64,000 nt of DNA from Tsukamurella conjunctivitidis (lineage in GTDB: Bacteria; Actinomycetota; Actinomycetes; Mycobacteriales; Mycobacteriaceae), in NCBI RefSeq assembly GCF_007858475.1, contig NZ_VIGX01000007.1, positions 62,001 through 126,000 on the forward strand, in the 5' to 3' direction. Of the stretch, positions 1-64,000 are shown piece by piece. Both the position numbers and the translations under genes were made by a program. Position 1 is the first letter of the stretch, and each line of letters begins with the position of its first letter. Under the pieces are notes generated by a model. It was not told the origin of the DNA. It saw nothing but the letters and a program-made list of their open reading frames with translations, and did no database searches.

Positions 1-672
1 ACCGACGTCAGCCCCAACCGGCTGGACGCCGCGAAGGAGGCCGCCAAGAAGTTCGTCGGGGAACTCCCGCAAGGTATGAACCTGGGCATCGTCTCGTACG
101 CCGGCACCGCTCAGCTGCTGGTCTCGCCGACGCCGGACCGATCGCTCGCCACCAACGCGATCGATCACCTCGAGACGGCGAACCGCACCGCCACCGGCGA
201 GGGCATCTACGCCGCGATCCAGTCGATCAAGAACATCCGGGACGTCCTGGGCGGCAAGGACAACGCGCCGCCCGCGCGGATCATCCTCGAATCCGACGGC
301 AAGCAGACGGTGCCCATCGACCTCGACGACCCGCGCGGCGGATTCACCGCCGCACGCAAGGCGAAGGAGGAGGGCATCCCCATCTCCACCATCTCCTTCG
401 GCACCGTGAGCGGCACCGTCGACATCGACGGGCAGAACATTCCCGTCCCCGTCGACGACGCATCACTGAAGAAGATCGCGGAGCTCTCCGACGGCCAGTT
501 CTTCTCGGCGTCCTCGCTCAGCGACCTCAACGAGGCCTACGGCACCCTGCGCGATGAGATCGGCTGGGAGATGCAGAAGGGCGACAATTCGCGGATCTGG
601 GTGCTGTGGGGGACGGGCTTGCTGGTGCTCGGCGCCGCGGGCGCGGTGCTCTTCAACCGGCGCCTGCCGTGA
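1..672 (+). CDS. VWA-domain membrane protein, C-terminal part (5' end outside window)
   Basis: The reading frame is open from base 1, so the N-terminus, including the expected DxSxS metal site of a von Willebrand A domain, lies upstream. The visible part shows the alternating strand/helix pattern of a VWA fold (for example GIVSYAGTA and the DG-containing loop after ARIILESDG). It ends in one transmembrane helix of about 20 residues (IWVLWGTGLLVLGAAGAVLF) and a short basic tail. It lies 75 bp upstream of fabG, as Rv1481 does in M. tuberculosis. Such proteins are membrane-tethered with the VWA domain outside the helix; the partner is unknown. The family call is firm; the function is open. Confidence 0.8.
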   Translation, partial: TDVSPNRLDAAKEAAKKFVGELPQGMNLGIVSYAGTAQLLVSPTPDRSLATNAIDHLETANRTATGEGIYAAIQSIKNIRDVLGGKDNAPPARIILESDGKQTVPIDLDDPRGGFTAARKAKEEGIPISTISFGTVSGTVDIDGQNIPVPVDDASLKKIAELSDGQFFSASSLSDLNEAYGTLRDEIGWEMQKGDNSRIWVLWGTGLLVLGAAGAVLFNRRLP

Positions 673-1473
<801 letters not shown>

Positions 1474-1528
1474 GCCCAGCGCACCGTCGAACCAGCCCGC
1501 AGCACCGAAAACTGAAGGAGGCACGTCC

Positions 1529-2371
1529 GTGACCGGACTGCTCGAAGGCAAGACCATCCTCATCACCGGCATCATCACCGATGCCTCCATCGCCTTCTCG
1601 GCCGCCAAGGTGGCCCAGGAGCAGGGCGCCAAGGTGATCATCACCGGCATCCCGGAGCGGCTCCGCCTGATCGACCGCATCGCCAAGCGCCTGCCGCAGG
1701 AGGTGCCGCCGGCGATCCCGCTCGACATCACCGACGAGGAGTACCTCGGCACCTTGGCGGACAAGGTCCGCGAGCTCGCGCCCGAGGGCGTCGACGGCGT
1801 ACTCCACTCGATCGCCTTCGCGCCGCGCACCCTCATGGGGCCGGACGCGGTGCCCTTCCTCGAGGGCCCCGGCCCCGACGTCGCGAAGTCCTTCGAGATC
1901 TCCGCGTGGAGCTACGCCTCGCTCGCGCGCGCCGTGCTCCCCGTCATGAACGAGGGCGGCTCGATCGTGGGTATGGACTTCGACCCCCGCACCGCGATGC
2001 CCGACTACAACTGGATGGGCGTCCAGAAGGCCGCACTCGAGTCGGTCAACCGCTACGTCGCCCGTGAGGTCGGCTACGCCAAGAAGATCCGCAGCAACCT
2101 CGTGGCCGCGGGCCCGATCAAGACCCTGGCCGCCAAGGCGATCTCGGGCACGGCGACCGACGACGCCAAGAAGCTGAACATGCTCAACCAGTACTGGGAC
2201 GGCGCGTCGCCCATCGGTTGGAACGTCGACGACCCCGAGGTCGTGGGCAAGAGCATCTGCGCGCTGCTCTCCGACTGGCTGCCCGGCACCACCGGCTCCA
2301 TCGTCTACGTCGACGGCGGCGCCAGCCACAACACGTGGTTCCCCGAGGAAATGATCAACGCGCAGTCGTGA
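1529..2371 (+). CDS. inhA: NADH-dependent enoyl-ACP reductase InhA
   Basis: 280 residues. It reduces trans-2-enoyl-ACP, the last step of the FAS-II cycle, and is the known target of activated isoniazid in mycobacteria. Visible signatures are the start [14 protein letters not shown], the Ser in HSIAF (matching Ser94 of the M. tuberculosis enzyme), [10 protein letters not shown], and the catalytic Tyr and Lys in YNWMGVQK. The GTG at 1529 is chosen because AAGGAGG at 1515-1521 precedes it at ideal spacing and the protein then begins as InhA does; the open frame extends further upstream without support. Its stop overlaps the hemH start by 4 nt, suggesting translational coupling. Confidence 0.96.
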
Positions 2372-3381
2372 CCCACGACGCGCTCCTCGTGCTCTCCTTC
2401 GGAGGGCCCGAGCACCCCGACCACGTCCGGCCGTTCCTGGAGAACGTCGTGCGTGGTCGGGGCGTACCGCCCGAGCGGCTGGACGCCGTCGAACAGCACT
2501 ACCTGCGGTTCGGCGGGGTCTCGCCGATCAACGCGCAGAACCGGGCGCTGATCGCGGACGTCGAGGCCGAGTTCGGTCGGCGGGGCCGGGAACTGCCGGT
2601 GTACTTCGGTAACCGGAACTGGCATCCGATGGTCGAGGACACGGTCCAGCGGATGAAGGCCGACGGCGTGCGCGACGCGCTGGTCTTCGCGACCTCCGCG
2701 TGGGGCGGCTTCTCCGGCTGCCGCCAGTACGACGAGGACATCGCCCGCGCCCTCACCGCCGTCGGCCCCGGCGCGCCGCGGCTGACGAAACTGCCGCAGT
2801 TCTCCGATCACGAGTTGTTCCTGGAGTGCTTCGCCGACGCCGCCGAGGCCGCGGTGGCGACGGTGCCGGCGGGTTCCCGGCTCGTCTTCACGGCGCACTC
2901 GATCCCGGACGCCGCCGACGTCGCCGCGGGCCCGCCCGGCGTGGAGCGCCTGTACTCCCGGCAGGTCCAGGACGCTGCTGCGAACGTCGCCGCCCGCCTG
3001 GGCACCGACTTCGACGTCGTCTGGCAGTCCCGCTCCGGGCCGCCGCAGGTGCCGTGGCTCGAGCCCGACATCTGCGACCACATCCAGTCGCTGTGGGATC
3101 AGCGGATCCCCGGCGTCGCCGTCGTGCCGATCGGCTTCGTCTCGGATCACCTCGAAGTCATCTGGGACCTCGACACCGAGGCCAAGGAGCTGGCGGGGGA
3201 GCTGGGCATGCCCTTCGCGCGTGCCGCCACCCCGATCGGCGACCCCCGGTTCGCGGAGATGGTCGCCGACCTCGTCGACGAGGCCGACGCCGGTCGCTCG
3301 ACCGGGCTCGGCGTCAGCGTCGACGGTGCCGCGTGCGTCGAGGGCTGTTGCCCCGCGGTCCGGCGCCCGGCCCGCACCTGA
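2368..3381 (+). CDS. hemH: Coproporphyrin-type ferrochelatase
   Basis: 337 residues. It inserts ferrous iron; in actinobacteria the substrate is coproporphyrin III, so cpfC is the current name. The N-terminus [10 protein letters not shown], the catalytic His in FTAHSIPD and the Glu in [11 protein letters not shown] are typical. A Cys in SGCRQY and a C-terminal cysteine group CVEGCC (about residues 323-328) match the places where actinobacterial ferrochelatases bind a [2Fe-2S] cluster. The GTG start overlaps the inhA stop by 4 nt (GTGA). The same inhA-hemH order is found in mycobacteria. The open frame begins 150 bp earlier inside inhA, but no conserved sequence supports that. Confidence 0.95.
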
Positions 3382-3390
3382 GGGTGTCGA

Positions 3391-4176
3391 TCAGCCGCGG
3401 AGTTCGTCGCGGCAGACGGCGTTGACGGCCGCCACGCGCGCGGCGCGGACGGTGCGCCACAGGTCGCGGTAGGCGGCGTCGCCGCCCTGCGCGGAGGCGA
3501 GGGTCAGGCCGGCGTACGGATTCTCGGCGCCCGCGACCAGCAGGATGGCCTCCACCATCCCTGCGCTGTCGAGCACGCGGTGGGCGCGTTCGGAGGCGTT
3601 GAGCGGCAGCCGATGCGCGCCCAGGTACCGGGTCAGTTCCATGACGAGCCGGCGGGGATCGTCGGTCGCGTCCGGCGCGGGCGGCAGGCTGGCCAGCGCG
3701 GACGGCGCGTCGCGGACCGCGTCGCGCAGCGCGTGTTCCGCCGCGCCGAGCGACACCGGGTCGGGATCGACCAGTGCCGGCTCGTGCAGGAAGGCCTGCC
3801 AGCGCATCACGTCGCCGGCCTCGGGCGTCGGCACCAGGGCGATGGTCGACGCCGCACCGTCGAACAGCACGACCTCGCCGCGGGCCATCGCGGCCTGTTC
3901 GAGATCGGTTCCGGCGGGCAGCCCTCGCGCGTCCCCGGGCGCGGGCAGCAGCAGCCGGACGGTGTGCGGCGCCAGGGCCCGGATCTCCGCGAGCAGGTCG
4001 GGGAGATCGCCGTCGACGACGGATTGGACCGGCGCCCATTCGCCGAGCGCGGCCAGCAGCTCGTCCGTGCCCGCCGATCCCGCGAGCCACGCCGCCGACC
4101 ACACGGCGAAGCCCTGGGCGGGCCCCGCGGTGGCGCGGCGGGCGAGAGTGGCGACGGGGGAGCTCATGGGGATCAA
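3391..4176 (-). CDS. Conserved hypothetical protein (Rv1486c position)
   Basis: A soluble alanine-rich protein of 261 residues that I do not recognise by domain. It converges on hemH with a 9 bp gap. The strand and place match Rv1486c of M. tuberculosis, so it is probably its orthologue (inferred from synteny only). I see no signal peptide or membrane segment. A second ATG at 4167 (protein starting MSSPVATLARR) is equally plausible. Confidence 0.75.
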   Translation of the reverse strand: MIPMSSPVATLARRATAGPAQGFAVWSAAWLAGSAGTDELLAALGEWAPVQSVVDGDLPDLLAEIRALAPHTVRLLLPAPGDARGLPAGTDLEQAAMARGEVVLFDGAASTIALVPTPEAGDVMRWQAFLHEPALVDPDPVSLGAAEHALRDAVRDAPSALASLPPAPDATDDPRRLVMELTRYLGAHRLPLNASERAHRVLDSAGMVEAILLVAGAENPYAGLTLASAQGGDAAYRDLWRTVRAARVAAVNAVCRDELRG

Positions 4177-4215
4177 GGGTAGGCCCGCTGCGGGCCGGTG
4201 GCGAACCGCGTCGGG

Positions 4216-5691
<1,476 letters not shown>

Positions 5692-5752
5692 TCCGCTCCT
5701 GTCCACGCCGCCCTTCGCGTGAGCGTATAGGACGCTGGACGGTCGAATTCGA

Positions 5753-5766
5753 TGAAACATGTTCTA
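5753..5766. promoter_or_regulatory. KstR-consensus operator
   Basis: The 14-mer TGAAACATGTTCTA fits TnnAACnnGTTnnA, the published mycobacterial KstR site, at every fixed position. It lies between the divergent monooxygenase and phosphotransferase genes, 18 bp upstream of the latter's -10-like box, so a bound repressor would cover the -35 region. Confidence 0.55.
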
Positions 5767-5784
5767 GCAAACGTCGCACGGATC

Positions 5785-5790
5785 TACCCT
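5785..5790 (+). promoter_or_regulatory. Leaderless-type -10 box for phosphotransferase gene
   Basis: TACCCT fits TAnnnT and ends 7 nt before the ATG at 5798; no Shine-Dalgarno sequence is present. Confidence 0.45.
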
Positions 5791-5797
5791 GACCTGC

Positions 5798-6907
5798 ATG
5801 AGTGAATCGGACACCTTCGCCGAGCAGGCGCGCCCGGCGTCCTCGCAACGCACCCCGGACGAGGTGCGCGCCCGGCTCCAGGAGTGGTTCGCCGCGCGCG
5901 AGCCGGGGGCGGAGGTGTCGGATCTGCACCTGCCCGAGGGCAACGGCATGTCGAGCGAGACGCTGCTGGCCACGGTCCGGACGGATGGGGAGGAGCGGCG
6001 GCTGGTGATCCGCGTCGCGCCCCGCCCGGAGTCGGACCCGGTATTCCCCAGCTATGACCTGTTCGCCCAGTTCGCGGTCATGCGGCACGTCGCGGCGCAC
6101 GGCGTCCCGGCCCCGGCGTGCCTGTGGGTGGAGGAGGACCCCGCCGTCATCGGCGCGCCCTTCCTCGTCATGGACCGCGTCGACGGCGAGGTGCCGCCCG
6201 ACGTGATGCCGTACACCTTCGGCGCGTGGCGGCCCGACTCCACCGACGCCGATCTGCGGCAACTCGCGGACGCCTCGGTCGACGTGATCGCGACGATCCA
6301 CGCGGTGCCGCCGCCCGCCGACGGCCTGGTCCCCGTGCCCGAGGCGGGGGAGACCGCGCTCGCGGCGCACCTGCGGCGCCTTCGCGCCTTCTACGACTGG
6401 GCCGCCGAGGGGCACCGCCGGGCGCCGATCCTCGATCGCGCCCTGGCCTGGGCGGCCGAGCAGCTGCCCGGCCACGCCGACGCCGTGCTCAACTGGGGCG
6501 ACGCCCGCATCGGCAACCTCATGTACCGCGGGAACGTACCCGTCGCGGTGCTCGACTGGGAGATGGCCACCGTCGGCCCGTGCGAGCTGGACCTCGGCTG
6601 GTTCGTCTACCTGCACCGCTTCTTCCAGGACCTCGCCGAGCTCGCGGGCCTGCCCGGACTCCCGGGCTTCCTCCGCCGCCAGGACGTGGAACGACGGTAC
6701 GCCGAACGCACCGGGCACATCCCGCGCGAGATGGACTTCTACACCGCGTACGCCGCGATCGTGCACGGCGTGATCATGTACCGGATCCAGACCCGTGCCA
6801 TCGACTTCGGGGCGTCCGCAGCGCCCGAGGACCCCGACGACATGATCCTGCACCGCGCGAGCATCGAGAAGATGCTCGACGGGACGTACTGGGAGGCCGT
6901 GCCGTGA
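5798..6907 (+). CDS. APH-family phosphotransferase (FadE36/ACAD10 N-terminal type)
   Basis: 369 residues with the aminoglycoside phosphotransferase fold. A Brenner-type catalytic loop NWGDARIGNL is followed by the Mg-binding strand LDWEMATVGP. Family members in lipid-degrading actinobacteria, often annotated FadE36, resemble the kinase half of human ACAD10, which phosphorylates hydroxyacyl-CoA. A hydroxyacyl or similar lipid substrate is therefore likelier than an antibiotic. It is translationally coupled (GTGA) to the next gene. A KstR-consensus site and a leaderless -10 box precede it, which supports a role in lipid or steroid breakdown by inference. Confidence 0.8.
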   Translation: MSESDTFAEQARPASSQRTPDEVRARLQEWFAAREPGAEVSDLHLPEGNGMSSETLLATVRTDGEERRLVIRVAPRPESDPVFPSYDLFAQFAVMRHVAAHGVPAPACLWVEEDPAVIGAPFLVMDRVDGEVPPDVMPYTFGAWRPDSTDADLRQLADASVDVIATIHAVPPPADGLVPVPEAGETALAAHLRRLRAFYDWAAEGHRRAPILDRALAWAAEQLPGHADAVLNWGDARIGNLMYRGNVPVAVLDWEMATVGPCELDLGWFVYLHRFFQDLAELAGLPGLPGFLRRQDVERRYAERTGHIPREMDFYTAYAAIVHGVIMYRIQTRAIDFGASAAPEDPDDMILHRASIEKMLDGTYWEAVP

Positions 6908-8064
6908 CGCGGTGGCCCGGCTCCCCGCCGCGTACCTGGAGCGGCTCGCCGCTCTCGCCGGCGGACGACCTGCCGATCCACCAGGTCGCCGAGGTGATCC
7001 GTCACCCCGCCACCTCGGACCGGAACTTCTACGACCGCTACTACTTCAACGCGCACAACGGGAACAGCGACGAGCCCTTCCTGGTACTCGGCCTCGGCGT
7101 CTATCCGAACCTCGGGGTGATCGACTGCTTCGCGGTCGCGCGCCACGGCGACGAACAGGTCGTCTTCCGCGCCTCGAAAGCGCTCGGCGCGGACCGGTCG
7201 GACACCGTCGTCGGGCCACTGCGCCTCGAGGTGCTCGACGGCCTTCGCCGGCTGCGCGTAGTCCTCGCGCCCGGACCCGACTACGACCTCGCCTTCGATC
7301 TGACCTTCACCGCGACCGGCCCGGCGCACCTCGAGCCGCGGCACTTCCACCGGCAGCTCGAGCGCGTCACCTTCGACACCCAGCGGTTCGTCCAGGTCGG
7401 CTCCTGGGCGGGCGAGCTCACCGTCGACGGTGAACGGTTCGACGCGAGCACCTGGCGCGGTAACCGCGACCGGTCCTGGGGTGTGCGGCCCGTCGGCGAG
7501 GCGGAACCGCCCGGCCGCCGCGTCACCGAGGCCGGCAACTTCTTCTGGATCTACTCCGTGCTCCGCCTTTCGGAGGCCACGATCTGCGTGGTTCTCCAGG
7601 AGGACATCCGGGGGCGACCGGTCGTCGAGGACGCCACCTGGATCCCGCACGACGGTTCCGAGCCCCGCTGGCTCGGGCACGTCGCGCACGACGTCGACTT
7701 CATCCCGGGGACCCGGCAGGCCCGGGCCGCCCGGCTCGCGTTCACCGGATCCGACGGTGCCCGGACCGATGTCGACCTCCGCATCCTCACCGCGAACCAC
7801 TTCGGCTTCGGCACCGGCTACGGGCTCGACCAGGACTGGCGGCACGGCATGTGGCAGGGCGAGGAGAAGATTGAGGGCCGCCGGTTCCGGGTGTCCGAAT
7901 TGGACGTCAACCTCACGATGTTGGTCCCCGTCGAGTACCTGGCGGCCTGCACCGTCCGGCACCCCGACGGGCGTACCGAGGAGGGAGAGGGCCTGTTCGA
8001 GTTCGGCGCGATCGGCCCGCACACGCGCTACGGGTTCCAGCACTACGTGGATCCCGCGCCGTAG
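6904..8064 (+). CDS. Conserved protein, lipocalin/CrtC-AttH-like fold suspected
   Basis: 386 residues, beginning at GTG overlapping the previous stop by 4 nt. The sequence is rich in Trp, aromatic residues and beta strands, with blocks such as WRGNRDRSWGVRP and GQEDIRGRP-like turns. This layout resembles two tandem lipocalin-like domains, as in AttH and hydroxyneurosporene hydratase (CrtC) relatives. I cannot assign a reaction. Tight coupling to the phosphotransferase implies a shared pathway. Its TAG stop forms part of the -10-like box of the next gene. No signal peptide is visible, so it is probably cytoplasmic. Confidence 0.65.
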   Translation: MTRWPGSPPRTWSGSPLSPADDLPIHQVAEVIRHPATSDRNFYDRYYFNAHNGNSDEPFLVLGLGVYPNLGVIDCFAVARHGDEQVVFRASKALGADRSDTVVGPLRLEVLDGLRRLRVVLAPGPDYDLAFDLTFTATGPAHLEPRHFHRQLERVTFDTQRFVQVGSWAGELTVDGERFDASTWRGNRDRSWGVRPVGEAEPPGRRVTEAGNFFWIYSVLRLSEATICVVLQEDIRGRPVVEDATWIPHDGSEPRWLGHVAHDVDFIPGTRQARAARLAFTGSDGARTDVDLRILTANHFGFGTGYGLDQDWRHGMWQGEEKIEGRRFRVSELDVNLTMLVPVEYLAACTVRHPDGRTEEGEGLFEFGAIGPHTRYGFQHYVDPAP

Positions 8065-8075
8065 AATTCTCCGCC

Positions 8076-8897
8076 GTGGCGGACAGGTACGGAGACATCT
8101 ACGCGGGGCATGCGAGCAAGAAGGCGCGCGTGATCCCCGAGGTGCCGGCGGATCGCGACCTCGTCGTCGAGGACGCGGCCACCGGCTTCTGCGGTGCCGT
8201 CGTGGGGTTCGACAAGAGCTACGACGGCGACTTCGTCAAGCTCGAGGACGGTCGCGGCGTCGTCCGGGTCTTCGCGATGCGCAAGGCCGCCTTCCTCATC
8301 GACGGCGAGCCGGTCACCCTGGTGAAGCCGCGGCCGAAGGCGCCGTCGGCGCCGCAGCGCAGTGCGTCGGGTTCGACCCGGGTGGAGGGCGTGAAGGCCC
8401 GTGTCGCGCTGCCGAGCCGGATCTGGGTGGAGGGCATCCACGACGCCGCGCTGGTGGAGCGCGTGTGGGGCCACGACCTGCGGGTGGAGGGCGTCGTCGT
8501 CGAGCAACTGGAGGGCCTGGACCACCTCGGCGCCCGCCTCGCGGAGTTCCAGCCCGGTCCCGGCCGGAAGGTCGGCGTGCTCGCCGACCACCTCGTGGAG
8601 GGCTCGAAGGAATCCCGGATGACGCAGTCCCTCGGGAAGTACGTGATGGTGACCGGTCACCCCTTCATCGACATCTGGGCGGCCGTGAAGCCCGCGTCGG
8701 TGGGCATCGCGGCGTGGCCGGACGTCCCCGGCGGCGAGGACTGGAAGACCGGGACGTGCGCGCGCCTGGGCTGGGGTACCCCGCAGGACGGCTGGCGCCG
8801 CGTCCAGAACGCTGTGACATCGTTCCGCGATCTCGACGCCTCACTCATCGGCGCGGTCGAGCGCCTCGTCGACTTCGTCACCGAACCCGATTCCTGA
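8076..8897 (+). CDS. DUF3097 family protein
   Basis: 273 residues, starting MADRYGDIYAGH and containing the conserved blocks RIWVEGIHDAALVERVWG and DHLVEGSKESRM that mark DUF3097, an actinobacterial family of unknown role. Wording such as VEGIHDAALVE recalls the TOPRIM-like core of DNA primase and recombination proteins, but I cannot verify that. The GTG start lies 8 nt after TAGAAT at 8062-8067, a leaderless-type promoter, so it is probably transcribed independently although only 11 bp follow the previous stop. Confidence 0.8.
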   Translation: MADRYGDIYAGHASKKARVIPEVPADRDLVVEDAATGFCGAVVGFDKSYDGDFVKLEDGRGVVRVFAMRKAAFLIDGEPVTLVKPRPKAPSAPQRSASGSTRVEGVKARVALPSRIWVEGIHDAALVERVWGHDLRVEGVVVEQLEGLDHLGARLAEFQPGPGRKVGVLADHLVEGSKESRMTQSLGKYVMVTGHPFIDIWAAVKPASVGIAAWPDVPGGEDWKTGTCARLGWGTPQDGWRRVQNAVTSFRDLDASLIGAVERLVDFVTEPDS

Positions 8898-8933
8898 CCC
8901 TGTTCCGGGCCGCGGCGGGGATAGAATCCGCTG

Positions 8934-9581
8934 GTGGCATCGACCCCGACGACGAAACCCGACACCCGGCAGCAGATCCTGCGCGCGGCACTCGACTGGG
9001 TCGACGAGGCGGGCCTGACGCGGATCTCGATGGGCGCGCTCGCCAAGCGGGCACGCCTGGCGCGGGCCACGCTCTACCAACACTTCACCGGCAAGGACGC
9101 GCTGGTCGAGGCCGTGGTGTCCAGCGAGCTGGAGAAGTTCTACAGCCGGATCCACGACTACGCCGACCCGATCGAGGACAACGACGAGCGCCTCGCCGCC
9201 GGCTTCGCCTTCGCGTACGCCTACCTGCGGGAACATCGCGCTCTCCAGCGGATCCTGGCGCTGAATCCGGCGCTCATCCTGCCCTACGTCCACGGCGATT
9301 CCCCACAGATCAAGGAGGGGCGGCGCTTCTTCCTCAAGGAGATCCGCCGCGGCGAGTACCGCGACGACGCCGATGTGGACGCGCTGGCGGACTTCTTCGT
9401 CCGGCAGCTGCACTCGCTGCTGCTGACCCCGCTGCCACCCGTCGAGGGCGCCGTCGACGAGCCGGATCACCGCGGTCCCAGCGCCGCGAACGTGGAGGCC
9501 GGCCGACGGTACGCCGAGACCTTCGTGATCCCCGCCCGCGCGCAGTTCGTCAAGCAGGACCCGCCGGGATCCGCGCGCTGA
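8934..9581 (+). CDS. TetR-family transcriptional regulator
   Basis: 215 residues. The N-terminal helix-turn-helix is clear: QILRAALDWVDEAGLTRISM, then LAKRARLARATLYQHFTGKD, the standard TetR recognition region. The C-terminal ligand domain is not assignable to a subfamily. The GTG start follows TAGAAT (8922-8927) by 6 nt, again a leaderless arrangement. Its 3' end overlaps the converging SGNH hydrolase gene by 32 bp. I see no palindrome directly upstream, so its target is not obvious; the genes on either side are candidates. Confidence 0.88.
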   Translation: MASTPTTKPDTRQQILRAALDWVDEAGLTRISMGALAKRARLARATLYQHFTGKDALVEAVVSSELEKFYSRIHDYADPIEDNDERLAAGFAFAYAYLREHRALQRILALNPALILPYVHGDSPQIKEGRRFFLKEIRRGEYRDDADVDALADFFVRQLHSLLLTPLPPVEGAVDEPDHRGPSAANVEAGRRYAETFVIPARAQFVKQDPPGSAR

Positions 9582-10230
9582 GCGCGTCGATCAGGATGCT
9601 TGCGATGACCGCGTGCCCCGTGCGCGCGAAGTGGATTCCGTCCGCGCTGACCAGATCGGGTCGGTCGTTCAGCGGGTGATCCCAGCATTCCGCGACGACG
9701 GCACCGTACTCGGCGGCGAGGGTCCGCGTGATGTGGTTGAGTCGGATCACGCGCTGGCCGAAGTCCGGGAACGCGGGGATCATGAACGCTCTCCCGAGGG
9801 TGAACACGCTGACCTGCGCCCCCGTGCCGTGCGCCCACTCGTACATCGCTCGTAGATCGCTCTCGATCCGGCTCCAGTCGGGCGTGCGTCGGATGATGTC
9901 GTTCGCGCCGCTGTTCACGTGCAACAGGTCCGGGCCGAATTCCTCGATTCGGGCCGTCTGCTCCTGCATCGCCTCCGCGGTGGTCGCGCCCACGCGTGCC
10001 GTGGTGATGAACTCGAGATCCGGGTGAACCATTCGGAGTGTGCGCTCTACGCGTTCGGCCCAGCCCAGATCCTGGTATCCCGGCGTCGGGTCGCCGATTC
10101 CGAGAGAGAGACTGTCGCCGAACACCGCCATTCGGTGCCACGGTGCTCGCCGGAGGAGGGCGGCCCCGGCTTCGGCGGACAGGACGTCGCGGTCCGCGGC
10201 CTCGGCCGGATGCGGTGTGCTGATAGTCAT
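9550..10230 (-). CDS. SGNH/GDSL hydrolase
   Basis: 226 residues. All SGNH blocks are present: nucleophile Ser in FGDSLSLGIG, the Gly loop, Asn in SGANDI, and the Asp-His pair in DGIHF. These enzymes hydrolyse esters of lipids, acetylated sugars or thioesters; there is no signal peptide, so it is cytoplasmic. The start at 10230 is chosen because TGAGGA precedes it; four further codons (GTG at 10242) are possible. It lies 8 bp after the MFS stop on the same strand, so the two are probably cotranscribed, and it overlaps the convergent tetR 3' end. Confidence 0.85.
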   Translation of the reverse strand: MTISTPHPAEAADRDVLSAEAGAALLRRAPWHRMAVFGDSLSLGIGDPTPGYQDLGWAERVERTLRMVHPDLEFITTARVGATTAEAMQEQTARIEEFGPDLLHVNSGANDIIRRTPDWSRIESDLRAMYEWAHGTGAQVSVFTLGRAFMIPAFPDFGQRVIRLNHITRTLAAEYGAVVAECWDHPLNDRPDLVSADGIHFARTGHAVIASILIDALSARIPAGPA

Positions 10231-10238
10231 GAGAATCC

Positions 10239-11684
10239 TCACTGTCGATGTCGAGAGTCAGCTGTGCGGGGGCGGATTCCCACGGCGGTGCCGGCGGCCG
10301 TGGCAGCGAGGACCGCCACGAGGATCCAACCCACGACGAAACCCGAACCGGTGGCGGACGGGCGTACCTCTCCGAGCACGGCGACCAGACCTGCGATGCC
10401 CAGCGCATAGCCCGCCTGGCGCGCAGTGTTCACGACGGCACTACCGGTCGCGGCGGTGTCGGGCGTGAGTCCCGCTGTCGCGGAACCGATCAGGGTTGGC
10501 ATCGCAATACCGATTCCGACCGCGGTGGTGATCCAGCCGGGGAGGACGTCCGTGGAGTACGTGCCTCCGCCGCTGATCGCCAGAAGCAGGGCTCCGCAGG
10601 CGAAGACCGCCAGGCCGGCGGCCACGATGACGCGCGGGGGAGCCTTGGCCGCGAACCTCTGGGTCAGCGCTGCGCACGCGATGACCACTAATGGGCCCGG
10701 GGCGAGGGCGAGACCGGCCTGCAGCGGCCCGTAGTCGGCCGCGACCTCGAGCCACAGTGAAACGCTGAGGAAGAGGGCGCTGAAAGCGCTGGTGAACAAG
10801 ATGATCGTGGCGTTGGCAACAGTGAAGCCGCGTAGGCGGAACAGGGTCGGGGGCATGATCGGGGTGGGGTGGGTTCGCACGCGATGCACGAGCACGAGAG
10901 TCGACGCCCCCGCGACGACCGCAGCGAATGCCGACGGGGCGGACGTCCAACCCCAGTCGCCCGCATTGACCAGGAGGACCGATACGGCGCCGATCGCGAG
11001 CGCGATGGCGATCACCCCGAGTGGGTCCGGCATGCGAGTACTGCTCGACGGTGATCCCGCGGGGATCGTCCGGATCACGAGGACTGCGGTGGCGACGCCG
11101 ATCGGCAGATTGATCAGGAACGCCCACCTCCACGAGCTCTCGGCGAGCAGCCCGCCGACCACCGGCCCGAGTGCGCCCGCGAACGACGAGCACGTGGCCC
11201 AGATCTTCACCGCGCCGTCGCGCCGATCTTCGGGCAGCACGCTGAGCAGCAGCCCGAGGCTGGTCGGGGTCAGGACCGCCGCACCGAGCGCCTGCGCGAG
11301 CCGTGCGGCGACGAGCACGCCGAGGGTCGGAGCGACCGCGCAACCCACGCTGGCCAGCGTGAACAGCGCGAGACCGGCGACGAACCCACGCTTGCGGCCG
11401 TACCGGTCGGCGAGCCGCCCCGCGGGGATCAGGCAGGCCGCGTACACGACGATGTAACCGTTGAGCACCCAACTCAGGGCGGGCAACGACGCCGTCGGGT
11501 ACGAGCCGCTGATCGACTCGAAGGCCACGTTGACGATGAACAGATCCAACATCGTCATGAACGCAGCCAGACACAATAGGACCGTCGTTCGGGTCGCCAT
11601 GGCAGGAGGCACCTGTTGTTCCTGCGCTGCTTCCGCCCTCGCCGGTTTCCGCTGCCGCGTTCCCGCGTCGTCGTTCTTCGTCAC
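10239..11684 (-). CDS. MFS drug:H+ antiporter, DHA2 (EmrB/QacA) family
   Basis: 481 residues with about 14 hydrophobic segments. The family signatures LDLFIVNVA (first helix), GRLADRYGRKRGF (loop 2-3) and GPVVGGLLAESSWRW (helix 5, motif C of antiporters) mark it as a proton-driven exporter of drug-like molecules. The GTG start follows a strong AGGAGG. It is divergent from an HxlR-type regulator, the usual arrangement for a local repressor and its pump; the SGNH hydrolase follows in the same operon. Confidence 0.88.
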   Translation of the reverse strand: MTKNDDAGTRQRKPARAEAAQEQQVPPAMATRTTVLLCLAAFMTMLDLFIVNVAFESISGSYPTASLPALSWVLNGYIVVYAACLIPAGRLADRYGRKRGFVAGLALFTLASVGCAVAPTLGVLVAARLAQALGAAVLTPTSLGLLLSVLPEDRRDGAVKIWATCSSFAGALGPVVGGLLAESSWRWAFLINLPIGVATAVLVIRTIPAGSPSSSTRMPDPLGVIAIALAIGAVSVLLVNAGDWGWTSAPSAFAAVVAGASTLVLVHRVRTHPTPIMPPTLFRLRGFTVANATIILFTSAFSALFLSVSLWLEVAADYGPLQAGLALAPGPLVVIACAALTQRFAAKAPPRVIVAAGLAVFACGALLLAISGGGTYSTDVLPGWITTAVGIGIAMPTLIGSATAGLTPDTAATGSAVVNTARQAGYALGIAGLVAVLGEVRPSATGSGFVVGWILVAVLAATAAGTAVGIRPRTADSRHRQ

Positions 11685-11739
11685 GCCGCCTCCTGGGTAA
11701 GTTGGAGAATCAAACTTGCATCAGTGTGGCCGAGTCGGT

Positions 11740-11768
11740 TTGAAAACACAACCCCCTGAGCGCACAAT
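11740..11768 (+). promoter_or_regulatory. Candidate promoter of hxlR-type gene
   Basis: TTGAAA (11740-11745) and CACAAT (11763-11768) are 17 bp apart, and the second box ends 6 nt before the ATG at 11775, a leaderless arrangement. An imperfect inverted repeat AAGTT...AACTT at 11699-11717 lies on the MFS side and may bind the regulator. Confidence 0.4.
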
Positions 11769-11774
11769 GGAGTC

Positions 11775-12236
11775 ATGCCTGATCGGACCGCGGAGAAGCA
11801 TCACCCCAGGGATTGCACGATCGCCGACGCGCTCGAGGTGGTCGGGGATCGATGGAGTCTGCTGATCGTCCGTGAACTCTTCTACACACAAAGGCGTTTC
11901 ACTGAGATCGCACGCAACACGGGGGCGCCGCGCGACGTGCTCACGGTCCGTCTGCGCAAGCTCGTCGAACGTGGAGTGATCGCCCGCGAGCAATACAGCG
12001 AAAGGCCGCCGCGATACGAGTACCGGCTGACCGAAGTCGGCCGCGCGTTGTCGCCGGTGCTGCTCACGCTCAAACGCTGGGGGCACGAGCACGTGCGCGG
12101 GGGAGGCGACCCGGTACGTATCGAGCACGTGTGCGGTGAGGAGTTCCGCGCCGAGGTGCACTGCGCGGCGTGCGGCGACCGTGTCGGTCGTGGCGAACTG
12201 GTCATGGAGGACGCGCTCGCGCGCCCGCTTGACTGA
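11775..12236 (+). CDS. HxlR-family winged-helix regulator with C-terminal Cys motif
   Basis: 153 residues. The core, IADALEVVGDRWSLLIVREL followed by RFTEIARNTGAPRDVL and the wing ERPPRYEYRLTEVGRAL, is typical of HxlR/MarR-like regulators. After it comes a tail with four cysteines or histidines (HVCGEEF then HCAACGD), a likely metal- or redox-sensing knuckle not present in the shortest family members. It diverges from the MFS pump and is the likely regulator of that operon. Three or four Cys residues would allow a thiol switch. Confidence 0.85.
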   Translation: MPDRTAEKHHPRDCTIADALEVVGDRWSLLIVRELFYTQRRFTEIARNTGAPRDVLTVRLRKLVERGVIAREQYSERPPRYEYRLTEVGRALSPVLLTLKRWGHEHVRGGGDPVRIEHVCGEEFRAEVHCAACGDRVGRGELVMEDALARPLD

Positions 12237-12273
12237 CCGTTGGCTCCCTATGAGCTGGATGGATAGACAGAAT

Positions 12274-12290
12274 GCTGGACTCTGTCCAGC
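12274..12290. promoter_or_regulatory. Perfect palindrome overlapping -35 of the diiron oxygenase gene
   Basis: GCTGGAC-TCT-GTCCAGC has 7 bp arms and a 3 bp centre. It contains TGGACT, a -35-like box 17 bp upstream of TACGTT (12299-12304), which itself ends 6 nt before the ATG at 12311. A dimeric repressor bound here would block transcription. The regulator is not identified; the HxlR protein upstream is one candidate. Confidence 0.5.
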
Positions 12291-12310
12291 GCGGGTGTTA
12301 CGTTCGCCAC

Positions 12311-13216
12311 ATGACCGATACGACTCTGCCCGAACGCACCCGTGAGAGCGTGGCCGATCGACTCCTCGGCGGATCCGTCAAGCGCTCGTACGCGCCCGTC
12401 GTCGACATCGATTGGGACGCCCCGATCGATCCCGACAAGTTCTTCCTGCCGCCGCACATGTGCACGCTGTACGGCACCGACATCTGGAACGGCATGTCCC
12501 GTGAGGAGCAGATCGCCCTCTCCAAGCAGGAGATGGTGAACCTGCTGTCCATGGGCATCTGGTTCGAGAACCTGCTCAACCGGCTGCTGCTGCGCGACCT
12601 GCTCTCCAAGGACCCCACCTCGCGCGACGCCTTCTACTCGCTCACCGAGATGGGCGACGAGTGCCGCCACATGGTGATGTTCGGGAAGGTCATCGACCGG
12701 GTCGGCGAGCGCCCGTACCGGCTGCGCGGCTGGCAGCTCGCCGTCGTCAAGTACGTTCTGGCGCCGGTGATCCGCGGCCAGGCGGTGTGGATCGCCGCCC
12801 TCGTGGGCGAGGAGATCTTCGACGCCCAGCAGCGCCAGATCAAGGACGATCCCGAGCTGCAGCCGATCGTCGCGCGGCTCATGCAGATCCACGTCACCGA
12901 GGAGGCCCGGCACATCGGCTACGCCCGGGACGGCGCGCGCCGCGGCGTCGCGGACCGCACCCGCCTGCAGACGCTGCTCGTCGGGAACCTGCACGCCGGC
13001 GCCGCATTCGGCTTCCGCATGCTCTTCGCCAACCCGCGCATGTACGCCCGCGTCGGCCTCGACCCGAAGGCCGCCTACCGCGCCGCCATCACCAACCCGC
13101 ACCACATCAAGGCCAAGCAGGACGGCTTCCGCGACCTCGGTCGTTTCCTCGACTCCGTGGGTCTCATGGGCTCCTTCGCGCGGTGGTCGTGGAAGAAGGC
13201 GGGGTTCCTCGCGTGA
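12311..13216 (+). CDS. Diiron oxygenase, AurF-like
   Basis: 301 residues, helical, with the metal-ligand motifs of AurF-type diiron enzymes: EMGDECRHMVMF (ExxxH) and, later, TEEARHIGYARD, plus GEEIFD in between. AurF itself oxidises an aryl amine to a nitro group; related mycobacterial proteins are of unknown substrate. The start at 12311 follows a leaderless -10 box; an upstream in-frame ATG at 12272 lies inside the operator region and is rejected. It is translationally coupled to the DUF4873 gene. A steroid, lipid or aromatic substrate cannot be chosen from sequence. Confidence 0.8.
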   Translation: MTDTTLPERTRESVADRLLGGSVKRSYAPVVDIDWDAPIDPDKFFLPPHMCTLYGTDIWNGMSREEQIALSKQEMVNLLSMGIWFENLLNRLLLRDLLSKDPTSRDAFYSLTEMGDECRHMVMFGKVIDRVGERPYRLRGWQLAVVKYVLAPVIRGQAVWIAALVGEEIFDAQQRQIKDDPELQPIVARLMQIHVTEEARHIGYARDGARRGVADRTRLQTLLVGNLHAGAAFGFRMLFANPRMYARVGLDPKAAYRAAITNPHHIKAKQDGFRDLGRFLDSVGLMGSFARWSWKKAGFLA

Positions 13217-13974
13217 CCGCCGAGGGCCCGCGGATCGCCGTCGTCGGCGCTCCCCTCGCCGGCGTCGACGGGGCCGTCGTAGCACCGTCGGACGTGGAGA
13301 GTCTGCGGTTCCGGCCCGACCGCGACGCATGGACCCTGACCACGCCCGCCGGTGCGACCGACTACGACCTGGTCGTCCTCGCTGGGACGACCGCCGCGGT
13401 CGACGTGCCGGTGCTGGACCCGCGAGTGGCACCGCCGGGCACGGTCGGACCGACCGACGCGGATCGGGCGTATCTGGGCATGCTCGTCGACGGGGTGCCG
13501 AATCTCGTGCTCACCGACGGATCCAGGGCGCAACTGGCGACCCTGCAGGCGTGGCTGCGGTGGATGTACACAGAAGGGGCGACGCGGCTGCTCTCGCGGC
13601 CGCCGGTGACCGCGCGGTGGATTCACAAGGGGCGGCGCGCACCGTCGCGGCCCGACCGGGACGCGATCGACCTCTCGAACGACCACGTGCGCGACGAAGG
13701 CGTCTTCGCCGGTGAGGCGGTCCTCCGTGCGGGCGACTTCGAGGCCGTCTCGCCCGTCCGTCTGGCGGGGCATCTCGAGCCGCTGGACGGGAACTATCAC
13801 TGGTACGGCACCGTCGATGACCTGGAAGTCGGTGCGGCGCTGAAGAAGATGCCGCGGGGCAGCGTGACCGTCTCCGTCGCCGGGGGAGAGGCCTCGCCCG
13901 CGTTGGTCACCGACAGAACCGTCTGGGGTACCTACCGGCTCGTCGGTGTCGGGGCCCCGCCGTATCCGCTCTGA
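13213..13974 (+). CDS. DUF4873 domain protein with degenerate Rossmann-like N-terminus
   Basis: 253 residues. The C-terminal third carries the DUF4873 block GHLEPLDGNYHWYG. In other actinobacteria this domain is fused to the end of flavin monooxygenases. The N-terminal part begins RIAVVGAPLAG, which looks like a Rossmann start that has lost its GxGxxG pattern. This suggests a remnant or non-catalytic partner. The GTG start overlaps the oxygenase stop by 4 nt. The pair probably acts together, with this protein as subunit or substrate-handling partner (inference). Confidence 0.7.
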   Translation: MTAEGPRIAVVGAPLAGVDGAVVAPSDVESLRFRPDRDAWTLTTPAGATDYDLVVLAGTTAAVDVPVLDPRVAPPGTVGPTDADRAYLGMLVDGVPNLVLTDGSRAQLATLQAWLRWMYTEGATRLLSRPPVTARWIHKGRRAPSRPDRDAIDLSNDHVRDEGVFAGEAVLRAGDFEAVSPVRLAGHLEPLDGNYHWYGTVDDLEVGAALKKMPRGSVTVSVAGGEASPALVTDRTVWGTYRLVGVGAPPYPL

Positions 13975-13975
13975 C

Positions 13976-14851
13976 TCAGCGGTTCTCGGCGGCCGCCCCG
14001 GCGACGAGGCGGCGGACCTCCTCGACGATCACCTCCGGGTCCGTCAGCGGCACCTGATGCCCCGAACCGGCCGCCACGACATGCCGGCCCGAGGGTGATG
14101 CCGCGGCTCGTCCCGCGTGCGCCTCGTTGACCCGCGCGCGCACCGCCTTTCCCAGGCCGCCGCTCTTGGCCCCCGAGACGACGGTGACGGGAATGTCGCC
14201 GAGGTCCGGCGCGGAGCTCTGCCACGAACGCAGTTCCGGGTAGAACGTCGCCAGTTCCCGCTCCATCGTCGCGATCGCCTGCGGCGTGGTCGCCTCGCGG
14301 GCGAGGTCGGCCCGGACATCGGCCGGGGCACTGCGGAAGGCGAGTCCACCGAGGAGGCGGAGGATCCCGGTGCGGGCGAGAGTCCGCATCACGGCCAACA
14401 GGATCGCATCCCGTCGCCCCGAGCTCCGGCGGAACATGTCCTCCGCCGTCTCCTCCGACGGGTCGACCAGGACGAGACCGGCGATCCGGTCCGGCCGCCG
14501 CGACGCGGCCAGGCGGACGAGCAGTCCGCCGAGGCTGTGCCCCACGAGGACGAACCGGGTGGCTCCGCCGCCGGCGAGACCGTCGAGCAGGTCGTTCAGA
14601 TCGTCGGCCATCCGGTCGAAGGTCCGGTCGGCCTGGTCGGGATCACTGCGGCCGAGCCCGGATCGGTCGTAGACCACCGCCGTCGCGAACTCCGACACCG
14701 GCGGCTGCACGGTGCCCCACGAGGATCGGGTTCCGCCGGCACCGGCCTCGAAGACCACGACCGGTGCGCCTGCAGGGCCCGGCAGGGCCGCGGCGTGGAG
14801 CGTGCGGCCGTCCCGGGTGGGCAGGTAGGCGCTGTCGCCCTGTGTGTGCAT
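13976..14851 (-). CDS. Alpha/beta hydrolase
   Basis: 291 residues. The oxyanion loop region EAGAGGTRSSWG, the strand VVYDRSGLGRSD, the nucleophile elbow GHSLGG and the C-terminal His in AGSGHQVPL form a complete hydrolase triad. The substrate is unknown; size and motifs suit a cytoplasmic esterase, lipase-like or epoxide hydrolase-like enzyme. The ATG follows GAGGGGG. The stop is 1 bp from the end of the DUF4873 gene, so they converge. The divergent NfeD gene marks the return to the conserved backbone. Confidence 0.85.
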   Translation of the reverse strand: MHTQGDSAYLPTRDGRTLHAAALPGPAGAPVVVFEAGAGGTRSSWGTVQPPVSEFATAVVYDRSGLGRSDPDQADRTFDRMADDLNDLLDGLAGGGATRFVLVGHSLGGLLVRLAASRRPDRIAGLVLVDPSEETAEDMFRRSSGRRDAILLAVMRTLARTGILRLLGGLAFRSAPADVRADLAREATTPQAIATMERELATFYPELRSWQSSAPDLGDIPVTVVSGAKSGGLGKAVRARVNEAHAGRAAASPSGRHVVAAGSGHQVPLTDPEVIVEEVRRLVAGAAAENR

Positions 14852-14932
14852 CGAACCCCCTCGTTAGCTATTAAGGTGAACCTAACACGCGAGGTCCTCG
14901 CCGCGTCTGTCCGATTCTGGCAGGATCGAGGT

Positions 14933-15364
14933 ATGGCAGCGGCGTTGTGGCTCATCGGAGCGATCCTGCTGGCCGTCGCGGAGGTCGCGGCCGGCGAATT
15001 CACCCTGCTCATGTTGGGCGGCGGAGCGCTGGTCACCGCCGGAGCCACGGGCCTCTTCGGCCTTCCGCTGTGGGCACAGGGTGTGGTCTTCGCCGTCTCG
15101 TCCGTGCTCCTGCTCGTTCTCGCCCGGCCGCCGCTGCGGCGGTACGTCGAGCGCAGGCGGGGAGACGCGCCGTCGTATCTGGAATCCCTGCCCGGCACGA
15201 AAGTGACCGTCCTGGAGTCCGTCTCGGGCGGTGGCGGGCGCGTGATGATCGGCGGGGAGGAATGGTCCGCGCGGACGCCGTACGACGGTGCGCCGATCCC
15301 CGTGGGTGTGGAGGTGACCATCGTCGAGATCGACGGCGCGGTCGCCGTCGTGGTGGACAGCTGA
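14933..15364 (+). CDS. NfeD-like membrane protein (Rv1487 type)
   Basis: 143 residues. Two or three membrane helices fill the first 65 residues, followed by a small OB-fold (SLPGTKVTVLESVSGGGG to the end), the layout of short NfeD proteins. NfeD proteins work with the SPFH scaffold encoded next to them to organise membrane microdomains. The ATG at 14933 is chosen for its helix-first protein and the purine-rich sequence before it. It is followed after 22 bp by the SPFH gene, the conserved pair also seen as Rv1487-Rv1488. Confidence 0.88.
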   Translation: MAAALWLIGAILLAVAEVAAGEFTLLMLGGGALVTAGATGLFGLPLWAQGVVFAVSSVLLLVLARPPLRRYVERRRGDAPSYLESLPGTKVTVLESVSGGGGRVMIGGEEWSARTPYDGAPIPVGVEVTIVEIDGAVAVVVDS

Positions 15365-15386
15365 GCCGACAAGGAGAGGAAGATCC

Positions 15387-16643
15387 ATGGAGGGCATAGG
15401 AATCGGACTGGTCGTACTCCTCGTACTGATCCTCGCGGCGGTGGTCGTGCTGGTCAAGGCGCTGGTGCTGGTGCCCCAGGCGCAGGCGGCCGTGATCGAG
15501 CGGCTCGGCCGGTACACCCGCACGGTGTCGGGGCAACTGGCGCTGCTCATCCCGTTCATCGACAAGGTCCGCGCGCGCGTGGACCTGCGCGAGCAGGTGG
15601 TCTCGTTCCCTCCGCAGCCCGTGATCACCCAGGACAACCTGACGGTGAACATCGACACCGTTGTGTACTTCCAGGTCACGCGCCCCGAGGCCGCGGTGTA
15701 CGAGATCAGCAACTACGTGGTCGGCGTCGAGCAGATCACCACCACGACGCTGCGCAACGTGGTCGGCGGCATGACGCTCGAGGAGACGCTGACCTCCCGC
15801 GAGAAGATCAACGGCCAGCTGCGCGGCGTGCTCGATGAGGCCACCTCGCGCTGGGGCCTGCGCGTCGCACGCGTCGAACTCAAGTCGATCTTCCCGCCCC
15901 CGTCGATCCAGGAATCGATGGAGAAGCAGATGAAGGCGGACCGGGAGAAGCGTGCCACCATCCTCTCCGCCGAGGGGCACCGGGAGGCGGCGATCAAGTC
16001 CGCCGAGGGCGACAAGGCCAGCCGGATCCTGCTCGCCGAGGGTGAGCGGCAGGCCGCGATCCTCTCGGCCGAGGCCGATCGCCAGGCGGAGATCCTGCGT
16101 GCCGAGGGCCGACGGGCCGCCGCGTACCTGGAGGCGCAGGGCGAGGCGAAGGCCATCGAGACCACGTTCTCGGCGATCAAGTCCGGCCGGCCGACGCCGG
16201 AGTTGCTCGCGTACCAGTACCTGCAGACGCTGCCCGAGATGGCGCAGGGGGATGCGAACAAGGTGTGGGTGGTCCCGAGCGACTTCAACGCCGCGCTCCA
16301 GGGCTTCATGCGCAACCTCGGCACGCCCGGCTCCGACGGCGTCTTCCGGTTCGAAGCGTCCGAGGACGGCCCGACGTCCGCGCCCGACATCGATACCGAC
16401 GGATGGTTCGACACGCCTGAACCGGTGGCCCCCGTCGTCGTGACGAAGGACGAAGTGCCGGACGCTCCCGCGGTGCCGCCGAGCGCCGCCACTGCGCCCC
16501 AGCCCGCGCCCGGTCAGGAGTCGGAGGTCCCGTCGGACACGACGGCGCAGCTCCCGCTCGGGCAGACGGCCGAGCAGTGGCAGCAGCCCTCGCCGTACCA
16601 GGTGCAGCAGCCGGGGTACGCGCCGCCGCAGCACGAGGCCTGA
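15387..16643 (+). CDS. SPFH/Band 7 protein (stomatin/QmcA type, Rv1488-like)
   Basis: 418 residues. One N-terminal membrane anchor (about 5-30) precedes the SPFH domain, recognisable in AAVIERLGRYTRTVSGQ, TQDNLTVNIDTVVYFQV and LDEATSRWGLRVARVE. From about 180 to 255 there are repeats rich in SAEG, AEGER and AEADR that form the long helical coil used for oligomerisation. A Pro/Gln-rich tail (about 340-418) is not part of the core fold. It scaffolds membrane complexes, often affecting protease FtsH. The RBS AAGGAGAGG precedes the ATG. It is probably cotranscribed with NfeD. Confidence 0.93.
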   Translation: MEGIGIGLVVLLVLILAAVVVLVKALVLVPQAQAAVIERLGRYTRTVSGQLALLIPFIDKVRARVDLREQVVSFPPQPVITQDNLTVNIDTVVYFQVTRPEAAVYEISNYVVGVEQITTTTLRNVVGGMTLEETLTSREKINGQLRGVLDEATSRWGLRVARVELKSIFPPPSIQESMEKQMKADREKRATILSAEGHREAAIKSAEGDKASRILLAEGERQAAILSAEADRQAEILRAEGRRAAAYLEAQGEAKAIETTFSAIKSGRPTPELLAYQYLQTLPEMAQGDANKVWVVPSDFNAALQGFMRNLGTPGSDGVFRFEASEDGPTSAPDIDTDGWFDTPEPVAPVVVTKDEVPDAPAVPPSAATAPQPAPGQESEVPSDTTAQLPLGQTAEQWQQPSPYQVQQPGYAPPQHEA

Positions 16644-16653
16644 CGGCGCCGGA

Positions 16654-17121
16654 TCACCGCCCCAGCGCGACCGCCACCCCGGCGCAGGCCACGGCCCAGA
16701 GCACGGAGACGAAGGTGCCGATGATGAACTGCTCGGCCGCGCCGGGGTGGCGCAGTTCCGGGTAGCGGGCGAGGCCCTTCGCGGCCACGATCACCGCGAG
16801 GCCACCGCCGAAGTTCGCGAGAACGCAGACCGCGATCGCTGCGCGTTCCAGGACGCCGATGGAGAGCCCGCCGCGGAGCGGCGACGCCGGGAGCTCCTTG
16901 CCCTCGCCTGCCTCCCCGTCCGGGCCCGGCCCGTCGGAGTCGTCGGGGGCGGACTCCTCCGCGGCGGAATCCGTCGCCGGTTCGTCCTCTCCGGTGGCGC
17001 CGACCAGGATCGCCGGAACCGCAGCCCGCAGGAGCCCCGCGGTGCCGCCGGCGCCCCGTCGGGCCGCGACGACGCCGGCCACCGTGGCGGCCAACAGCAG
17101 CGCCACGACGACGGCGATCAT
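16654..17121 (-). CDS. Small membrane protein, partner of SatD-like regulator
   Basis: 155 residues that I do not recognise by family name. There is a hydrophobic start (MIAVVVALLLAATVAGVVAA), a long acidic linker (about 44-75, rich in Glu, Asp, Ser and Pro), then two further membrane helices around AAIAVCVLANFGGGLAVIV and FIIGTFVSVLWAVACAG. The ATG overlaps the upstream satD-like stop by 4 nt, so the two are cotranslated. SatD genes are commonly followed by such a membrane protein. Function unknown. Confidence 0.7.
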   Translation of the reverse strand: MIAVVVALLLAATVAGVVAARRGAGGTAGLLRAAVPAILVGATGEDEPATDSAAEESAPDDSDGPGPDGEAGEGKELPASPLRGGLSIGVLERAAIAVCVLANFGGGLAVIVAAKGLARYPELRHPGAAEQFIIGTFVSVLWAVACAGVAVALGR

Positions 17122-17723
17122 GCGTAGGTCCCCGCACTCGATGCCGCGTCGGCCTCGGCCAGCAGTTCCACCGCGAGCGCGCGGCCCGCGGGCTCCACCG
17201 ACCAGCCCGCCGCCGCCGCGCGCTGCGACGCGGCTTGTCGCGAGACGCCCAGCTGCGCCGCGGCCGCGGTGATCGTCATTCCGGTGTGCAGCAACGCGGT
17301 CACCTCCCGTCCCTCCCGTGATCTGCGGCCCACGATAAGGCCGAGGACCGACAGGATCGCCTCGGCCCGAGCTGAGGCCCCTCGATCTGTGCCCCGGACC
17401 TGCACCGGGACGGCCACGCCCTTCGCCGCCTCGACGGCCTCGCGGGCGGCCTCGAAGGCCGCGCCCCGGCCGGCGCGGGTCTCCTTCGGCAGGGGCACTT
17501 CGACGGTGCCGGCGCCGATGCCGACGCTCCAGTGCCCGTCGCTCAGCAGGGCGAGTGCAGCGTCGACCGCGACGGCGGCGTCGTCGGTCACGCACTGCAG
17601 TTCGTCGCCGGCCGTGCGGTCGGGCGGCCGGACCCAGCGGAGGGAGTCGAGGAGGGTTCGGGCATCGTCGACCCGGTCCTCGTCGCGCCGGCTGCCCTGC
17701 TGGTCCGCAGTGATGACGATCAT
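17118..17723 (-). CDS. SatD-family protein with helix-turn-helix
   Basis: 201 residues. The start MIVITADQQGSR and the block DELQCVTDDA recall SatD proteins, which also resemble the sensory end of nucleotide cyclases. The C-terminal part contains a helix-turn-helix: MTITAAAAQLGVSRQAASQR. It probably represses its own operon through the perfect palindrome upstream. The ATG follows TAGCCT by 6 nt, a leaderless promoter. It is cotranslated with the membrane protein downstream. The signal it senses is unknown. Confidence 0.72.
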   Translation of the reverse strand: MIVITADQQGSRRDEDRVDDARTLLDSLRWVRPPDRTAGDELQCVTDDAAVAVDAALALLSDGHWSVGIGAGTVEVPLPKETRAGRGAAFEAAREAVEAAKGVAVPVQVRGTDRGASARAEAILSVLGLIVGRRSREGREVTALLHTGMTITAAAAQLGVSRQAASQRAAAAGWSVEPAGRALAVELLAEADAASSAGTYA

Positions 17724-17739
17724 TTGTCAAGGCTACAGT

Positions 17740-17760
17740 CTTGCTAAGCGGGTTAGCAAG
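17740..17760. promoter_or_regulatory. Perfect 8+5+8 palindrome upstream of satD-like gene
   Basis: CTTGCTAA-GCGGG-TTAGCAAG covers the -35 region and most of the spacer of the leaderless promoter (TAGCCT on the minus strand at 17730-17735). It is a strong candidate for autorepression. A second, smaller inverted repeat (GCAAGC...GCTTGC) at 17756-17773 shares one arm with it. Confidence 0.6.
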
Positions 17761-17779
17761 CGTTGAAGCTTGCGAGGTG

Positions 17780-18931
17780 TCAGCGCGCCAGTTCGGGGTG
17801 ACGGAGCAGATCTCCGCTCACGATAGCGCGCGGCACGGTGCCCCGCACTGCGACGATCCAGCCGATCACCAGCGTGAGGAAGTAGGCGATCGCCAGCACG
17901 GTGTACGCGGGCACGCCGGTGTGTGCCGCCATGCCGCTGAAGCCGGTGGCGCAGGTTCCGATGGGAAAGGTGAAGGACCACCAGGTGAGGGCGTACGGTA
18001 GCCCGCTCGTGACCGCGGTGCGGGCCGTGAGGACCAGCGCGACGACGGTCCAGGCGAGCAGCGGCACCGTCACGACCCAGCCGTAGACGAGGCCGAACCG
18101 GGTCAGCGTGTGCGCCGCCTCGCCGCCCACGACGAGATGCGCGTCGGCGCCGAGAGAGTTGACGGCGGTGATCGACTGGCCCATCGGGCCCAGCATGATC
18201 CACGCCGTCGGCACCATCGCCGCGGGCCACGGGGCACGGCGCACCAGGCGGGCGACCACGGCGGGCATGACGACGATCGATGCGAGCACGCTGAAAGCGA
18301 CGCAGCCGTAACAGAACCAGAGCAGCCCCGCGCGCAGGGTGCCTTCGGGGGCGTAGGGCAGCAGCACCGCACCGCCGGCCGCGGTCACCATCGGCGAGAC
18401 CACCGGCATCAGCCAGCCGGCGAAGGCCCGATCGGCGGTGTAGTGGCCGCCCTTGGCCATGAGGACCGGGATCATGACGGCGAAGACGATGCCGAGGAGA
18501 GTGCCGACGAGCCACAGCCCGGTGCCGATCGTGAGGGCGGCGGCTTGTCCGATCCAGTCCCGGCCGACCAGGACCGCGCCGCTGCCCACGGTGAGTAGCG
18601 CCATCGCCATCGCGCCGTAGAAGTTCCCGATCACGGGGTCGCGGTGATGGCGCCGGGCGAAGTGCGGGTAGCGCGCCCAGTGCGCCGCCGTGGCGACCAG
18701 CAGCACGACGAGAAGGACCGTCGCCACCGCCCAGACCGCGGCCGCCGCCGTCCGGAGACCCGGGACGTGGACGGGCAGGCTCACTGCGGCATTCGCGATG
18801 ATGCCGGTCCCCATGACCGAGGCGAACCAATTCGGCGTGATGTTCGAGCACGCCGTGCGGCGGTCGGGAAGGTCGCGGAACAGGGCCGGACGGGCGGCGG
18901 GCCGGGTGGTGGGGCGGATGTCGACGAGCAT
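17780..18931 (-). CDS. TDT-family carrier (tellurite-resistance/dicarboxylate/SLAC1 type)
   Basis: 383 residues with about ten hydrophobic helices. The first helix region NWFASVMGTGIIANA and the later ALTWWSFTFPIGTCATG are characteristic of the TDT family, which includes malate and sulfite exporters (Mae1, SSU1) and the SLAC1 anion channels. It lies divergent from a LysR gene that likely controls it. A carboxylate or sulfite substrate is plausible; sequence cannot decide. It is expected in the plasma membrane. Confidence 0.85.
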   Translation of the reverse strand: MLVDIRPTTRPAARPALFRDLPDRRTACSNITPNWFASVMGTGIIANAAVSLPVHVPGLRTAAAAVWAVATVLLVVLLVATAAHWARYPHFARRHHRDPVIGNFYGAMAMALLTVGSGAVLVGRDWIGQAAALTIGTGLWLVGTLLGIVFAVMIPVLMAKGGHYTADRAFAGWLMPVVSPMVTAAGGAVLLPYAPEGTLRAGLLWFCYGCVAFSVLASIVVMPAVVARLVRRAPWPAAMVPTAWIMLGPMGQSITAVNSLGADAHLVVGGEAAHTLTRFGLVYGWVVTVPLLAWTVVALVLTARTAVTSGLPYALTWWSFTFPIGTCATGFSGMAAHTGVPAYTVLAIAYFLTLVIGWIVAVRGTVPRAIVSGDLLRHPELAR

Positions 18932-18979
18932 GGATTCGACTGTGCCGGGCGGGATCGGTCGCCGGTACCCACAGGTTCA

Positions 18980-18993
18980 CTATCTAGCCATAG
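18980..18993. promoter_or_regulatory. LysR-type box between TDT carrier and LysR gene
   Basis: CTAT-CTAGCC-ATAG matches the T-N11-A dyad of LysR regulators. It overlaps TAGAGT (18991-18996), the leaderless -10 box that ends 6 nt before the LysR ATG at 19003, so autorepression with divergent control of the carrier is likely. Confidence 0.45.
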
Positions 18994-19002
18994 AGTGAGG
19001 CT

Positions 19003-19932
19003 ATGGAAACACCGTCCGTGGAGTCGCTGCGCCTGCTCGTCGCGGTCGCCGATCTGGGATCGATCTCGGCGGCTGCGCGTGAGTGCGGGATCTCCCAGCC
19101 CAGTGCGAGTTCGCGGCTGCGCCATCTGGAGCGCCTGCTCCGGCTCGACCTGCTCGATCGTCGCACCCGGGGCGCGGAGCTCACCCCGGAGGGGGCCGCG
19201 GTCACCGAGTGGGCGCGCACCGTCGTCGCCGCGATGGCGGCGCTGCAGACCGGGGCCGAGGCGTTGCGCTTCGACCACACCGTGCGGATCGCCTGTAGCC
19301 AGACCATCGCCGAGTACCTCATGCCGGCCTGGCTGGCGCGCCTCCGCGAGCACACCGACGAGCCGGTGCACCTGACGGTCGGCAACTCCGCCGCCGTGAT
19401 CGCGGAGGTGCGCGGCCACGTCGCCGACCTGGGATTCATCGAGGGGCCGACGGTGCCCGACGACCTCGTCTCGCGGACCGTCCGCACCGACCGGATGCTC
19501 CTGGTGGCGGCGCCCGGCGACCCGCTGACCCGGCGCCGCGACGATCGGCCCGTGTCCGCCGCCGAGCTCGCCGGCCTGCCACTCGTCACGCGGGAGCCGG
19601 GTGCGGGGACGCGGGATGCACTCGAGGCCGCGCTGCGCCGCGCGGGGATCGCCGACGAGCCGGTCTCGGTCGCGCTCGGGACGAACGCCGCCGTGAAGAT
19701 CATGGTGGCCGCGGGTGGTCGCGCCGCGGTCCTCAGTGAGCTCGCCGTCGCGGCGGAGCTGCGTGACGGCCGACTGGTGGAGATCCCCACAGCGGGCATC
19801 GACCTGCACCGACGCCTGCGTGCGGTGCGGCGCAAGGACGCCGCACCGCGCGAGGTCGTCGCGACCCTGCTGGCCGTCGCTAGCGGGCGCGCCGCCGGAA
19901 CGCCGACAGCACGCCGAGGATCACGACCGTGA
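19003..19932 (+). CDS. LysR-family transcriptional regulator
   Basis: 309 residues. The N-terminal wHTH is standard: ESLRLLVAVADLGSISAAAR, then CGISQPSASSRLRHLERLL and RTRGAELTPEGAAV. The periplasmic-binding-like effector domain fills the rest. It is the likely regulator of the divergent TDT carrier. Its last 53 bp overlap the 3' end of the converging ABC permease gene, an unusually long overlap that could produce antisense interference between the two transcripts. Confidence 0.9.
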   Translation: METPSVESLRLLVAVADLGSISAAARECGISQPSASSRLRHLERLLRLDLLDRRTRGAELTPEGAAVTEWARTVVAAMAALQTGAEALRFDHTVRIACSQTIAEYLMPAWLARLREHTDEPVHLTVGNSAAVIAEVRGHVADLGFIEGPTVPDDLVSRTVRTDRMLLVAAPGDPLTRRRDDRPVSAAELAGLPLVTREPGAGTRDALEAALRRAGIADEPVSVALGTNAAVKIMVAAGGRAAVLSELAVAAELRDGRLVEIPTAGIDLHRRLRAVRRKDAAPREVVATLLAVASGRAAGTPTARRGSRP

Positions 19933-20671
19933 CCAGCACCAGGAACATGGTGTTCGCGGCGGCGCCGAACAGATCGCCGCGGTCGGACTGCGTGAAGACC
20001 GTCACCGGCAGGGTGCGCCACGACGCGGGGTAGACCATGATCGTGGCGCCCAGCTCGCCCATGCACAGCGCGATCGACAATCCCGCGGCGGCCGTGATCG
20101 ACGGCAGCAGGAGCGGCAGGCGCACCGTCACCAGCAGGCGCAGTGCGGACGCGCCGAGCGATCCGCCGACCTTGTCCAGCATCGGATCGAGCTGGGAGAC
20201 CGCCGCCGAGACCATCGAGTAGGCGAACGCGAAGACCAGGATCGCCTGCACCAGGATGACGATCGACGGCGTGCCGCCCAGCACGAGCGGCGGGGCCGAG
20301 AAGGCCACCAGCACACCGAGACCCACCACGACCGACGGCACGGCGACCGGCAGGTGGAAGAAGGCGTCGATCGCGCCGCGCAGCCGCGCGGGCAGGCTCG
20401 GTACCGCCAGTGCCGCCCAGGTGCCGGCGACCACGGCGAGCGCCGAGGCGAGGACTGCGGTCTGCACCGAGACGCCGATGCTCGCCGCGTTCTCCGGGGT
20501 GAAGACGTCCGAGACGTGATCGGTGGTCAGCGCGGATGGGAGCACCGAGGTCCAGCTCGCGCTGAACGCCGTGATCACCGTGACCGCGATCGGCGTGATC
20601 ACGAGGCCCAGCAGGACGACGGCGAAGACGGCCCACACGGCGACCCGGGCGGCCGGATTGCGCACCAGCAT
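19880..20671 (-). CDS. ABC transporter permease, aminophosphonate type (second)
   Basis: 263 residues with about six membrane helices. The coupling loop SLGASALRLLVTVRLPLLLP matches the EAA motif of binding-protein-dependent permeases. It belongs to the five-gene uptake operon, and its ATG overlaps the previous permease stop by 1 nt. Together with the adjacent permease it would form the heterodimeric channel. The aminophosphonate assignment is from operon context: binding lipoprotein, oxidase, PhnX-like hydrolase and GntR. Confidence 0.85.
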   Translation of the reverse strand: MLVRNPAARVAVWAVFAVVLLGLVITPIAVTVITAFSASWTSVLPSALTTDHVSDVFTPENAASIGVSVQTAVLASALAVVAGTWAALAVPSLPARLRGAIDAFFHLPVAVPSVVVGLGVLVAFSAPPLVLGGTPSIVILVQAILVFAFAYSMVSAAVSQLDPMLDKVGGSLGASALRLLVTVRLPLLLPSITAAAGLSIALCMGELGATIMVYPASWRTLPVTVFTQSDRGDLFGAAANTMFLVLVTVVILGVLSAFRRRAR

Positions 20672-21531
20672 CAGCGCATTCCCTTCTTCATGAGGAGGCG
20701 GTACAGCACGTACGCGCCGATCGAGATGAGCAGTTGCACGGTGGCGAGCACCGCCGCCGACGCGAAATCCTGCCCCACGATCGAGCGGGTGTAGACGAGC
20801 ATCGGCACCGTGATCACGTCCTTGGCGCCCGTGAACAGCACGATCCCGAACTCGTTGAGCGTGAGCAGGAACGTGAGCGAACCGGCTGCGGCGAGGGCGG
20901 GCAGCGCGGCCGGCAGGATCACCTGCGCGATGATCCGCAGGGGCCCGGCGCCGAGCGACGAAGCAACGTCGATCTGCACCATCGGGAACTGCCCGAAGGC
21001 CGCGAGCATCGGCCGGACGACGAAGGGCGTGTAGAAGGCGATCTCGGCGAGCACCACGCCCCACAGCGAGGTCGTGAACGAGCCCGTCGGGACGCCCAGC
21101 GACTGCGCCACCCCTACGGGACCGAGGAGGACGCCGAGCGCCAGCGGGATGAGGAAGCTCGGGAAGGAGACCACGACCTCGATCAGCCGCGAGACCGCCG
21201 CGGCGCCGGGGAAGGGGACGAAGGCGAGCACGAGCGCGAGGAAGGTCCCCGCGATCAGGCAGCCCGCCGTGGAGAGCGCCGCGACCTTCACCGTCGTGCC
21301 CAGCGCGCTCAGCACGGCACCGTCGGTGAGGGTGTCGCGCCAGGTGCCCAGGCCCGCTGGGCGTTCGGCCTTGTCGGTGAAGGTGCGCGCGACGATCCCG
21401 ACGAGGGGATACACCACGGCGACCAGGATGAACGCGACCGGCGGCAGGACCCACACCCATGCCGGGACCGAGAACGACCGTGCCGGAGCGGGTTCGGGGG
21501 GTGCGGGCGGGACGTCCAGCACGGCCGTCAT
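20671..21531 (-). CDS. ABC transporter permease, aminophosphonate type (first)
   Basis: 286 residues, about six membrane helices after a Pro/Ala-rich cytoplasmic N-terminus of about 25 residues. The EAA-type loop is SLGAGPLRIIAQVILPAALP. The ATG overlaps the ATPase stop by 4 nt (ATGA), so it is cotranslated. The pair resembles the PhnU/PhnV type of 2-aminoethylphosphonate permeases and also spermidine and thiamine permeases; the genes around it favour an aminophosphonate. Confidence 0.85.
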   Translation of the reverse strand: MTAVLDVPPAPPEPAPARSFSVPAWVWVLPPVAFILVAVVYPLVGIVARTFTDKAERPAGLGTWRDTLTDGAVLSALGTTVKVAALSTAGCLIAGTFLALVLAFVPFPGAAAVSRLIEVVVSFPSFLIPLALGVLLGPVGVAQSLGVPTGSFTTSLWGVVLAEIAFYTPFVVRPMLAAFGQFPMVQIDVASSLGAGPLRIIAQVILPAALPALAAAGSLTFLLTLNEFGIVLFTGAKDVITVPMLVYTRSIVGQDFASAAVLATVQLLISIGAYVLYRLLMKKGMR

Positions 21532-22610
21532 TGCGGCACCACCATCACCTCGGCGGGGTCGACCTCGACCCACAGCGTCTCCGCCTTGAGCGGGGCCTCG
21601 ACGAGCACGGGCACGTCGACGCCGATGCTCTCGCCCGTCTCGGCGGCGCGCGCCGTGACGTGCCGGACCGAGCCGCGCCACTGCTCCTGCTCGACGGTCA
21701 CGCGCAGGCCGTTCGACGGTGCCGTGCGCGTGAACCGCCAGGCCCACGGGCGGACCGCGAGGTGGTGGTCACCGTCGGGCAGCGGGCGGGAGGTGCGTAG
21801 CGCGCCGCTCGGCAGGAGGTCGGCGCCGCCCAGGAAGGTCGCCGTGAAGCGCGTCGGCGGGCGGTGGAAGAGGACGTCGGTGCTGTCGATGGCCTCGAGC
21901 CGGGCGTCGCGCATGATGGCGACCCGGTCGGCCAGGGCGAGCGCCTCGCTCTGGTCGTGCGTCACGTAGACCATAGCGACGTCGGGCAGCTCGGCGCGCA
22001 GGCGCTGCAGCTCGCCCAGCATGTCCTTGCGCATCCCGGCGTCGAGGGCCGAGAGCGGCTCGTCGAGGAGGACCACCTCGGGGCGGGTGGCGAGCGCGCG
22101 GGCGATGGCGACGCGCTGCTGCTGGCCGCCGGACAGCTGGCGCGGCAGGCGATCCGCGAACGCGCCCATGCCGACCATGTCCAGCACCTCGGCGACGCGC
22201 GGCGCGATCTCCGCGCGATCGGCGCCGCGGGACTTCAGGCCGAAGGCGACGTTCCTCGCGACGGTCATGTGCGGGAAGAGCGCGTAGCTCTGCACGACGA
22301 TGCCGATGCCGCGTTTGGCGGGCGACAGGTTCGTCACGTCGCGGCCGTCGATGGTGATCGTGCCCGAGGAGACGCGCTCGAAACCGGCGATGGCCTTGAG
22401 CGCGGTCGACTTGCCCGATCCGGAAGGCCCGAGGAGCGCGACGGTCTCGCCGCGCGCGACCTCGAAGCTGCAGTCCCGCAGCGCGACCGTGTCGCCGTAG
22501 GTGACGCCGACGTTCTCCAGCCCGACGGCGACCCGGCGTCGGACGGTCCGGTCCACGGCGGCGTCGTCGAGGCCCTTGGGCGCGGCGATGTTCCGTTTCG
22601 GCGCGGTCAC
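21528..22610 (-). CDS. ABC transporter ATP-binding protein, aminophosphonate type
   Basis: 360 residues. Walker A is GPSGSGKST, the Q-loop is VVQSYALFPHMT, the signature LSGGQQQRVA, Walker B VVLLDEPLSALD, and the switch His is in VTHDQSEAL. A TOBE-like C-terminal domain (about 250-360) is present, as in PotA/UgpC-type importer ATPases. GTG is chosen as start because it overlaps the binding-protein stop (GTGA); the frame upstream lies in another gene. It powers the two permeases downstream. Confidence 0.92.
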   Translation of the reverse strand: MTAPKRNIAAPKGLDDAAVDRTVRRRVAVGLENVGVTYGDTVALRDCSFEVARGETVALLGPSGSGKSTALKAIAGFERVSSGTITIDGRDVTNLSPAKRGIGIVVQSYALFPHMTVARNVAFGLKSRGADRAEIAPRVAEVLDMVGMGAFADRLPRQLSGGQQQRVAIARALATRPEVVLLDEPLSALDAGMRKDMLGELQRLRAELPDVAMVYVTHDQSEALALADRVAIMRDARLEAIDSTDVLFHRPPTRFTATFLGGADLLPSGALRTSRPLPDGDHHLAVRPWAWRFTRTAPSNGLRVTVEQEQWRGSVRHVTARAAETGESIGVDVPVLVEAPLKAETLWVEVDPAEVMVVPQ

Positions 22611-23638
22611 TGGCCCGTGGCCTTCTCGTACGCCTTGACATCGGCGTCCAGTCCGCCGAGGACCTCGTCCCAGTTCGGGTACCAGATGTCCACGCCGTCG
22701 GTCGCCGTGCGGAAGGCGTCCCACTGCGGGCCCGACGGCGTGACGTCGGTGCGGACGGGGGCGCCCCAGGCGCGGGCGGGCACGTTCTGCTGCACGTCCT
22801 TCGAGAGGAGGTGCTCCATCAGCTTCTTGCCGTTGGCCGAGTGGGGAGCCTTGTCCGCGAGGCCCATGTAGTAGGGGAGCGGCAGGGTCGTGCGCTTCCC
22901 GTTGAATGCCGGGTAGAAGACCTCGTAGGCGACCTTGTCGGCGGCGATGGCCGCGAGCGCCATCTGGACGTCGGAGTTGGCGACGGTCAGCTCGCCCTTG
23001 CTGGTCTTGGGGCCGAGCTTGCCGGTGGACGTCGACGGGCCGACGTTGTTCGGCTGCACGTCCGTGAGGTACTTCAGCGCCGCTTCCTTGCCCATGACGT
23101 GCTGCAGGAGAAGCAGGAGCGCGGTACCGTCGCCGGCCTTGCCGGGCGTGGAGTACTGGATCTTCTGCTTGTACGCGGGGCCGGTGAACTCGGCCCAGTC
23201 GGCGGGCTTGGGCTGCGCCGCGGTGTTGCGGATCATCGCGAAGTAGTTGTTGACGACCGCCACGTACGTGCCGTCGGCGGCCTTGAGCTGCGCGGGGACC
23301 GCGGAGGTGTCGACCTCGGACTTCACCAGCGAGCCCTGCTGCTGCGCCTGCTGGATGAAGGGCGGCAGGGTGACGAGCACGTCGACCTGGGGATTCGCCT
23401 TCTCCTTCTGGGCGCGGGAGACGACCTCGCCCGAGCCGGCCTCGACCAGGGAGACCTTGATGCCGGTCTGCTGGGTGAAGTCCTCGAATTCCGCCTTGTA
23501 CCAGTCGCCGAGGCCGTCGGCGCTGTAGACGGTCACGCTGTCCGACGAGCCGGAGCCGCCGCCGGTGCCGCCGCACGCGGCGACGGCGAAGACCGCGGCG
23601 ACCGCCGTGATCGCACTGAGGGAACGGGTGATGCGCAT
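22607..23638 (-). CDS. Aminophosphonate-type ABC substrate-binding lipoprotein
   Basis: 343 residues. A signal peptide ends in the lipobox VAAC with the lipidated Cys at 22, followed by a Gly/Ser linker. The mature part begins VTVYSADGLGDWYKAEFEDF, the start typical of class-D solute-binding proteins for 2-aminoethylphosphonate, iron and spermidine. GAAGGG lies 10 nt upstream of the ATG. It is 60 bp downstream of the oxidase gene and likely in the same transcript. Confidence 0.88.
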   Translation of the reverse strand: MRITRSLSAITAVAAVFAVAACGGTGGGSGSSDSVTVYSADGLGDWYKAEFEDFTQQTGIKVSLVEAGSGEVVSRAQKEKANPQVDVLVTLPPFIQQAQQQGSLVKSEVDTSAVPAQLKAADGTYVAVVNNYFAMIRNTAAQPKPADWAEFTGPAYKQKIQYSTPGKAGDGTALLLLLQHVMGKEAALKYLTDVQPNNVGPSTSTGKLGPKTSKGELTVANSDVQMALAAIAADKVAYEVFYPAFNGKRTTLPLPYYMGLADKAPHSANGKKLMEHLLSKDVQQNVPARAWGAPVRTDVTPSGPQWDAFRTATDGVDIWYPNWDEVLGGLDADVKAYEKATGQ

Positions 23639-23698
23639 GGAGGATTGCCCTTCGTTCGAGTGGAGCGGAGGTGGAGGGTGGTGTGACGGGGTGTTCGG

Positions 23699-24805
23699 TC
23701 AGGTGGGGAAGTGGCGGCGGGCGAGGCCGTGGGCGATGGTCATGCCGACCCCGGAGGTCACGATGCGCACGCTGAGGTGCTCCTCGGGTTCGGCGACGAG
23801 GTAGGGGTGTAGTGCGCTGGAGGCGTAGACGCCCTGCCAGCGCTCGATGATGCGCAGCTCGTCGAGGCCCATGATGCGGGCCGCCTCGGCGCGGAGCGTC
23901 TCGGTGACCGCCTCGTCGAGGAAGGGCCCGACGGTGCGGTCGGTGTGGTGGGAGTCGCCGATCAGCAGGGTGCCGTCGGGGCGCTGAGTGAACATGACGT
24001 TCGCGTCGATCGCGAGCAGGTCGGGGCGGTCGGCCGCCATCCGCGTGCGGAGCGCGCCGGCGGCCGCGGTCTCGGCGAAGGCGGGGTAGCGCAAGAGCGA
24101 GGTGGCGGTCAGCACGGCGGGGGCGACGACGGTGCCGGGGTCGGCGGCGCGGGCCATCTGGAGGGCGCAGCGCTGCACGCGGTGCTCCTCGGCGAGCTCG
24201 GGGAGGAGGTGGTCGAGATCGTGGCCGACACAGACGATCACGCGGCCGGCCTCGATCGTCCCTCTGCTGGTGTGCGCGCGCGTGCCGTCGAAGCCGAGGT
24301 AGGCGGTGCCGAAGCGGACCTGGGCGCGGTCCTGGGCGTCGACCCACGCGGCGAGCCGGGCGACGGTGACCCGCGGGTCGACGCGCAGGTCTGCGCGGAG
24401 TGCGGCACCGCCGACCACGTCGCCCGCGCCGCCGCCGGGCAGCTCGGTGCGGACCTGAGCGGCGGTGCGGAGCTCGACCTCGCCGGGTCGGATCGCGGCG
24501 AGCTCCTCGAGCACGGCGAGTTCGGTGGCGTGCCGGGCCACCGCGAGGCCGCCGGTGGCGCGGGCGCCGAGACCGGCGCGGTCGTCGAGCTCGAGCCAGC
24601 GCTCGCGCGCCATGTGGGCGAGGACTGCGAGATCACCGGACTGCCCGGTGACGCAGGCGTGGCCGAAGTTGCGGACGGAGGCGCCGACGGCCCGGGCGTC
24701 GCGTTCGACGACGGTGACCGCCAGGCCCCGTTCCAGGGCCTCGACGGCGTGCGCCAGACCGACGATGCCGGCCCCGACGACGAGGACGTCCGTTGCGGTG
24801 TTCAT
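23699..24805 (-). CDS. FAD-dependent oxidoreductase of aminophosphonate clusters (TIGR03364 type)
   Basis: 368 residues. A DAO-type FAD fold: VLVVGAGIVGLAHA at the N-terminus, then the family-specific ASVRNFGHACVTGQSG. Members of TIGR03364 occur beside PhnX-like hydrolases and phosphonate transporters. They are proposed to oxidise an aminophosphonate to the aldehyde, replacing the PhnW transaminase, which is absent here. It is the first gene of the operon. A very stable hairpin abuts its ATG (see separate entry), which may restrict translation or mean the true start is further in. Confidence 0.82.
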   Translation of the reverse strand: MNTATDVLVVGAGIVGLAHAVEALERGLAVTVVERDARAVGASVRNFGHACVTGQSGDLAVLAHMARERWLELDDRAGLGARATGGLAVARHATELAVLEELAAIRPGEVELRTAAQVRTELPGGGAGDVVGGAALRADLRVDPRVTVARLAAWVDAQDRAQVRFGTAYLGFDGTRAHTSRGTIEAGRVIVCVGHDLDHLLPELAEEHRVQRCALQMARAADPGTVVAPAVLTATSLLRYPAFAETAAAGALRTRMAADRPDLLAIDANVMFTQRPDGTLLIGDSHHTDRTVGPFLDEAVTETLRAEAARIMGLDELRIIERWQGVYASSALHPYLVAEPEEHLSVRIVTSGVGMTIAHGLARRHFPT

Positions 24806-24833
24806 GGCGCCCAGCCTTGCTCGGCTGGGCGCC
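24806..24833 (-). promoter_or_regulatory. 11 bp perfect hairpin abutting the oxidase start codon
   Basis: GGCGCCCAGCC and GGCTGGGCGCC are perfect complements around a 6-nt loop. In the mRNA the stem ends at the base before the AUG, and no Shine-Dalgarno sequence remains outside it. It could hide the ribosome site, be a protein- or ligand-controlled switch, or act as a terminator in the other direction, although no U-tract follows. Confidence 0.55.
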
Positions 24834-24855
24834 GCTTGGCAAGACGAATTGATTG

Positions 24856-24867
24856 ATGTCTATACAA
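24856..24867 (-). promoter_or_regulatory. PhnF-like operator over oxidase-operon promoter
   Basis: Read on the minus strand the site is TTGTATAGACAT, 9 of 12 identical to the M. smegmatis PhnF site TGGTATAGACCA (from memory). TATAGA inside it looks like a -10 box, so binding of the adjacent GntR/HutC regulator would repress the oxidase-transporter operon. Confidence 0.5.
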
Positions 24868-24944
24868 GTTGTCCATCCGTACACCCAGCTAGTTGATTCG
24901 TTCACGCGGCGTTCACTCGACCGCCAGGCGGATCCGGGAATCAC

Positions 24945-24954
24945 TTGTATTATC
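24945..24954 (+). promoter_or_regulatory. Second PhnF-like half over GntR promoter
   Basis: TTGTATTATC resembles the other site (8 of 10 positions) in opposite orientation. It contains TATTAT (24948-24953), a near-consensus -10 box ending 7 nt before the GTG at 24961. This suggests autoregulation of the GntR gene. Confidence 0.45.
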
Positions 24955-24960
24955 AATGAC

Positions 24961-25725
24961 GTGGTAGCAGCTCACCCCCTCCATCAACGCCTCGCCGACG
25001 AATTCCGTGCGCGCATCGCCTCCGGTCGCTGGCCGGAGGGAGAACAGGCACCCAGCGAGGCCGCGCTGTGTGAGGAGTTCGGGACGTCGCGCGGCCCTGT
25101 CCGGCAGGCGCTCGCCACCCTCCGCGCGGAGGGCCTCATCGTCGGTGGGCAGGGACGGTCGCCCATCGTCCGCCGCAACGTCCCCAGTCACAGCGCGAGC
25201 GCGCTGGGCTCCTTCACCGCCTGGGCGCGGGAGCAGGGCCGGGAGCCCGGGCAGCGCACCGTCCTGCAGGCGAGGGTGCCCGCGACGCCGGACATCGCCG
25301 AGCGGCTCCAGATCGAAGCCGGGGAGCCGGTGCTCGAGCTGCGTCGCGTGCGCACGCTCGACGGCGCGCCCGCGCTCTGCGAGACGATGTACTTCGTCTG
25401 GTCCCTGGGCAAGCGGCTGATGGAGTTCGACCCCGATTCCGGATCGGTGAACCGCTTCCTCCTCGACGCGGGCGCCGACCTCTACGCCTCCACCCACCAG
25501 ATCGACGCCGTCGCCGCGACCGCCGAGGACGCGGCTCAGCTCGGCCTTCCCGACGGTGCCCCGCTCCTTCGGGTGCGCCGCACCACGACCGATGCCGCCG
25601 GCGACGTCGTCGAGTACGCCGAGGACCGCTACGTCCCCGGCGTCACCAGTGTGATCGTGGAGAACCGACTCTTCGCGGCGCCGAGCCCGGCGCTGCGCTC
25701 CGTCCCCGTCAGGAGAGATGCATGA
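24961..25725 (+). CDS. GntR/HutC-family regulator of the aminophosphonate cluster
   Basis: 254 residues. The wHTH reads HQRLADEFRARIASGRWPEG, then EAALCEEFGTSRGPVRQAL; the C-terminal UTRA ligand domain begins near 95 (LEIEAGEPVLELRR-like strand and the final VEYAEDRYVPG block). HutC regulators of phosphonate genes sense phosphate esters or the phosphonate itself. The GTG at 24961 is chosen over the start of the open frame (24853), which runs through both operator sites. Its stop overlaps the PhnX-like ATG (ATGA). Confidence 0.85.
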   Translation: MVAAHPLHQRLADEFRARIASGRWPEGEQAPSEAALCEEFGTSRGPVRQALATLRAEGLIVGGQGRSPIVRRNVPSHSASALGSFTAWAREQGREPGQRTVLQARVPATPDIAERLQIEAGEPVLELRRVRTLDGAPALCETMYFVWSLGKRLMEFDPDSGSVNRFLLDAGADLYASTHQIDAVAATAEDAAQLGLPDGAPLLRVRRTTTDAAGDVVEYAEDRYVPGVTSVIVENRLFAAPSPALRSVPVRRDA

Positions 25726-26420
25726 ACGCCCCGATCGAGCTCGTCGCGCTGGACATGGCCGGCACCACCATCGACGACGGCGGCGCCGTCTACGAGGCGC
25801 TCCGCGGTGCTGTCGAGGACGGCGGAGCCACTGTCGCCCAGGCGGATCTGCAGGTGTGGATGGGAACCGACAAGGTCGAGGCCATCACCAACCTGCTCCG
25901 CCTCGGCGGAGTCGAACCCACCTCCGAGCGCGTCGAGGCCGGCTTCGCACGCTTCCGCGAGCGCCTGCAGGAGGCGTACGCGACGACCCCGCCGACCGCG
26001 ATCGACGGCGTGCCGGCGGCACTCGCCGAGCTCCGCGCCCGCGGCGTGAAGGTGGCGCTGACCACCGGTTTCGACGATGCCGTCGCGCTCCCGCTCCTCG
26101 CCGCGCTCGGCTGGGGCATCGGCGACGGGGACGGTGCCGTCGTGGACGCCGTGGTCACGACATCCGATGTGGCCGCGGGCCGGCCGGCGCCGTACATGAT
26201 CCACCGCGCGATGGAGCGCACCGGCGTGCGCGACGTGCGCCGCGTGCTCGCGGCGGGGGACACGGCCGTCGACGTGCAGGCGGCGAGCAACGCCGGCGCC
26301 GTGTCCGTGGGCGTGCTCACCGGCAAGGCCGACCCGGAGGTGCTCGCGCAGGCGGGCGCCGACCACGTGCTCGGCGGCGTCGTCGACATTCCGGGGCTGA
26401 TCGCCACGCCCTCGATGTAG
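25722..26420 (+). CDS. Phosphonatase-like HAD hydrolase (PhnX-like, TIGR03351 type)
   Basis: 232 residues. The HAD motif I is DMAGT with nucleophile Asp11; the cap carries Lys51 (MGTDK), in the position of the Schiff-base Lys of PhnX. The usual HAD Lys before motif IV is Arg154 (AAGRPAP), and motif IV is GDTAVD (180-184). These are the marks separating phosphonatases from other HADs. It should cleave the C-P bond of phosphonoacetaldehyde or a hydroxylated relative, releasing phosphate. The His of the canonical KxxHVRAL stretch is missing, so the substrate may differ. Cotranslated with its regulator. Confidence 0.82.
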   Translation: MNAPIELVALDMAGTTIDDGGAVYEALRGAVEDGGATVAQADLQVWMGTDKVEAITNLLRLGGVEPTSERVEAGFARFRERLQEAYATTPPTAIDGVPAALAELRARGVKVALTTGFDDAVALPLLAALGWGIGDGDGAVVDAVVTTSDVAAGRPAPYMIHRAMERTGVRDVRRVLAAGDTAVDVQAASNAGAVSVGVLTGKADPEVLAQAGADHVLGGVVDIPGLIATPSM

Positions 26421-26424
26421 TGAC

Positions 26425-28260
26425 CTAGAACGGTGGCGGGCGGAGGGGTGCGGTGTCGTCGTAGATCTCGCCCGCGGTTTCGGCTTGGGCGCGTTCCTGT
26501 TCGCGGGCTCGGGTTTCGGCGGCGGCGTTGCGTTGTTCATGGCGGCGGTGGCGCAGCAGCCGGTTCTGGGCGCGCAGCGCCGTGCGGGCTTTCGCGCGGC
26601 GTGTGGCGGCGGTCGCCAGCCCGCCGGGGTTCTTCGGTGTCGGTGGCCGCGTGGGTTCCGGTGCGTCCCAGATGATCTTCTCAAGTCCGGGCAGCAGCTC
26701 CCGGGCGGTGCCCGGTGGCACGGTGTAGATGCCGCCGGTGGGGTGGCGCCATTCGACGGTGCCGTCGGGCAGGATGTCGGAGAGCCAGCCGGTCTCGGTC
26801 TTGATCCGATGGTGGAATCCGCACAGCGGTACCAGGTTCCCCACGGTGTTCTTGCCGGCGACGGTGGTCGGTCCGCCCGTAGCGGGGTCGTCGTGGTCGT
26901 ACTCGCCGACGTGATCGGCCTGGCAGCGGCCGGACGGTGTGCTGCAGCCGGGGAAGACGCAGCTGGGGTACGTCAGGCGCATCACCAGCAACTGGTACCA
27001 GGTGGGCCGATACCCGCCGGCACCCCGCACGTGCACCTCACCAGTGGCGGGGTCACGGCGCCCGAGGACCCGCCACCGGGTGCTGCTGGCGGCGATCAAC
27101 TCCCGCGCGTGCTCGACGGTGACCAGACCGGAAATCCCTGGATCGTCGGTGAGGACCACCGCGCCGGTGCTCTGAGCTTCAGCGGGCCGCGGTCGCGGGG
27201 CCGGCCGGTGCGCGCCCTCAGGGGCAGCGGCAGCATCGTCCGCGCTGTCATCGGTATCGGCCGCAGCACCGGCTTCGGATTCGGGCGAAGCGGTGAACAG
27301 GTTCGGATCACCGTCAGGCGCGGCTTTCCGCTGCGGCGCATCCGTGGTTGCGGTCGGCGCGACCTCGGCCAGGTCGGTTTCGTTGAGGACGATCACCGCC
27401 AACGCGGTGACCTCCTGCGAGACTGCGCCGGTGCGGGGACGGGCGTCCCGCAGATCGCAGTCGTCGCGCCCGCACAGACACCCGAGGCTCTCGTAGCCCT
27501 CTGCCAGCGCGACCAGCGCGGCGACCTGCCGTTGTCCCAGAGTTCGGCCGTCCTCCCGGCACACCGACCGCGCGACCGGCGCGACCGCTGCCGACAACCG
27601 GATCGCCTGATCCTTGCCCATCACCGCTTCCAGGTCCACCAGTCCATCGGCGCGGGCGTGGAACTCGAGCCGCTCCCGCGGCGCCACGGGAGGTGTCTGC
27701 CGCGCTGCGTCCGCATCCAGCCGGACCAGGATCGCCTTCGCGGCATCCGCCACCGCCCGCGCCGTGACCGCCTCACCGGAGCGCGCCGCGAGCCACACAG
27801 CGATCCGCTCGTCATAGGCCGCAGCGACATCCTCGTCGAGGACCGCCGCCGACGCCCGCAGCACCTCCCGCACCACCGACAGCGACACTGCCCCGGCGGC
27901 GAACAGTTCGAACAACCGCGGGCACCGCTCCCGCAGATCCAGCCCGCGATGCACCGCCGCCCCCGCAGCAACACGACCCGCACCGAGCGCGGCACCGACC
28001 TCCGCCACCAACTCATCCCAATCATCGACAAACCGGCGCGATGACTCCTCGCACACCCGCCGCGCATCATCACGCAACTCGTACAGCCTGGTCAGCACCG
28101 CCGAGCGCTCCGCCTCCAACCGATTCTGCTCGACCGTCAACACCCGCAACCGCGCCAACGCGCCCGCAGCACTCAACCCGGACACCGCACCGTCGAACAC
28201 CGACGGCAACGGCGACAGCACCCGCCGCCCCAGCGTGAACGCGTCATCCGAATGAGTCAT
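26425..28260 (-). CDS. DUF222/HNH endonuclease, 13E12 type
   Basis: 611 residues. The N-terminal two thirds are the DUF222 helical region. The HNH domain follows around 445-505, with CVFPGC, QADHVGEYD and CGFHHRIK giving the zinc and catalytic positions. This family is repeated in mycobacteria as REP13E12 and is found at many copies in related genera; its function and mobility are unsettled. The ATG at 28260 lies 7 nt after TAGAAT on the minus strand. A TTCGATT...AATCGAA inverted repeat (28264-28288) spans this promoter. The C-terminus is basic and Ala/Arg rich. Confidence 0.85.
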   Translation of the reverse strand: MTHSDDAFTLGRRVLSPLPSVFDGAVSGLSAAGALARLRVLTVEQNRLEAERSAVLTRLYELRDDARRVCEESSRRFVDDWDELVAEVGAALGAGRVAAGAAVHRGLDLRERCPRLFELFAAGAVSLSVVREVLRASAAVLDEDVAAAYDERIAVWLAARSGEAVTARAVADAAKAILVRLDADAARQTPPVAPRERLEFHARADGLVDLEAVMGKDQAIRLSAAVAPVARSVCREDGRTLGQRQVAALVALAEGYESLGCLCGRDDCDLRDARPRTGAVSQEVTALAVIVLNETDLAEVAPTATTDAPQRKAAPDGDPNLFTASPESEAGAAADTDDSADDAAAAPEGAHRPAPRPRPAEAQSTGAVVLTDDPGISGLVTVEHARELIAASSTRWRVLGRRDPATGEVHVRGAGGYRPTWYQLLVMRLTYPSCVFPGCSTPSGRCQADHVGEYDHDDPATGGPTTVAGKNTVGNLVPLCGFHHRIKTETGWLSDILPDGTVEWRHPTGGIYTVPPGTARELLPGLEKIIWDAPEPTRPPTPKNPGGLATAATRRAKARTALRAQNRLLRHRRHEQRNAAAETRAREQERAQAETAGEIYDDTAPLRPPPF

Positions 28261-28263
28261 ACC

Positions 28264-28288
28264 TTCGATTCTATTGACCAAAATCGAA
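28264..28288. promoter_or_regulatory. Inverted repeat across promoter of the HNH gene
   Basis: TTCGATT (28264-28270) and AATCGAA (28282-28288) are perfect complements 11 bp apart and enclose the leaderless -10 box TAGAAT. They could be an operator or, for a mobile-like HNH gene, an end sequence. Confidence 0.4.
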
Positions 28289-28412
28289 CGAAGATAGATC
28301 TTGACAGGGTATTTCTGCGACGACGTTTTCGACGAAGGATTCAGGGTGGCGGTCGTCGCCGCCCGCTGCGTCGCCGTGTACAGGCAAGTTCAGTGGCTTG
28401 CGGATGGGAAGT

Positions 28413-29099
28413 TCAAGCCTCGGGGCTTGCGGGCATGCGCGCGTCGACCAGTAGGCCCGCGACCCCGATCGCCATCAGCGCGCCGCTGACCACCACGAGC
28501 CACGGCGACGACTCACCGGTGAGCGCGTCGCCGAGCAGGACGACGGCGACCGTGCCGGGGGCGAGGCCGGCCACCGTCGCCGCCAGATACGGCCAGAAGC
28601 GCACAGGCGAGAGCGCCGACGCGTAGTTGACCAGGGAGAAGGGTGCCACGGCGATGAGCCGCAGCGATCCGACGGCCAGCCAGCCCCGGGCGCGCAGGCG
28701 TGCCGCGATCGGCACGTAGGCGCGGTGCGAGCGCACCCGGGCGAGGACCGCGGACGGGTGCCGTTCGTCGATCGCGCGGACCGCGAGGAAAGCGATCGTC
28801 GCGGCGGCGGTGGACGCAACCATGCACAGCAGAATCCCGATCGGGCCGAACAGCACCCCCGCTGACACCGTGAACATCGTTCGAGGGATCGGGAACACCG
28901 TGACCACCGTATGGGCGGCGAGGAAAAGCACCACGAACCAGGCGCCGGTCGAGTCCGCCCACCCGCGCACCGTCGAGATGCCGGGGTGCGGCAACAGCAT
29001 CCCGGCGACCACGAGTGCGAGCACGACGACGCAGCCGAGGGCCGCGTGGACGACGAGGGTGCGGTCGCCGGGCCGCATCCGGGAATCGTTGTCGCTCAC
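28413..29099 (-). CDS. TVP38/TMEM64 (DedA-like, SNARE-associated) membrane protein
   Basis: 228 residues with about five or six hydrophobic segments. The family core FPIPRTMFTVSAGVLFG and the later RLIAVAPFSLVNYASALS (PF09335) are clear. The family includes lipid scramblases and carriers. The GTG start is 8 nt after TATGTT (29108-29113, minus strand). Divergent from mutA, exactly as Rv1491c is in M. tuberculosis, so it marks the return to the conserved backbone. The 152 bp between it and the HNH gene hold only the HNH promoter region. Confidence 0.85.
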   Translation of the reverse strand: MSDNDSRMRPGDRTLVVHAALGCVVVLALVVAGMLLPHPGISTVRGWADSTGAWFVVLFLAAHTVVTVFPIPRTMFTVSAGVLFGPIGILLCMVASTAAATIAFLAVRAIDERHPSAVLARVRSHRAYVPIAARLRARGWLAVGSLRLIAVAPFSLVNYASALSPVRFWPYLAATVAGLAPGTVAVVLLGDALTGESSPWLVVVSGALMAIGVAGLLVDARMPASPEA

Positions 29100-29252
29100 G
29101 TCGAGCCAACATACGCCGTGGTGGTGCGGAGTGCCGCCACCCTACTGGGGCGTAGCAAGAGCAATCGGTTAACGTGGATTCTCGGACGCCGTTGTGACGC
29201 GACGGCGGGTGCACGGTCGTGCGTGTGCGCGGCCACAGGTGAGGAGGCCCAC

Positions 29253-31046
29253 GTGGTGGACAGTCCCTACGAGGCATGGCGCGAGTCCGTCGGCGCCGTG
29301 CTCGCGAAGTCGCGGGGCGGCACGCCGCCCGAGGACCCGATCGCCGCGTTGACCACACTCACCGAGGACGACGGCGTGCAGATCGCGCCGCTCTACTCGC
29401 AGAGGGACGAGCAGCCCGAGGCGCCGCTGCCCGGCGCCTTCCCCTTCATCCGCGGCGGCAATCCCACCCCGGATGTCCGCCTGGGCTGGAAGGTGGCCGA
29501 GCGATTCGACGCGACCACCGATGCCTCCGACGTGCTGGGAGCGCTGGAGTCCGGCGCGAGCGCCCTGTGGCTGACCCGCCCCGACCCCGCGCCGCTGCTC
29601 GAGGGCGTCTACCCCGACATGGCGCCGATCCTCCTGACGGCGGGCGGTCGGGCCGCCGACGCCGCGGCCCAGGTCTACGCCGCGCTCGACCGGGCCGCCG
29701 AGTCCGACGCCTACCGCGCCGACCTGGTGCGGGTGAGCCTCGGCGCCGCGCCGTTCACCTCCCAGGTGGTCGGCCGCGCCGACGTCTCGATCGAGGAGGC
29801 CGTTGAGCTCGCCCGCGTCGCCGACGCCCGGTCCGAGGACGTGCGGGCCCTCGTCGTCGACGGTGCCGATCTCCACAACGCCGGCGCGACTGCCGCCCAG
29901 GAGCTGGGCCTCGCCGCTGCGGCCGCGCTCGATCAGGTGCGCGCCCTGACCGCCGCGGGTCTCTCGCCTGCCGCTGCGCTGGGGCAGCTCACGATCCGTC
30001 TGGCCGCCACCGACGACCAGTTCCTCACCCTCGCCAAGATCCGCGCGTGGCGCACCGTGTGGGCCCGGGTCGCACAGCGTCTCGGCGCGCCCGATGCGGG
30101 CAACGCCCCGGTGCACGCGGTGACCTCGCTCGCCGCGACCACGCAGCGCGACCCCTGGGTGAACCTGCTCCGCACGACCGTCGCTGCCTTCGGCGCGGGG
30201 CTGGGCGGCGCCGACTACGTCACCACCCTCGACTACGACGAGGCGCTGCCGGGCGGCGTCGAGGGCTATTCGCGCGCCTTCGCGCGCCGCATCGCCCGCA
30301 ACACGCAGCTGCTGCTCCTCGAGGAGTCCAACCTGGGCCGGGTCGTCGATCCCGGGGCCGGCTCCTGGCACGTCGAGTCGCTGACCGACGATCTCGCCCG
30401 CGCGGCGTGGGGCGTCCTGCAGGCCGTCGAGGGCGCGGGCGGCTTCGCCCGCGGTGCCGCCGACGAGACGATCGCGACGCGGCTCGGCGAGTCCGCGGAC
30501 CGCCGCGACGCCGCCGTCGCACGCCGTGCGCGCAAGCTCACGGGCGTCAACGAGTTCCCGAACCTCGCCGAGCCGCCCGTGGCACCGTCGGCCGCGACGA
30601 ACGGCCCCGTCGTGCGCTCGTACGCCGCGCCCTTCGAGGCCCTGCGCACCCGGTCCGACGCGTTCCTGCGCGAGCACGGCGTCCGTCCCCGGATCCGGAT
30701 GGTGACCATCGGCACCGTCGCGCAGCACAACGGCCGGTCGACCTTCCTGACCAACCTGCTCGCCTCCGGCGGTATCGAGACCGTGCTGGACGCCGCCGAG
30801 CAGGCCGCCGGTGCCGCCACCCGCGACGGCCCGCCGGGCGCGAGGATCACCGCGCTGGCCGGATCGGATTCGGGGTACGCCGAGGAGGGCGAGGCGCTGG
30901 CCCGCTCGCTGCGCGAGGCGGGCGACCTGGTCCTGCTCGCCGGAGCGCCCGGCACCGTCGACGACGGCCTCGTCGACATCTACCTGCACGCGAAGATCGA
31001 CGCGGCCGCCGCGCTCGACGACCTGCTGACCCGCCTGGGGGCTTGA
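29253..31046 (+). CDS. mutA: Methylmalonyl-CoA mutase small subunit
   Basis: 597 residues. The TIM-barrel part resembles MutB (for example [20 protein letters not shown]), but the C-terminal B12 domain has [10 protein letters not shown] where MutB has DxHxxG, so it cannot hold cobalamin; this is usual for the structural subunit. With MutB it interconverts succinyl-CoA and methylmalonyl-CoA, linking propionyl-CoA (from odd-chain fatty acids and sterols) to the TCA cycle and to methyl-branched lipids. AGGAGG at 29242-29247 precedes two in-frame GTGs (29253 and 29256); either may be used. Confidence 0.93.
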
Positions 31047-31047
31047 G

Positions 31048-33275
<2,228 letters not shown>

Positions 33276-33279
<4 letters not shown>

Positions 33280-34262
33280 TCACCGTCGCCGAACTCGCGG
33301 ACGGGGTCCGGGCCGACAAGCGCGCCGTGTTGGCGCGCGCCATCACGATGGTCGAGTCCCGCCGGCCGGATCACCAGGCCCTCGCGCAGGAGCTGCTGCT
33401 CGAGGTGACGCCCCCGCCGGATGCCCCGATCGCCACCCGGGTGGGGATCACCGGCGTGCCGGGCGTGGGGAAGTCGACCACCATCGAGGCGTTGGGCAAT
33501 CACCTGATCTCGTTGGGGCACAAGGTGGCCGTGCTGGCGGTGGACCCCTCGTCCACCCGCAGCGGCGGCTCGATCCTGGGCGACAAGACCCGGATGGGCA
33601 CGCTCGCCGTGAACCCCCGCGCCTACATCCGGCCGTCGCCCACGTCGGGCACGCTCGGCGGCGTCGCGAAGGCGACCCGCGAGACGATGGTGCTGATGGA
33701 GGCCGCCGGCTTCGACGTGGTCCTGGTCGAGACCGTCGGCGTCGGGCAGTCCGAGGTCACCGTCGCGAACATGGTCGACACCTTCACCTTCCTCACCCTG
33801 GCGCGCACCGGCGACCAACTGCAGGGCATCAAGAAGGGCGTCCTCGAGCTGGCCGACGTGGTGGCGGTCAACAAGGCCGACGGCGACCACGTCGTCGAGG
33901 CCCGCGTCGCCGCGCGGGAGCTCTCCAGCGCGCTGCGCCTGATCCACCCGCGCGGCGCCCTGTGGCGCCCGCCGGTGCTCACGCAGAGCGCCGTGGAGGG
34001 CACCGGGATCCCCGAGTTCTGGGACGCCGTCCTGCGGCACCGCAGCACGCTGCAGGAGGCGGGGGAGTTCGACCGGCGCCGCCGCCAACAGCAGGTCGAC
34101 TGGACCTGGACGATGGTCCGCGACGCGATCCTCGGCCGGGTCGAACATTCCGACGGTGTGCGGTCGGTGCGGTCCGAGGTCGAGGCCGCGGTTCAGGACG
34201 GTTCGCTGACCCCCGCCCTCGCCGCACAGCGCATCCTCGACGCCTTCGACGGCGGCTCGTGA
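33276..34262 (+). CDS. meaB: MeaB/ArgK-type G3E GTPase, methylmalonyl-CoA mutase chaperone
   Basis: 328 residues. P-loop GVPGVGKST, switch region [18 protein letters not shown], Walker B-like [12 protein letters not shown] and base-recognition NKAD. It gates loading and repair of adenosylcobalamin in the mutase encoded just upstream. The GTG overlaps the mutB stop by 4 nt. The C-terminal helical arm (about 275-328) is the dimer region. Older annotation as arginine/ornithine transport ATPase is not supported by the context. Confidence 0.95.
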
Positions 34263-34300
34263 GCAGGGCGTGACCCGCTGATCCGTGCCACGATGGAGCC

Positions 34301-34768
34301 ATGTCGGCACTGGTGATCTGCGCGTCCTCGCACCACGGCAACACCCGGAAGGTGGCCGATCGGATCGGCGGGGTCCTCGGGGCGCCGGTGGTGGCGCCGA
34401 CGGAGGTGACAGCCGAGCAGATCGACGCCGCCGACCTGGTCGGATTCGGATCGGGCGTGTACTGGATGTCCTTCGATCCGGACCTGCTCCGCCTGGTCCG
34501 CGGCCTCGCAGCGAAGCCGCGCGGCACCGCCTTCGTGTACGCGACGAGCGGGCTGCCGGAGACGCCGCTGCGCCGCTACACGCGGAACCTCGCCGATCTG
34601 CTCACGGATGCGGGATTCCAGCTCGCGCCGGAGGTATTCCTGTGTCGCGGGCTCGACACCATGGGCCCGTTCGGTCTGGTCGGCGGCCTGAACAAGGGGC
34701 GTCCGAGCGCGGCGGACCTCACGGAGGCCGAGGCCTTCGCGCGCCGACTGGGGGCGCAACGCCCTTAA
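34301..34768 (+). CDS. Flavodoxin-like protein
   Basis: 155 residues. The N-terminal phosphate loop ASSHHGNTRKVAD resembles the FMN-binding loop of flavodoxins, with the other flavin loops near GSGVYWMSF and TSGLPETPL. It is likely an FMN electron carrier or a menaquinone-dependent oxidoreductase-like protein. It is separated from meaB by 38 bp and may be its own unit. No reductase partner is adjacent. Function otherwise unknown. Confidence 0.75.
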   Translation: MSALVICASSHHGNTRKVADRIGGVLGAPVVAPTEVTAEQIDAADLVGFGSGVYWMSFDPDLLRLVRGLAAKPRGTAFVYATSGLPETPLRRYTRNLADLLTDAGFQLAPEVFLCRGLDTMGPFGLVGGLNKGRPSAADLTEAEAFARRLGAQRP

Positions 34769-34791
34769 GCGGACGGCGTTCGCCTGCTCTG

Positions 34792-34820
34792 TTGTGAAGC
34801 CCGTCACACCGGCCTACTGT
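34792..34820 (+). promoter_or_regulatory. Promoter of the ThDP/SRPBCC/KAS III operon
   Basis: TTGTGA (34792-34797) and TACTGT (34815-34820) are 17 bp apart. The second box ends 7 nt before GTG at 34828, so a leaderless transcript is likely, and this start is preferred to the GTG at 34819 that lies inside the box. Confidence 0.5.
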
Positions 34821-34827
34821 GTGGTTT

Positions 34828-36474
34828 GTGCCTTCAAAGGTCGCGGACCGCATTGCAAATGCTTTGTATGCGTATGGTTTTCGCCACGCATACGGTATCC
34901 ACGGTGCCAACTCCGAGGATCTGTTCGCGGCGCTGTTGCGGCGGCCCGCGCACCGTCGGACGGCGGTGACGATCGCCAAGCACGAGTTCGGCGCGGGGGC
35001 GATGGCCGACGGGGCCACCCGGATGACCGGGCGGCCCGCCTGCCTCATCGCGACCTCGGGCGGCGCGGCCATGAACTGCGTCCCCGCACTCGCCGAGGCC
35101 CACCAGTCGCGGGTGCCGATCCTGGCGCTGATCGGCAGTCCGCCGACCGGGGCCGAGGGACGCGGCGCCTTCCAGGACATGTGCGCCCCGCCGCGCACCG
35201 TGGACCTCCTCGGCGTGCTGCGCGGCGTCACGGGCTTCGCGGCGAAGGTCTCCGGGCCCGAGGACCTGCGCCCCGCGCTCGACGGGGCGCTCGACTGCCT
35301 CGAGCGGGGCCTGCCCGCGGCGCTGCTGCTGCCCAAGGACGTGCAGGTCGCCGAATGCCCCGCGCTGCCGGCCCGTACGCCCGTCCGGCAGCCCGCGCCG
35401 GCGCCGTCGGACGAGGTGATCCGCACTCTCCGGGCCTCCCGCCGGCCTCTGATCCTGCTCGGTGAAGCCGCGTCACGAGCGCGCCTGGCCGGCCCGGTGG
35501 CGGATCTCGCCGCCGCGACCGGAGCGGTGATCGCCGTGGGCCCCAACGGTCGCGACGCCGCGCCTCCGCGCGGGGTCGTCGGCGTCGCCGGGGTGATGGG
35601 GCACCCGTCGGTGGTGCGCGCGGCCGCCGAGGCCGACCTCATCCTGGCGCTGGGCACCGAACTCGACCTCATGGACCGCACCGGCCTGGACGCGACGATC
35701 GACGTCACGTGCACGGTGCATGTGGGTGCGGAACCGCCCCTGCGCGAGGTGACCGCGCACGAGCCCGTGCGGGACCTTGCCGCGTACACCCGGGCGCTCG
35801 CCACGGAAGCCGGCCCCTGCCGGCGGAAGCCGTGGACCCGGGCCGCGCCCGAGCCGATCGTCGTGCCCCGGAGCGGCTCCGGGGTGATGACCTGTGCGGA
35901 CGCGGTGGATGCGCTGGCCGGCGTGATCCCGCGCGACGCGCTGGTCTTCGCGGATGCCGGCAACGCCGGGGCGGCTGCGGTGCACCGGCTCCCCATCGGC
36001 ACGGGCGAGCGCTTCCTGGTCGCTCTCGGCATGGGCGGAATGGGGCACGGGATCGCGGCCGGGATCGGAGCCGCGATCGCCACCGGGCGCCCGACCGTGA
36101 TCCTGGCCGGCGACGGCGCCTTCTTCATGCACGGTATGGAGATCCACACCGCGATCGAGGCTCGCGCACCGGTCCTGCTCGTGGTGCTCAACAACGACGC
36201 GCACGGCATGTGCGTGGTCCGCGAGGGCCGGTTCTTCCCCGACCTGCCCAGCATCAACCGCTTCCGGCCCAGCACGATCGCGGAGGGCCTGGACGCCATG
36301 TTCCCGACGCTGCCCGTCCGCTCCGCCGCCACGCCCGACGGTGCGCGCTCCGCCGCCGCCGAACTGCTGGCCCGCTCGTCCGGCGGACCGTCGTGCCTGG
36401 AGATCGGTACCGACCCCGCGGAGATACCCCCGTTCGCAGCGCTGCTGCCCGACACCGCGAAGGAGCATTCATGA
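34828..36474 (+). CDS. Thiamine diphosphate-dependent enzyme (acetolactate synthase/decarboxylase superfamily)
   Basis: 548 residues. It has the catalytic Glu53 (KHEFGAGAMADG), a middle domain, and the ThDP/Mg motif GDG...NN at 428-456 (AGDGAFFMHG to LNNDAHGM). The fold is that of acetohydroxyacid synthase, benzoylformate decarboxylase and acyloin-forming enzymes; I cannot tell which keto acid is used. It is the first gene of a three-gene operon and is coupled to the next through ATGA with AAGGAG before it. A role in making a small secondary product is inferred from its partners. Confidence 0.85.
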   Translation: MPSKVADRIANALYAYGFRHAYGIHGANSEDLFAALLRRPAHRRTAVTIAKHEFGAGAMADGATRMTGRPACLIATSGGAAMNCVPALAEAHQSRVPILALIGSPPTGAEGRGAFQDMCAPPRTVDLLGVLRGVTGFAAKVSGPEDLRPALDGALDCLERGLPAALLLPKDVQVAECPALPARTPVRQPAPAPSDEVIRTLRASRRPLILLGEAASRARLAGPVADLAAATGAVIAVGPNGRDAAPPRGVVGVAGVMGHPSVVRAAAEADLILALGTELDLMDRTGLDATIDVTCTVHVGAEPPLREVTAHEPVRDLAAYTRALATEAGPCRRKPWTRAAPEPIVVPRSGSGVMTCADAVDALAGVIPRDALVFADAGNAGAAAVHRLPIGTGERFLVALGMGGMGHGIAAGIGAAIATGRPTVILAGDGAFFMHGMEIHTAIEARAPVLLVVLNNDAHGMCVVREGRFFPDLPSINRFRPSTIAEGLDAMFPTLPVRSAATPDGARSAAAELLARSSGGPSCLEIGTDPAEIPPFAALLPDTAKEHS

Positions 36475-37103
36475 TCCCGGCGATCGACATCGAGGGAACC
36501 ATCCGTATCGAGAGCCACCCCCGCCCGGTGGCGCAGCCGATCCTCGTGGACCGCATGCGGTCGGTGTACCCGCACGAGCAGATCTACGGCGACTTCTGTC
36601 CCGTGCAGTCCTACGTGAATGCACCGCCCGACGAGCTCTACGACTGGCTCTCCGACACCCGCTCCTTGGAGGAATGGACCTACAGCCTGCGCGGTTTCCG
36701 CGAGACCGAAGAGCCGGGGCTCTGGGTGGCTCGCGACATGCTGGGCGCCGACACCGAGATCTACACGCGCACCGTCGCGCATCCCGATGCCCGCACCGTC
36801 GATTACCACTGCGCCTGGGACCAGGGCAAGCACCTCTGGATGATCTACCTCATGCGGATCGTCGATGCGCAGACGGTGCTGAACCGACCCGGATCGGTAG
36901 TGCTGTGGGTCAACTGCCACCACCCGTTCTACGACGAGAACCCGTACCCCGAGACGGCGCCGCCCGACCGTCCCGTGTGGGTCGGCGACCTGTGGGACAC
37001 CTTCGGCGCCGGCCACCAGATGGAGCTCGAGAACCTCAAAGCCATCGCGGAGCACCGGCACGCGCACGGCGAACCGGTCCGGCCCGAATGGATGGACCGG
37101 TGA
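36471..37103 (+). CDS. SRPBCC-type protein
   Basis: 210 residues. The pattern VNAPPDELYDWLSDTRSLEE near residue 45, followed by curved strands and a long C-terminal helix (MELENLKAIAEHRHAHG), suggests the START/Bet v1-like SRPBCC fold used by polyketide cyclases and lipid-binding proteins. Several Trp, Tyr and His residues would line the cavity. It sits between and is translationally coupled to the ThDP enzyme and the KAS III-like enzyme, so it may cyclise, carry or hydrolyse their product (inference). Confidence 0.65.
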   Translation: MIPAIDIEGTIRIESHPRPVAQPILVDRMRSVYPHEQIYGDFCPVQSYVNAPPDELYDWLSDTRSLEEWTYSLRGFRETEEPGLWVARDMLGADTEIYTRTVAHPDARTVDYHCAWDQGKHLWMIYLMRIVDAQTVLNRPGSVVLWVNCHHPFYDENPYPETAPPDRPVWVGDLWDTFGAGHQMELENLKAIAEHRHAHGEPVRPEWMDR

Positions 37104-38110
37104 ACCCCCGGATCGTCGGGCTCGCGTCGTACCTGCCCGAGAACCGCGTCTCCGCCGACTACTTCCGCGAGTACGCCGATGCCGACAGCCGCACGCTCAC
37201 CTCGAACCCGATGTTCGCGCCCCCCGCGTATCGGCACCACGCCGCGGCGGGGGAGTCCAACGTCGACCTGATGTGCGCGGCGATCGACCGGCTGCGGGCG
37301 CAGGTGGGCGACGAGGCCCTGCAAGCCGACGTCGTCCTCAGCCACTCCCAGCTGCCGGACCTGCCCGTCGTGGGCTGCGGCGGCGACGTCGTGCGCCGCC
37401 TCGGCACCCGGCCCTCGCTGGTCCTCGACATCCACAACGGCGGCTGCGCCGCCTTCCTGCTCATGCTGCACCTCGCGCGCACCATGTTCACCGCGGGCAC
37501 CGCTCGGTCGGCGCTGCTGCTCACCGCCACCAACGCCGCCGGGAACGTCTTCACCCAGGAGCGGGTCCGGAACCTGCCCCAGGCGGCCATCCCGGGCGAC
37601 GGTGCCGCGGCGGCCCTCGTGGTCGCCGACCCGCAGGCCGGGGGCCTGGAGGTCCGCGAGGTCGTGTGCGCGCAGCACAGCGAGTACGCGGGCGACATGA
37701 CCGCGGCGGTCGATCCGCCGCGCAAGTACTGGGAGGCCGGGGAGGGGCAGCTGCACGTCGGCTTCACCGAGGCCAAGATCGCGAAGGTCCTCGCCCGCGG
37801 CAACCGGTTGGTACCGGAGGTCGCCCTCGCGGCCGCGGCGGCGGGCGGGCTGCGCGGACCCGACGTCGGTCATCTCGTCACCAACCAGCCGAATCGCACC
37901 TTCCTGCGGAACTGGCGCGAGGCGCTGGAACTCCCGCCCGAGCGGCATCCCGACACCTTCGACGAGTGCGGCAACCTGTTCGCCGTCGGCGTCCCGCACA
38001 CCTTCGCCACCGCCCGCGCGGACGGCCGGATCGAGGCAGGGGAGGACGTGGTGCTCGCGGCCTTCGCGCACGCCGGGGACTTCGCCGCGGGCGCGCTGAT
38101 CCGCACCTAG
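37100..38110 (+). CDS. KAS III (FabH)-like enzyme with His-to-Asn change
   Basis: 336 residues, the thiolase fold. The nucleophile Cys116 (HNGGCAAF) is present. The FabH motif PHQAN is replaced by TNQPN, putting Asn262 where the catalytic His belongs; the third residue Asn292 (CGNLFAVG) is kept. Without that His, decarboxylative condensation should be impaired, and simple acyl transfer (as in KAS III-like acyltransferases) is more likely. The GTG overlaps the SRPBCC stop. The gene ends in a 4 bp convergent overlap with the esterase gene. Confidence 0.85.
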   Translation: MNPRIVGLASYLPENRVSADYFREYADADSRTLTSNPMFAPPAYRHHAAAGESNVDLMCAAIDRLRAQVGDEALQADVVLSHSQLPDLPVVGCGGDVVRRLGTRPSLVLDIHNGGCAAFLLMLHLARTMFTAGTARSALLLTATNAAGNVFTQERVRNLPQAAIPGDGAAAALVVADPQAGGLEVREVVCAQHSEYAGDMTAAVDPPRKYWEAGEGQLHVGFTEAKIAKVLARGNRLVPEVALAAAAAGGLRGPDVGHLVTNQPNRTFLRNWREALELPPERHPDTFDECGNLFAVGVPHTFATARADGRIEAGEDVVLAAFAHAGDFAAGALIRT

Positions 38111-39351
38111 CCCGGCAGGCCCAGGCGGCCGCCGAGCCAGTCGAGTTCCGCCGTCAGCCCGCCCGACCACACCGCGAAGTCGTGCCCGCCCCGGATCCAG
38201 CGGGTGCGCACGGTCATCCCGGCCCCTGCCGCAGCGACGGCGACCCGCTTCGCGGCCGCGGTCGACGCGGCGTCGTCGGTACCGGCGACGAGCACGCCCG
38301 CGCTGTCGGGGAACCGGCGCAGCGACAGCTGCGTGATCGGATCCGCCCGCGCGTACGCGCCCCGATCGCCGGCGAAGGCGTCCCGGATCGTCTCCTCGCG
38401 TCCGCCGCCCAGGTCCGGCTCGGCGTCGGGCGACAGAGCCAGGAAGGTGCGGAAGACCTCGGGGAAGCGGGTGGCGAGTTGCAGCGCGCACGTGCCTCCG
38501 TAGGAGTAGCCGCCCACGGCCCAGGCCCGCGGCATGGGATCGACCGACAGATTCTGTCGCACCCACGCGGGGACGTCCTCGGCGAGATAGGTCGCGGCGC
38601 GCTTGCTCCGGCTGTCGGCGCACAGCGGGTTCTCGAACTGGCCGCCCGTGGCGTCGGGCACCACCACGACCGGGGCGACCCCGCCCCGACGGGCCGCGTA
38701 GGTGTCCATGGTCCGCGCGAGCTTCCCGCCCGAGAACCAGTCCCGCGGCGAGCCCGGCTGGCCGGGCAACAGCATGAGGACCGGCAGGCGCTCACGGGCG
38801 CCGGACAGGTACGCGGGCGGGAGGTAGATCAGTGCCTGCCGAGCGGCGAACCGCGAGCGGGCCGGCGGCACCGTCGCCCGGACCACGACACCGCGCACGG
38901 CCTCGGTCCCCGGGTCGGGGCGCGGCACCGTCGCCGGATAGTCGACGGGCAGCAGATCCTCGACCGACGGATACGCCGCGTAGAGCGAATTGACCTGCCC
39001 CGCACCCATCAGCGCGACCACGGCGACCGCCGTGGCACTGAGCCCCGCGGACCGCCACGACGGGGACCGGACCACGCGCACGCCCGCGAGCAGCACCGCG
39101 AGGACCGCGAGGCCGATCCACAGGAGCACCAGGGGATCGAGCCGATCGGGGAAAGGCCTCCAGACGAACTCGACGAGGAAGTCGACGAGCGCCGTCGTCG
39201 TCAGGGCGGCGCCGATGCAGGCGAGCACGGTCCGGGTGGATCCGCTGCGGCGCGTCGCGCTGATCAACCCGGCCAGGGCCGCCGCCCCGGCCAGCAGGAG
39301 CAGGAGCGGCACCGGACCCGCCGTGAGCTGCAGATTCCGCAGCGGGTTCAC
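38107..39351 (-). CDS. Membrane-anchored esterase (Ag85/esterase-D-like)
   Basis: 414 residues. Four N-terminal membrane helices (about 8-120) precede an extracytoplasmic alpha/beta hydrolase domain with nucleophile GYSYGG, an acidic residue around GTDDAAST and the catalytic His in GGHDFAVW. This resembles the mycolyltransferase/esterase group of mycolata. The GTG at 39351 is chosen because GGAGGG precedes it and the protein then begins with the first helix; the longer frame crosses the trpB2 promoter. It may act on cell-envelope lipids (inference). Confidence 0.8.
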   Translation of the reverse strand: MNPLRNLQLTAGPVPLLLLLAGAAALAGLISATRRSGSTRTVLACIGAALTTTALVDFLVEFVWRPFPDRLDPLVLLWIGLAVLAVLLAGVRVVRSPSWRSAGLSATAVAVVALMGAGQVNSLYAAYPSVEDLLPVDYPATVPRPDPGTEAVRGVVVRATVPPARSRFAARQALIYLPPAYLSGARERLPVLMLLPGQPGSPRDWFSGGKLARTMDTYAARRGGVAPVVVVPDATGGQFENPLCADSRSKRAATYLAEDVPAWVRQNLSVDPMPRAWAVGGYSYGGTCALQLATRFPEVFRTFLALSPDAEPDLGGGREETIRDAFAGDRGAYARADPITQLSLRRFPDSAGVLVAGTDDAASTAAAKRVAVAAAGAGMTVRTRWIRGGHDFAVWSGGLTAELDWLGGRLGLPG

Positions 39352-39438
39352 CGTCCGGCCCTCCGTCCTCGCACGTCGCCCAGGATAGGTGGCGACCGTA
39401 AGACGGACCTGTGGGAAAGTCGCCGAAACCGGGCGATC

Positions 39439-39444
39439 TACGCT
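39439..39444 (+). promoter_or_regulatory. Leaderless-type -10 box for trpB2
   Basis: TACGCT fits TAnnnT and ends 7 nt before ATG at 39452; no Shine-Dalgarno sequence precedes the ATG. Confidence 0.45.
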
Positions 39445-39451
39445 GTGAGCC

Positions 39452-40750
39452 ATGACACTCTCGGACGCCGCGGCGCACCAGGACATCACGACCGTCGAGG
39501 TTCCCACGCACTGGTACAACCTGGCCGCGGAACTGGAGACGCCCATCCCGCCGCACCTGCATCCCGGCACCAAGGAGCCCGTGCAGCCCGAGGACCTCGC
39601 GCCCCTCTTCGCGTCGGGTCTGATCGCTCAGGAGGCGTCGACCGAGGCCTACCACGAGATCCCCGAGCCGGTCCGCGAGATCCTGTCGATGTGGCGGCCC
39701 TCGCCCCTGATCCGGGCGCGGAAGTTCGAGGAGGCGCTCGGCACCTCGTGCCGGATCTACGTCAAGTACGAGGGCGTCAGCCCCGTCGGCTCGCACAAGA
39801 CGAACTCGGCCGTCGCGCAGGCCTACTACAACGCCGTCGACGGCGTGACGAAGCTGACCACCGAAACCGGCGCGGGGCAGTGGGGCAGCGCACTCTCCTT
39901 CGCCGGCGCCCAGTTCGGCATCGACGTCGAGGTGTGGCAGGTCCGCGCCTCGTACGATTCCAAGCCCTACCGCGGCCACCTGATGCGCACCTACGGTGGC
40001 ACCGTCCACCCGAGCCCGTCCGACCTCACGGAGGCGGGCCGCGCCATGCTGGCGAAGGACCCGGACACCACGGGCAGCCTCGGCATGGCCGTCTCCGAGG
40101 CCGTCGAGGTCGCGGCGCAGGACCCCGACGCCCGCTACGCCCTGGGCAGCGTGCTCAACCACGTGGTACTGCACCAGTCGGTGATCGGCCTCGAGGCCGT
40201 CGAGCAGCTGAACCTGCACGAGCAGGGCGCCGACGTGGTCTTCGGCTGCGCGGGCGGCGGCTCCAACCTCGCCGGCCTCGCCTTCCCGTTCCTGCGGGAG
40301 AAGATCCACGGCCGTCAGGACCCGCGGATCGTCGCCGCCGAGCCGAAGGCCTGCCCGTCGATCACGAAGGGCGAGTACCGCTACGACCACGGCGACGTCG
40401 CCGGCCTCACGCCGCTGCTCAAGATGCACACGCTCGGCATGGACTTCGTCCCGGACCCGATCCACGCCGGTGGCCTGCGCTACCACGGTATGTCGCCGGC
40501 GCTGAGCCACACCGTCGAGCTGGGGCTCGTCGAGGGCGTCGCGATCGAGCAGAACGACGCCTTCGCCGCGGGCGTGCTGTTCGCGCGGTCGCAGGGCATC
40601 GTGCCGGCCCCCGAGTCGACGCACGCCATCGCCGCCGCGGCGGACTACGCGCGCGAGCACTCCGATGAGGTGCTGGTCATCGGCCTCTCCGGCCACGGAC
40701 AGCTGGACCTGCCCGCCTACGCCGAGTATCTCGCGGGCGGCCTGGCCTGA
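39452..40750 (+). CDS. trpB2: TrpB2-type tryptophan synthase beta chain-like PLP enzyme
   Basis: 432 residues, longer than TrpB1. The PLP Lys is in GSHKTNS, the phosphate loop is GCAGGGSNL, and the N-terminal extension with [16 protein letters not shown] is characteristic of the TrpB2 group (TIGR01415). TrpB2 proteins make tryptophan from indole and serine without tight TrpA binding, or salvage indole. No trp gene adjoins it, which fits an indole-salvage or serine-related role. It has its own leaderless promoter. Confidence 0.88.
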
Positions 40751-40756
40751 CCCGGC

Positions 40757-40786
40757 GCCCGGCGCGCCCTAGGGGGAGCGCCGGGC
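40757..40786. terminator. Candidate bidirectional terminator hairpin
   Basis: GCCCGGCGC (40757-40765) pairs perfectly with GCGCCGGGC (40778-40786) around a 12-nt loop at the convergent ends of trpB2 and the XRE gene. No U-tract follows, so it is an unusual (I-shaped) terminator at best; it also covers the last codons of the XRE gene. Confidence 0.45.
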
Positions 40787-41536
40787 GAACAGCAGCACCC
40801 GCTGGGTCGGCTCGTCGACCACCTGCAGCACCACCTGGTCGTACTCGGTGCTCGCGCCGTCCTCGGTGCGCAGCCGCACGCGCAGATGGTCGTGCGGCTG
40901 GGTCACGGCGTGCCGCCGCCACAGCTCGCGGAACCGCTCGTCCGCGCGCTCCAGGTCGTCGATCCAGGCGCTGTCCGGTTGGCCCGACGGTGCGCTCGCC
41001 CGCACGATCCCGACCACCGTGCGGCGCATCGCGTCGAGGTCAGCGAACCGGCTCTGGAAGTCGTCGTCGGTGAACAGCAGCTCCACGTACCGGCGACGGG
41101 CGGCGGGGATGGCGGCGAAGTCCACCAGGAGCTCGGCCGCTGCGTCGTTCCAGGCGAGGATCGCGGTTCCCGGTCCGATGACGAGCGCGGGTACCTCGCC
41201 GAGTTGGTCGACGAGGCTGCGCAGCGCCGCGCTCGGTGCGCCCGCCACCGGGCGCTCCGGGTGATCCGCTTCGGACAGGAGTGATTCCGCGTAGCGGGTC
41301 TCGTCGTCGCCGAACCCGAGAACTTCACCGATGCGGCGCAGCACGTCGGCGCTCGGCACGATCCGGCCCTGCTCGATGCGGCGGTAGTAGTCGTCGCTGA
41401 TGAAGGCCTGCGCCGCGACCTCCTCCCGGCGCAACCCGGAGACCTGACGGCGTTCGTCGGTCGCGGGCGGGTTCGCCGCGTCGCGTCGCGCTCGAACGAA
41501 GGCGCCGAGCGTCACCAGACGCTGATCCCGCGCCAT
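40769..41536 (-). CDS. XRE-family regulator with MmyB-like ligand domain
   Basis: 255 residues. The N-terminal HTH, with RRQVSGLRREEVAAQAFISD and YYRRIEQGRIVPSADVL, and the C-terminal PAS-like region (PALVIGPGTAILAWNDAAAELLVDF) are those of the MmyB/XRE group common in actinobacteria. Many bind fatty acids or acyl-CoA. The start at MARDQR (41536) is preferred to the 21-residue longer frame, which covers the intergenic palindrome. Divergent from the amidohydrolase, which it probably regulates. Confidence 0.87.
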   Translation of the reverse strand: MARDQRLVTLGAFVRARRDAANPPATDERRQVSGLRREEVAAQAFISDDYYRRIEQGRIVPSADVLRRIGEVLGFGDDETRYAESLLSEADHPERPVAGAPSAALRSLVDQLGEVPALVIGPGTAILAWNDAAAELLVDFAAIPAARRRYVELLFTDDDFQSRFADLDAMRRTVVGIVRASAPSGQPDSAWIDDLERADERFRELWRRHAVTQPHDHLRVRLRTEDGASTEYDQVVLQVVDEPTQRVLLFARRSP

Positions 41537-41562
41537 CAGTACGTAGCCGCCGCTACCGGGAG

Positions 41563-41581
41563 GGGGAGGGATTTCCTCCCC
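41563..41581. promoter_or_regulatory. Palindrome between XRE regulator and amidohydrolase
   Basis: GGGGAGG-GATTT-CCTCCCC (7 bp arms, 5 bp centre) sits midway in the 80 bp between the divergent genes and is a candidate binding site for the regulator. Confidence 0.4.
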
Positions 41582-41616
41582 TGCCGCTCGCGGGGACACG
41601 GGCGCAGGGTGGAGTC

Positions 41617-42558
41617 ATGACCGATAGGGACCGCATCGACGTTCACACCCACCTCGTTCCTCCGTTCTGGGGCGACGCTCTCGCCGATCACGGCGGCGAT
41701 CCGTCCGGCTGGGCGCTGCCCCGGTGGTCGGAGGACGCGCACCTGTCCTTCATGGACGACAACGACATCGCCACGAGCGTAGTGTCGCTGACCGCGCCGA
41801 GCGTCGTCGGCTGGCGGGGGTCCGAGCGCCGGGACATGGCGCGGCGCGTGAACGAATACGCCGCGGACCTGGTGCGCCGCCGCCCCGACCGGTTCGGCGC
41901 GTTCGCGACGGTGCCGCTGCCCGACGTCGACGATGCCGTCGCGGAGGCCGAGTACGCGCTCACCGAGCTGGCCGCCGACGGCGTCGTGCTCCTCTCCAAC
42001 TACGACGGGGTCTACCTCGGCGACCCGGCGTACACGCCGCTGTGGGAGACGCTGGACCGACACCGCGCCGTGGTCTTCATCCACCCCGCGCACGCGCAGC
42101 TCCCGCTCCTGCCGGACATGCCCGGACCGCTGGTCGACTACCCCTTCGACACCACCCGCAACGCCGTCCACATGGTGCTCCACGGCATCACGGACCGCTT
42201 CCCGAACATCCGGATCATCCTGTCGCACGCGGGCGGCTTCGTGCCCTACGCGGCGCTCCGATTCTGCGAGCTGCAGGCGGCGCTCGATCCCGCGGGGCGC
42301 TCGTCCGACGAGCTGCTCGCGGCGTTCCGGACGTTCTACTGGGACACCGCCCTGTCCTCGGGGCGGTACGCCTTCGCCGCGCTCCGCGAGTTCGCCGACC
42401 CGTCACGCATCCTCTACGGCAGCGACTTCCCGTACGCGCCGCCGGCGGTGGGGACGCGGTTCACGCGGATCCTCGACGAGGAATCGGACCTCGACCCCGA
42501 CGCGGCGGCCGCGATCGACCGCGGCAACGCACTGCGCATCGTCGACCGACTGGCCTGA
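41617..42558 (+). CDS. Amidohydrolase family 2 (ACMSD-like TIM barrel)
   Basis: 313 residues. Metal ligands are visible in HTHLVPP near the N-terminus, HPAH in the middle, SHAGGF and the final GSDFPY. The architecture matches amidohydrolase_2 enzymes such as aminocarboxymuconate-semialdehyde decarboxylase and related hydratases or decarboxylases of aromatic acids. The ATG follows GGTGGAG. It is divergent from, and probably controlled by, the XRE regulator. Substrate unknown. Confidence 0.85.
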   Translation: MTDRDRIDVHTHLVPPFWGDALADHGGDPSGWALPRWSEDAHLSFMDDNDIATSVVSLTAPSVVGWRGSERRDMARRVNEYAADLVRRRPDRFGAFATVPLPDVDDAVAEAEYALTELAADGVVLLSNYDGVYLGDPAYTPLWETLDRHRAVVFIHPAHAQLPLLPDMPGPLVDYPFDTTRNAVHMVLHGITDRFPNIRIILSHAGGFVPYAALRFCELQAALDPAGRSSDELLAAFRTFYWDTALSSGRYAFAALREFADPSRILYGSDFPYAPPAVGTRFTRILDEESDLDPDAAAAIDRGNALRIVDRLA

Positions 42559-42562
42559 CGAC

Positions 42563-42889
42563 TCACGAACCCATCGAGCGCCGGATCTCCTCGAGCTTCG
42601 CCTTGGCGGCCTTCTCCCGCTCCGCGAAGGCGCGCTCGGCGTCCTGTCCGGCCGTGGTGCCGTGGGCGAGTTCCTCGGCGCCGAGAGCTGTGGTGGTGCG
42701 CCGCTCGATCTTGTCGCGGATGTGATCGAAGGTGGGCACGCCCGCAGCCGTGTAACCGGTGACGTCCTCGTACGACGGTGCCACCGGTCCCGTCGGCACG
42801 ATGTCGACGATCTCCGCGTCGATCGGCTCCGACGCGGCCGGCGTCGGCTCGGGGCTCGGATTCTGCGCGTCGTCGGCGGGGTGCGTCAT
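42563..42889 (-). CDS. Small hypothetical protein with charged C-terminal helix
   Basis: 108 residues. The first half is Pro/Ala/Glu rich and probably disordered; the second half (about 70-108) is a charged Ala/Glu/Lys helix that could form a coiled coil. I do not recognise the family. It is convergent with the amidohydrolase gene (4 bp apart) and 52 bp downstream of the GGDEF-EAL gene on the same strand, so it may be the last gene of that transcript. Confidence 0.6.
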   Translation of the reverse strand: MTHPADDAQNPSPEPTPAASEPIDAEIVDIVPTGPVAPSYEDVTGYTAAGVPTFDHIRDKIERRTTTALGAEELAHGTTAGQDAERAFAEREKAAKAKLEEIRRSMGS

Positions 42890-42941
42890 GACCCCAGGGT
42901 AGCGCCGGACGGCGGCCGGTCGGGCCGGTCGGCCGTGGCCC

Positions 42942-45467
42942 TCACGCGCCCGCGGTGCCCCCGTGAGCCCACTGCGGCAGCAGGTCGATGTCGACCGGCT
43001 GCGACCACAGGAAGCCCTGCGCGTAGTGGGCGCCGGCGGCGGCCAGCGCCGTCGACTCCGCAGGGCACTCGATGCCCTCGGCGATCACGTCGAGGTCGAG
43101 CGCCCGGGCCATGGCGACCGCGGCGTCCAGCATGGCCTCGAGCTGCGGGTCGGCCTGCCCGACCGACGCCGTGACCACGGATCGGTCGATCTTGACCAGA
43201 GCCAGGTTCAGGTCGCGCAGTTGCGCGAGGCTCGACCAACCGGTGCCGAAGTCGTCCAGGGCGATCCGGACGCCGAGCTCGATGAGTCGGTGGGTGGCGG
43301 CGAGGACGTGCCGCTCGGGGACGACTCGCTCGTTGATCTCGAGGATGAGCCGCTCCGGGGCCAATCCGGTACGGGCGAGGGCGCTCTCGACCACGTGCGG
43401 CAGCTGCGGGTCCGCGAGGTCCTCCGAAGCGAGGTTGACCGACACCCAGCCGAGGCCCGGAGCCGCGGCGAAGTCCCTGCAGGCGCGATCGAGCACGATG
43501 CGCGCCAGGGCGGGGAGCATGCCGAGCGCCTCCAGATGCGGGAGGAAGCCGGCAGGAGCCAGTTCGTCGCCGTCGGGGCCCGTCATCCGGGCCAGTGCCT
43601 CGGCACCCACCATCGCCCCGGACGTCAGGTCCACGACCGGCTGATAGCGCACGATCACCTCCCCGCGGTCGACCATCGACCGGATGTGGGTGGCGAGCGC
43701 GACCCGCTCCTGCTGCGGCGCACGCAGACCGGCGGAGTGCTGCACGATGCGGTTGCGCCCGTCGCGTTTGGCCTGCAGCAGCGCGAGGTCGCCGTCGATC
43801 AGCAATTGCGTGATGCCGTCGTCGGCCGCACCCGATTCGACCAGCCCGATCGAGCAGGTGACCGTCAGTTGCAGACCGTCGATCTCCACGGGTTGTGCCA
43901 TCGCGCCCCGGACGCGCTCGGCCCAGTCGGGGGTGTTCCGCGCCGCATCGACGCGCGGGCGCAGGACGACGAACTCGTCGCCGCCCAGCCGCGCGACGAG
44001 ATCGGTGGGGAGGCTCGCGACCTGGAGCCGTCGCGCCACGACCTGCAGCACGTGATCGCCCACCTTGTGGCCGAGCGAGTCGTTGATCCGCTTGAACGAG
44101 TCGAGGTCGATCCACAGCACGGCGAGGTCGGCGCCGTCGTCGCGCCGGAGTGCTACGACCTCGGTGGCGCGTTCGATGAAGCCCGCGCGACCGAGGAGCC
44201 CGGTCAGGTCGTCGTGGTCGGCCCGCCATAGGAGCCGTCGGTTGAGCTCGCGGATCTCGGACTCGGCGAGCCGGCGGTCGGTGACGTCGGTGTGCGTGCC
44301 GATGAGTCGCGTGGGCAGGCCGTCGGGGCCGGCCTCCATGGAGCGGCCGCGGGACTGGATCCAGCGCCATCCGCCGTCCTTGGTCCGCATGCGGTGCTCG
44401 AAGGAGAACTCCTCGGCCTCGCCACGGACGATCCGCTGGATGCTGTTCCAGCTCGCCGAGTAGTCGTCGGGATGGACGCGGTCGGACCAGTCGGAGACCG
44501 AGGAGCCGATGTCCTCGGCGTCGTAGCCGAGCATCGACTTCCAGCGCTGCGAGTAGAACATCTCGTTCGTGGAGACGTCCCAGTCCCACATGCCGTCGCC
44601 CGCACCGTCGATGGCGAACTGCCAGCGTTGTTCGGCGCGGCGCAGGAGGGCCTGGTCCCGACGTTCCGCGGTGACGTCGCGCGAGATGCCGATGATGCCG
44701 ACGATCTCGCCGGCGGCGTTCCGGTACGGGGCCTTGTTGGACAGGTAGATCCGGCGCTCACCGCCGACCTCCGGGTACTCTTCGACGTCGCGACCGATAC
44801 CGGACTCCATGATCTCGCGGTCGGTCTGCATCAACACGTGTGCGATCGCGGGGAAGACGACCGTGTCGTCGGCGCCGATCGCGAGGCCGCGCGATATCCC
44901 GGCGAGCTCAGCCACCGCTCCGTTGATGTACTGGTAGCGCCCGCGGTGGTCCTTGATGTAGACGAGGTCGGGGGCGGCGTCGATCACCGCCTGCAGCAGG
45001 TCGGAGACGCGCTCCGAGTGACTGGCGGATTCTTCGACGCGCTCCTGGAGCCGCCGCTGCGCCTCACTCATGGCTCGCACCGAGGCCACCCGCTCGGAGA
45101 TGTCGCGCGCCAGGCCGGCGACGTAGCGACGGCCGTCGATCTCGTGGAAGTACAGGTGCGTCTCCACGGGGAACGTGCTGCCGTCCTTCCGGCGGTGCAT
45201 GGCGGGGATGACCAGCGTCGTGCCGTCCAGCGCGAGGTCCCAGTTGCGCCGTGCCTCGTCGACGGTGACCTGCGCGATGTCGAGGGCGTTCATGCGCAGG
45301 AGCTCCGCCCGGGTGTAGCCGGTGCTCGAGCAGGCGGCTTCGTTCATGACGACGATCCGCCCGGCCTCGTCGTGGACGAAGAAGGCGTCGCGGGAGCGTT
45401 CGATGAACCAGCGCGCGATGTCGCCGACGATGGACCCGCCCGGCGGATCCGGGGGTGGGACTCTCAT
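42942..45467 (-). CDS. PAS-PAS-PAS-GGDEF-EAL protein (cyclic-di-GMP synthase/phosphodiesterase)
   Basis: 841 residues, no membrane segment. Three PAS domains (about 15-125, 150-265, 275-395) precede a GGDEF domain (about 410-570) with an intact GGDEF motif in RLGGDEFVV, then an EAL domain (about 585-830) with EAL in GAEALARM, the metal-site DDFGTG and EGIECP. Both the cyclase and hydrolase active sites look complete, as in mycobacterial Rv1354c. The ATG at 45467 overlaps the oxidoreductase stop (ATGA); the long open frame upstream lies in other genes. Signals: ligand of the PAS domains unknown. Confidence 0.92.
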   Translation of the reverse strand: MRVPPPDPPGGSIVGDIARWFIERSRDAFFVHDEAGRIVVMNEAACSSTGYTRAELLRMNALDIAQVTVDEARRNWDLALDGTTLVIPAMHRRKDGSTFPVETHLYFHEIDGRRYVAGLARDISERVASVRAMSEAQRRLQERVEESASHSERVSDLLQAVIDAAPDLVYIKDHRGRYQYINGAVAELAGISRGLAIGADDTVVFPAIAHVLMQTDREIMESGIGRDVEEYPEVGGERRIYLSNKAPYRNAAGEIVGIIGISRDVTAERRDQALLRRAEQRWQFAIDGAGDGMWDWDVSTNEMFYSQRWKSMLGYDAEDIGSSVSDWSDRVHPDDYSASWNSIQRIVRGEAEEFSFEHRMRTKDGGWRWIQSRGRSMEAGPDGLPTRLIGTHTDVTDRRLAESEIRELNRRLLWRADHDDLTGLLGRAGFIERATEVVALRRDDGADLAVLWIDLDSFKRINDSLGHKVGDHVLQVVARRLQVASLPTDLVARLGGDEFVVLRPRVDAARNTPDWAERVRGAMAQPVEIDGLQLTVTCSIGLVESGAADDGITQLLIDGDLALLQAKRDGRNRIVQHSAGLRAPQQERVALATHIRSMVDRGEVIVRYQPVVDLTSGAMVGAEALARMTGPDGDELAPAGFLPHLEALGMLPALARIVLDRACRDFAAAPGLGWVSVNLASEDLADPQLPHVVESALARTGLAPERLILEINERVVPERHVLAATHRLIELGVRIALDDFGTGWSSLAQLRDLNLALVKIDRSVVTASVGQADPQLEAMLDAAVAMARALDLDVIAEGIECPAESTALAAAGAHYAQGFLWSQPVDIDLLPQWAHGGTAGA

Positions 45468-46342
45468 CGGCGCGTCGGGCCGGCCGCGGCCCGGATCAGG
45501 TCGATGATCCGCTGGACGTGCAGCCCGTGGCGCACGTCGAGGGGGTGATCGCCGCCCGTGGCGATCACGTCGAGGAATTCGTCGAGGAGGACGCGGAAGC
45601 ACTCCGTCGACGGCGTCTCGCGGCTTTCGAGAACGGCGAGGCCGTCCCCGGAGTGCGCGCACACGCGCAGCACGGTCGGCAGCACCGGCGTCCGCAGGGA
45701 GAGCGAGACGGAGGAGGCGGCCCCGCCTGCATGGGTGAGTTGCGCGGTCCAGGTGTCGCTGGCGGCGTCGTAGCATGCGGCGTCGACCCCGGTGATCGGG
45801 CCAGCCACCGCGTCGAGGAGATCGAGGACGTGCGGCCCGACGTCGAACAGGGCGCCCTGTTCCTGCCGCCAGGTGGAGGCGGCGAACTTCCCGGACAGCG
45901 CGGCGCCGGAGAGCCACTGCGCCTCGGCGGCGATCGGGCGCAGCGCTGCGGCGGCGCGGACGAACTCCCGGGTCTCGGGGGCGAACCGTCGGGTGAAGGC
46001 GACGATGGAGCGCACGCCGGCCGCGGCGACGGCGTCGGCGAGGGCTGTGGCCCCGGCGAGGTCGAGCGCGATCGGCTTGTCCAGGACGACGTGCTTGCCC
46101 GCCCGTGCCGCCTGTTCGGCGAGGGGCGCCTGCACGTTCGGCGGGACGGCGAAGGCGACCGCGTCCACGGCGTCGAACAGCGCGGCGGGCGAGTCGAAAC
46201 TGCGCGGGAAGACCTCGGCGGCGGCAGCGGGGTCGCGGGCCCAGCCGCCGACGAACTCGACGCCGGGATGCGCGGTGAGCGCCGGAGCGTGGGTCTCCCG
46301 CGCCCAGGGACCCGCTCCGACCAGACCGATGCGCACCGTCAC
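45464..46342 (-). CDS. Gfo/Idh/MocA-family oxidoreductase
   Basis: 292 residues. An N-terminal NAD(P) fold with RIGLVGAGPWAR and the conserved EKP-like DKPIALDL (residues about 92-99) identify the family; a C-terminal beta sheet ends the protein. These enzymes act on sugars, inositol or related polyols. The GTG overlaps the permease stop by 4 nt, and its own stop overlaps the c-di-GMP gene, so all three genes form one translationally coupled operon, an unusual trio. Confidence 0.85.
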   Translation of the reverse strand: MTVRIGLVGAGPWARETHAPALTAHPGVEFVGGWARDPAAAAEVFPRSFDSPAALFDAVDAVAFAVPPNVQAPLAEQAARAGKHVVLDKPIALDLAGATALADAVAAAGVRSIVAFTRRFAPETREFVRAAAALRPIAAEAQWLSGAALSGKFAASTWRQEQGALFDVGPHVLDLLDAVAGPITGVDAACYDAASDTWTAQLTHAGGAASSVSLSLRTPVLPTVLRVCAHSGDGLAVLESRETPSTECFRVLLDEFLDVIATGGDHPLDVRHGLHVQRIIDLIRAAAGPTRR

Positions 46343-47802
46343 CCGCCAGAGTCTGCCACGGCCGCCTCCTTGCCCAACACGGAGTGGCGTCGACCGTAGA
46401 ACAGATAGATCGCGACACCCAGCGCGAACCAGACGAGGAAGCGCAGCCAGGTCGCGACGGCGAGGTTCAGCATCAGGTAGACACAGGCCAGGCCCGACAG
46501 GACCGGGATCACGGGGGAGAAGGGAACCCTGAACGGGCGCTTGAGATCCGGCTTGGTGCGCCGCAGGATCGGCACCGCCAGGGAGACCAGGAGGAAGGCG
46601 AAGAGCGCCCCGATGCTCACCATCTCCGAGAGCGCCTCGATCGGGATGAAGCCGCCCATCAGGGCGCAGACGATCACGATGATCACAGTCAGTCGGGTCG
46701 GAGTGCCGAAGCGCGGCGAGACCTTCGCGACGGAGGGCGGGATCAGACCGTCGCGGCCCATGGCGAAGCCGATACGGCCCATCGTCACCAATTCGACGAG
46801 GATCACCGAGGTCAGTCCGGCCACCGCGGCGATCGCCACCAGATCGCCCGCCCAGGACGCGCCGACCACGTCGAATGCCTTGGAGAGCGGCGCGCTCGAG
46901 TCGATGTCGGTGTACTTGACCATGCCGGTGAGGACGACCGACACCAGGACGTACAGCAGGGTGCAGGCGAGGAGCGTGCCGATCAGCGCGCGCGGCATGT
47001 CGCGCTCGGGCTTGCGGGCCTCCTCGCCGAGGTTGGCGACCGCTTCGAAACCGGTGTAGGCGAAGAAGACGACCGCGGCAGCGGTGAGGATCCCGGCGAC
47101 ACCGAAGTGCGACGGCGCGCCGCCCAGGAAGGTCTCGATCAGCGGGCGGTCCAGCGCGTTGCCGCCGGATTGGGCCGGCACCGAGTCGGGGATGAAGGGA
47201 ACGAGATTGGAGCGGGTGATGAAGAAGGCGCCGACGATGACGACGAAGACGGAGATCGCGACCTTCACCAGGACGAGGACGTTGGTCACCCGCGCCGATT
47301 CTCGGATCCCGACGGTCGCGATCACGCCGAGGATCACGATCACCAGAATCGCGCCGACGTTGACCGGCGCCTCCTCGGTGAACCACTGCGGCGGCAGCCC
47401 GAACAGGTCGGCCAGGTAGCCGGACCAGCTGCGGGAGACGACGGCCGCACCGAGCCCGAACTCCAGGAGCAGGTCCCAGCCGATGATCCACGCGAAGACC
47501 TCGCCGATCGTGGCGTAGGCGTACGTGTAGGCGCTCCCGGCCGTGGGCACCGCCGAGGCCAGTTCCGCGTAGCAGAGGGCGGCGAACAGGCTGACCACGC
47601 CGGCCACGATGAACGAGAGCGCGATGCCGGGACCGGCGTTCACCTTGGCCTGCACGCCGGTCAGGGTGAAGATGCCGGTCCCGATCACGATGCCGACGCC
47701 GAAGCCGATGAGGTCGAACAGCCGCAGATCGCGCCGCAGTCCGCCCTCGGCGGCCCCGTCGGCCTTGATCCTGGCCAGGGGTTTCGTCCGCAGGATGTCC
47801 AT
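46339..47802 (-). CDS. APC-family amino acid permease (cationic amino acid type)
   Basis: 487 residues with about 12 helices. The family start LIGFGVGIVIGTGIFTLTG and the later FFAYTGFEAVANLGEEARKP are typical of the CAT/YfnA branch of APC transporters, which import Arg, Lys or other amino acids. The ATG follows TAGCGT by 8 nt (47811-47816, minus strand), a leaderless arrangement. First gene of the operon with the oxidoreductase and c-di-GMP protein. Confidence 0.9.
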   Translation of the reverse strand: MDILRTKPLARIKADGAAEGGLRRDLRLFDLIGFGVGIVIGTGIFTLTGVQAKVNAGPGIALSFIVAGVVSLFAALCYAELASAVPTAGSAYTYAYATIGEVFAWIIGWDLLLEFGLGAAVVSRSWSGYLADLFGLPPQWFTEEAPVNVGAILVIVILGVIATVGIRESARVTNVLVLVKVAISVFVVIVGAFFITRSNLVPFIPDSVPAQSGGNALDRPLIETFLGGAPSHFGVAGILTAAAVVFFAYTGFEAVANLGEEARKPERDMPRALIGTLLACTLLYVLVSVVLTGMVKYTDIDSSAPLSKAFDVVGASWAGDLVAIAAVAGLTSVILVELVTMGRIGFAMGRDGLIPPSVAKVSPRFGTPTRLTVIIVIVCALMGGFIPIEALSEMVSIGALFAFLLVSLAVPILRRTKPDLKRPFRVPFSPVIPVLSGLACVYLMLNLAVATWLRFLVWFALGVAIYLFYGRRHSVLGKEAAVADSGG

Positions 47803-47866
47803 TCCGCGGGACGCTACTCGCTCCCCGGTCCGTTCGCAGAGCTATCTGTTCGACGGGCCGCCGGAA

Positions 47867-49162
47867 TCAGGCTCGTGCGAGGGCCGCCTTCGCGTCGGCG
47901 ATGAACCGCTCGACGTCCGCCTCGGACCGGAAGTCGAGGATCGGCGCCGGCTCGGACAGCAGACCGAACAGCGCGGCTCCGACGGCGTCGTCGGCGACCG
48001 CGCCCGCGAACAGCAGTCCCGCGGCGAAGGCGTAATCGGGATCGCCGAGGAACAGGCGGGTCACCTCCGCCGCGGCGTGGCCGCGCTCCTCCCAATGCCG
48101 GTCGAACTGGTCGCCGATCCATTCCGCGGTGAAGTCGGAGCCGCGTACCTCGATGGCCTTGACCAACGCCGCGACCTGGATGAGGCCGGTCTGGGCGCCC
48201 TGGCCGGCGATGGGGTCGAAGGCGATCGCGGAGTCGCCCAGCGCGAGTACCGGGCGGCCGCCGCGGGTGTAGCCGACGCCCTGGCGCACCGTCGGGGTGA
48301 CGGCGCCGCGGAGCCACGACTTCGAGTCCTCCTCGATCACGCGGAGCTTCTCGATGTCCGGGAGGTCGTCGGGGAAGTAGTCCCGGTAGATGCTGGTCAC
48401 GACCTCGAGCGCGCTCTGTGCGTCCGTCACCTCGCCGAACCGCCGGACCCAGTCACCGTCGGGCTTGGCGAAGCCCAGCACGCTCCACGTCGCTCCCGCG
48501 TCCTTGTGCCAGTACGGGCCGATCCAGATCTCGCCCTGGTCGGTGTGCAGGTTGAAGACGTTGTGCTTGCCGGCTCCGTGTCCCCGGGAGGTGAACACGT
48601 CCTCGCCGTGGCCGAGGCCGGTGAAGGCCGCCGCCAGCAGGTGGCGCTGCGGTGATCGGTAGACGGTGCGCGACTCGTCGACCGGGAACAGCCCCGAGAG
48701 GCCGCCCTTGCCGGTGGAGACGAGCGTGAGGTCGTGCGCGGCGGCGATCGCGTCGAGGTTCTCCGGCGTCACCGTCTCGACGTGGAAGGAACCGCCGGCC
48801 TGCTCGAACAGCCGGATCCGGTCGTACGCCCGCAGGCGGACGTCGATGCCGGCGGCGGTGTAGGTGAAGTCGGGGTCGAAGGCGAGCACCTGCTCCAGCG
48901 CCCCGGGCTCGCCCGTGTTGAGGCGGGTGTTCATGCCGGTCGAGACGGGCGCCTCGGGGTAGAGCTCCTCGACGAGCGTGTGGTCGACGTCGCGTGAGTG
49001 CCCGAACAGCACGGCGGTGCCGGTGGCGGGCACCTCGTCGCGGAGCTGCTGGGCGGTGCGGTCGCTGTACAGATCGACCGGGTGCCCGGCGCGGGCGAGG
49101 ACGAGCGCGGCGGTGGCTCCCACCACTCCGGCGCCGATGATGGCGATGCGTGCCTGGGTCAT
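47867..49162 (-). CDS. FAD monooxygenase, StyA (styrene/indole monooxygenase)-like
   Basis: 431 residues. The FAD site IAIIGAGVVGATAALVLARA, LVSTGKGGLSGLF in the middle and ALGDSAIAFDPIAGQGAQ near the C-terminus resemble the corresponding stretches of StyA, an epoxidase that needs reduced FAD from a separate reductase (StyB). No reductase is encoded in the window. The start at 49162 is preceded by GAAAGG. It follows the DszC/SfnB-like gene by 23 bp, so the two are one operon. Confidence 0.8.
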   Translation of the reverse strand: MTQARIAIIGAGVVGATAALVLARAGHPVDLYSDRTAQQLRDEVPATGTAVLFGHSRDVDHTLVEELYPEAPVSTGMNTRLNTGEPGALEQVLAFDPDFTYTAAGIDVRLRAYDRIRLFEQAGGSFHVETVTPENLDAIAAAHDLTLVSTGKGGLSGLFPVDESRTVYRSPQRHLLAAAFTGLGHGEDVFTSRGHGAGKHNVFNLHTDQGEIWIGPYWHKDAGATWSVLGFAKPDGDWVRRFGEVTDAQSALEVVTSIYRDYFPDDLPDIEKLRVIEEDSKSWLRGAVTPTVRQGVGYTRGGRPVLALGDSAIAFDPIAGQGAQTGLIQVAALVKAIEVRGSDFTAEWIGDQFDRHWEERGHAAAEVTRLFLGDPDYAFAAGLLFAGAVADDAVGAALFGLLSEPAPILDFRSEADVERFIADAKAALARA

Positions 49163-49185
49163 GGTCGTGCCTTTCGGTGGTGTGG

Positions 49186-50400
49186 TTACTTGGCGATCTC
49201 GGTGCGGGAACCGGCGTTCCACGCGTAGGGCAGGTCGGCGCCGTTGAGCAGCAGGTCGCCGATCGCGCGGGCCTTCTGGATGGCGGGGTTGTGCACCGCG
49301 AGGGTGCGGGCGTTGCGCCAGTGCCGGTCCAGCCGCAGGTCGGCGTCGACGATGGACGCGCCGCCGACCTCGAACAGGTCGCTGGTGGCCTTCAGCACGG
49401 TGTCGATGACGGCGAGCTGGGCGTGCGCGGCGGCCAGCTCGGCCTCCGGCAGCAGGTCCTCGTGGACCCGTCGGTCCGCCAGGGTCTGATCGAGCACGTC
49501 GGCGACGGCGATCACGGACTGCTTCGCGGACCATGCGGCGCTGGAGAGCCGGCCGATCACCTGCTGCACCAGCGGATCGTCGCGCTGCAGGTCGGCGGCC
49601 GCGTGCGAGAACGTCCGGGTCCGCGCCCGCACCCAGGCCACGGTGTCGTCGGTGGCCCGCTGCGCGATACCGGCGAGCCCGGCGAGCTGCACGAGCTGCA
49701 GGTACGAGGTGGCGTAGGTGGCTCCCGGAGCGCCGTAGCCGGCGCCGAGGAGCCGGTCCGCGGGCACGGCCACGTCGGTGAAGACGGTCGTTCCGCTCGC
49801 CGTGAGGCGCTGGCCGAAGCCGTTCCAGTCATCGACCTTCTCCACGCCCTCGGCGGTCGCATCGACGAGCACGCCGACCCGCTCGCCGTCGAGGTCCGCC
49901 GCGACCAGGATCTGGTCGGCGTACAGCGTGCCGGTGGAGTAGAACTTGGTGCCGTTGAGGCGGTAGACGCCGTCGGAGTCCGCGGTCAGCTTCGTCGCGT
50001 AGCCGCCCACGGAACCGGCGCCCGGCTCGGTGATCGCGTTGCCGACGATGGTCCCGTCGACCACCGCACGGAGCCAGGCGTCGCCGGCGGGGGTGTTAGC
50101 GAGCCGCTGGTCCTCGACGAAGTTGACGTGCACGCGCAGGGCCTGCGGGATGTTCGAGTCGGCGGCGGCGAGGTTGATGAGCTGGCGGAAGAACTGCCGG
50201 AGCGAGACGCCGCCGCCCCCGAGCTCCCGAGGCACGCGCAGCGCGGTGAAACCCGCGGCCTTGAGCTGCGCGATCGGCTCGTGCACGAGTTCGCGGTCGC
50301 GCTCGCGGGCGACGGCCCCCTCGGCGATCCGGGCGTAGACGGGGCCGAGGGTCGCGTCGAGTTCGGCGTCGGACGTGGGGGCGGTCAGCGAGGTGGTCAT
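49186..50400 (-). CDS. Acyl-CoA dehydrogenase-fold flavin monooxygenase (DszC/SfnB-like)
   Basis: 404 residues. The acyl-CoA dehydrogenase architecture is clear (helical N-domain, GNAITEPGAG flavin block, C-terminal helices with the RRVHEDLLPEAE region), but it lacks the catalytic Glu context of beta-oxidation enzymes. It groups better with the FMN-dependent monooxygenases DszC and SfnB that act on organosulfur compounds. The start at MTTSLTAP (50400) is used; 36 upstream codons are unlikely. It is the first gene before the StyA-like enzyme. Confidence 0.78.
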   Translation of the reverse strand: MTTSLTAPTSDAELDATLGPVYARIAEGAVARERDRELVHEPIAQLKAAGFTALRVPRELGGGGVSLRQFFRQLINLAAADSNIPQALRVHVNFVEDQRLANTPAGDAWLRAVVDGTIVGNAITEPGAGSVGGYATKLTADSDGVYRLNGTKFYSTGTLYADQILVAADLDGERVGVLVDATAEGVEKVDDWNGFGQRLTASGTTVFTDVAVPADRLLGAGYGAPGATYATSYLQLVQLAGLAGIAQRATDDTVAWVRARTRTFSHAAADLQRDDPLVQQVIGRLSSAAWSAKQSVIAVADVLDQTLADRRVHEDLLPEAELAAAHAQLAVIDTVLKATSDLFEVGGASIVDADLRLDRHWRNARTLAVHNPAIQKARAIGDLLLNGADLPYAWNAGSRTEIAK

Positions 50401-50489
50401 GGCCGACAACTGTGGTCTGCGAACGATCCACTGACGAGGGTTCGCCGCGTCGTGAACGTATTCCGGCCGGAACGCGTGCCGCGGTGGCC

Positions 50490-50495
50490 TAGGTT
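50490..50495 (+). promoter_or_regulatory. Leaderless-type -10 box for the C15-like peptidase gene
   Basis: TAGGTT fits TAnnnT and ends 6 nt before ATG at 50502. Confidence 0.45.
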
Positions 50496-50501
50496 CGACG
50501 A

Positions 50502-51752
50502 ATGGCACGTCGTCTCGCGCATGCGATCTCCCTGTCCGCCGTCGGAGCCGTCGCCGCCGGGCTCCTGTTCGCAGCTCCCGCCGTCGGCGAAGGACCGTCG
50601 ACGGTGTCCACGTCGGAAGAGCGCCTCGGTACGGGCGAGGTTCCCGGTCGCCTGGTCGCCTCCGCGGGATTCGAGCGGTATCCGCGCGACCTGTCCCGGG
50701 CGCTGGCGGGGGCGCGCACCGTCGCGGAGGCGGAACGGGCTGCGGAGCGGTCGTCTCGGGACCTGTGGCGCGCGGCCGTGCAGCGCGTGCAGAGCGGCGC
50801 CGACGGCTTCACGGCCGACGACCGCCCGCTGTACTGGACGCGGCTCGCCATGATCCGTGCCGTGCGCGAGTGGCGGCCCGGCTTCGCCGTCCCCGACGCG
50901 CAGCGCACCGGGATGGTGACCACGATCGACGAGGTCTCGCGCGGCCAGCGCCGCGCGCCGACGGGCCGGACGGTGCTCGTCACCGGGTTCGATCCGTTCC
51001 GCCTCACGCGGGACATCCGGCAGGGCAATCCGTCCGGTGCGATCGCGCTCGCCCTCGACGGCACCCTGATCGACACCCCGAGCGGCCCCGTGACCGTGGT
51101 CGCGATGACCTTCCCGGTGCGCTGGAGGGATTTCGGCGCGGGGATGGTGGAGCGGGCCGTGACCCCCTTCCTGCGGCCCGGGCCGTCGCGCGCGGTGGGC
51201 TTCACGACGATCAGCCAGGGCAGGCCCGGGAAGTTCGACCTGGAGGCGATCAACGGGGTGTGGCGCGGCGGCGCGGTGGACAATGAGGCGGCGTGCTTCC
51301 GTGGCGAGGCGCCGGTCGCCGGGGACGCGCCGCAGTGGACCCGCAGCACACTGCCGATGGCCGCGGTCACCACGGCCGCCCGAGGCCGCTATCCGGTGGT
51401 CCGCAACCCCGAGATCGCTTACACCACCGGGACGAACCCGGCGGTCTCGACGGCCTGCGGCCTGCCGCCGCTGCCCTCGACCACGACCACCGCGGAACCA
51501 CCGGCCGGCGCTCTCGCGCGGCAGGGCGCGGGCGGCGACTACCTCTCGAACGAGATCGGCTACCGCGTCACGCTCGTGCGCGACCGGCTGGCCGCCCCCG
51601 TTCCCGGCGGTCACCTGCACACGCCGGTGCTCGACGGTCTGCCCGCGGACCGCGGTGTCGTGGAATCGGCGCAGTATCGAGCGAACCTGGCGGCGGTCGT
51701 CGCGCAGGCGCGCTCGGTGGTGGCGGTGGTGGCGCGCGGGGAACGCGGCTGA
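50502..51752 (+). CDS. Secreted pyroglutamyl-peptidase-like (C15) protein, Cys-to-Ser
   Basis: 416 residues. A signal peptide (about 1-29, AAPAVG end) precedes an unrelated N-terminal stretch. From about 155 it matches pyroglutamyl peptidase: VLVTGFDPF, GNPSGAIALALDG, Glu248 in LEAING and His373 in GHLHTPV. The nucleophile Cys of the family is in a GTYVCN-like motif; here it reads GGDYLSN with Ser349. So it may be a serine enzyme or inactive. It is exported, unlike the cytoplasmic Pcp. Divergent from the flavin oxygenase operon; function unknown. Confidence 0.72.
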   Translation: MARRLAHAISLSAVGAVAAGLLFAAPAVGEGPSTVSTSEERLGTGEVPGRLVASAGFERYPRDLSRALAGARTVAEAERAAERSSRDLWRAAVQRVQSGADGFTADDRPLYWTRLAMIRAVREWRPGFAVPDAQRTGMVTTIDEVSRGQRRAPTGRTVLVTGFDPFRLTRDIRQGNPSGAIALALDGTLIDTPSGPVTVVAMTFPVRWRDFGAGMVERAVTPFLRPGPSRAVGFTTISQGRPGKFDLEAINGVWRGGAVDNEAACFRGEAPVAGDAPQWTRSTLPMAAVTTAARGRYPVVRNPEIAYTTGTNPAVSTACGLPPLPSTTTTAEPPAGALARQGAGGDYLSNEIGYRVTLVRDRLAAPVPGGHLHTPVLDGLPADRGVVESAQYRANLAAVVAQARSVVAVVARGERG

Positions 51753-51796
51753 GAGTCCTCCGCGCGTTTCGTGCCCGATTCCGCCCCGCGATGCGC

Positions 51797-51826
51797 TAGA
51801 ACCTGTTACAACTAGAACACGTTCTG
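51797..51826. promoter_or_regulatory. Tandem KstR-consensus operators upstream of fadD
   Basis: TAGAACCTGTTACA (51797-51810) fits TnnAACnnGTTnnA at every fixed position; TAGAACACGTTCTG (51813-51826) has one mismatch. Their centres are 16 bp apart, so two repressor dimers could bind nearly the same face. Confidence 0.55.
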
Positions 51827-51866
51827 CCGAGCTGAACGGGTTCGCAGGTCAGGAACAGGAGTGCGC

Positions 51867-53507
51867 ATGAAGTTCAACCTCGCCGACATCTTCGAGGCGG
51901 TCGTCGACGCGGTTCCCGAACGGATCGTTCTCAGCTACGAGGGGGATCAGACCTCGTACGCAGAGATGGATGAGCAGGCGAATCAGGTGGCCCACCTGTT
52001 CGCGGCCCAGGGGATCGGCGCGTTCGACCACGTGGCGCTCTTCCTCAAGAACAGCGTCGAGCACGTGCAGTCGTTGGTCGCGCTCATCAAGATCCGGGCG
52101 GTCCCGGTGAACGTCAACTATCGGTACACGGGCCCCGAACTCGAGTACATCTTCACCAACTCCGATGCGCGCGGCATCGTCGTGGAGATGCCCGAGCACC
52201 AGCGCACCCTCGCGGGCCTCATCGGCAAGCTCCCCGACCTGCGCACGGTCTTCGTGGTCGGTCCGGTCGAGCCGGAGCTCGCCACCGCGGTCGACGGCGC
52301 ACCCGACGTCGCGCTCGTGCCCTTCGCGGATGCCGCCGCCCAGTCCACCGCTCGCGACTTCGAGAAGCGGACTGGCGAGGAGCACTACATCATCTACACG
52401 GGCGGCACCACGGGCTACCCGAAGGGTGTCGTCTGGCAGCACGACGACTTCTTCCGCAAGCCGCTCTCGGCCGGCGTGCCCTACGGCGGCGAGCCGCGCC
52501 AGAACCTCGACGAAGTGGGGCAGGGCGCGAAGGACTTCCCGCCGCTCGCCTTCCTCATCGCGGCGCCGCTCATGCACGGCGCGGCGGCGTACTCGCTGTT
52601 CACCTTCTTCGTCCTCGGCTCGCGGGTGATCCTCGAGCGCGACTTCAAAGCCGCCGAGATCGTGCGCAACATCCAGCGCGACCAGACGCAGACCATCCTC
52701 ATCGTGGGCGACGCCATGGGCATCCCGCTGGTCGAGGAGATGGAGAAGCAGAAGGACACCGCCGACTTCTCCTCGCTGTTCTCGATCACCTCGGGCGGCG
52801 CGATCTGGTCCAAGCACGTGCGCGACCGGATGGCCGCGATCAAGCCCGAGCTGATCCTGCGGGACAACTTCGGGGCCTCGGAGTCCGGCAATGACGGCGT
52901 GATGACCCTCGACGAGAACGGCAACCTGCACGCGCCGCCCACCGAGAAGATGATGGTGGTCGACGAATCCTTCCAGCAGATCACCACGCCCGGCGAGGTC
53001 GGTTACATCGCGCGCGTCGGGAACGTGCCGCTCGGCTACTACAACGACCCCGAGAAGTCGGCGCGCACGTTCCCGACGCTCGCGGACGGTCGCCGGATCT
53101 CCGTGCTCGGCGACATGGGCTACCCGGCGGAGGACGGCGGCATCGTCTTCCTCGGCCGCGGCAGCCAGTGCATCAACACGGGCGGCGAGAAGGTCTACGC
53201 CGAGGAGGTCGAGGCCACGCTGCACGGCCATCCGGCGATCTCGGACGCCCTCGTCGTGCCGGTGCCCGACGCCCGGTACGGGCAGCGCGTCGCAGCGGTG
53301 ATCTCGGTGGCGGAGGGCAAGGACCGGCCGTCCGTCGAGGACGTGCAGACCTTCGCGCGGAGCGAGCTCGCGGGCTACAAGGTGCCCCGCACCATCGTCT
53401 TCGTGGATCAGGTCAAGCGCACCCCGGCGGGCAAGGCCGACTACCGCTGGGCGAAGTCGACGGCGGAGACCGCCGCGGAGAAGGCGGGCGAGGAGCAGCC
53501 GGCGTGA
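51867..53507 (+). CDS. Acyl-CoA synthetase, FadD19-like
   Basis: 546 residues. The ATP/AMP loop IIYTGGTTGYPKGV (about 175-188), the acyl-adenylate motif GDMGYPAEDGG and the C-terminal Lys in TPAGKADYRW are complete. The N-terminal and central parts align by eye with mycobacterial FadD19, which loads the C26 steroid side chain; other long or branched acids are possible. AGGAG lies 5 nt before the ATG at 51867. The tandem KstR-like sites upstream support a sterol or lipid role. Confidence 0.85.
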   Translation: MKFNLADIFEAVVDAVPERIVLSYEGDQTSYAEMDEQANQVAHLFAAQGIGAFDHVALFLKNSVEHVQSLVALIKIRAVPVNVNYRYTGPELEYIFTNSDARGIVVEMPEHQRTLAGLIGKLPDLRTVFVVGPVEPELATAVDGAPDVALVPFADAAAQSTARDFEKRTGEEHYIIYTGGTTGYPKGVVWQHDDFFRKPLSAGVPYGGEPRQNLDEVGQGAKDFPPLAFLIAAPLMHGAAAYSLFTFFVLGSRVILERDFKAAEIVRNIQRDQTQTILIVGDAMGIPLVEEMEKQKDTADFSSLFSITSGGAIWSKHVRDRMAAIKPELILRDNFGASESGNDGVMTLDENGNLHAPPTEKMMVVDESFQQITTPGEVGYIARVGNVPLGYYNDPEKSARTFPTLADGRRISVLGDMGYPAEDGGIVFLGRGSQCINTGGEKVYAEEVEATLHGHPAISDALVVPVPDARYGQRVAAVISVAEGKDRPSVEDVQTFARSELAGYKVPRTIVFVDQVKRTPAGKADYRWAKSTAETAAEKAGEEQPA

Positions 53508-53523
53508 TCGCGGGCGGTGCCGC

Positions 53524-54138
53524 CTACGCCTGCAGCCAGCTCAGGTAGGCGGCGCCGCGGGGCGAGAGTTCGTAACCGACGTCGTGGCTGATCGTCAGGC
53601 CCATGCCCTTGAGCTTGCGGATGTCGGCCTTCATCGGCAGCAGTTCGACCCCGCGCTCGGCGGCGAGTTCCTTGGAGACCACGCGCGGATGGTCGCGGAT
53701 CCAGGTGAGGATCTCGCGCGTCCACGGACCGGATTCCCGGGCGTCGAGCCGCGCCAGGCGCTTCGCGATCGCCGCGAGCTCGGCCGCGCCGGGCAGTTCC
53801 TCGCGCAGGGCGAGCCGCGGGTCCTCGCCCGCCCACTCCAGATGGATGCGGTAGACGTGCTCGCCGCCGCGGGCCGACCGCTCGCGGCGGGGAGCATCGG
53901 GGTCCCGGGGAGCGAGGAGCTTGCGCAGCGCCGCGGCGTCCTTGACGCCCGCGGCCCGTGCCGCCCGGTCGCTGATGCGCTCGACGTCGGGCACTCGCGT
54001 CACCCGGGTGAACCGGAGCAGCCCGGCCGGCGTCAGCTGCGTGCCGCCGACCTTCACCCGCGGGGTGTCCCATCGCCGGTACTGCGTGCTCACACGACCG
54101 TCGCGGACGCCCTCGGCGATCGCCTTCGGAATCAGCAT
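53524..54138 (-). CDS. Conserved hypothetical protein, possible ASCH-like N-terminus
   Basis: 204 residues. The first 60, with IAEGVRDGRVSTQYRRWD and TPRVKVGG, resemble the start of an ASCH (PUA-like) RNA-binding domain by eye; the C-terminal part (about 130-204) looks like a winged helix ending in ISHDVGYELSPRGAAYLSWL. This would fit a nucleic-acid-linked regulator, but I do not recognise the family. Convergent with fadD, 16 bp apart; followed on the same strand by dinB after 4 bp. Confidence 0.65.
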   Translation of the reverse strand: MLIPKAIAEGVRDGRVSTQYRRWDTPRVKVGGTQLTPAGLLRFTRVTRVPDVERISDRAARAAGVKDAAALRKLLAPRDPDAPRRERSARGGEHVYRIHLEWAGEDPRLALREELPGAAELAAIAKRLARLDARESGPWTREILTWIRDHPRVVSKELAAERGVELLPMKADIRKLKGMGLTISHDVGYELSPRGAAYLSWLQA

Positions 54139-54142
54139 GCGG

Positions 54143-54628
54143 TCAATTCTGCACGCGGGGCGCGCCGTTCCTCACGAGGTCGCGACAGATCTCCATGTGG
54201 CCGGTGTGTTGGGTCAGCTCGCGCAGCATGTGGGTGAGCACCCATTCGGGTGTCGCCTCGGCGGCGTTGCGCCGGGTGGTACCGGTCGCCGCGGGATTGC
54301 GGATCCCGGTGGCCGCCACGGCGGCCCAGCGCGGCAGATCCGCGCGCAGCCGCGCGGTGATCGCGCGGGCCTCGTCGACGGTGCCGGTCGCGCGGAACTC
54401 CGCGGAACGGTCACGGGGGATGGTCTCGCCCGCCATGAGCGAGCCGCCCCAGTAGCCCAGCGCCCCGCCGACGTGCGTGATGAGCGCGTAGACCGAATTG
54501 ACACCGGGCGCGTCCGGCACGGCGTTGACCGTGGCGTCGTCCAGGTCGTCGAGTACGCGATCGATGGTGTCCAGGGTCTCCGCGGCGACGTCGAGGAACG
54601 CCGCGATCTGCCCCTCAGCCGCGGCCAC
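54143..54628 (-). CDS. DinB-fold protein (DUF664/mycothiol-dependent type)
   Basis: 161 residues forming a four-helix bundle. The metal-binding His positions fall near ITHVGG, and near the end in HMLRELTQHTGHMEIC, the signature of DinB/MDMPI-like proteins, many of which use mycothiol as cofactor. The GTG start overlaps the 3' end of the nucleoside hydrolase gene by 14 nt, so the two are cotranslated. The substrate is unknown. Confidence 0.8.
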   Translation of the reverse strand: MAAAEGQIAAFLDVAAETLDTIDRVLDDLDDATVNAVPDAPGVNSVYALITHVGGALGYWGGSLMAGETIPRDRSAEFRATGTVDEARAITARLRADLPRWAAVAATGIRNPAATGTTRRNAAEATPEWVLTHMLRELTQHTGHMEICRDLVRNGAPRVQN

Positions 54629-55652
54629 GGGCCAGCCCCGCGATCGAGTCGAGCAGGTCGTCGAAGAAGGCGGCCTGGTCGGTGGCGACGGCGATCCGCG
54701 CCGTGTCCGGCCGGTTCCACGCGCCGTGCACGTCGGCGATCGTCGTGCCGCGGGTGAGGGAGCCGGTGAGCTCCACGTCCACGGGGTGAGCCCGGGTCTC
54801 CACGATGCTCGGATCCAGCGCGACGGCCGCGGCGAACGGATCGTGCATGTGCGCGATGAAGCCCAGATCGTGATCGCGGTGGAACTCGAAGTAGAACCGG
54901 ACCGCGTCCGAGGCCGCCCGGACCACGGGATCGCTCGCGGCCGACCGCGTCCCGTCGGGGTCCTCGGGGTCGAGCACCTCCGCCGGGCTCGACCCGGCGG
55001 CGTCGGCGAGCCGGACGATGTGGTCGGGCGTGAGTTCGATGGTCTCGGTGAGGTCCAGCGGGCACAGGATCGGCAGGGGGGTGCCGGTCCCGTCGAGTTC
55101 GCCGTAGGCGCGGAGCACCTCCCACAGCGACTCCGGATCCACGGCGACGTTCCACTCGGACGTCGGCGTCGTGTTGCCGGGGTGCCAGAAGACACCGCCC
55201 ATGATGACCAGCCGCCGCAGCCGGGCCAGGATGCCGGGGTCGTCGCGCAGGGCCAGCGCGAGATTGGTGCACGGTCCCGTCACCAGCGCGACCACCTCGC
55301 CCGGATGCGCCCGCGTCAGGTCCGACCAGGCCTGCGCTCCGGGGATCTCCGACGGTCCGCGAGCCGGCGTCGGGAGCTCGGCGTAGCCGACGCCGAACGG
55401 CCCGTGCGTCTCCTCGGTCGTCATCAGCGGCGTGGACAGCGGCGCGTCCGAACCGGGGAAGACCTCGATGTCGTTGCGGCCCAGCAGCTCCAGCCAGCCG
55501 AGATTGTTCTCCACGACCTGCGGCGCGGGCACGTTGCCGGCCGTCGAGACGATGCCGAGCAGGTTTACCTCGGGCTTGCTGAGCAGGTACAGCAGGGCCA
55601 GGGAGTCGTCGACGCCCGTGTCGCAGTCGAACAGGACCTTCGTTTCCGCCAC
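54615..55652 (-). CDS. Inosine/uridine-preferring nucleoside hydrolase
   Basis: 345 residues. The calcium-binding DTGVDD near the N-terminus and the catalytic His region MHDPFAAAVALDP are diagnostic. It splits N-glycosidic bonds of nucleosides for purine or pyrimidine salvage in the cytoplasm. The ATG at 55652 starts with MAETKVLFDCD. It is the upstream gene of the pair with the DinB protein; a detoxification or salvage partnership is possible but unproven. Confidence 0.9.
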   Translation of the reverse strand: MAETKVLFDCDTGVDDSLALLYLLSKPEVNLLGIVSTAGNVPAPQVVENNLGWLELLGRNDIEVFPGSDAPLSTPLMTTEETHGPFGVGYAELPTPARGPSEIPGAQAWSDLTRAHPGEVVALVTGPCTNLALALRDDPGILARLRRLVIMGGVFWHPGNTTPTSEWNVAVDPESLWEVLRAYGELDGTGTPLPILCPLDLTETIELTPDHIVRLADAAGSSPAEVLDPEDPDGTRSAASDPVVRAASDAVRFYFEFHRDHDLGFIAHMHDPFAAAVALDPSIVETRAHPVDVELTGSLTRGTTIADVHGAWNRPDTARIAVATDQAAFFDDLLDSIAGLARGRG

Positions 55653-55717
55653 GGACTAGACCCTAGCGCCCGCCACCGACGTCTCCGCCGAGTCGTCCGG
55701 GCCGGGTCGGTCCGTAT

Positions 55718-57184
55718 TCACCAGGGCGAGGGCTTGTAGTCCTTGAGGAAGCAGCCGTAGAGGTCGACGCCGGCCTCGCCCTGCACGATCGGGTCGTAGA
55801 CGCGGGCGGCACCGTCGACCAGGTCGAGCGGCGCGCGGAAGCCCTCCTCGGCCAGCCGCATCTTGGTGTGGTGCGGACGCTCGTCGGTGATCCAGCCGGT
55901 GTCGACGGCGGTCATGAGGATGCCGTCCTGCTCCAGCATCTCCAGGCTCGAGGTGCGCGTGAGCATGTTGAGCGCCGCCTTCGCCATGTTGGTGTGCGGG
56001 TGACCCGGGCCCTTGTAGCCACGGCCGAACTGGCCCTCCATGGCGGAGACGTTCACGACGTACTTGCGGCGCGCGGGCGAGGCGGCCAGCGCGGGCCGCA
56101 GCTTCGAGATCAGGATGAACGGCGCCACGGAGTTGCACAACTGCACCTCGAGCAGCTCGAGGGGCTCCACCTCGTCCACGGTCTGGACCCAGGAGTTGGT
56201 GTGGACCAGGTCGGGGAGCAGGCCGCCCGCGTCGATTGCGGTGCCGTCCTCGATCCGCGCGGCCGACGAGGAGCCGCCGCGTAGCGCGAGCGCCGTGAGC
56301 GCGGCGGGGTCGAGGGCCGCGAGGTCGCCCGAGACCCCGCCGGTGTGACCGTCGAGCGCCTCGGTCAGCGCTGCGGGGTGCGCCGAGCTCGCCCGGCCGA
56401 AGCGGATGATGCGGCCCGCGAGCTCGGGCGGGACGTCGCCCGCCTCGGCGTCGACGAGGGCCGAGTAGGCACCGGGGGAGCGACGCACCGTCTGCGCGGC
56501 GTTGTTGATGATGATGTCGAGCGGCCCCCGGGCCGCGACCGCGTCGGCCATCGCGCTCACCTGCGACGGATCGCGCAGGTCGATGCCCACGATGTGCAGG
56601 CGGTCGAGCCACTCGGCGCTGTCGGCCAGCGCGGCGAAGCGGCGCGCGGCGTCGGTGGGGAACCGGGTCGTGATCGTGAGATCGGCGCCGTCGCGCAGCA
56701 GCCGCAGGGCGATGTACATGCCGATCTTGGCGCGGCCGCCGGTGAGGAGTGCGCGGCGCCCGGAGAGGTCGGTGGTCGCATCCCGCTTGGAGTGGCTGAA
56801 CGCGGCGCACTCCGGGCACAGCTGGTGGTAGAAGGCGTCGATCCGGGTGTACGGCTGCTTGCAGATGTAGCAGCTCTGCGGGCGCAGCAGCTCGCCCGCG
56901 CTGTCGCCGGCGGTGGGCGTGGACAGCAGGATCCCCGCGGTCTCGTCGTCGATCCGCTCGGCGTTGCCGGTGGCGGTGCGCTCGAGGACGTCGCGGTCGG
57001 CCGCCTTCACCTTGGCGCGGGCCGACTTGCGGCGCTCACGCTTGAGCAGCTTGAACATGTGGCCCACCGCCCGCTGCACCTCCACGGACTGCGGGTCGCC
57101 GTCGTCGAGGTGGGCGGCGGACTCGAGCACGCGGTGGAACGCGGCGAGATCCTCCGCGGAGATGGGGCCTTTCGTGTCGGACAT
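55718..57184 (-). CDS. Zinc-ribbon-SDR fusion, catalytic Tyr replaced
   Basis: 488 residues. A helical N-terminus (1-100) precedes a four-Cys zinc ribbon at 105-126 (CYIC and CPEC), then a short-chain dehydrogenase domain beginning LTGGRAKIGMYIA (147-159), with NNAA at 227 and Ser380. The YxxxK pair reads TNMAK: Thr398 sits at the Tyr place and Lys402 is kept; Tyr390 is close and could take its role. An insertion of about 100 residues lies between the cofactor and catalytic parts. Start at 57184 (MSDTKG) is preferred to six residues more. Substrate unknown. Confidence 0.8.
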   Translation of the reverse strand: MSDTKGPISAEDLAAFHRVLESAAHLDDGDPQSVEVQRAVGHMFKLLKRERRKSARAKVKAADRDVLERTATGNAERIDDETAGILLSTPTAGDSAGELLRPQSCYICKQPYTRIDAFYHQLCPECAAFSHSKRDATTDLSGRRALLTGGRAKIGMYIALRLLRDGADLTITTRFPTDAARRFAALADSAEWLDRLHIVGIDLRDPSQVSAMADAVAARGPLDIIINNAAQTVRRSPGAYSALVDAEAGDVPPELAGRIIRFGRASSAHPAALTEALDGHTGGVSGDLAALDPAALTALALRGGSSSAARIEDGTAIDAGGLLPDLVHTNSWVQTVDEVEPLELLEVQLCNSVAPFILISKLRPALAASPARRKYVVNVSAMEGQFGRGYKGPGHPHTNMAKAALNMLTRTSSLEMLEQDGILMTAVDTGWITDERPHHTKMRLAEEGFRAPLDLVDGAARVYDPIVQGEAGVDLYGCFLKDYKPSPW

Positions 57185-57198
57185 GCGGACATCATCCC

Positions 57199-57921
57199 TC
57201 ATGACGGGAGGGGCACCGTCGCGTCGTCGGCCGTGAGGTCGAGCGTCACGGCCCGATTCTCCCAGCGCACGTCCGCGATGGTGAGGGCGTCGAGCGCGGA
57301 GGGGACGACCTTCGGACGCAGGTCCCTGACCCAGGAGTCGATCGCCCAGGCGACGGGAATCGGGACCGGGACCACGCTGATCGGCATCGAGAGATCAGTG
57401 GCACGGAAGGTCAACCGCCCGCCGTCGACGCCGACCGCGACGACGACCCGGACGTCCACGCCGATACCGAAGGCGACGGGCAGTCCCACCGTCATCACCA
57501 GCGACTTCCGCTTCGGCTGGAGTGCGACGGAACGGATGGTGATGCCGCCCGGTGCGCCGTCCGCCTGGGCGGCGTCGACGACGTGGCGGATCCAGGAGAG
57601 CCGGAGCGTCGCGGTGGCGTCGAGGGCCGCCAACCGCAGACCGTCGGGCACGGGAGCGATACCGCGGGCGTGGCCGTCGAGCAGGATCGCGTGCGGCCCC
57701 GCGTCGACGGTGCGCGTGTCGAGGGTCACTGCCGCGAGACGTCGTTGCGCAAGCTGGAGCAGGACCGGCCGACGACGATCGAGCGTCACCACCGGGGAGG
57801 CGCCGAGGACGCCCGAGGACAGGACGACGAGACGCCTGCGCAGTGCCGTTCGCGCGAGGATCTCGGTGGCGACCAGTCCGATGGTCGCGACGACCGTCGC
57901 CCCGATGATCCACATCGTCAC
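57199..57921 (-). CDS. LmeA/DUF2993-like membrane-anchored protein
   Basis: 240 residues. One N-terminal membrane anchor (MWIIGATVVATIGLVATEIL) is followed by a beta-rich domain like DUF2993/LmeA, phospholipid-binding proteins of the mycobacterial envelope that act in lipomannan elongation. The GTG at 57921 follows GGGAGCGGGGG and CATAAT (minus strand) lies upstream; the start is uncertain because ATG codons at 57948 and 57915 are in frame. It lies 14 bp upstream of the zinc-ribbon SDR start on the same strand. Confidence 0.65.
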   Translation of the reverse strand: MTMWIIGATVVATIGLVATEILARTALRRRLVVLSSGVLGASPVVTLDRRRPVLLQLAQRRLAAVTLDTRTVDAGPHAILLDGHARGIAPVPDGLRLAALDATATLRLSWIRHVVDAAQADGAPGGITIRSVALQPKRKSLVMTVGLPVAFGIGVDVRVVVAVGVDGGRLTFRATDLSMPISVVPVPIPVAWAIDSWVRDLRPKVVPSALDALTIADVRWENRAVTLDLTADDATVPLPS

Positions 57922-58000
57922 CCACCCCCGCTCCCGGCCGCGGTCCATTATGCGACGGCTTCGCCTGCCCGTCTCCGGGTGCTCGTGATCTACTCGACGG

Positions 58001-58525
58001 GTGGCCACGATCCAGATCTGCGTGATGGGAGTCTCCGGCTCGGGGAAGTCGACGGTGGGCGCCGAACTGGCCGCCCGCCTGGGCCGGAGCTTCGCCGACG
58101 GCGACGACTTCCACAGCGAGGCCAATCGCGCCAAGATGAGCGCCGGCCATCCGCTGACGGACGAGGACCGGTGGCCCTGGCTCGCGACCATCGGCGCCTA
58201 CCTGCGCGACGAGATGATCGCGGGACGGCCCACCGTCGTGGCGTGCTCCGCGCTCAAGCGGGTGTATCGGGACCGGATCCGCGCGGCGGGCGCCAGCGTC
58301 TACTTCGTCTTCCTCACCGGCAACGAGGAGCTGCTGCAGGAGCGCATGAGCAGCCGCGCCGGCCACTTCATGAAGGCGGGCATGCTCGCCTCGCAGCTGG
58401 AGATCCTCGAGCCCCTGGATCCCGACGAGTTCGGGGTCACCGTCAACGTCTCCGGAGACATCCCCGACATCGTGCACGAGGCGCTCGCCGACTTCGCGGC
58501 GACGGAGGTGCCGGGTATCGCCTGA
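58001..58525 (+). CDS. gntK: Gluconokinase
   Basis: 174 residues. The P-loop GVSGSGKST, the DGDDFHSEANRAKM block and the ACSALKRVYRD region are those of thermoresistant gluconokinase. It phosphorylates gluconate to 6-phosphogluconate, feeding the pentose phosphate pathway. The start is GTG. It converges with the OYE gene, 3 bp apart. No gluconate permease lies nearby. Confidence 0.92.
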   Translation: MATIQICVMGVSGSGKSTVGAELAARLGRSFADGDDFHSEANRAKMSAGHPLTDEDRWPWLATIGAYLRDEMIAGRPTVVACSALKRVYRDRIRAAGASVYFVFLTGNEELLQERMSSRAGHFMKAGMLASQLEILEPLDPDEFGVTVNVSGDIPDIVHEALADFAATEVPGIA

Positions 58526-58528
58526 GGT

Positions 58529-59695
58529 TTATCCCGCCTCGGCGACGGGGCAACGGGTGCGGGTGTAGATCGTCGGCATGCAGAGGTTGCAGTGCGTGCA
58601 GCGGTCCGGTTCGTCGGGCCGCTCCTGCATGCGCCGGACGAGGTCGGGCGTGCGGAGCAGGCCGCGGCCCATCGCGGCGAATTCGAAGCCCTCGGCCATC
58701 GCCCGCTCGACCGCCGCCCGCTCGGCGATCCCGCCGAGCAGCACGAGCGGCATCGTCAGCGCGGCACGGAAACGCCGCGCGAGGGCGAGCAGGTAGGTGG
58801 GGCGGTACGGGTACTCGCGCAGGAAGACGGGGCCGGCCGCCCGGAGCCCGGCTCGCAGCGCCGGGCTCGGGAACGCGGCGGCGAATTCGCGGCGCGGCGG
58901 CGTCCCGTGGAACAGGTACATCGGGTTGAGCAGGGAGCTCCCGGCGGTGAGCTCGAGCGCATCGAGCGTGCCGTCGGCCTCGAGCCATCGTGCGGTGCGC
59001 AGCGCGTCGTCAGGGCGCAGGCCGCCGGGCACGCCGTCGGTCATGTTGAGTTTGGCGGTGATGGCGAGCCTGCCGCCGACCGCGCCGCGCACCGCCTCGG
59101 CGACTTCGCGGGCGAGCCGGGCACGGCCGGCGAGATCGCCGCCGTAGCCGTCGCGGCGGCGGTTCAGGAGCGGGCTGAGGAACGCGCTGATCAGGTAGTT
59201 GTGGCCGAAGTGCAGCTCGACGGCGTCGAAGCCGGCCTCTTCCGCGAGCAGCGCGGCGTCGGCGTGCGCCCGGACTACCGCGCCGATGTGGGTGGTGTCC
59301 GGTCGCAGGGTCGGGCGCAGAGCCAGCGGGCTGATCATCCGGCTGGGGGTCACGGGTCGGCGGTGCTGGGCGCCGTCGGCGACGGGCCCGGCGTGCCCGA
59401 GCTGCGCCGACACCGCGGCGCCCTCGGCGTGCACCGCGTTCGTGAGCCTGCGCAGGCCCGGGACCGCCTCGGGCCGCATCCAGAGCTGTCGACGCTCTGT
59501 GCGCCCCTCCGGCGCCACCGCGCAGTAGGCGACCGTCGTCATGCCGACGCCGCCGCGCGCGAACCCGGTGTGGAAGTCGATGAGGTCGTCGGTCACGAGC
59601 GCGTCCGGCGTCCGGCCCTCGAAGGTCGCCGCTTTGATGAGCCGGTTACGCAGGCCGACGGGGCCGAGCCGGGCCGGGGAGAAGGCGTCGTCCAT
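58529..59695 (-). CDS. Old Yellow Enzyme-type FMN oxidoreductase, short, with four-Cys tail
   Basis: 388 residues. The FMN barrel is complete: RNRLIKAATFEG, the active-site stretch GFDAVELHFGHNYLI, RRDGYGGDL and AAMGRGLL. The end is RCTHCNLC...RC (Cys366, 369, 372, 382), like the [4Fe-4S] ligands of 2,4-dienoyl-CoA reductase, but the FAD/NAD half of that enzyme is missing. It may reduce an enone or dienone, possibly a steroid or enoyl compound. TCTAAT ends 6 nt before the ATG; a KstR-like palindrome overlaps it. Confidence 0.85.
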   Translation of the reverse strand: MDDAFSPARLGPVGLRNRLIKAATFEGRTPDALVTDDLIDFHTGFARGGVGMTTVAYCAVAPEGRTERRQLWMRPEAVPGLRRLTNAVHAEGAAVSAQLGHAGPVADGAQHRRPVTPSRMISPLALRPTLRPDTTHIGAVVRAHADAALLAEEAGFDAVELHFGHNYLISAFLSPLLNRRRDGYGGDLAGRARLAREVAEAVRGAVGGRLAITAKLNMTDGVPGGLRPDDALRTARWLEADGTLDALELTAGSSLLNPMYLFHGTPPRREFAAAFPSPALRAGLRAAGPVFLREYPYRPTYLLALARRFRAALTMPLVLLGGIAERAAVERAMAEGFEFAAMGRGLLRTPDLVRRMQERPDEPDRCTHCNLCMPTIYTRTRCPVAEAG

Positions 59696-59703
59696 CCCCG
59701 GAT

Positions 59704-59717
59704 TAGAACATGTTCTG
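59704..59717. promoter_or_regulatory. KstR-like operator over the OYE promoter
   Basis: TAGAACATGTTCTG fits TnnAACnnGTTnnA with one mismatch and contains the perfect palindrome AGAACATGTTCT. It overlaps the -10-like TCTAAT of the OYE gene (minus strand), so binding would block that start. Confidence 0.5.
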
Positions 59718-59718
59718 G

Positions 59719-60882
59719 TCAGTTGCGGGTCGCGATCGCGGCGGTCAGGCCACCGAGGGCGAGGACGGCGGCGCCGCCGAGCGCGACCGTCGTCAGACCG
59801 CCGCCGAGGAGTGCGTCGAGCGGCGCCCCGAGGCTCGCGCCGCCGAAGATCGTGACGGTGTAGAGCGAGGCGGCCGCACCGACCGCGGGCGCGCCGAGCC
59901 GGGTCACCTCCGCCACCACCGACGGCGCGGCGAGCGCGACCGACCCGACCAGGAGGAACAGGCCCGTGCCCACTGCGAGCGTCGCACCGCTGGAGCACAG
60001 CAGCGCTCCGGTGACCGCGAGGGCGACCGCGCCCAGGATGCGGGCCTGGGCCGGTACGCCGCTCAGGCGCAGCGTGAGTACCCTGGCGACGATCACCGCG
60101 GGCAGCGAGCTGGCGCGCAGGATCAGCAGGGTCGTCGCAGACCAGCGACCGTCGGCGCCGAGGGCGGTGTACAGCGCCACGAGCACGCTGAGGAAGGTCA
60201 GGCCGGTGCAGTAGAGCAGGACGAGTCGCGGGCGGGCGAGCAGTCCCGGGATCGCGCGGTGCACGGCGGTGAGCGAGGGGCGCTCTCCGGCCGGTGCGGC
60301 GTCGCCGGGAAGCAGCGTCCGGACCGCGACGGCCGCGAGCGCCGCGGCAGCGGCGAAGGCGAGGAAGACGCCCGTGATCCCCGCCGCCGGGGCGATCAGT
60401 TGCGCGGCCACCTGGCTCACCACGGCGGAGGCCAGACCCGCGCCGATCGCCGCGGTGTTCAACGGGACGCGCGCCGACATCGGTGCGGTGCGGGCGATGT
60501 ACGCGAGGGTCGCGGGGGTGAACGCCGCCGCGGCGAGGCCCTGCGCCGCGCGGCCCAGGAGGAACCAGGAGGCGGACGGTGCGAACGCGGTGCACATGGT
60601 GACGACGGCCGTGGCGGCTGCGCTCGCGATCATGAGCCTCCGGGCGCCGACCGCATCGGCGAGCGGTCCGAGCCCCAGGATGCCGACCGCGTAGACCACG
60701 GCGAACAGAGTGCTCGCCAGGGCGGCGGTGGCGCCGCCGGCCCCGGGGAGTGCCCCGATCTCGGCGCTCAGAGGCAGCACGACGTACAGCTGGCCCACCA
60801 TGGGCAGCGCGCCGACGGCGGCGATCGAGCCGGTGCGGACGAGGGCGGGACGAGCGAGTTCGGGCGGCGTTGTCGTCGTCAT
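59719..60882 (-). CDS. MFS transporter
   Basis: 387 residues, about 12 hydrophobic helices. The loop 2-3 motif reads GPLADAVGARRLM, and the LGRAAQGLAAAAFTPATLAYI stretch is like the YnfM/AraJ type of sugar or drug efflux carriers. Divergent from a TetR gene with two operators between them, so it is the likely target of that repressor. TAGTTT ends 6 nt before the ATG. The substrate is likely a toxic small molecule. Confidence 0.88.
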   Translation of the reverse strand: MTTTTPPELARPALVRTGSIAAVGALPMVGQLYVVLPLSAEIGALPGAGGATAALASTLFAVVYAVGILGLGPLADAVGARRLMIASAAATAVVTMCTAFAPSASWFLLGRAAQGLAAAAFTPATLAYIARTAPMSARVPLNTAAIGAGLASAVVSQVAAQLIAPAAGITGVFLAFAAAAALAAVAVRTLLPGDAAPAGERPSLTAVHRAIPGLLARPRLVLLYCTGLTFLSVLVALYTALGADGRWSATTLLILRASSLPAVIVARVLTLRLSGVPAQARILGAVALAVTGALLCSSGATLAVGTGLFLLVGSVALAAPSVVAEVTRLGAPAVGAAASLYTVTIFGGASLGAPLDALLGGGLTTVALGGAAVLALGGLTAAIATRN

Positions 60883-60888
60883 GCGCCG

Positions 60889-60894
60889 AAACTA
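60889..60894 (-). promoter_or_regulatory. Leaderless-type -10 box for the MFS gene
   Basis: TAGTTT on the minus strand ends 6 nt before the MFS ATG; a TetR palindrome begins 2 bp further upstream. Confidence 0.45.
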
Positions 60895-60895
60895 G

Positions 60896-60929
60896 CAACC
60901 GTACGGTTGGCCCGTCAACCGTACGGTTG
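60896..60929. promoter_or_regulatory. Two identical palindromic TetR operators
   Basis: CAACCGTACGGTTG occurs at 60896-60909 and again at 60916-60929, exactly 20 bp apart (about two helix turns). It lies between the -10 box of the MFS gene and that of the TetR gene (TAGTCT, 60934-60939, 6 nt before GTG 60946), so it can silence both. Confidence 0.75.
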
Positions 60930-60945
60930 GCGGTAGTCTGTCGGC

Positions 60946-61560
60946 GTGACCGACGCCGCCGGATACGAATCCACGCCCACCAGCGAGGCGCTCATCGCCG
61001 CCGCGCGCACCGAGTTCACCCGCCGCGGTTTCGACGGCGCCCGCGTCGCCCGGATCGCGGCGGAGGCCGGCGTGAACAAGGAGCGGATCTACGGCTACTT
61101 CGGCAGCAAGGAGGGGCTGTTCGAGGTGGTGATGGCGAAGGCGCTCACCGAACACGTCGAGCACAGCCCGTTCCTCGAGGGACAGACGCTCACCGATCAC
61201 GTCATGGCCGCCTACGACCACCACCGCCGCGATCCCGAGCTGGTCCGGCTGCTGATGTGGGAGTCCCTGCACTACGACGCCGACGCGGGGGAGACCCCGC
61301 CCTTCAGCGAAGGCCGGCGGGAGTTCTACCGGCGCAAGGTCGAGCGGCTGCGGGCCGTCACGGGCGGAACGGACGATCTGCGGGCCGCGGTCGCGCTGTA
61401 CGCCGCGATCGGACTGCAGGCCGCGCCGTTCATGATCCCCCAGCTCGGCGCGGTGATCCTGGGCAGGCCGATCTCGGACGACGAGGTCCAGCAGCTCCTC
61501 CGGCCCCTGATCGAGCAGACCGTCCGGTGCATCGAGGAGCGATTGACCGAGCAGGGGTGA
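60946..61560 (+). CDS. TetR-family repressor of the adjacent MFS gene
   Basis: 204 residues. The N-terminal HTH includes ALIAAARTEFTRRGFDGARV and IAAEAGVNKERIYGYFGSKE. It has a leaderless GTG start. Two exact copies of a 14 bp palindrome lie between it and the MFS gene, the classic layout of an efflux repressor that also represses itself. The inducer is unknown. Its stop is 3 bp from the end of the convergent DUF4185 gene. Confidence 0.92.
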   Translation: MTDAAGYESTPTSEALIAAARTEFTRRGFDGARVARIAAEAGVNKERIYGYFGSKEGLFEVVMAKALTEHVEHSPFLEGQTLTDHVMAAYDHHRRDPELVRLLMWESLHYDADAGETPPFSEGRREFYRRKVERLRAVTGGTDDLRAAVALYAAIGLQAAPFMIPQLGAVILGRPISDDEVQQLLRPLIEQTVRCIEERLTEQG

Positions 61561-61563
61561 CTG

Positions 61564-62553
61564 TCAGGGGCGCCGCAGCGCGCCGGTGAACATCATCGAC
61601 TTGTACGGGTGCCCGACCGCGGTGTTCCACTGCGAGACGACGAGCCGCGCCGCGTCCAGCGTCGAACCCGGCACGAGGTATCCGCCGTAGAGCTGCGCCA
61701 CCCGGCCGGCGGCGTGGTCCTCGTCCTGCCACGACGAGCCCTGCAGCAGCGTCACGGGATCGGACCAGCGGCCGTCGATGCGGTCGGCGAAGCGCGCCGC
61801 GATCCGGTAGCCGGCGGCGTCGAAGTACGTGAGCACCCACGTGTCCTCGACGAGCGAGAGCGACAGCTCGCCGTAACCCTGACCGAGCGCCAGGTCCGTG
61901 GGCGGGTTGCCCCACGCCCAGCCCGTGTCCTGCCGCCATCCCCAGGACTCCCACTCGACGTTGACGCCCTTGCGGAGCGTCCCGAGGGTCTCGGTCCGCA
62001 TGCGGTGCAGCCGCAGCCCCTTGTCGCGCGTGAGCCCGCCCGTGGAGACGTTGTAGGTGTAGCCGTCGGGTGCGGGGCACAGCGCCCACATGCACCATGC
62101 GCCGTCGGCGTGGCCGGCGTTGTACTGCGCGACCTCGCGCCAGGTGGCGGCACCGTCGTCGCTGCGCCACAGACCGGTCTGCACGACGGTGTCGAGGCTC
62201 TGCATCGTCATCGTGTGCAGGTACAGCGACCCGTCGACCTCGATGCACGTGGTGGGCAGGATCGTCGTGAACAGGCCGGTGTCGTGCGAGTAGTCCAGCA
62301 GCTGGCGTGCGCGGGCCGGGTCCGGTCCGGCGGGACGGCTCATGACGCCGTTGCGGTCCCCGAAGAGGCCGACGGGAGAGCGCCATTCGCCGGCCCCGAT
62401 GCTGAGGCCCTCGAAGGTGTCGCCGAAGACGTAGAGCACCTCGTCCCCGACCCGGCAGGCGATGCCGAGGTCGGTACCACCGACCCCGAATCGGGTCACC
62501 GGCATGATGTCACGGAGCTTGCGGAGGCGGGTGGGCTCGATCGACTGCGGCAC
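61564..62553 (-). CDS. DUF4185 family protein
   Basis: 329 residues. The blocks FGVGGTDLGIACRVG, YVFGDTFEG and PTTCIEVDGSLYLHTMTM near the front, with TWVLTYFDAAG and SKSMMF-like end, indicate DUF4185, a beta-propeller-like family related to sialidase and arabinofuranosidase folds. Some members cut cell-wall arabinan. No signal peptide is seen with GTG at 62553 as start; an upstream extension cannot be excluded. Convergent with tetR. Confidence 0.72.
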   Translation of the reverse strand: MPQSIEPTRLRKLRDIMPVTRFGVGGTDLGIACRVGDEVLYVFGDTFEGLSIGAGEWRSPVGLFGDRNGVMSRPAGPDPARARQLLDYSHDTGLFTTILPTTCIEVDGSLYLHTMTMQSLDTVVQTGLWRSDDGAATWREVAQYNAGHADGAWCMWALCPAPDGYTYNVSTGGLTRDKGLRLHRMRTETLGTLRKGVNVEWESWGWRQDTGWAWGNPPTDLALGQGYGELSLSLVEDTWVLTYFDAAGYRIAARFADRIDGRWSDPVTLLQGSSWQDEDHAAGRVAQLYGGYLVPGSTLDAARLVVSQWNTAVGHPYKSMMFTGALRRP

Positions 62554-62689
62554 GTCCGCCAGCCTGCCAGACGGTGCGCCGTCCCGCTCCGCTCCGCGGC
62601 ACGGGGACAGCTTCACGGGAACTGTTCCGAATGTCTCGAACGCCCTCGAATCCGTCGCACACGGCGGGGAACGGGAGCACCATGAACGG

Positions 62690-62935
62690 ATGGACACGTA
62701 CACCGGCCGAGAACTGTACGAGGCCTTCCACGCCGACTACGACGCCATCACCGAGCGCGACGCCACGATCTTCGACGCCGAGGGCCGCTTGCTCGCTCGG
62801 GGCCGGCTGTCGGCGTTGCGGCTGGACGAGACCGGCGGGACGGAGAAGCTGGAGTACAGCTTCTCCTCGCTGCACGGCGACGTCGCCTGGGATCCGACGC
62901 ACCGGATCGAACTGGCGCCGCAACCGGTGCGCTGA
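62690..62935 (+). CDS. Small hypothetical protein
   Basis: 81 residues, acidic, with no known domain that I recognise. It starts MDTYTGRELYEAF and has a short beta-rich second half (KLEYSFSSLHGD). GGGAGC 13-18 nt before the ATG is a weak ribosome site. It is followed by a strong terminator hairpin shared with the tRNA on the other strand. The longer open frame to 62462 is not supported. Confidence 0.55.
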   Translation: MDTYTGRELYEAFHADYDAITERDATIFDAEGRLLARGRLSALRLDETGGTEKLEYSFSSLHGDVAWDPTHRIELAPQPVR

Positions 62936-62975
62936 ATCTCCACGACGGAAACCGTCGGAACCCGTGAAAAAGACG

Positions 62976-63002
62976 AAAACCCCGGCCGGAGCCGGGGTTT
63001 TT
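62976..63002. terminator. Bidirectional rho-independent terminator
   Basis: CCCCGGC and GCCGGGG flank a CGGA loop, with AAAA before and TTTTT after, so it works in both directions: for the small gene on the plus strand and for tRNA-Leu on the minus strand. Confidence 0.85.
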
Positions 63003-63008
63003 GTTCTG

Positions 63009-63094
63009 TGCGCGGAGGGGGACTTGAACCCCCACGTCCGTTAATAGGACACTAGCACCTCAAGCTAGCGCGTCTGCCATTCCGCCACCCGCGC
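63009..63094 (-). tRNA. tRNA-Leu (GAG)
   Basis: 86 nt. The anticodon stem CTAGC/GCTAG encloses the loop TTGAGGT, giving anticodon GAG, which reads CUC and CUU. A long variable arm (class II), the T-loop GTTCAAGTC and the acceptor stem GCGCGGG with a G-U pair fit tRNA-Leu. The CCA end is not encoded. The terminator follows it by 6 nt. Confidence 0.9.
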
Positions 63095-63197
63095 TGGGAA
63101 GCTCGTTCACAGTAATCCACGCGCGCCCGGGAAACCAAATCGGCACGTCGGGACCCTCGTAGGCGCGATGATGCGGTCGGGCGTCCGTGGTACTCAT

Positions 63198-64000
63198 ATG
63201 GGTGTGGCTACTGCAGTGAACGCGCTCGACGAGGTCGTCGAGACCGTGAGCGCCCTGATCCGATTCGACACCTCCAACACCGGTGAGCTCGAGACCACCA
63301 AGGGAGAGGCCGAGTGCGCCCGCTGGGTCCAGGCGCGCCTCGAGGAGGTCGGCTACGAGACCGAGTACGTCGAGTCCGGCCAGCCCGGGCGCGGCAATGT
63401 CTTCGCCACTCTCAAGGGTGCCGACCCCAAACGCGGCACCCTGCTCGTGCACGGCCACCTCGACGTGGTGCCCGCCGAGCCCGCCGACTGGAGCGTGCAC
63501 CCGTTCTCCGGCGCCGTCGAGGACGGCTACGTCTGGGGTCGCGGCGCGGTCGACATGAAGGACATGTGCGGCATCATGCTCGCGCTCGCACGGCAGTTGA
63601 AGTCGACGGGCACGGTGCCCCCGCGCGACATCACGTTCGCCTTCCTGGCCGATGAGGAGGCAGGCGGCACGTGGGGCTCGCACTGGCTGGTGCAGCACCG
63701 CCCTGACCTGTTCACGGGCGTGACCGAAGCCGTCGGCGAGGTGGGCGGCTTCTCGCTGACGGTCGACACCCCGTCGGGCGACAAGAAGCGCCTGTACCTC
63801 GTGGAGTCCGCCGAGAAGAGCATGTGCTGGATGCGGTTGACCGCCAAGGCGCGCGCGGGACACGGCTCGTTCGTGCACGAGGACAACGCCGTGACCGTGC
63901 TCGCCGAGGCGGTCGCTCGACTCGGCCGGCACAAGTTCCCGCTCGTCCTCACCGACACGGTCATCCAGTTCCTGCGGGCGCTCGATCGCGAGTCCACGAT
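63198..64000 (+). CDS. M20-family metallopeptidase (3' end outside window)
   Basis: The frame is open to the window end, about 267 residues visible. Zinc-ligand motifs are in HGHLDVVPAE, WGRGAVDMKDM and DEEAGG, typical of M20 peptidases and the ArgE/DapE group; the dimerisation domain begins near SAEKSMCWMRL. It probably cleaves dipeptides or deacylates amino acids. The ATG at 63198 is used; GTG at 63204 is an alternative. About 100 bp separate it from tRNA-Leu, with no other feature. Confidence 0.88.
   Translation, partial: MGVATAVNALDEVVETVSALIRFDTSNTGELETTKGEAECARWVQARLEEVGYETEYVESGQPGRGNVFATLKGADPKRGTLLVHGHLDVVPAEPADWSVHPFSGAVEDGYVWGRGAVDMKDMCGIMLALARQLKSTGTVPPRDITFAFLADEEAGGTWGSHWLVQHRPDLFTGVTEAVGEVGGFSLTVDTPSGDKKRLYLVESAEKSMCWMRLTAKARAGHGSFVHEDNAVTVLAEAVARLGRHKFPLVLTDTVIQFLRALDREST

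Follow-up and report, generated by a model that had tools for sequence, protein, structure and literature searches.

Three proteins build the carbazole core of carquinostatin and neocarazostatin, i.e., CqsB1-B2-B3 and the equivalent NzsJ-NzsI-NzsH, in a pathway reviewed in PMC7466098. Indole-3-pyruvate is the donor (PMC9822442), and the condensation, carried out by CqsB1, uses 3-hydroxybutyryl-ACP, with CqsB2 being the carbazole synthase of carquinostatin biosynthesis (PMC7466098). A further cluster, chlCz from Streptomyces tubbatahanensis, was assigned by its authors via genome comparison to chlocarbazomycin A and carbazomycin B. Its gene table includes ThDP, KAS III and SRPBCC genes, the proposed acyl unit is acetyl, and the strain is reported with mono- as well as di-oxygenated products (PMC10100901). 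Lipocarbazoles, in turn, are known as compounds only: PMC7466098 cites them from Tsukamurella pseudospumae strain Acta 1857, and PMC11350554 describes a 3-oxygenated 1-alkyl-2-methyl-carbazole frame. No gene link for lipocarbazoles was found in the literature searched.

Here, we compare these systems with three adjacent genes in the window, i.e., the whole 64-kb stretch of DNA that was analysed. We consider it quite probable that the trio is a carbazole cassette of the NzsH/NzsI/NzsJ (CqsB3/B2/B1) kind, though of a second type, and that it builds the lipocarbazole skeleton of Tsukamurella. It is assigned to this described kind because its SRPBCC protein matches CqsB2 and its ThDP enzyme and KAS III-like protein are the genome's best matches to the respective partners. 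The initial annotation knew of no described pathway with such a trio, which is in fact that of the neocarazostatin and carquinostatin carbazole core. That is, its 'unknown pathway' was mostly wrong, while the coupled operon, the Asn in place of His, the SRPBCC cyclase and the conservation in mycolata have stood.

Layout and conservation of the trio

All three genes are on the plus strand. The ThDP enzyme gene (548 aa; 34828..36474) starts with GTG at 34828 and stops with TGA at 36472-36474, the SRPBCC protein gene (210 aa; 36471..37103) runs from an ATG at 36471 to a TGA at 37101-37103, and the KAS III-like protein gene (336 aa; 37100..38110) starts with GTG at 37100, its stop codon ending at 38110. 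These coordinates bear out the annotated overlaps of the reading frames, i.e., ATGA at the ThDP/SRPBCC junction and GTGA at the SRPBCC/KAS junction. Where a promoter had been placed (34792-34820), we find on the same strand the promoter-like pair TTGTGA (34792-34797)-N17-TACTGT (34815-34820), 7 bases from the GTG of the ThDP gene. The pattern recurs with small changes in 10/12 aligned upstream stretches, window included, and is absent from L013 and L014. Judging from the sequence, the start at 34828 is probably leaderless.

The cyclase gene occurs in 151/401 genomes drawn from the GTDB family, and many mycobacteria and nocardiae carry close relatives of the cassette. Among the matches listed, ThDP, SRPBCC and KAS matches are found in the same order and on the same strand in all 80 named loci, which represent 80 of 485 relatives; the ThDP gene is truncated at a contig end in two of them (L083, L105) and matched in two pieces in three (L035, L064, L101). 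Since order and strand are the same in 80/80, a linkage of the three genes beyond chance is confirmed, and the trio is indeed conserved together elsewhere, as the annotation had demanded. We also covered 5 of the 6 plasmid matches and, from 36 matching genomes, 20 regions of 19 genomes.

Directly downstream, a HisC-like aminotransferase gene follows in 72/80 named loci (among the matches listed). All 8 exceptions are Tsukamurella, such that none of the 8 named Tsukamurella loci has an aminotransferase gene adjoining the trio; the gene is a usual but not a defining trait, and the window is without it. No ACP domain was found in the 64-kb window. An ACP profile of unproven sensitivity, built on eight carrier domains encoded in this genome, matched neither within the 80 named loci nor in the six loci of type I (defined below), for which the literature has an ACP. 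The same profile, with the same caveat of unproven sensitivity, found a small match beside the cassette in L161, L165, L167 and L168, and it also matched large frames of L156, L160 and L169 as well as a small L156 ORF about 4.5 kb off the cassette. A scan for the ACP motif returned a single, implausible ORF.

Comparison of the three proteins with known enzymes

The SRPBCC protein matches CqsB2 (6ipv) with an E-value of 3.7e-48 (phmmer) and is the single match in its genome to the SRPBCC protein of a CqsB2-type cluster. CqsB2 is also the best fold match of its predicted model, which is weak (pLDDT 68.8). Tyr144, Tyr172, His206 and Glu209 of CqsB2 correspond to Tyr126, Tyr154, His182 and Glu185 in the window, and the position of Glu105 is taken by Asp89. 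Both tyrosines are conserved in 105/105 SRPBCC homologues, and His206 and Glu209 in 104/105, the sole exception being the frame-broken L035. We thus propose a carbazole synthase of the CqsB2/NzsI kind; of the two annotated roles, cyclase or carrier, the match and the retained residues favour the former.

In the ThDP enzyme, three TPP Pfam domains score above cut-off, and the annotated Glu53 and GDG/NN (428-456) are present, i.e., Glu53, GDG at 428-430 and NN at 455-456. It is the genome's best match to the ThDP enzyme of a CqsB2-type cluster (232 bits vs. 185 for the next). We propose the NzsH/CqsB3 kind, i.e., a carboligase of indole-3-pyruvate and pyruvate. Its top PDB matches are BbmA and CsmA, a lead that brought no explanation. 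ScyA and ScyC were discarded as family identities, with scores far under the cut-offs, and xenocyloin-type acyloins, considered as a parallel, led nowhere.

The KAS III-like protein has a FabH fold and carries Cys116, Asn262 in the place of His, and Asn292. It thus departs from the canonical Cys-His-Asn triad of KAS III (FabH), and its score is 70.2 bits against the fabH cut-off of 292.1. HMMER alignments pair Asn262 with the His of 3gwa, 4ryb and PqsC, such that the annotated replacement of the catalytic His holds. Wild-type FabH and PqsC have His at this position, and PqsC in addition is without the Asn that the window protein retains. Among readable type II homologues, Asn is found at the His position in 98/98 and Asn292 is retained in 98/98, whereas 6/6 type I enzymes have His; every readable homologue examined has retained the triad's Cys and Asn. 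As the genome's best match to the KAS of a CqsB2-type cluster (110 bits vs. 39 for the next), the protein is proposed to be a decarboxylative condensing enzyme of the CqsB1/NzsJ kind. Inferring chain length from the position of FabH Phe87 (Val90 in the window, placed by eye in the HMMER alignments) was given up, since the residue varies within types: V 36, I 11 and F 52 of 99 in type II, S 4 and W 2 of 6 in type I.

A proposed second type of carbazole cassette

The observed differences suggest a second type of carbazole-synthase cassette, here named type II, which we define by KAS Asn262, cyclase Asp at position 105 (CqsB2 numbering) and the order ThDP-SRPBCC-KAS, all found in the window. Type I is the carquinostatin type (6 loci) with a KAS Cys-His-Asn triad and cyclase Glu105. 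Asp at 105 is found in 99/99 type II and 0/6 type I cyclases, i.e., it accompanies the KAS exchange of Asn for His, and the window (Asn262, Asp89) falls outside type I, where 6/6 loci have His and Glu. The six type I loci also show the order KAS-SRPBCC-ThDP. In a FastTree tree, type II forms one group, with long-branch warnings. Identities to type I are 38-41% for the SRPBCC protein, 32-34% for the ThDP enzyme and only 27-28% for the KAS; family-wide, conservation is lowest in the ThDP enzyme.

Compared to the carquinostatin/neocarazostatin core, the window thus shares the three protein kinds, the four CqsB2 residues Tyr144, Tyr172, His206 and Glu209, the Cys and Asn of the KAS and the Glu and GDG-NN of the ThDP enzyme. 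It differs in its reversed gene order, the KAS Asn for His, the Asp for Glu105 and the missing ACP domain. Compared by size only, four genes of L165 and L167, both type II, agree with chlCz (KAS 341, ACP 83, FAD oxidoreductase 441, SDR 308); as extracted, the ThDP enzyme (585 vs. 591-609) and the SRPBCC protein (199 vs. 222) do not match, and there is an extra methyltransferase-like ORF. A rule by which cyclase Asp at 105 marks mono-oxygenated and Glu di-oxygenated products was rejected, since L165 and L167 share these four ORF sizes with chlCz, whose strain is reported with both product kinds.

Proposed route and rival explanations

Homology, conserved residues, order and co-occurrence are as observed above; the following route, including every substrate, the long-chain donor and the final product, is what we infer. 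Trp would be converted to indole-3-pyruvate by an aminotransferase encoded elsewhere, and the ThDP enzyme would ligate the latter with pyruvate. With Cys116 loaded with a fatty acyl thioester, the keto acid would decarboxylate and the enediolate attack the acyl carbonyl. The SRPBCC protein would then close ring A, with C1 stemming from the acyl carbonyl and its alkyl group from the remaining chain. For carquinostatin and neocarazostatin, such steps are described in the literature with 3-hydroxybutyryl-ACP. The 1-alkyl-2-methyl, 3-oxygenated frame of the lipocarbazoles fits such a fatty acyl donor. A ring without oxygen at C4 would need two electrons, and no reductase for it was recognised in the operon.

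The annotation had let the KAS transfer rather than condense. As an acyltransferase only, it would pass the acyl group of Cys116 to a hydroxyl of the ThDP product, and the acyl indole acyloin would be bound or shaped by the SRPBCC protein. The invariant Asn262 (98/98) agrees with this, but an ester has no need of CqsB2's proposed ring-closing residues, Asn292 is just as invariant and the described partner CqsB1 condenses, which leaves the idea unlikely. More plausible is a condensation that runs without the customary His: the known counterpart condenses, and the other two triad residues, Cys and Asn, are retained in all readable homologues examined. What speaks against it is OleA, where the equivalent His is reportedly required for product formation.

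It is similarly improbable that a type II cassette takes another aromatic 2-keto acid, e.g., phenylpyruvate, and yields a different fused ring or phenol instead of a carbazole. Such a donor would suit the low identity and conservation of the ThDP enzyme, yet the SRPBCC protein resembles an indole-specific cyclase, lipocarbazoles are known from the genus, and four ORF sizes of L165 and L167 (two other genes not, as extracted) are those of chlCz. That three unrelated genes are neighbours only is extremely improbable given their constant order and strand in 80/80 named loci (among the matches listed) and overlapping frames. Against the carbazole cassette itself count the KAS Asn for His, the 27-28% KAS identity, the missing adjacent aminotransferase gene (8 Tsukamurella), the missing ACP domain in the window, the lack of a recognised reductase in the operon and the origin of the lipocarbazoles from strain Acta 1857.

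If the assignment is correct, the orphan lipocarbazoles would gain a gene set, and the cassette would point to fatty carbazoles as a class of lipids so far unreported from many mycolata with sequenced genomes. The type II KAS offers a natural case for asking if KAS III chemistry can run with Asn for His, and the cassette makes the machinery of mono-oxygenated carbazoles, which according to PMC7466098 is still to be identified, a testable question. More tentatively, mycolic-acid bacteria (many mycobacteria, nocardiae, gordoniae, Tsukamurella) might make unrecognised fatty carbazole antioxidants via a KAS III without catalytic His, and where the cassette sits within the sigL-rslA locus, which is redox-linked, as in many mycobacteria, synthesis might be part of a stress response. 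The trio is present in the type strain of T. pseudospumae (L032), the lipocarbazole producer being another strain, Acta 1857. In 23 of the 80 named loci (among the matches listed), the cassette is flanked by sigL/rslA-like genes on one side and by a MarR gene on the other.

The window trio and its carbazole counterpart

On the forward strand of the window, the ThDP enzyme gene (34828-36474, +; 548 aa, three TPP domains above cut-off), the SRPBCC gene (36471-37103, +; 210 aa) and the KAS III-like gene (37100-38110, +; 336 aa, above both ACP_syn_III cut-offs) are joined by an ATGA and a GTGA overlap, respectively. The ThDP enzyme holds Glu53, GDG at 428-430 and NN at 455-456. The SRPBCC protein matches the Pfam polyketide cyclases below threshold (16.7 bits, cut-off 27.4). 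A promoter-like pair, TTGTGA-N17-TACTGT, ends 7 bases 5' of the ThDP GTG; with small changes allowed, its pattern is found in 10/12 aligned upstream stretches and is absent from loci L013 and L014. HMMER alignments pair Asn262 of the KAS with His in 3gwa, 4ryb and PqsC, and Asn292 with Asn in 3gwa and 4ryb and with Val in PqsC. The features described in the initial annotation are borne out, including the Asn at the catalytic His place, which is real.

Next, we compared the SRPBCC protein with all solved structures. Only two rows were returned, i.e., CqsB2 (6ipv; E 3.7e-48, query residues 24-201) and a chance row (E 0.47). The accessible text of PMC7466098 assigns CqsB2 to carquinostatin biosynthesis as its carbazole synthase. 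The pathway described there starts from indole-3-pyruvate, made from Trp by an aminotransferase, which the ThDP enzyme CqsB3/NzsH couples with pyruvate; this intermediate then undergoes decarboxylative condensation with 3-hydroxybutyryl-ACP, catalysed by the KAS III-like CqsB1/NzsJ, and CqsB2/NzsI closes ring A. Indole-3-pyruvate is given as donor and pyruvate as acceptor in the available part of PMC9822442.

A tblastn search with a CqsB2 fragment yielded six plasmid records, topped by Embleya (L108; 85.8% identity). The partner proteins of L108 find the window genes as their best matches in the genome (ThDP enzyme 232 bits, runner-up 185; KAS 110 bits, runner-up 39), and its SRPBCC protein has the window's as single match there. 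By sequence, the window trio is that of the carquinostatin/neocarazostatin-type carbazole pathway. The proposal of an unknown pathway therefore falls, since the SRPBCC protein matches CqsB2 and its partners match those of carquinostatin-type (type I) cassettes. Identities to the six type I loci are 32-34% (ThDP), 38-41% (SRPBCC) and 27-28% (KAS).

Two cassette types and their distribution

We compared active-site residues between the 6 type I loci (L108, L151-L155) and 99 loci of the window's type (type II), i.e., 80 from named genomes (L028-L107), 15 from the genus of genome G242 (L156-L170) and 4 plasmid records (L109-L112). At KAS position 262, all 6 type I loci have His and all 98 readable type II loci have Asn (L110 is unreadable there). 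Asn292 is retained in 6/6 type I and 98/98 readable type II loci. CqsB2 position 105 is Glu in 6/6 type I and Asp in 99/99 type II loci. KAS Cys116 as well as CqsB2 Tyr144 and Tyr172 are retained in 105/105, CqsB2 His206 and Glu209 in 104/105 (exception L035, with a broken reading frame), and ThDP Glu53 in 6/6 type I and 91/91 readable type II loci (8 gaps). In a FastTree tree with three His-bearing KAS III rows as outgroup, each type forms one group and a single change suffices, although the program gave a long-branch warning. That is, the KAS Asn is fixed throughout one branch rather than a sign of damage in the window's genome. Although of a known kind, the cassette belongs to a distinct, widespread type that differs at two fixed active-site positions, and following the odd KAS residue opens up a large set of cassettes that are uncharacterised.

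The SRPBCC gene is found in 15/16 genomes of the window's genus (own genome counted) and in 151/401 genomes sampled from its GTDB family, covering 16/31 genera. Outside this family it is rarer: the Embleya SRPBCC protein was matched in 14/396 genomes across the phylum, 13 of them in the family. In the G242 genus (taken as Streptomyces), 36/392 genomes match, 5 at 71-84% and 31 at 42-49% identity to the Embleya protein. Among named genomes, 485 relatives were confirmed, whose best 80 were analysed; by title these are Mycobacterium (32), Nocardia (17), Gordonia (11), Tsukamurella (8), Mycolicibacterium (6), Williamsia (1), Antrihabitans (1) and 4 otherwise labelled metagenome bins. The expected conservation of the trio in other mycolata holds, as ThDP-SRPBCC-KAS order and strand are constant in 80/80 of these loci, with the ThDP gene truncated by a contig end in L083 and L105 and matched in two pieces in L035, L064 and L101.

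Some records deviate. A Tsukamurella-like cassette is found in L041, whose title, Acidobacteriaceae bacterium, looks wrong, since the contig taken as its counterpart, L014, is GTDB-placed in the window's genus. The 67.6-kb circular record L109 (NZ_LR134449.1), labelled plasmid 7 of T. tyrosinosolvens, shows the window's gene order (mutase genes, meaB, flavodoxin, trio, hydrolase, TrpB-like gene) and may be a misnamed chromosome piece. In L016, from the window's family, a single SRPBCC gene and a single ThDP gene are accompanied by two KAS copies (6431-7366 and 8532-9512). In L112 (Nocardia sp. NBC_01327 plasmid), aminotransferase and KAS lie on one strand and SRPBCC and ThDP on the other, separated by roadblock/DUF742/GTP-binding genes.

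Probable product and chemistry

Lipocarbazoles, reported from Tsukamurella pseudospumae, have a 1-alkyl-2-methyl-carbazole frame (accessible text of PMC11350554). By analogy with the described route, this frame would be the expected output if a fatty acyl replaces 3-hydroxybutyryl; on our own mapping, the acyl carbonyl would become C1 and the remaining chain its substituent. A fatty acyl-CoA donor is plausible given that CqsB1 accepts the CoA form too (available part of PMC7466098) and that the ACP family, with 24 matches in the window's genome, has none in the window. The trio is present in the T. pseudospumae type strain (L032), and G001, taken as the same genome, has one SRPBCC match. Within the literature covered, we found no gene link for lipocarbazoles or for Tsukamurella and carbazole, and, by title and abstract start, no paper on such cassettes in Nocardia or Mycobacterium. 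For the orphan lipocarbazoles, we regard this cassette as the best candidate gene set.

With Asn for His in the KAS, Cys116 and two amides may be enough, as the proposed substrate is a beta-keto acid with easy CO2 loss. This reasoning is incomplete, because type I enzymes retain His with the same kind of substrate. Furthermore, the equivalent His of OleA is reportedly required for product, which argues against easy loss; a His-to-Asn mutant of OleA is among the solved structures (6b2s, a row of the structure search). Lipocarbazoles are counted as 3-oxygenated, such that two electrons must enter ring A somewhere. No reductase was recognised in the operon. Comparison with chlCz, the published carbazole cluster of Streptomyces tubbatahanensis, suggests that Asp for Glu105 alone does not settle C4 oxygenation.

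Neighbouring genes and a possible sigma factor slot

A flavodoxin-domain gene (34301-34768, +) lies 59 bases 5' of the ThDP gene and might supply electrons to the cyclase step. Among the best 80 of the 485, it is upstream in 6/8 Tsukamurella loci, and 1 of the 72 non-Tsukamurella loci gave a match. Downstream, a putative esterase gene (38107-39573, -) shares a few bases with the KAS gene end and, in the gene call, also overlaps the start of a TrpB-like PLP enzyme gene (39452-40750, +; PALP domain, annotated 'TrpB-like' in T. tyrosinosolvens). The latter sits near a pathway that would begin at Trp; it is within 10 kb in 7/8 Tsukamurella loci of the same best 80, adjoining the trio in some and farther away in others.

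In 72 of these best 80 loci, a HisC-like aminotransferase match starts at most 500 bases from the KAS on the same strand, while it is missing beside all 8 Tsukamurella loci. Three examples fall below the histidinol-phosphate aminotransferase family cut-offs, and by analogy the gene is of the kind used for Trp to indole-3-pyruvate in the described pathway. For this step, Tsukamurella would have to rely on a general aminotransferase; in the window's genome, the top match to one HisC-like protein has 38% identity and is on a different contig. Of the best 80 loci, 20, including all 11 Gordonia, have a member of one cytochrome P450 family no more than 10 kb from the cassette (e.g., L060:12677-14014), a possible tailoring enzyme.

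The cassette and its aminotransferase gene are preceded by a sigma factor gene and an anti-sigma gene and followed by a MarR gene in 23 of the best 80 of 485 loci (18 Mycobacterium, 3 Mycolicibacterium, 2 bins). The sigma protein examined is above the cut-off of NF007227/PRK09645, which we take to be the SigL model. L180 comes from a genome with its cassette on a different contig; there the three flanking genes (sigma, anti-sigma, MarR) lie side by side. In M. tuberculosis, the MarR gene rv0737 is directly downstream of sigL-rslA, a redox-balance-sensitive system (accessible text of PMC13002591). We read the site as a slot into which the cassette is gained or from which it is lost; redox control of the cassette may be inferred. 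In 13 others of the best 80, namely 11 from Gordonia, 1 from Williamsia and one bin, the recurring upstream neighbours are instead a histidine kinase, as judged from one example, and a response-regulator-like gene.
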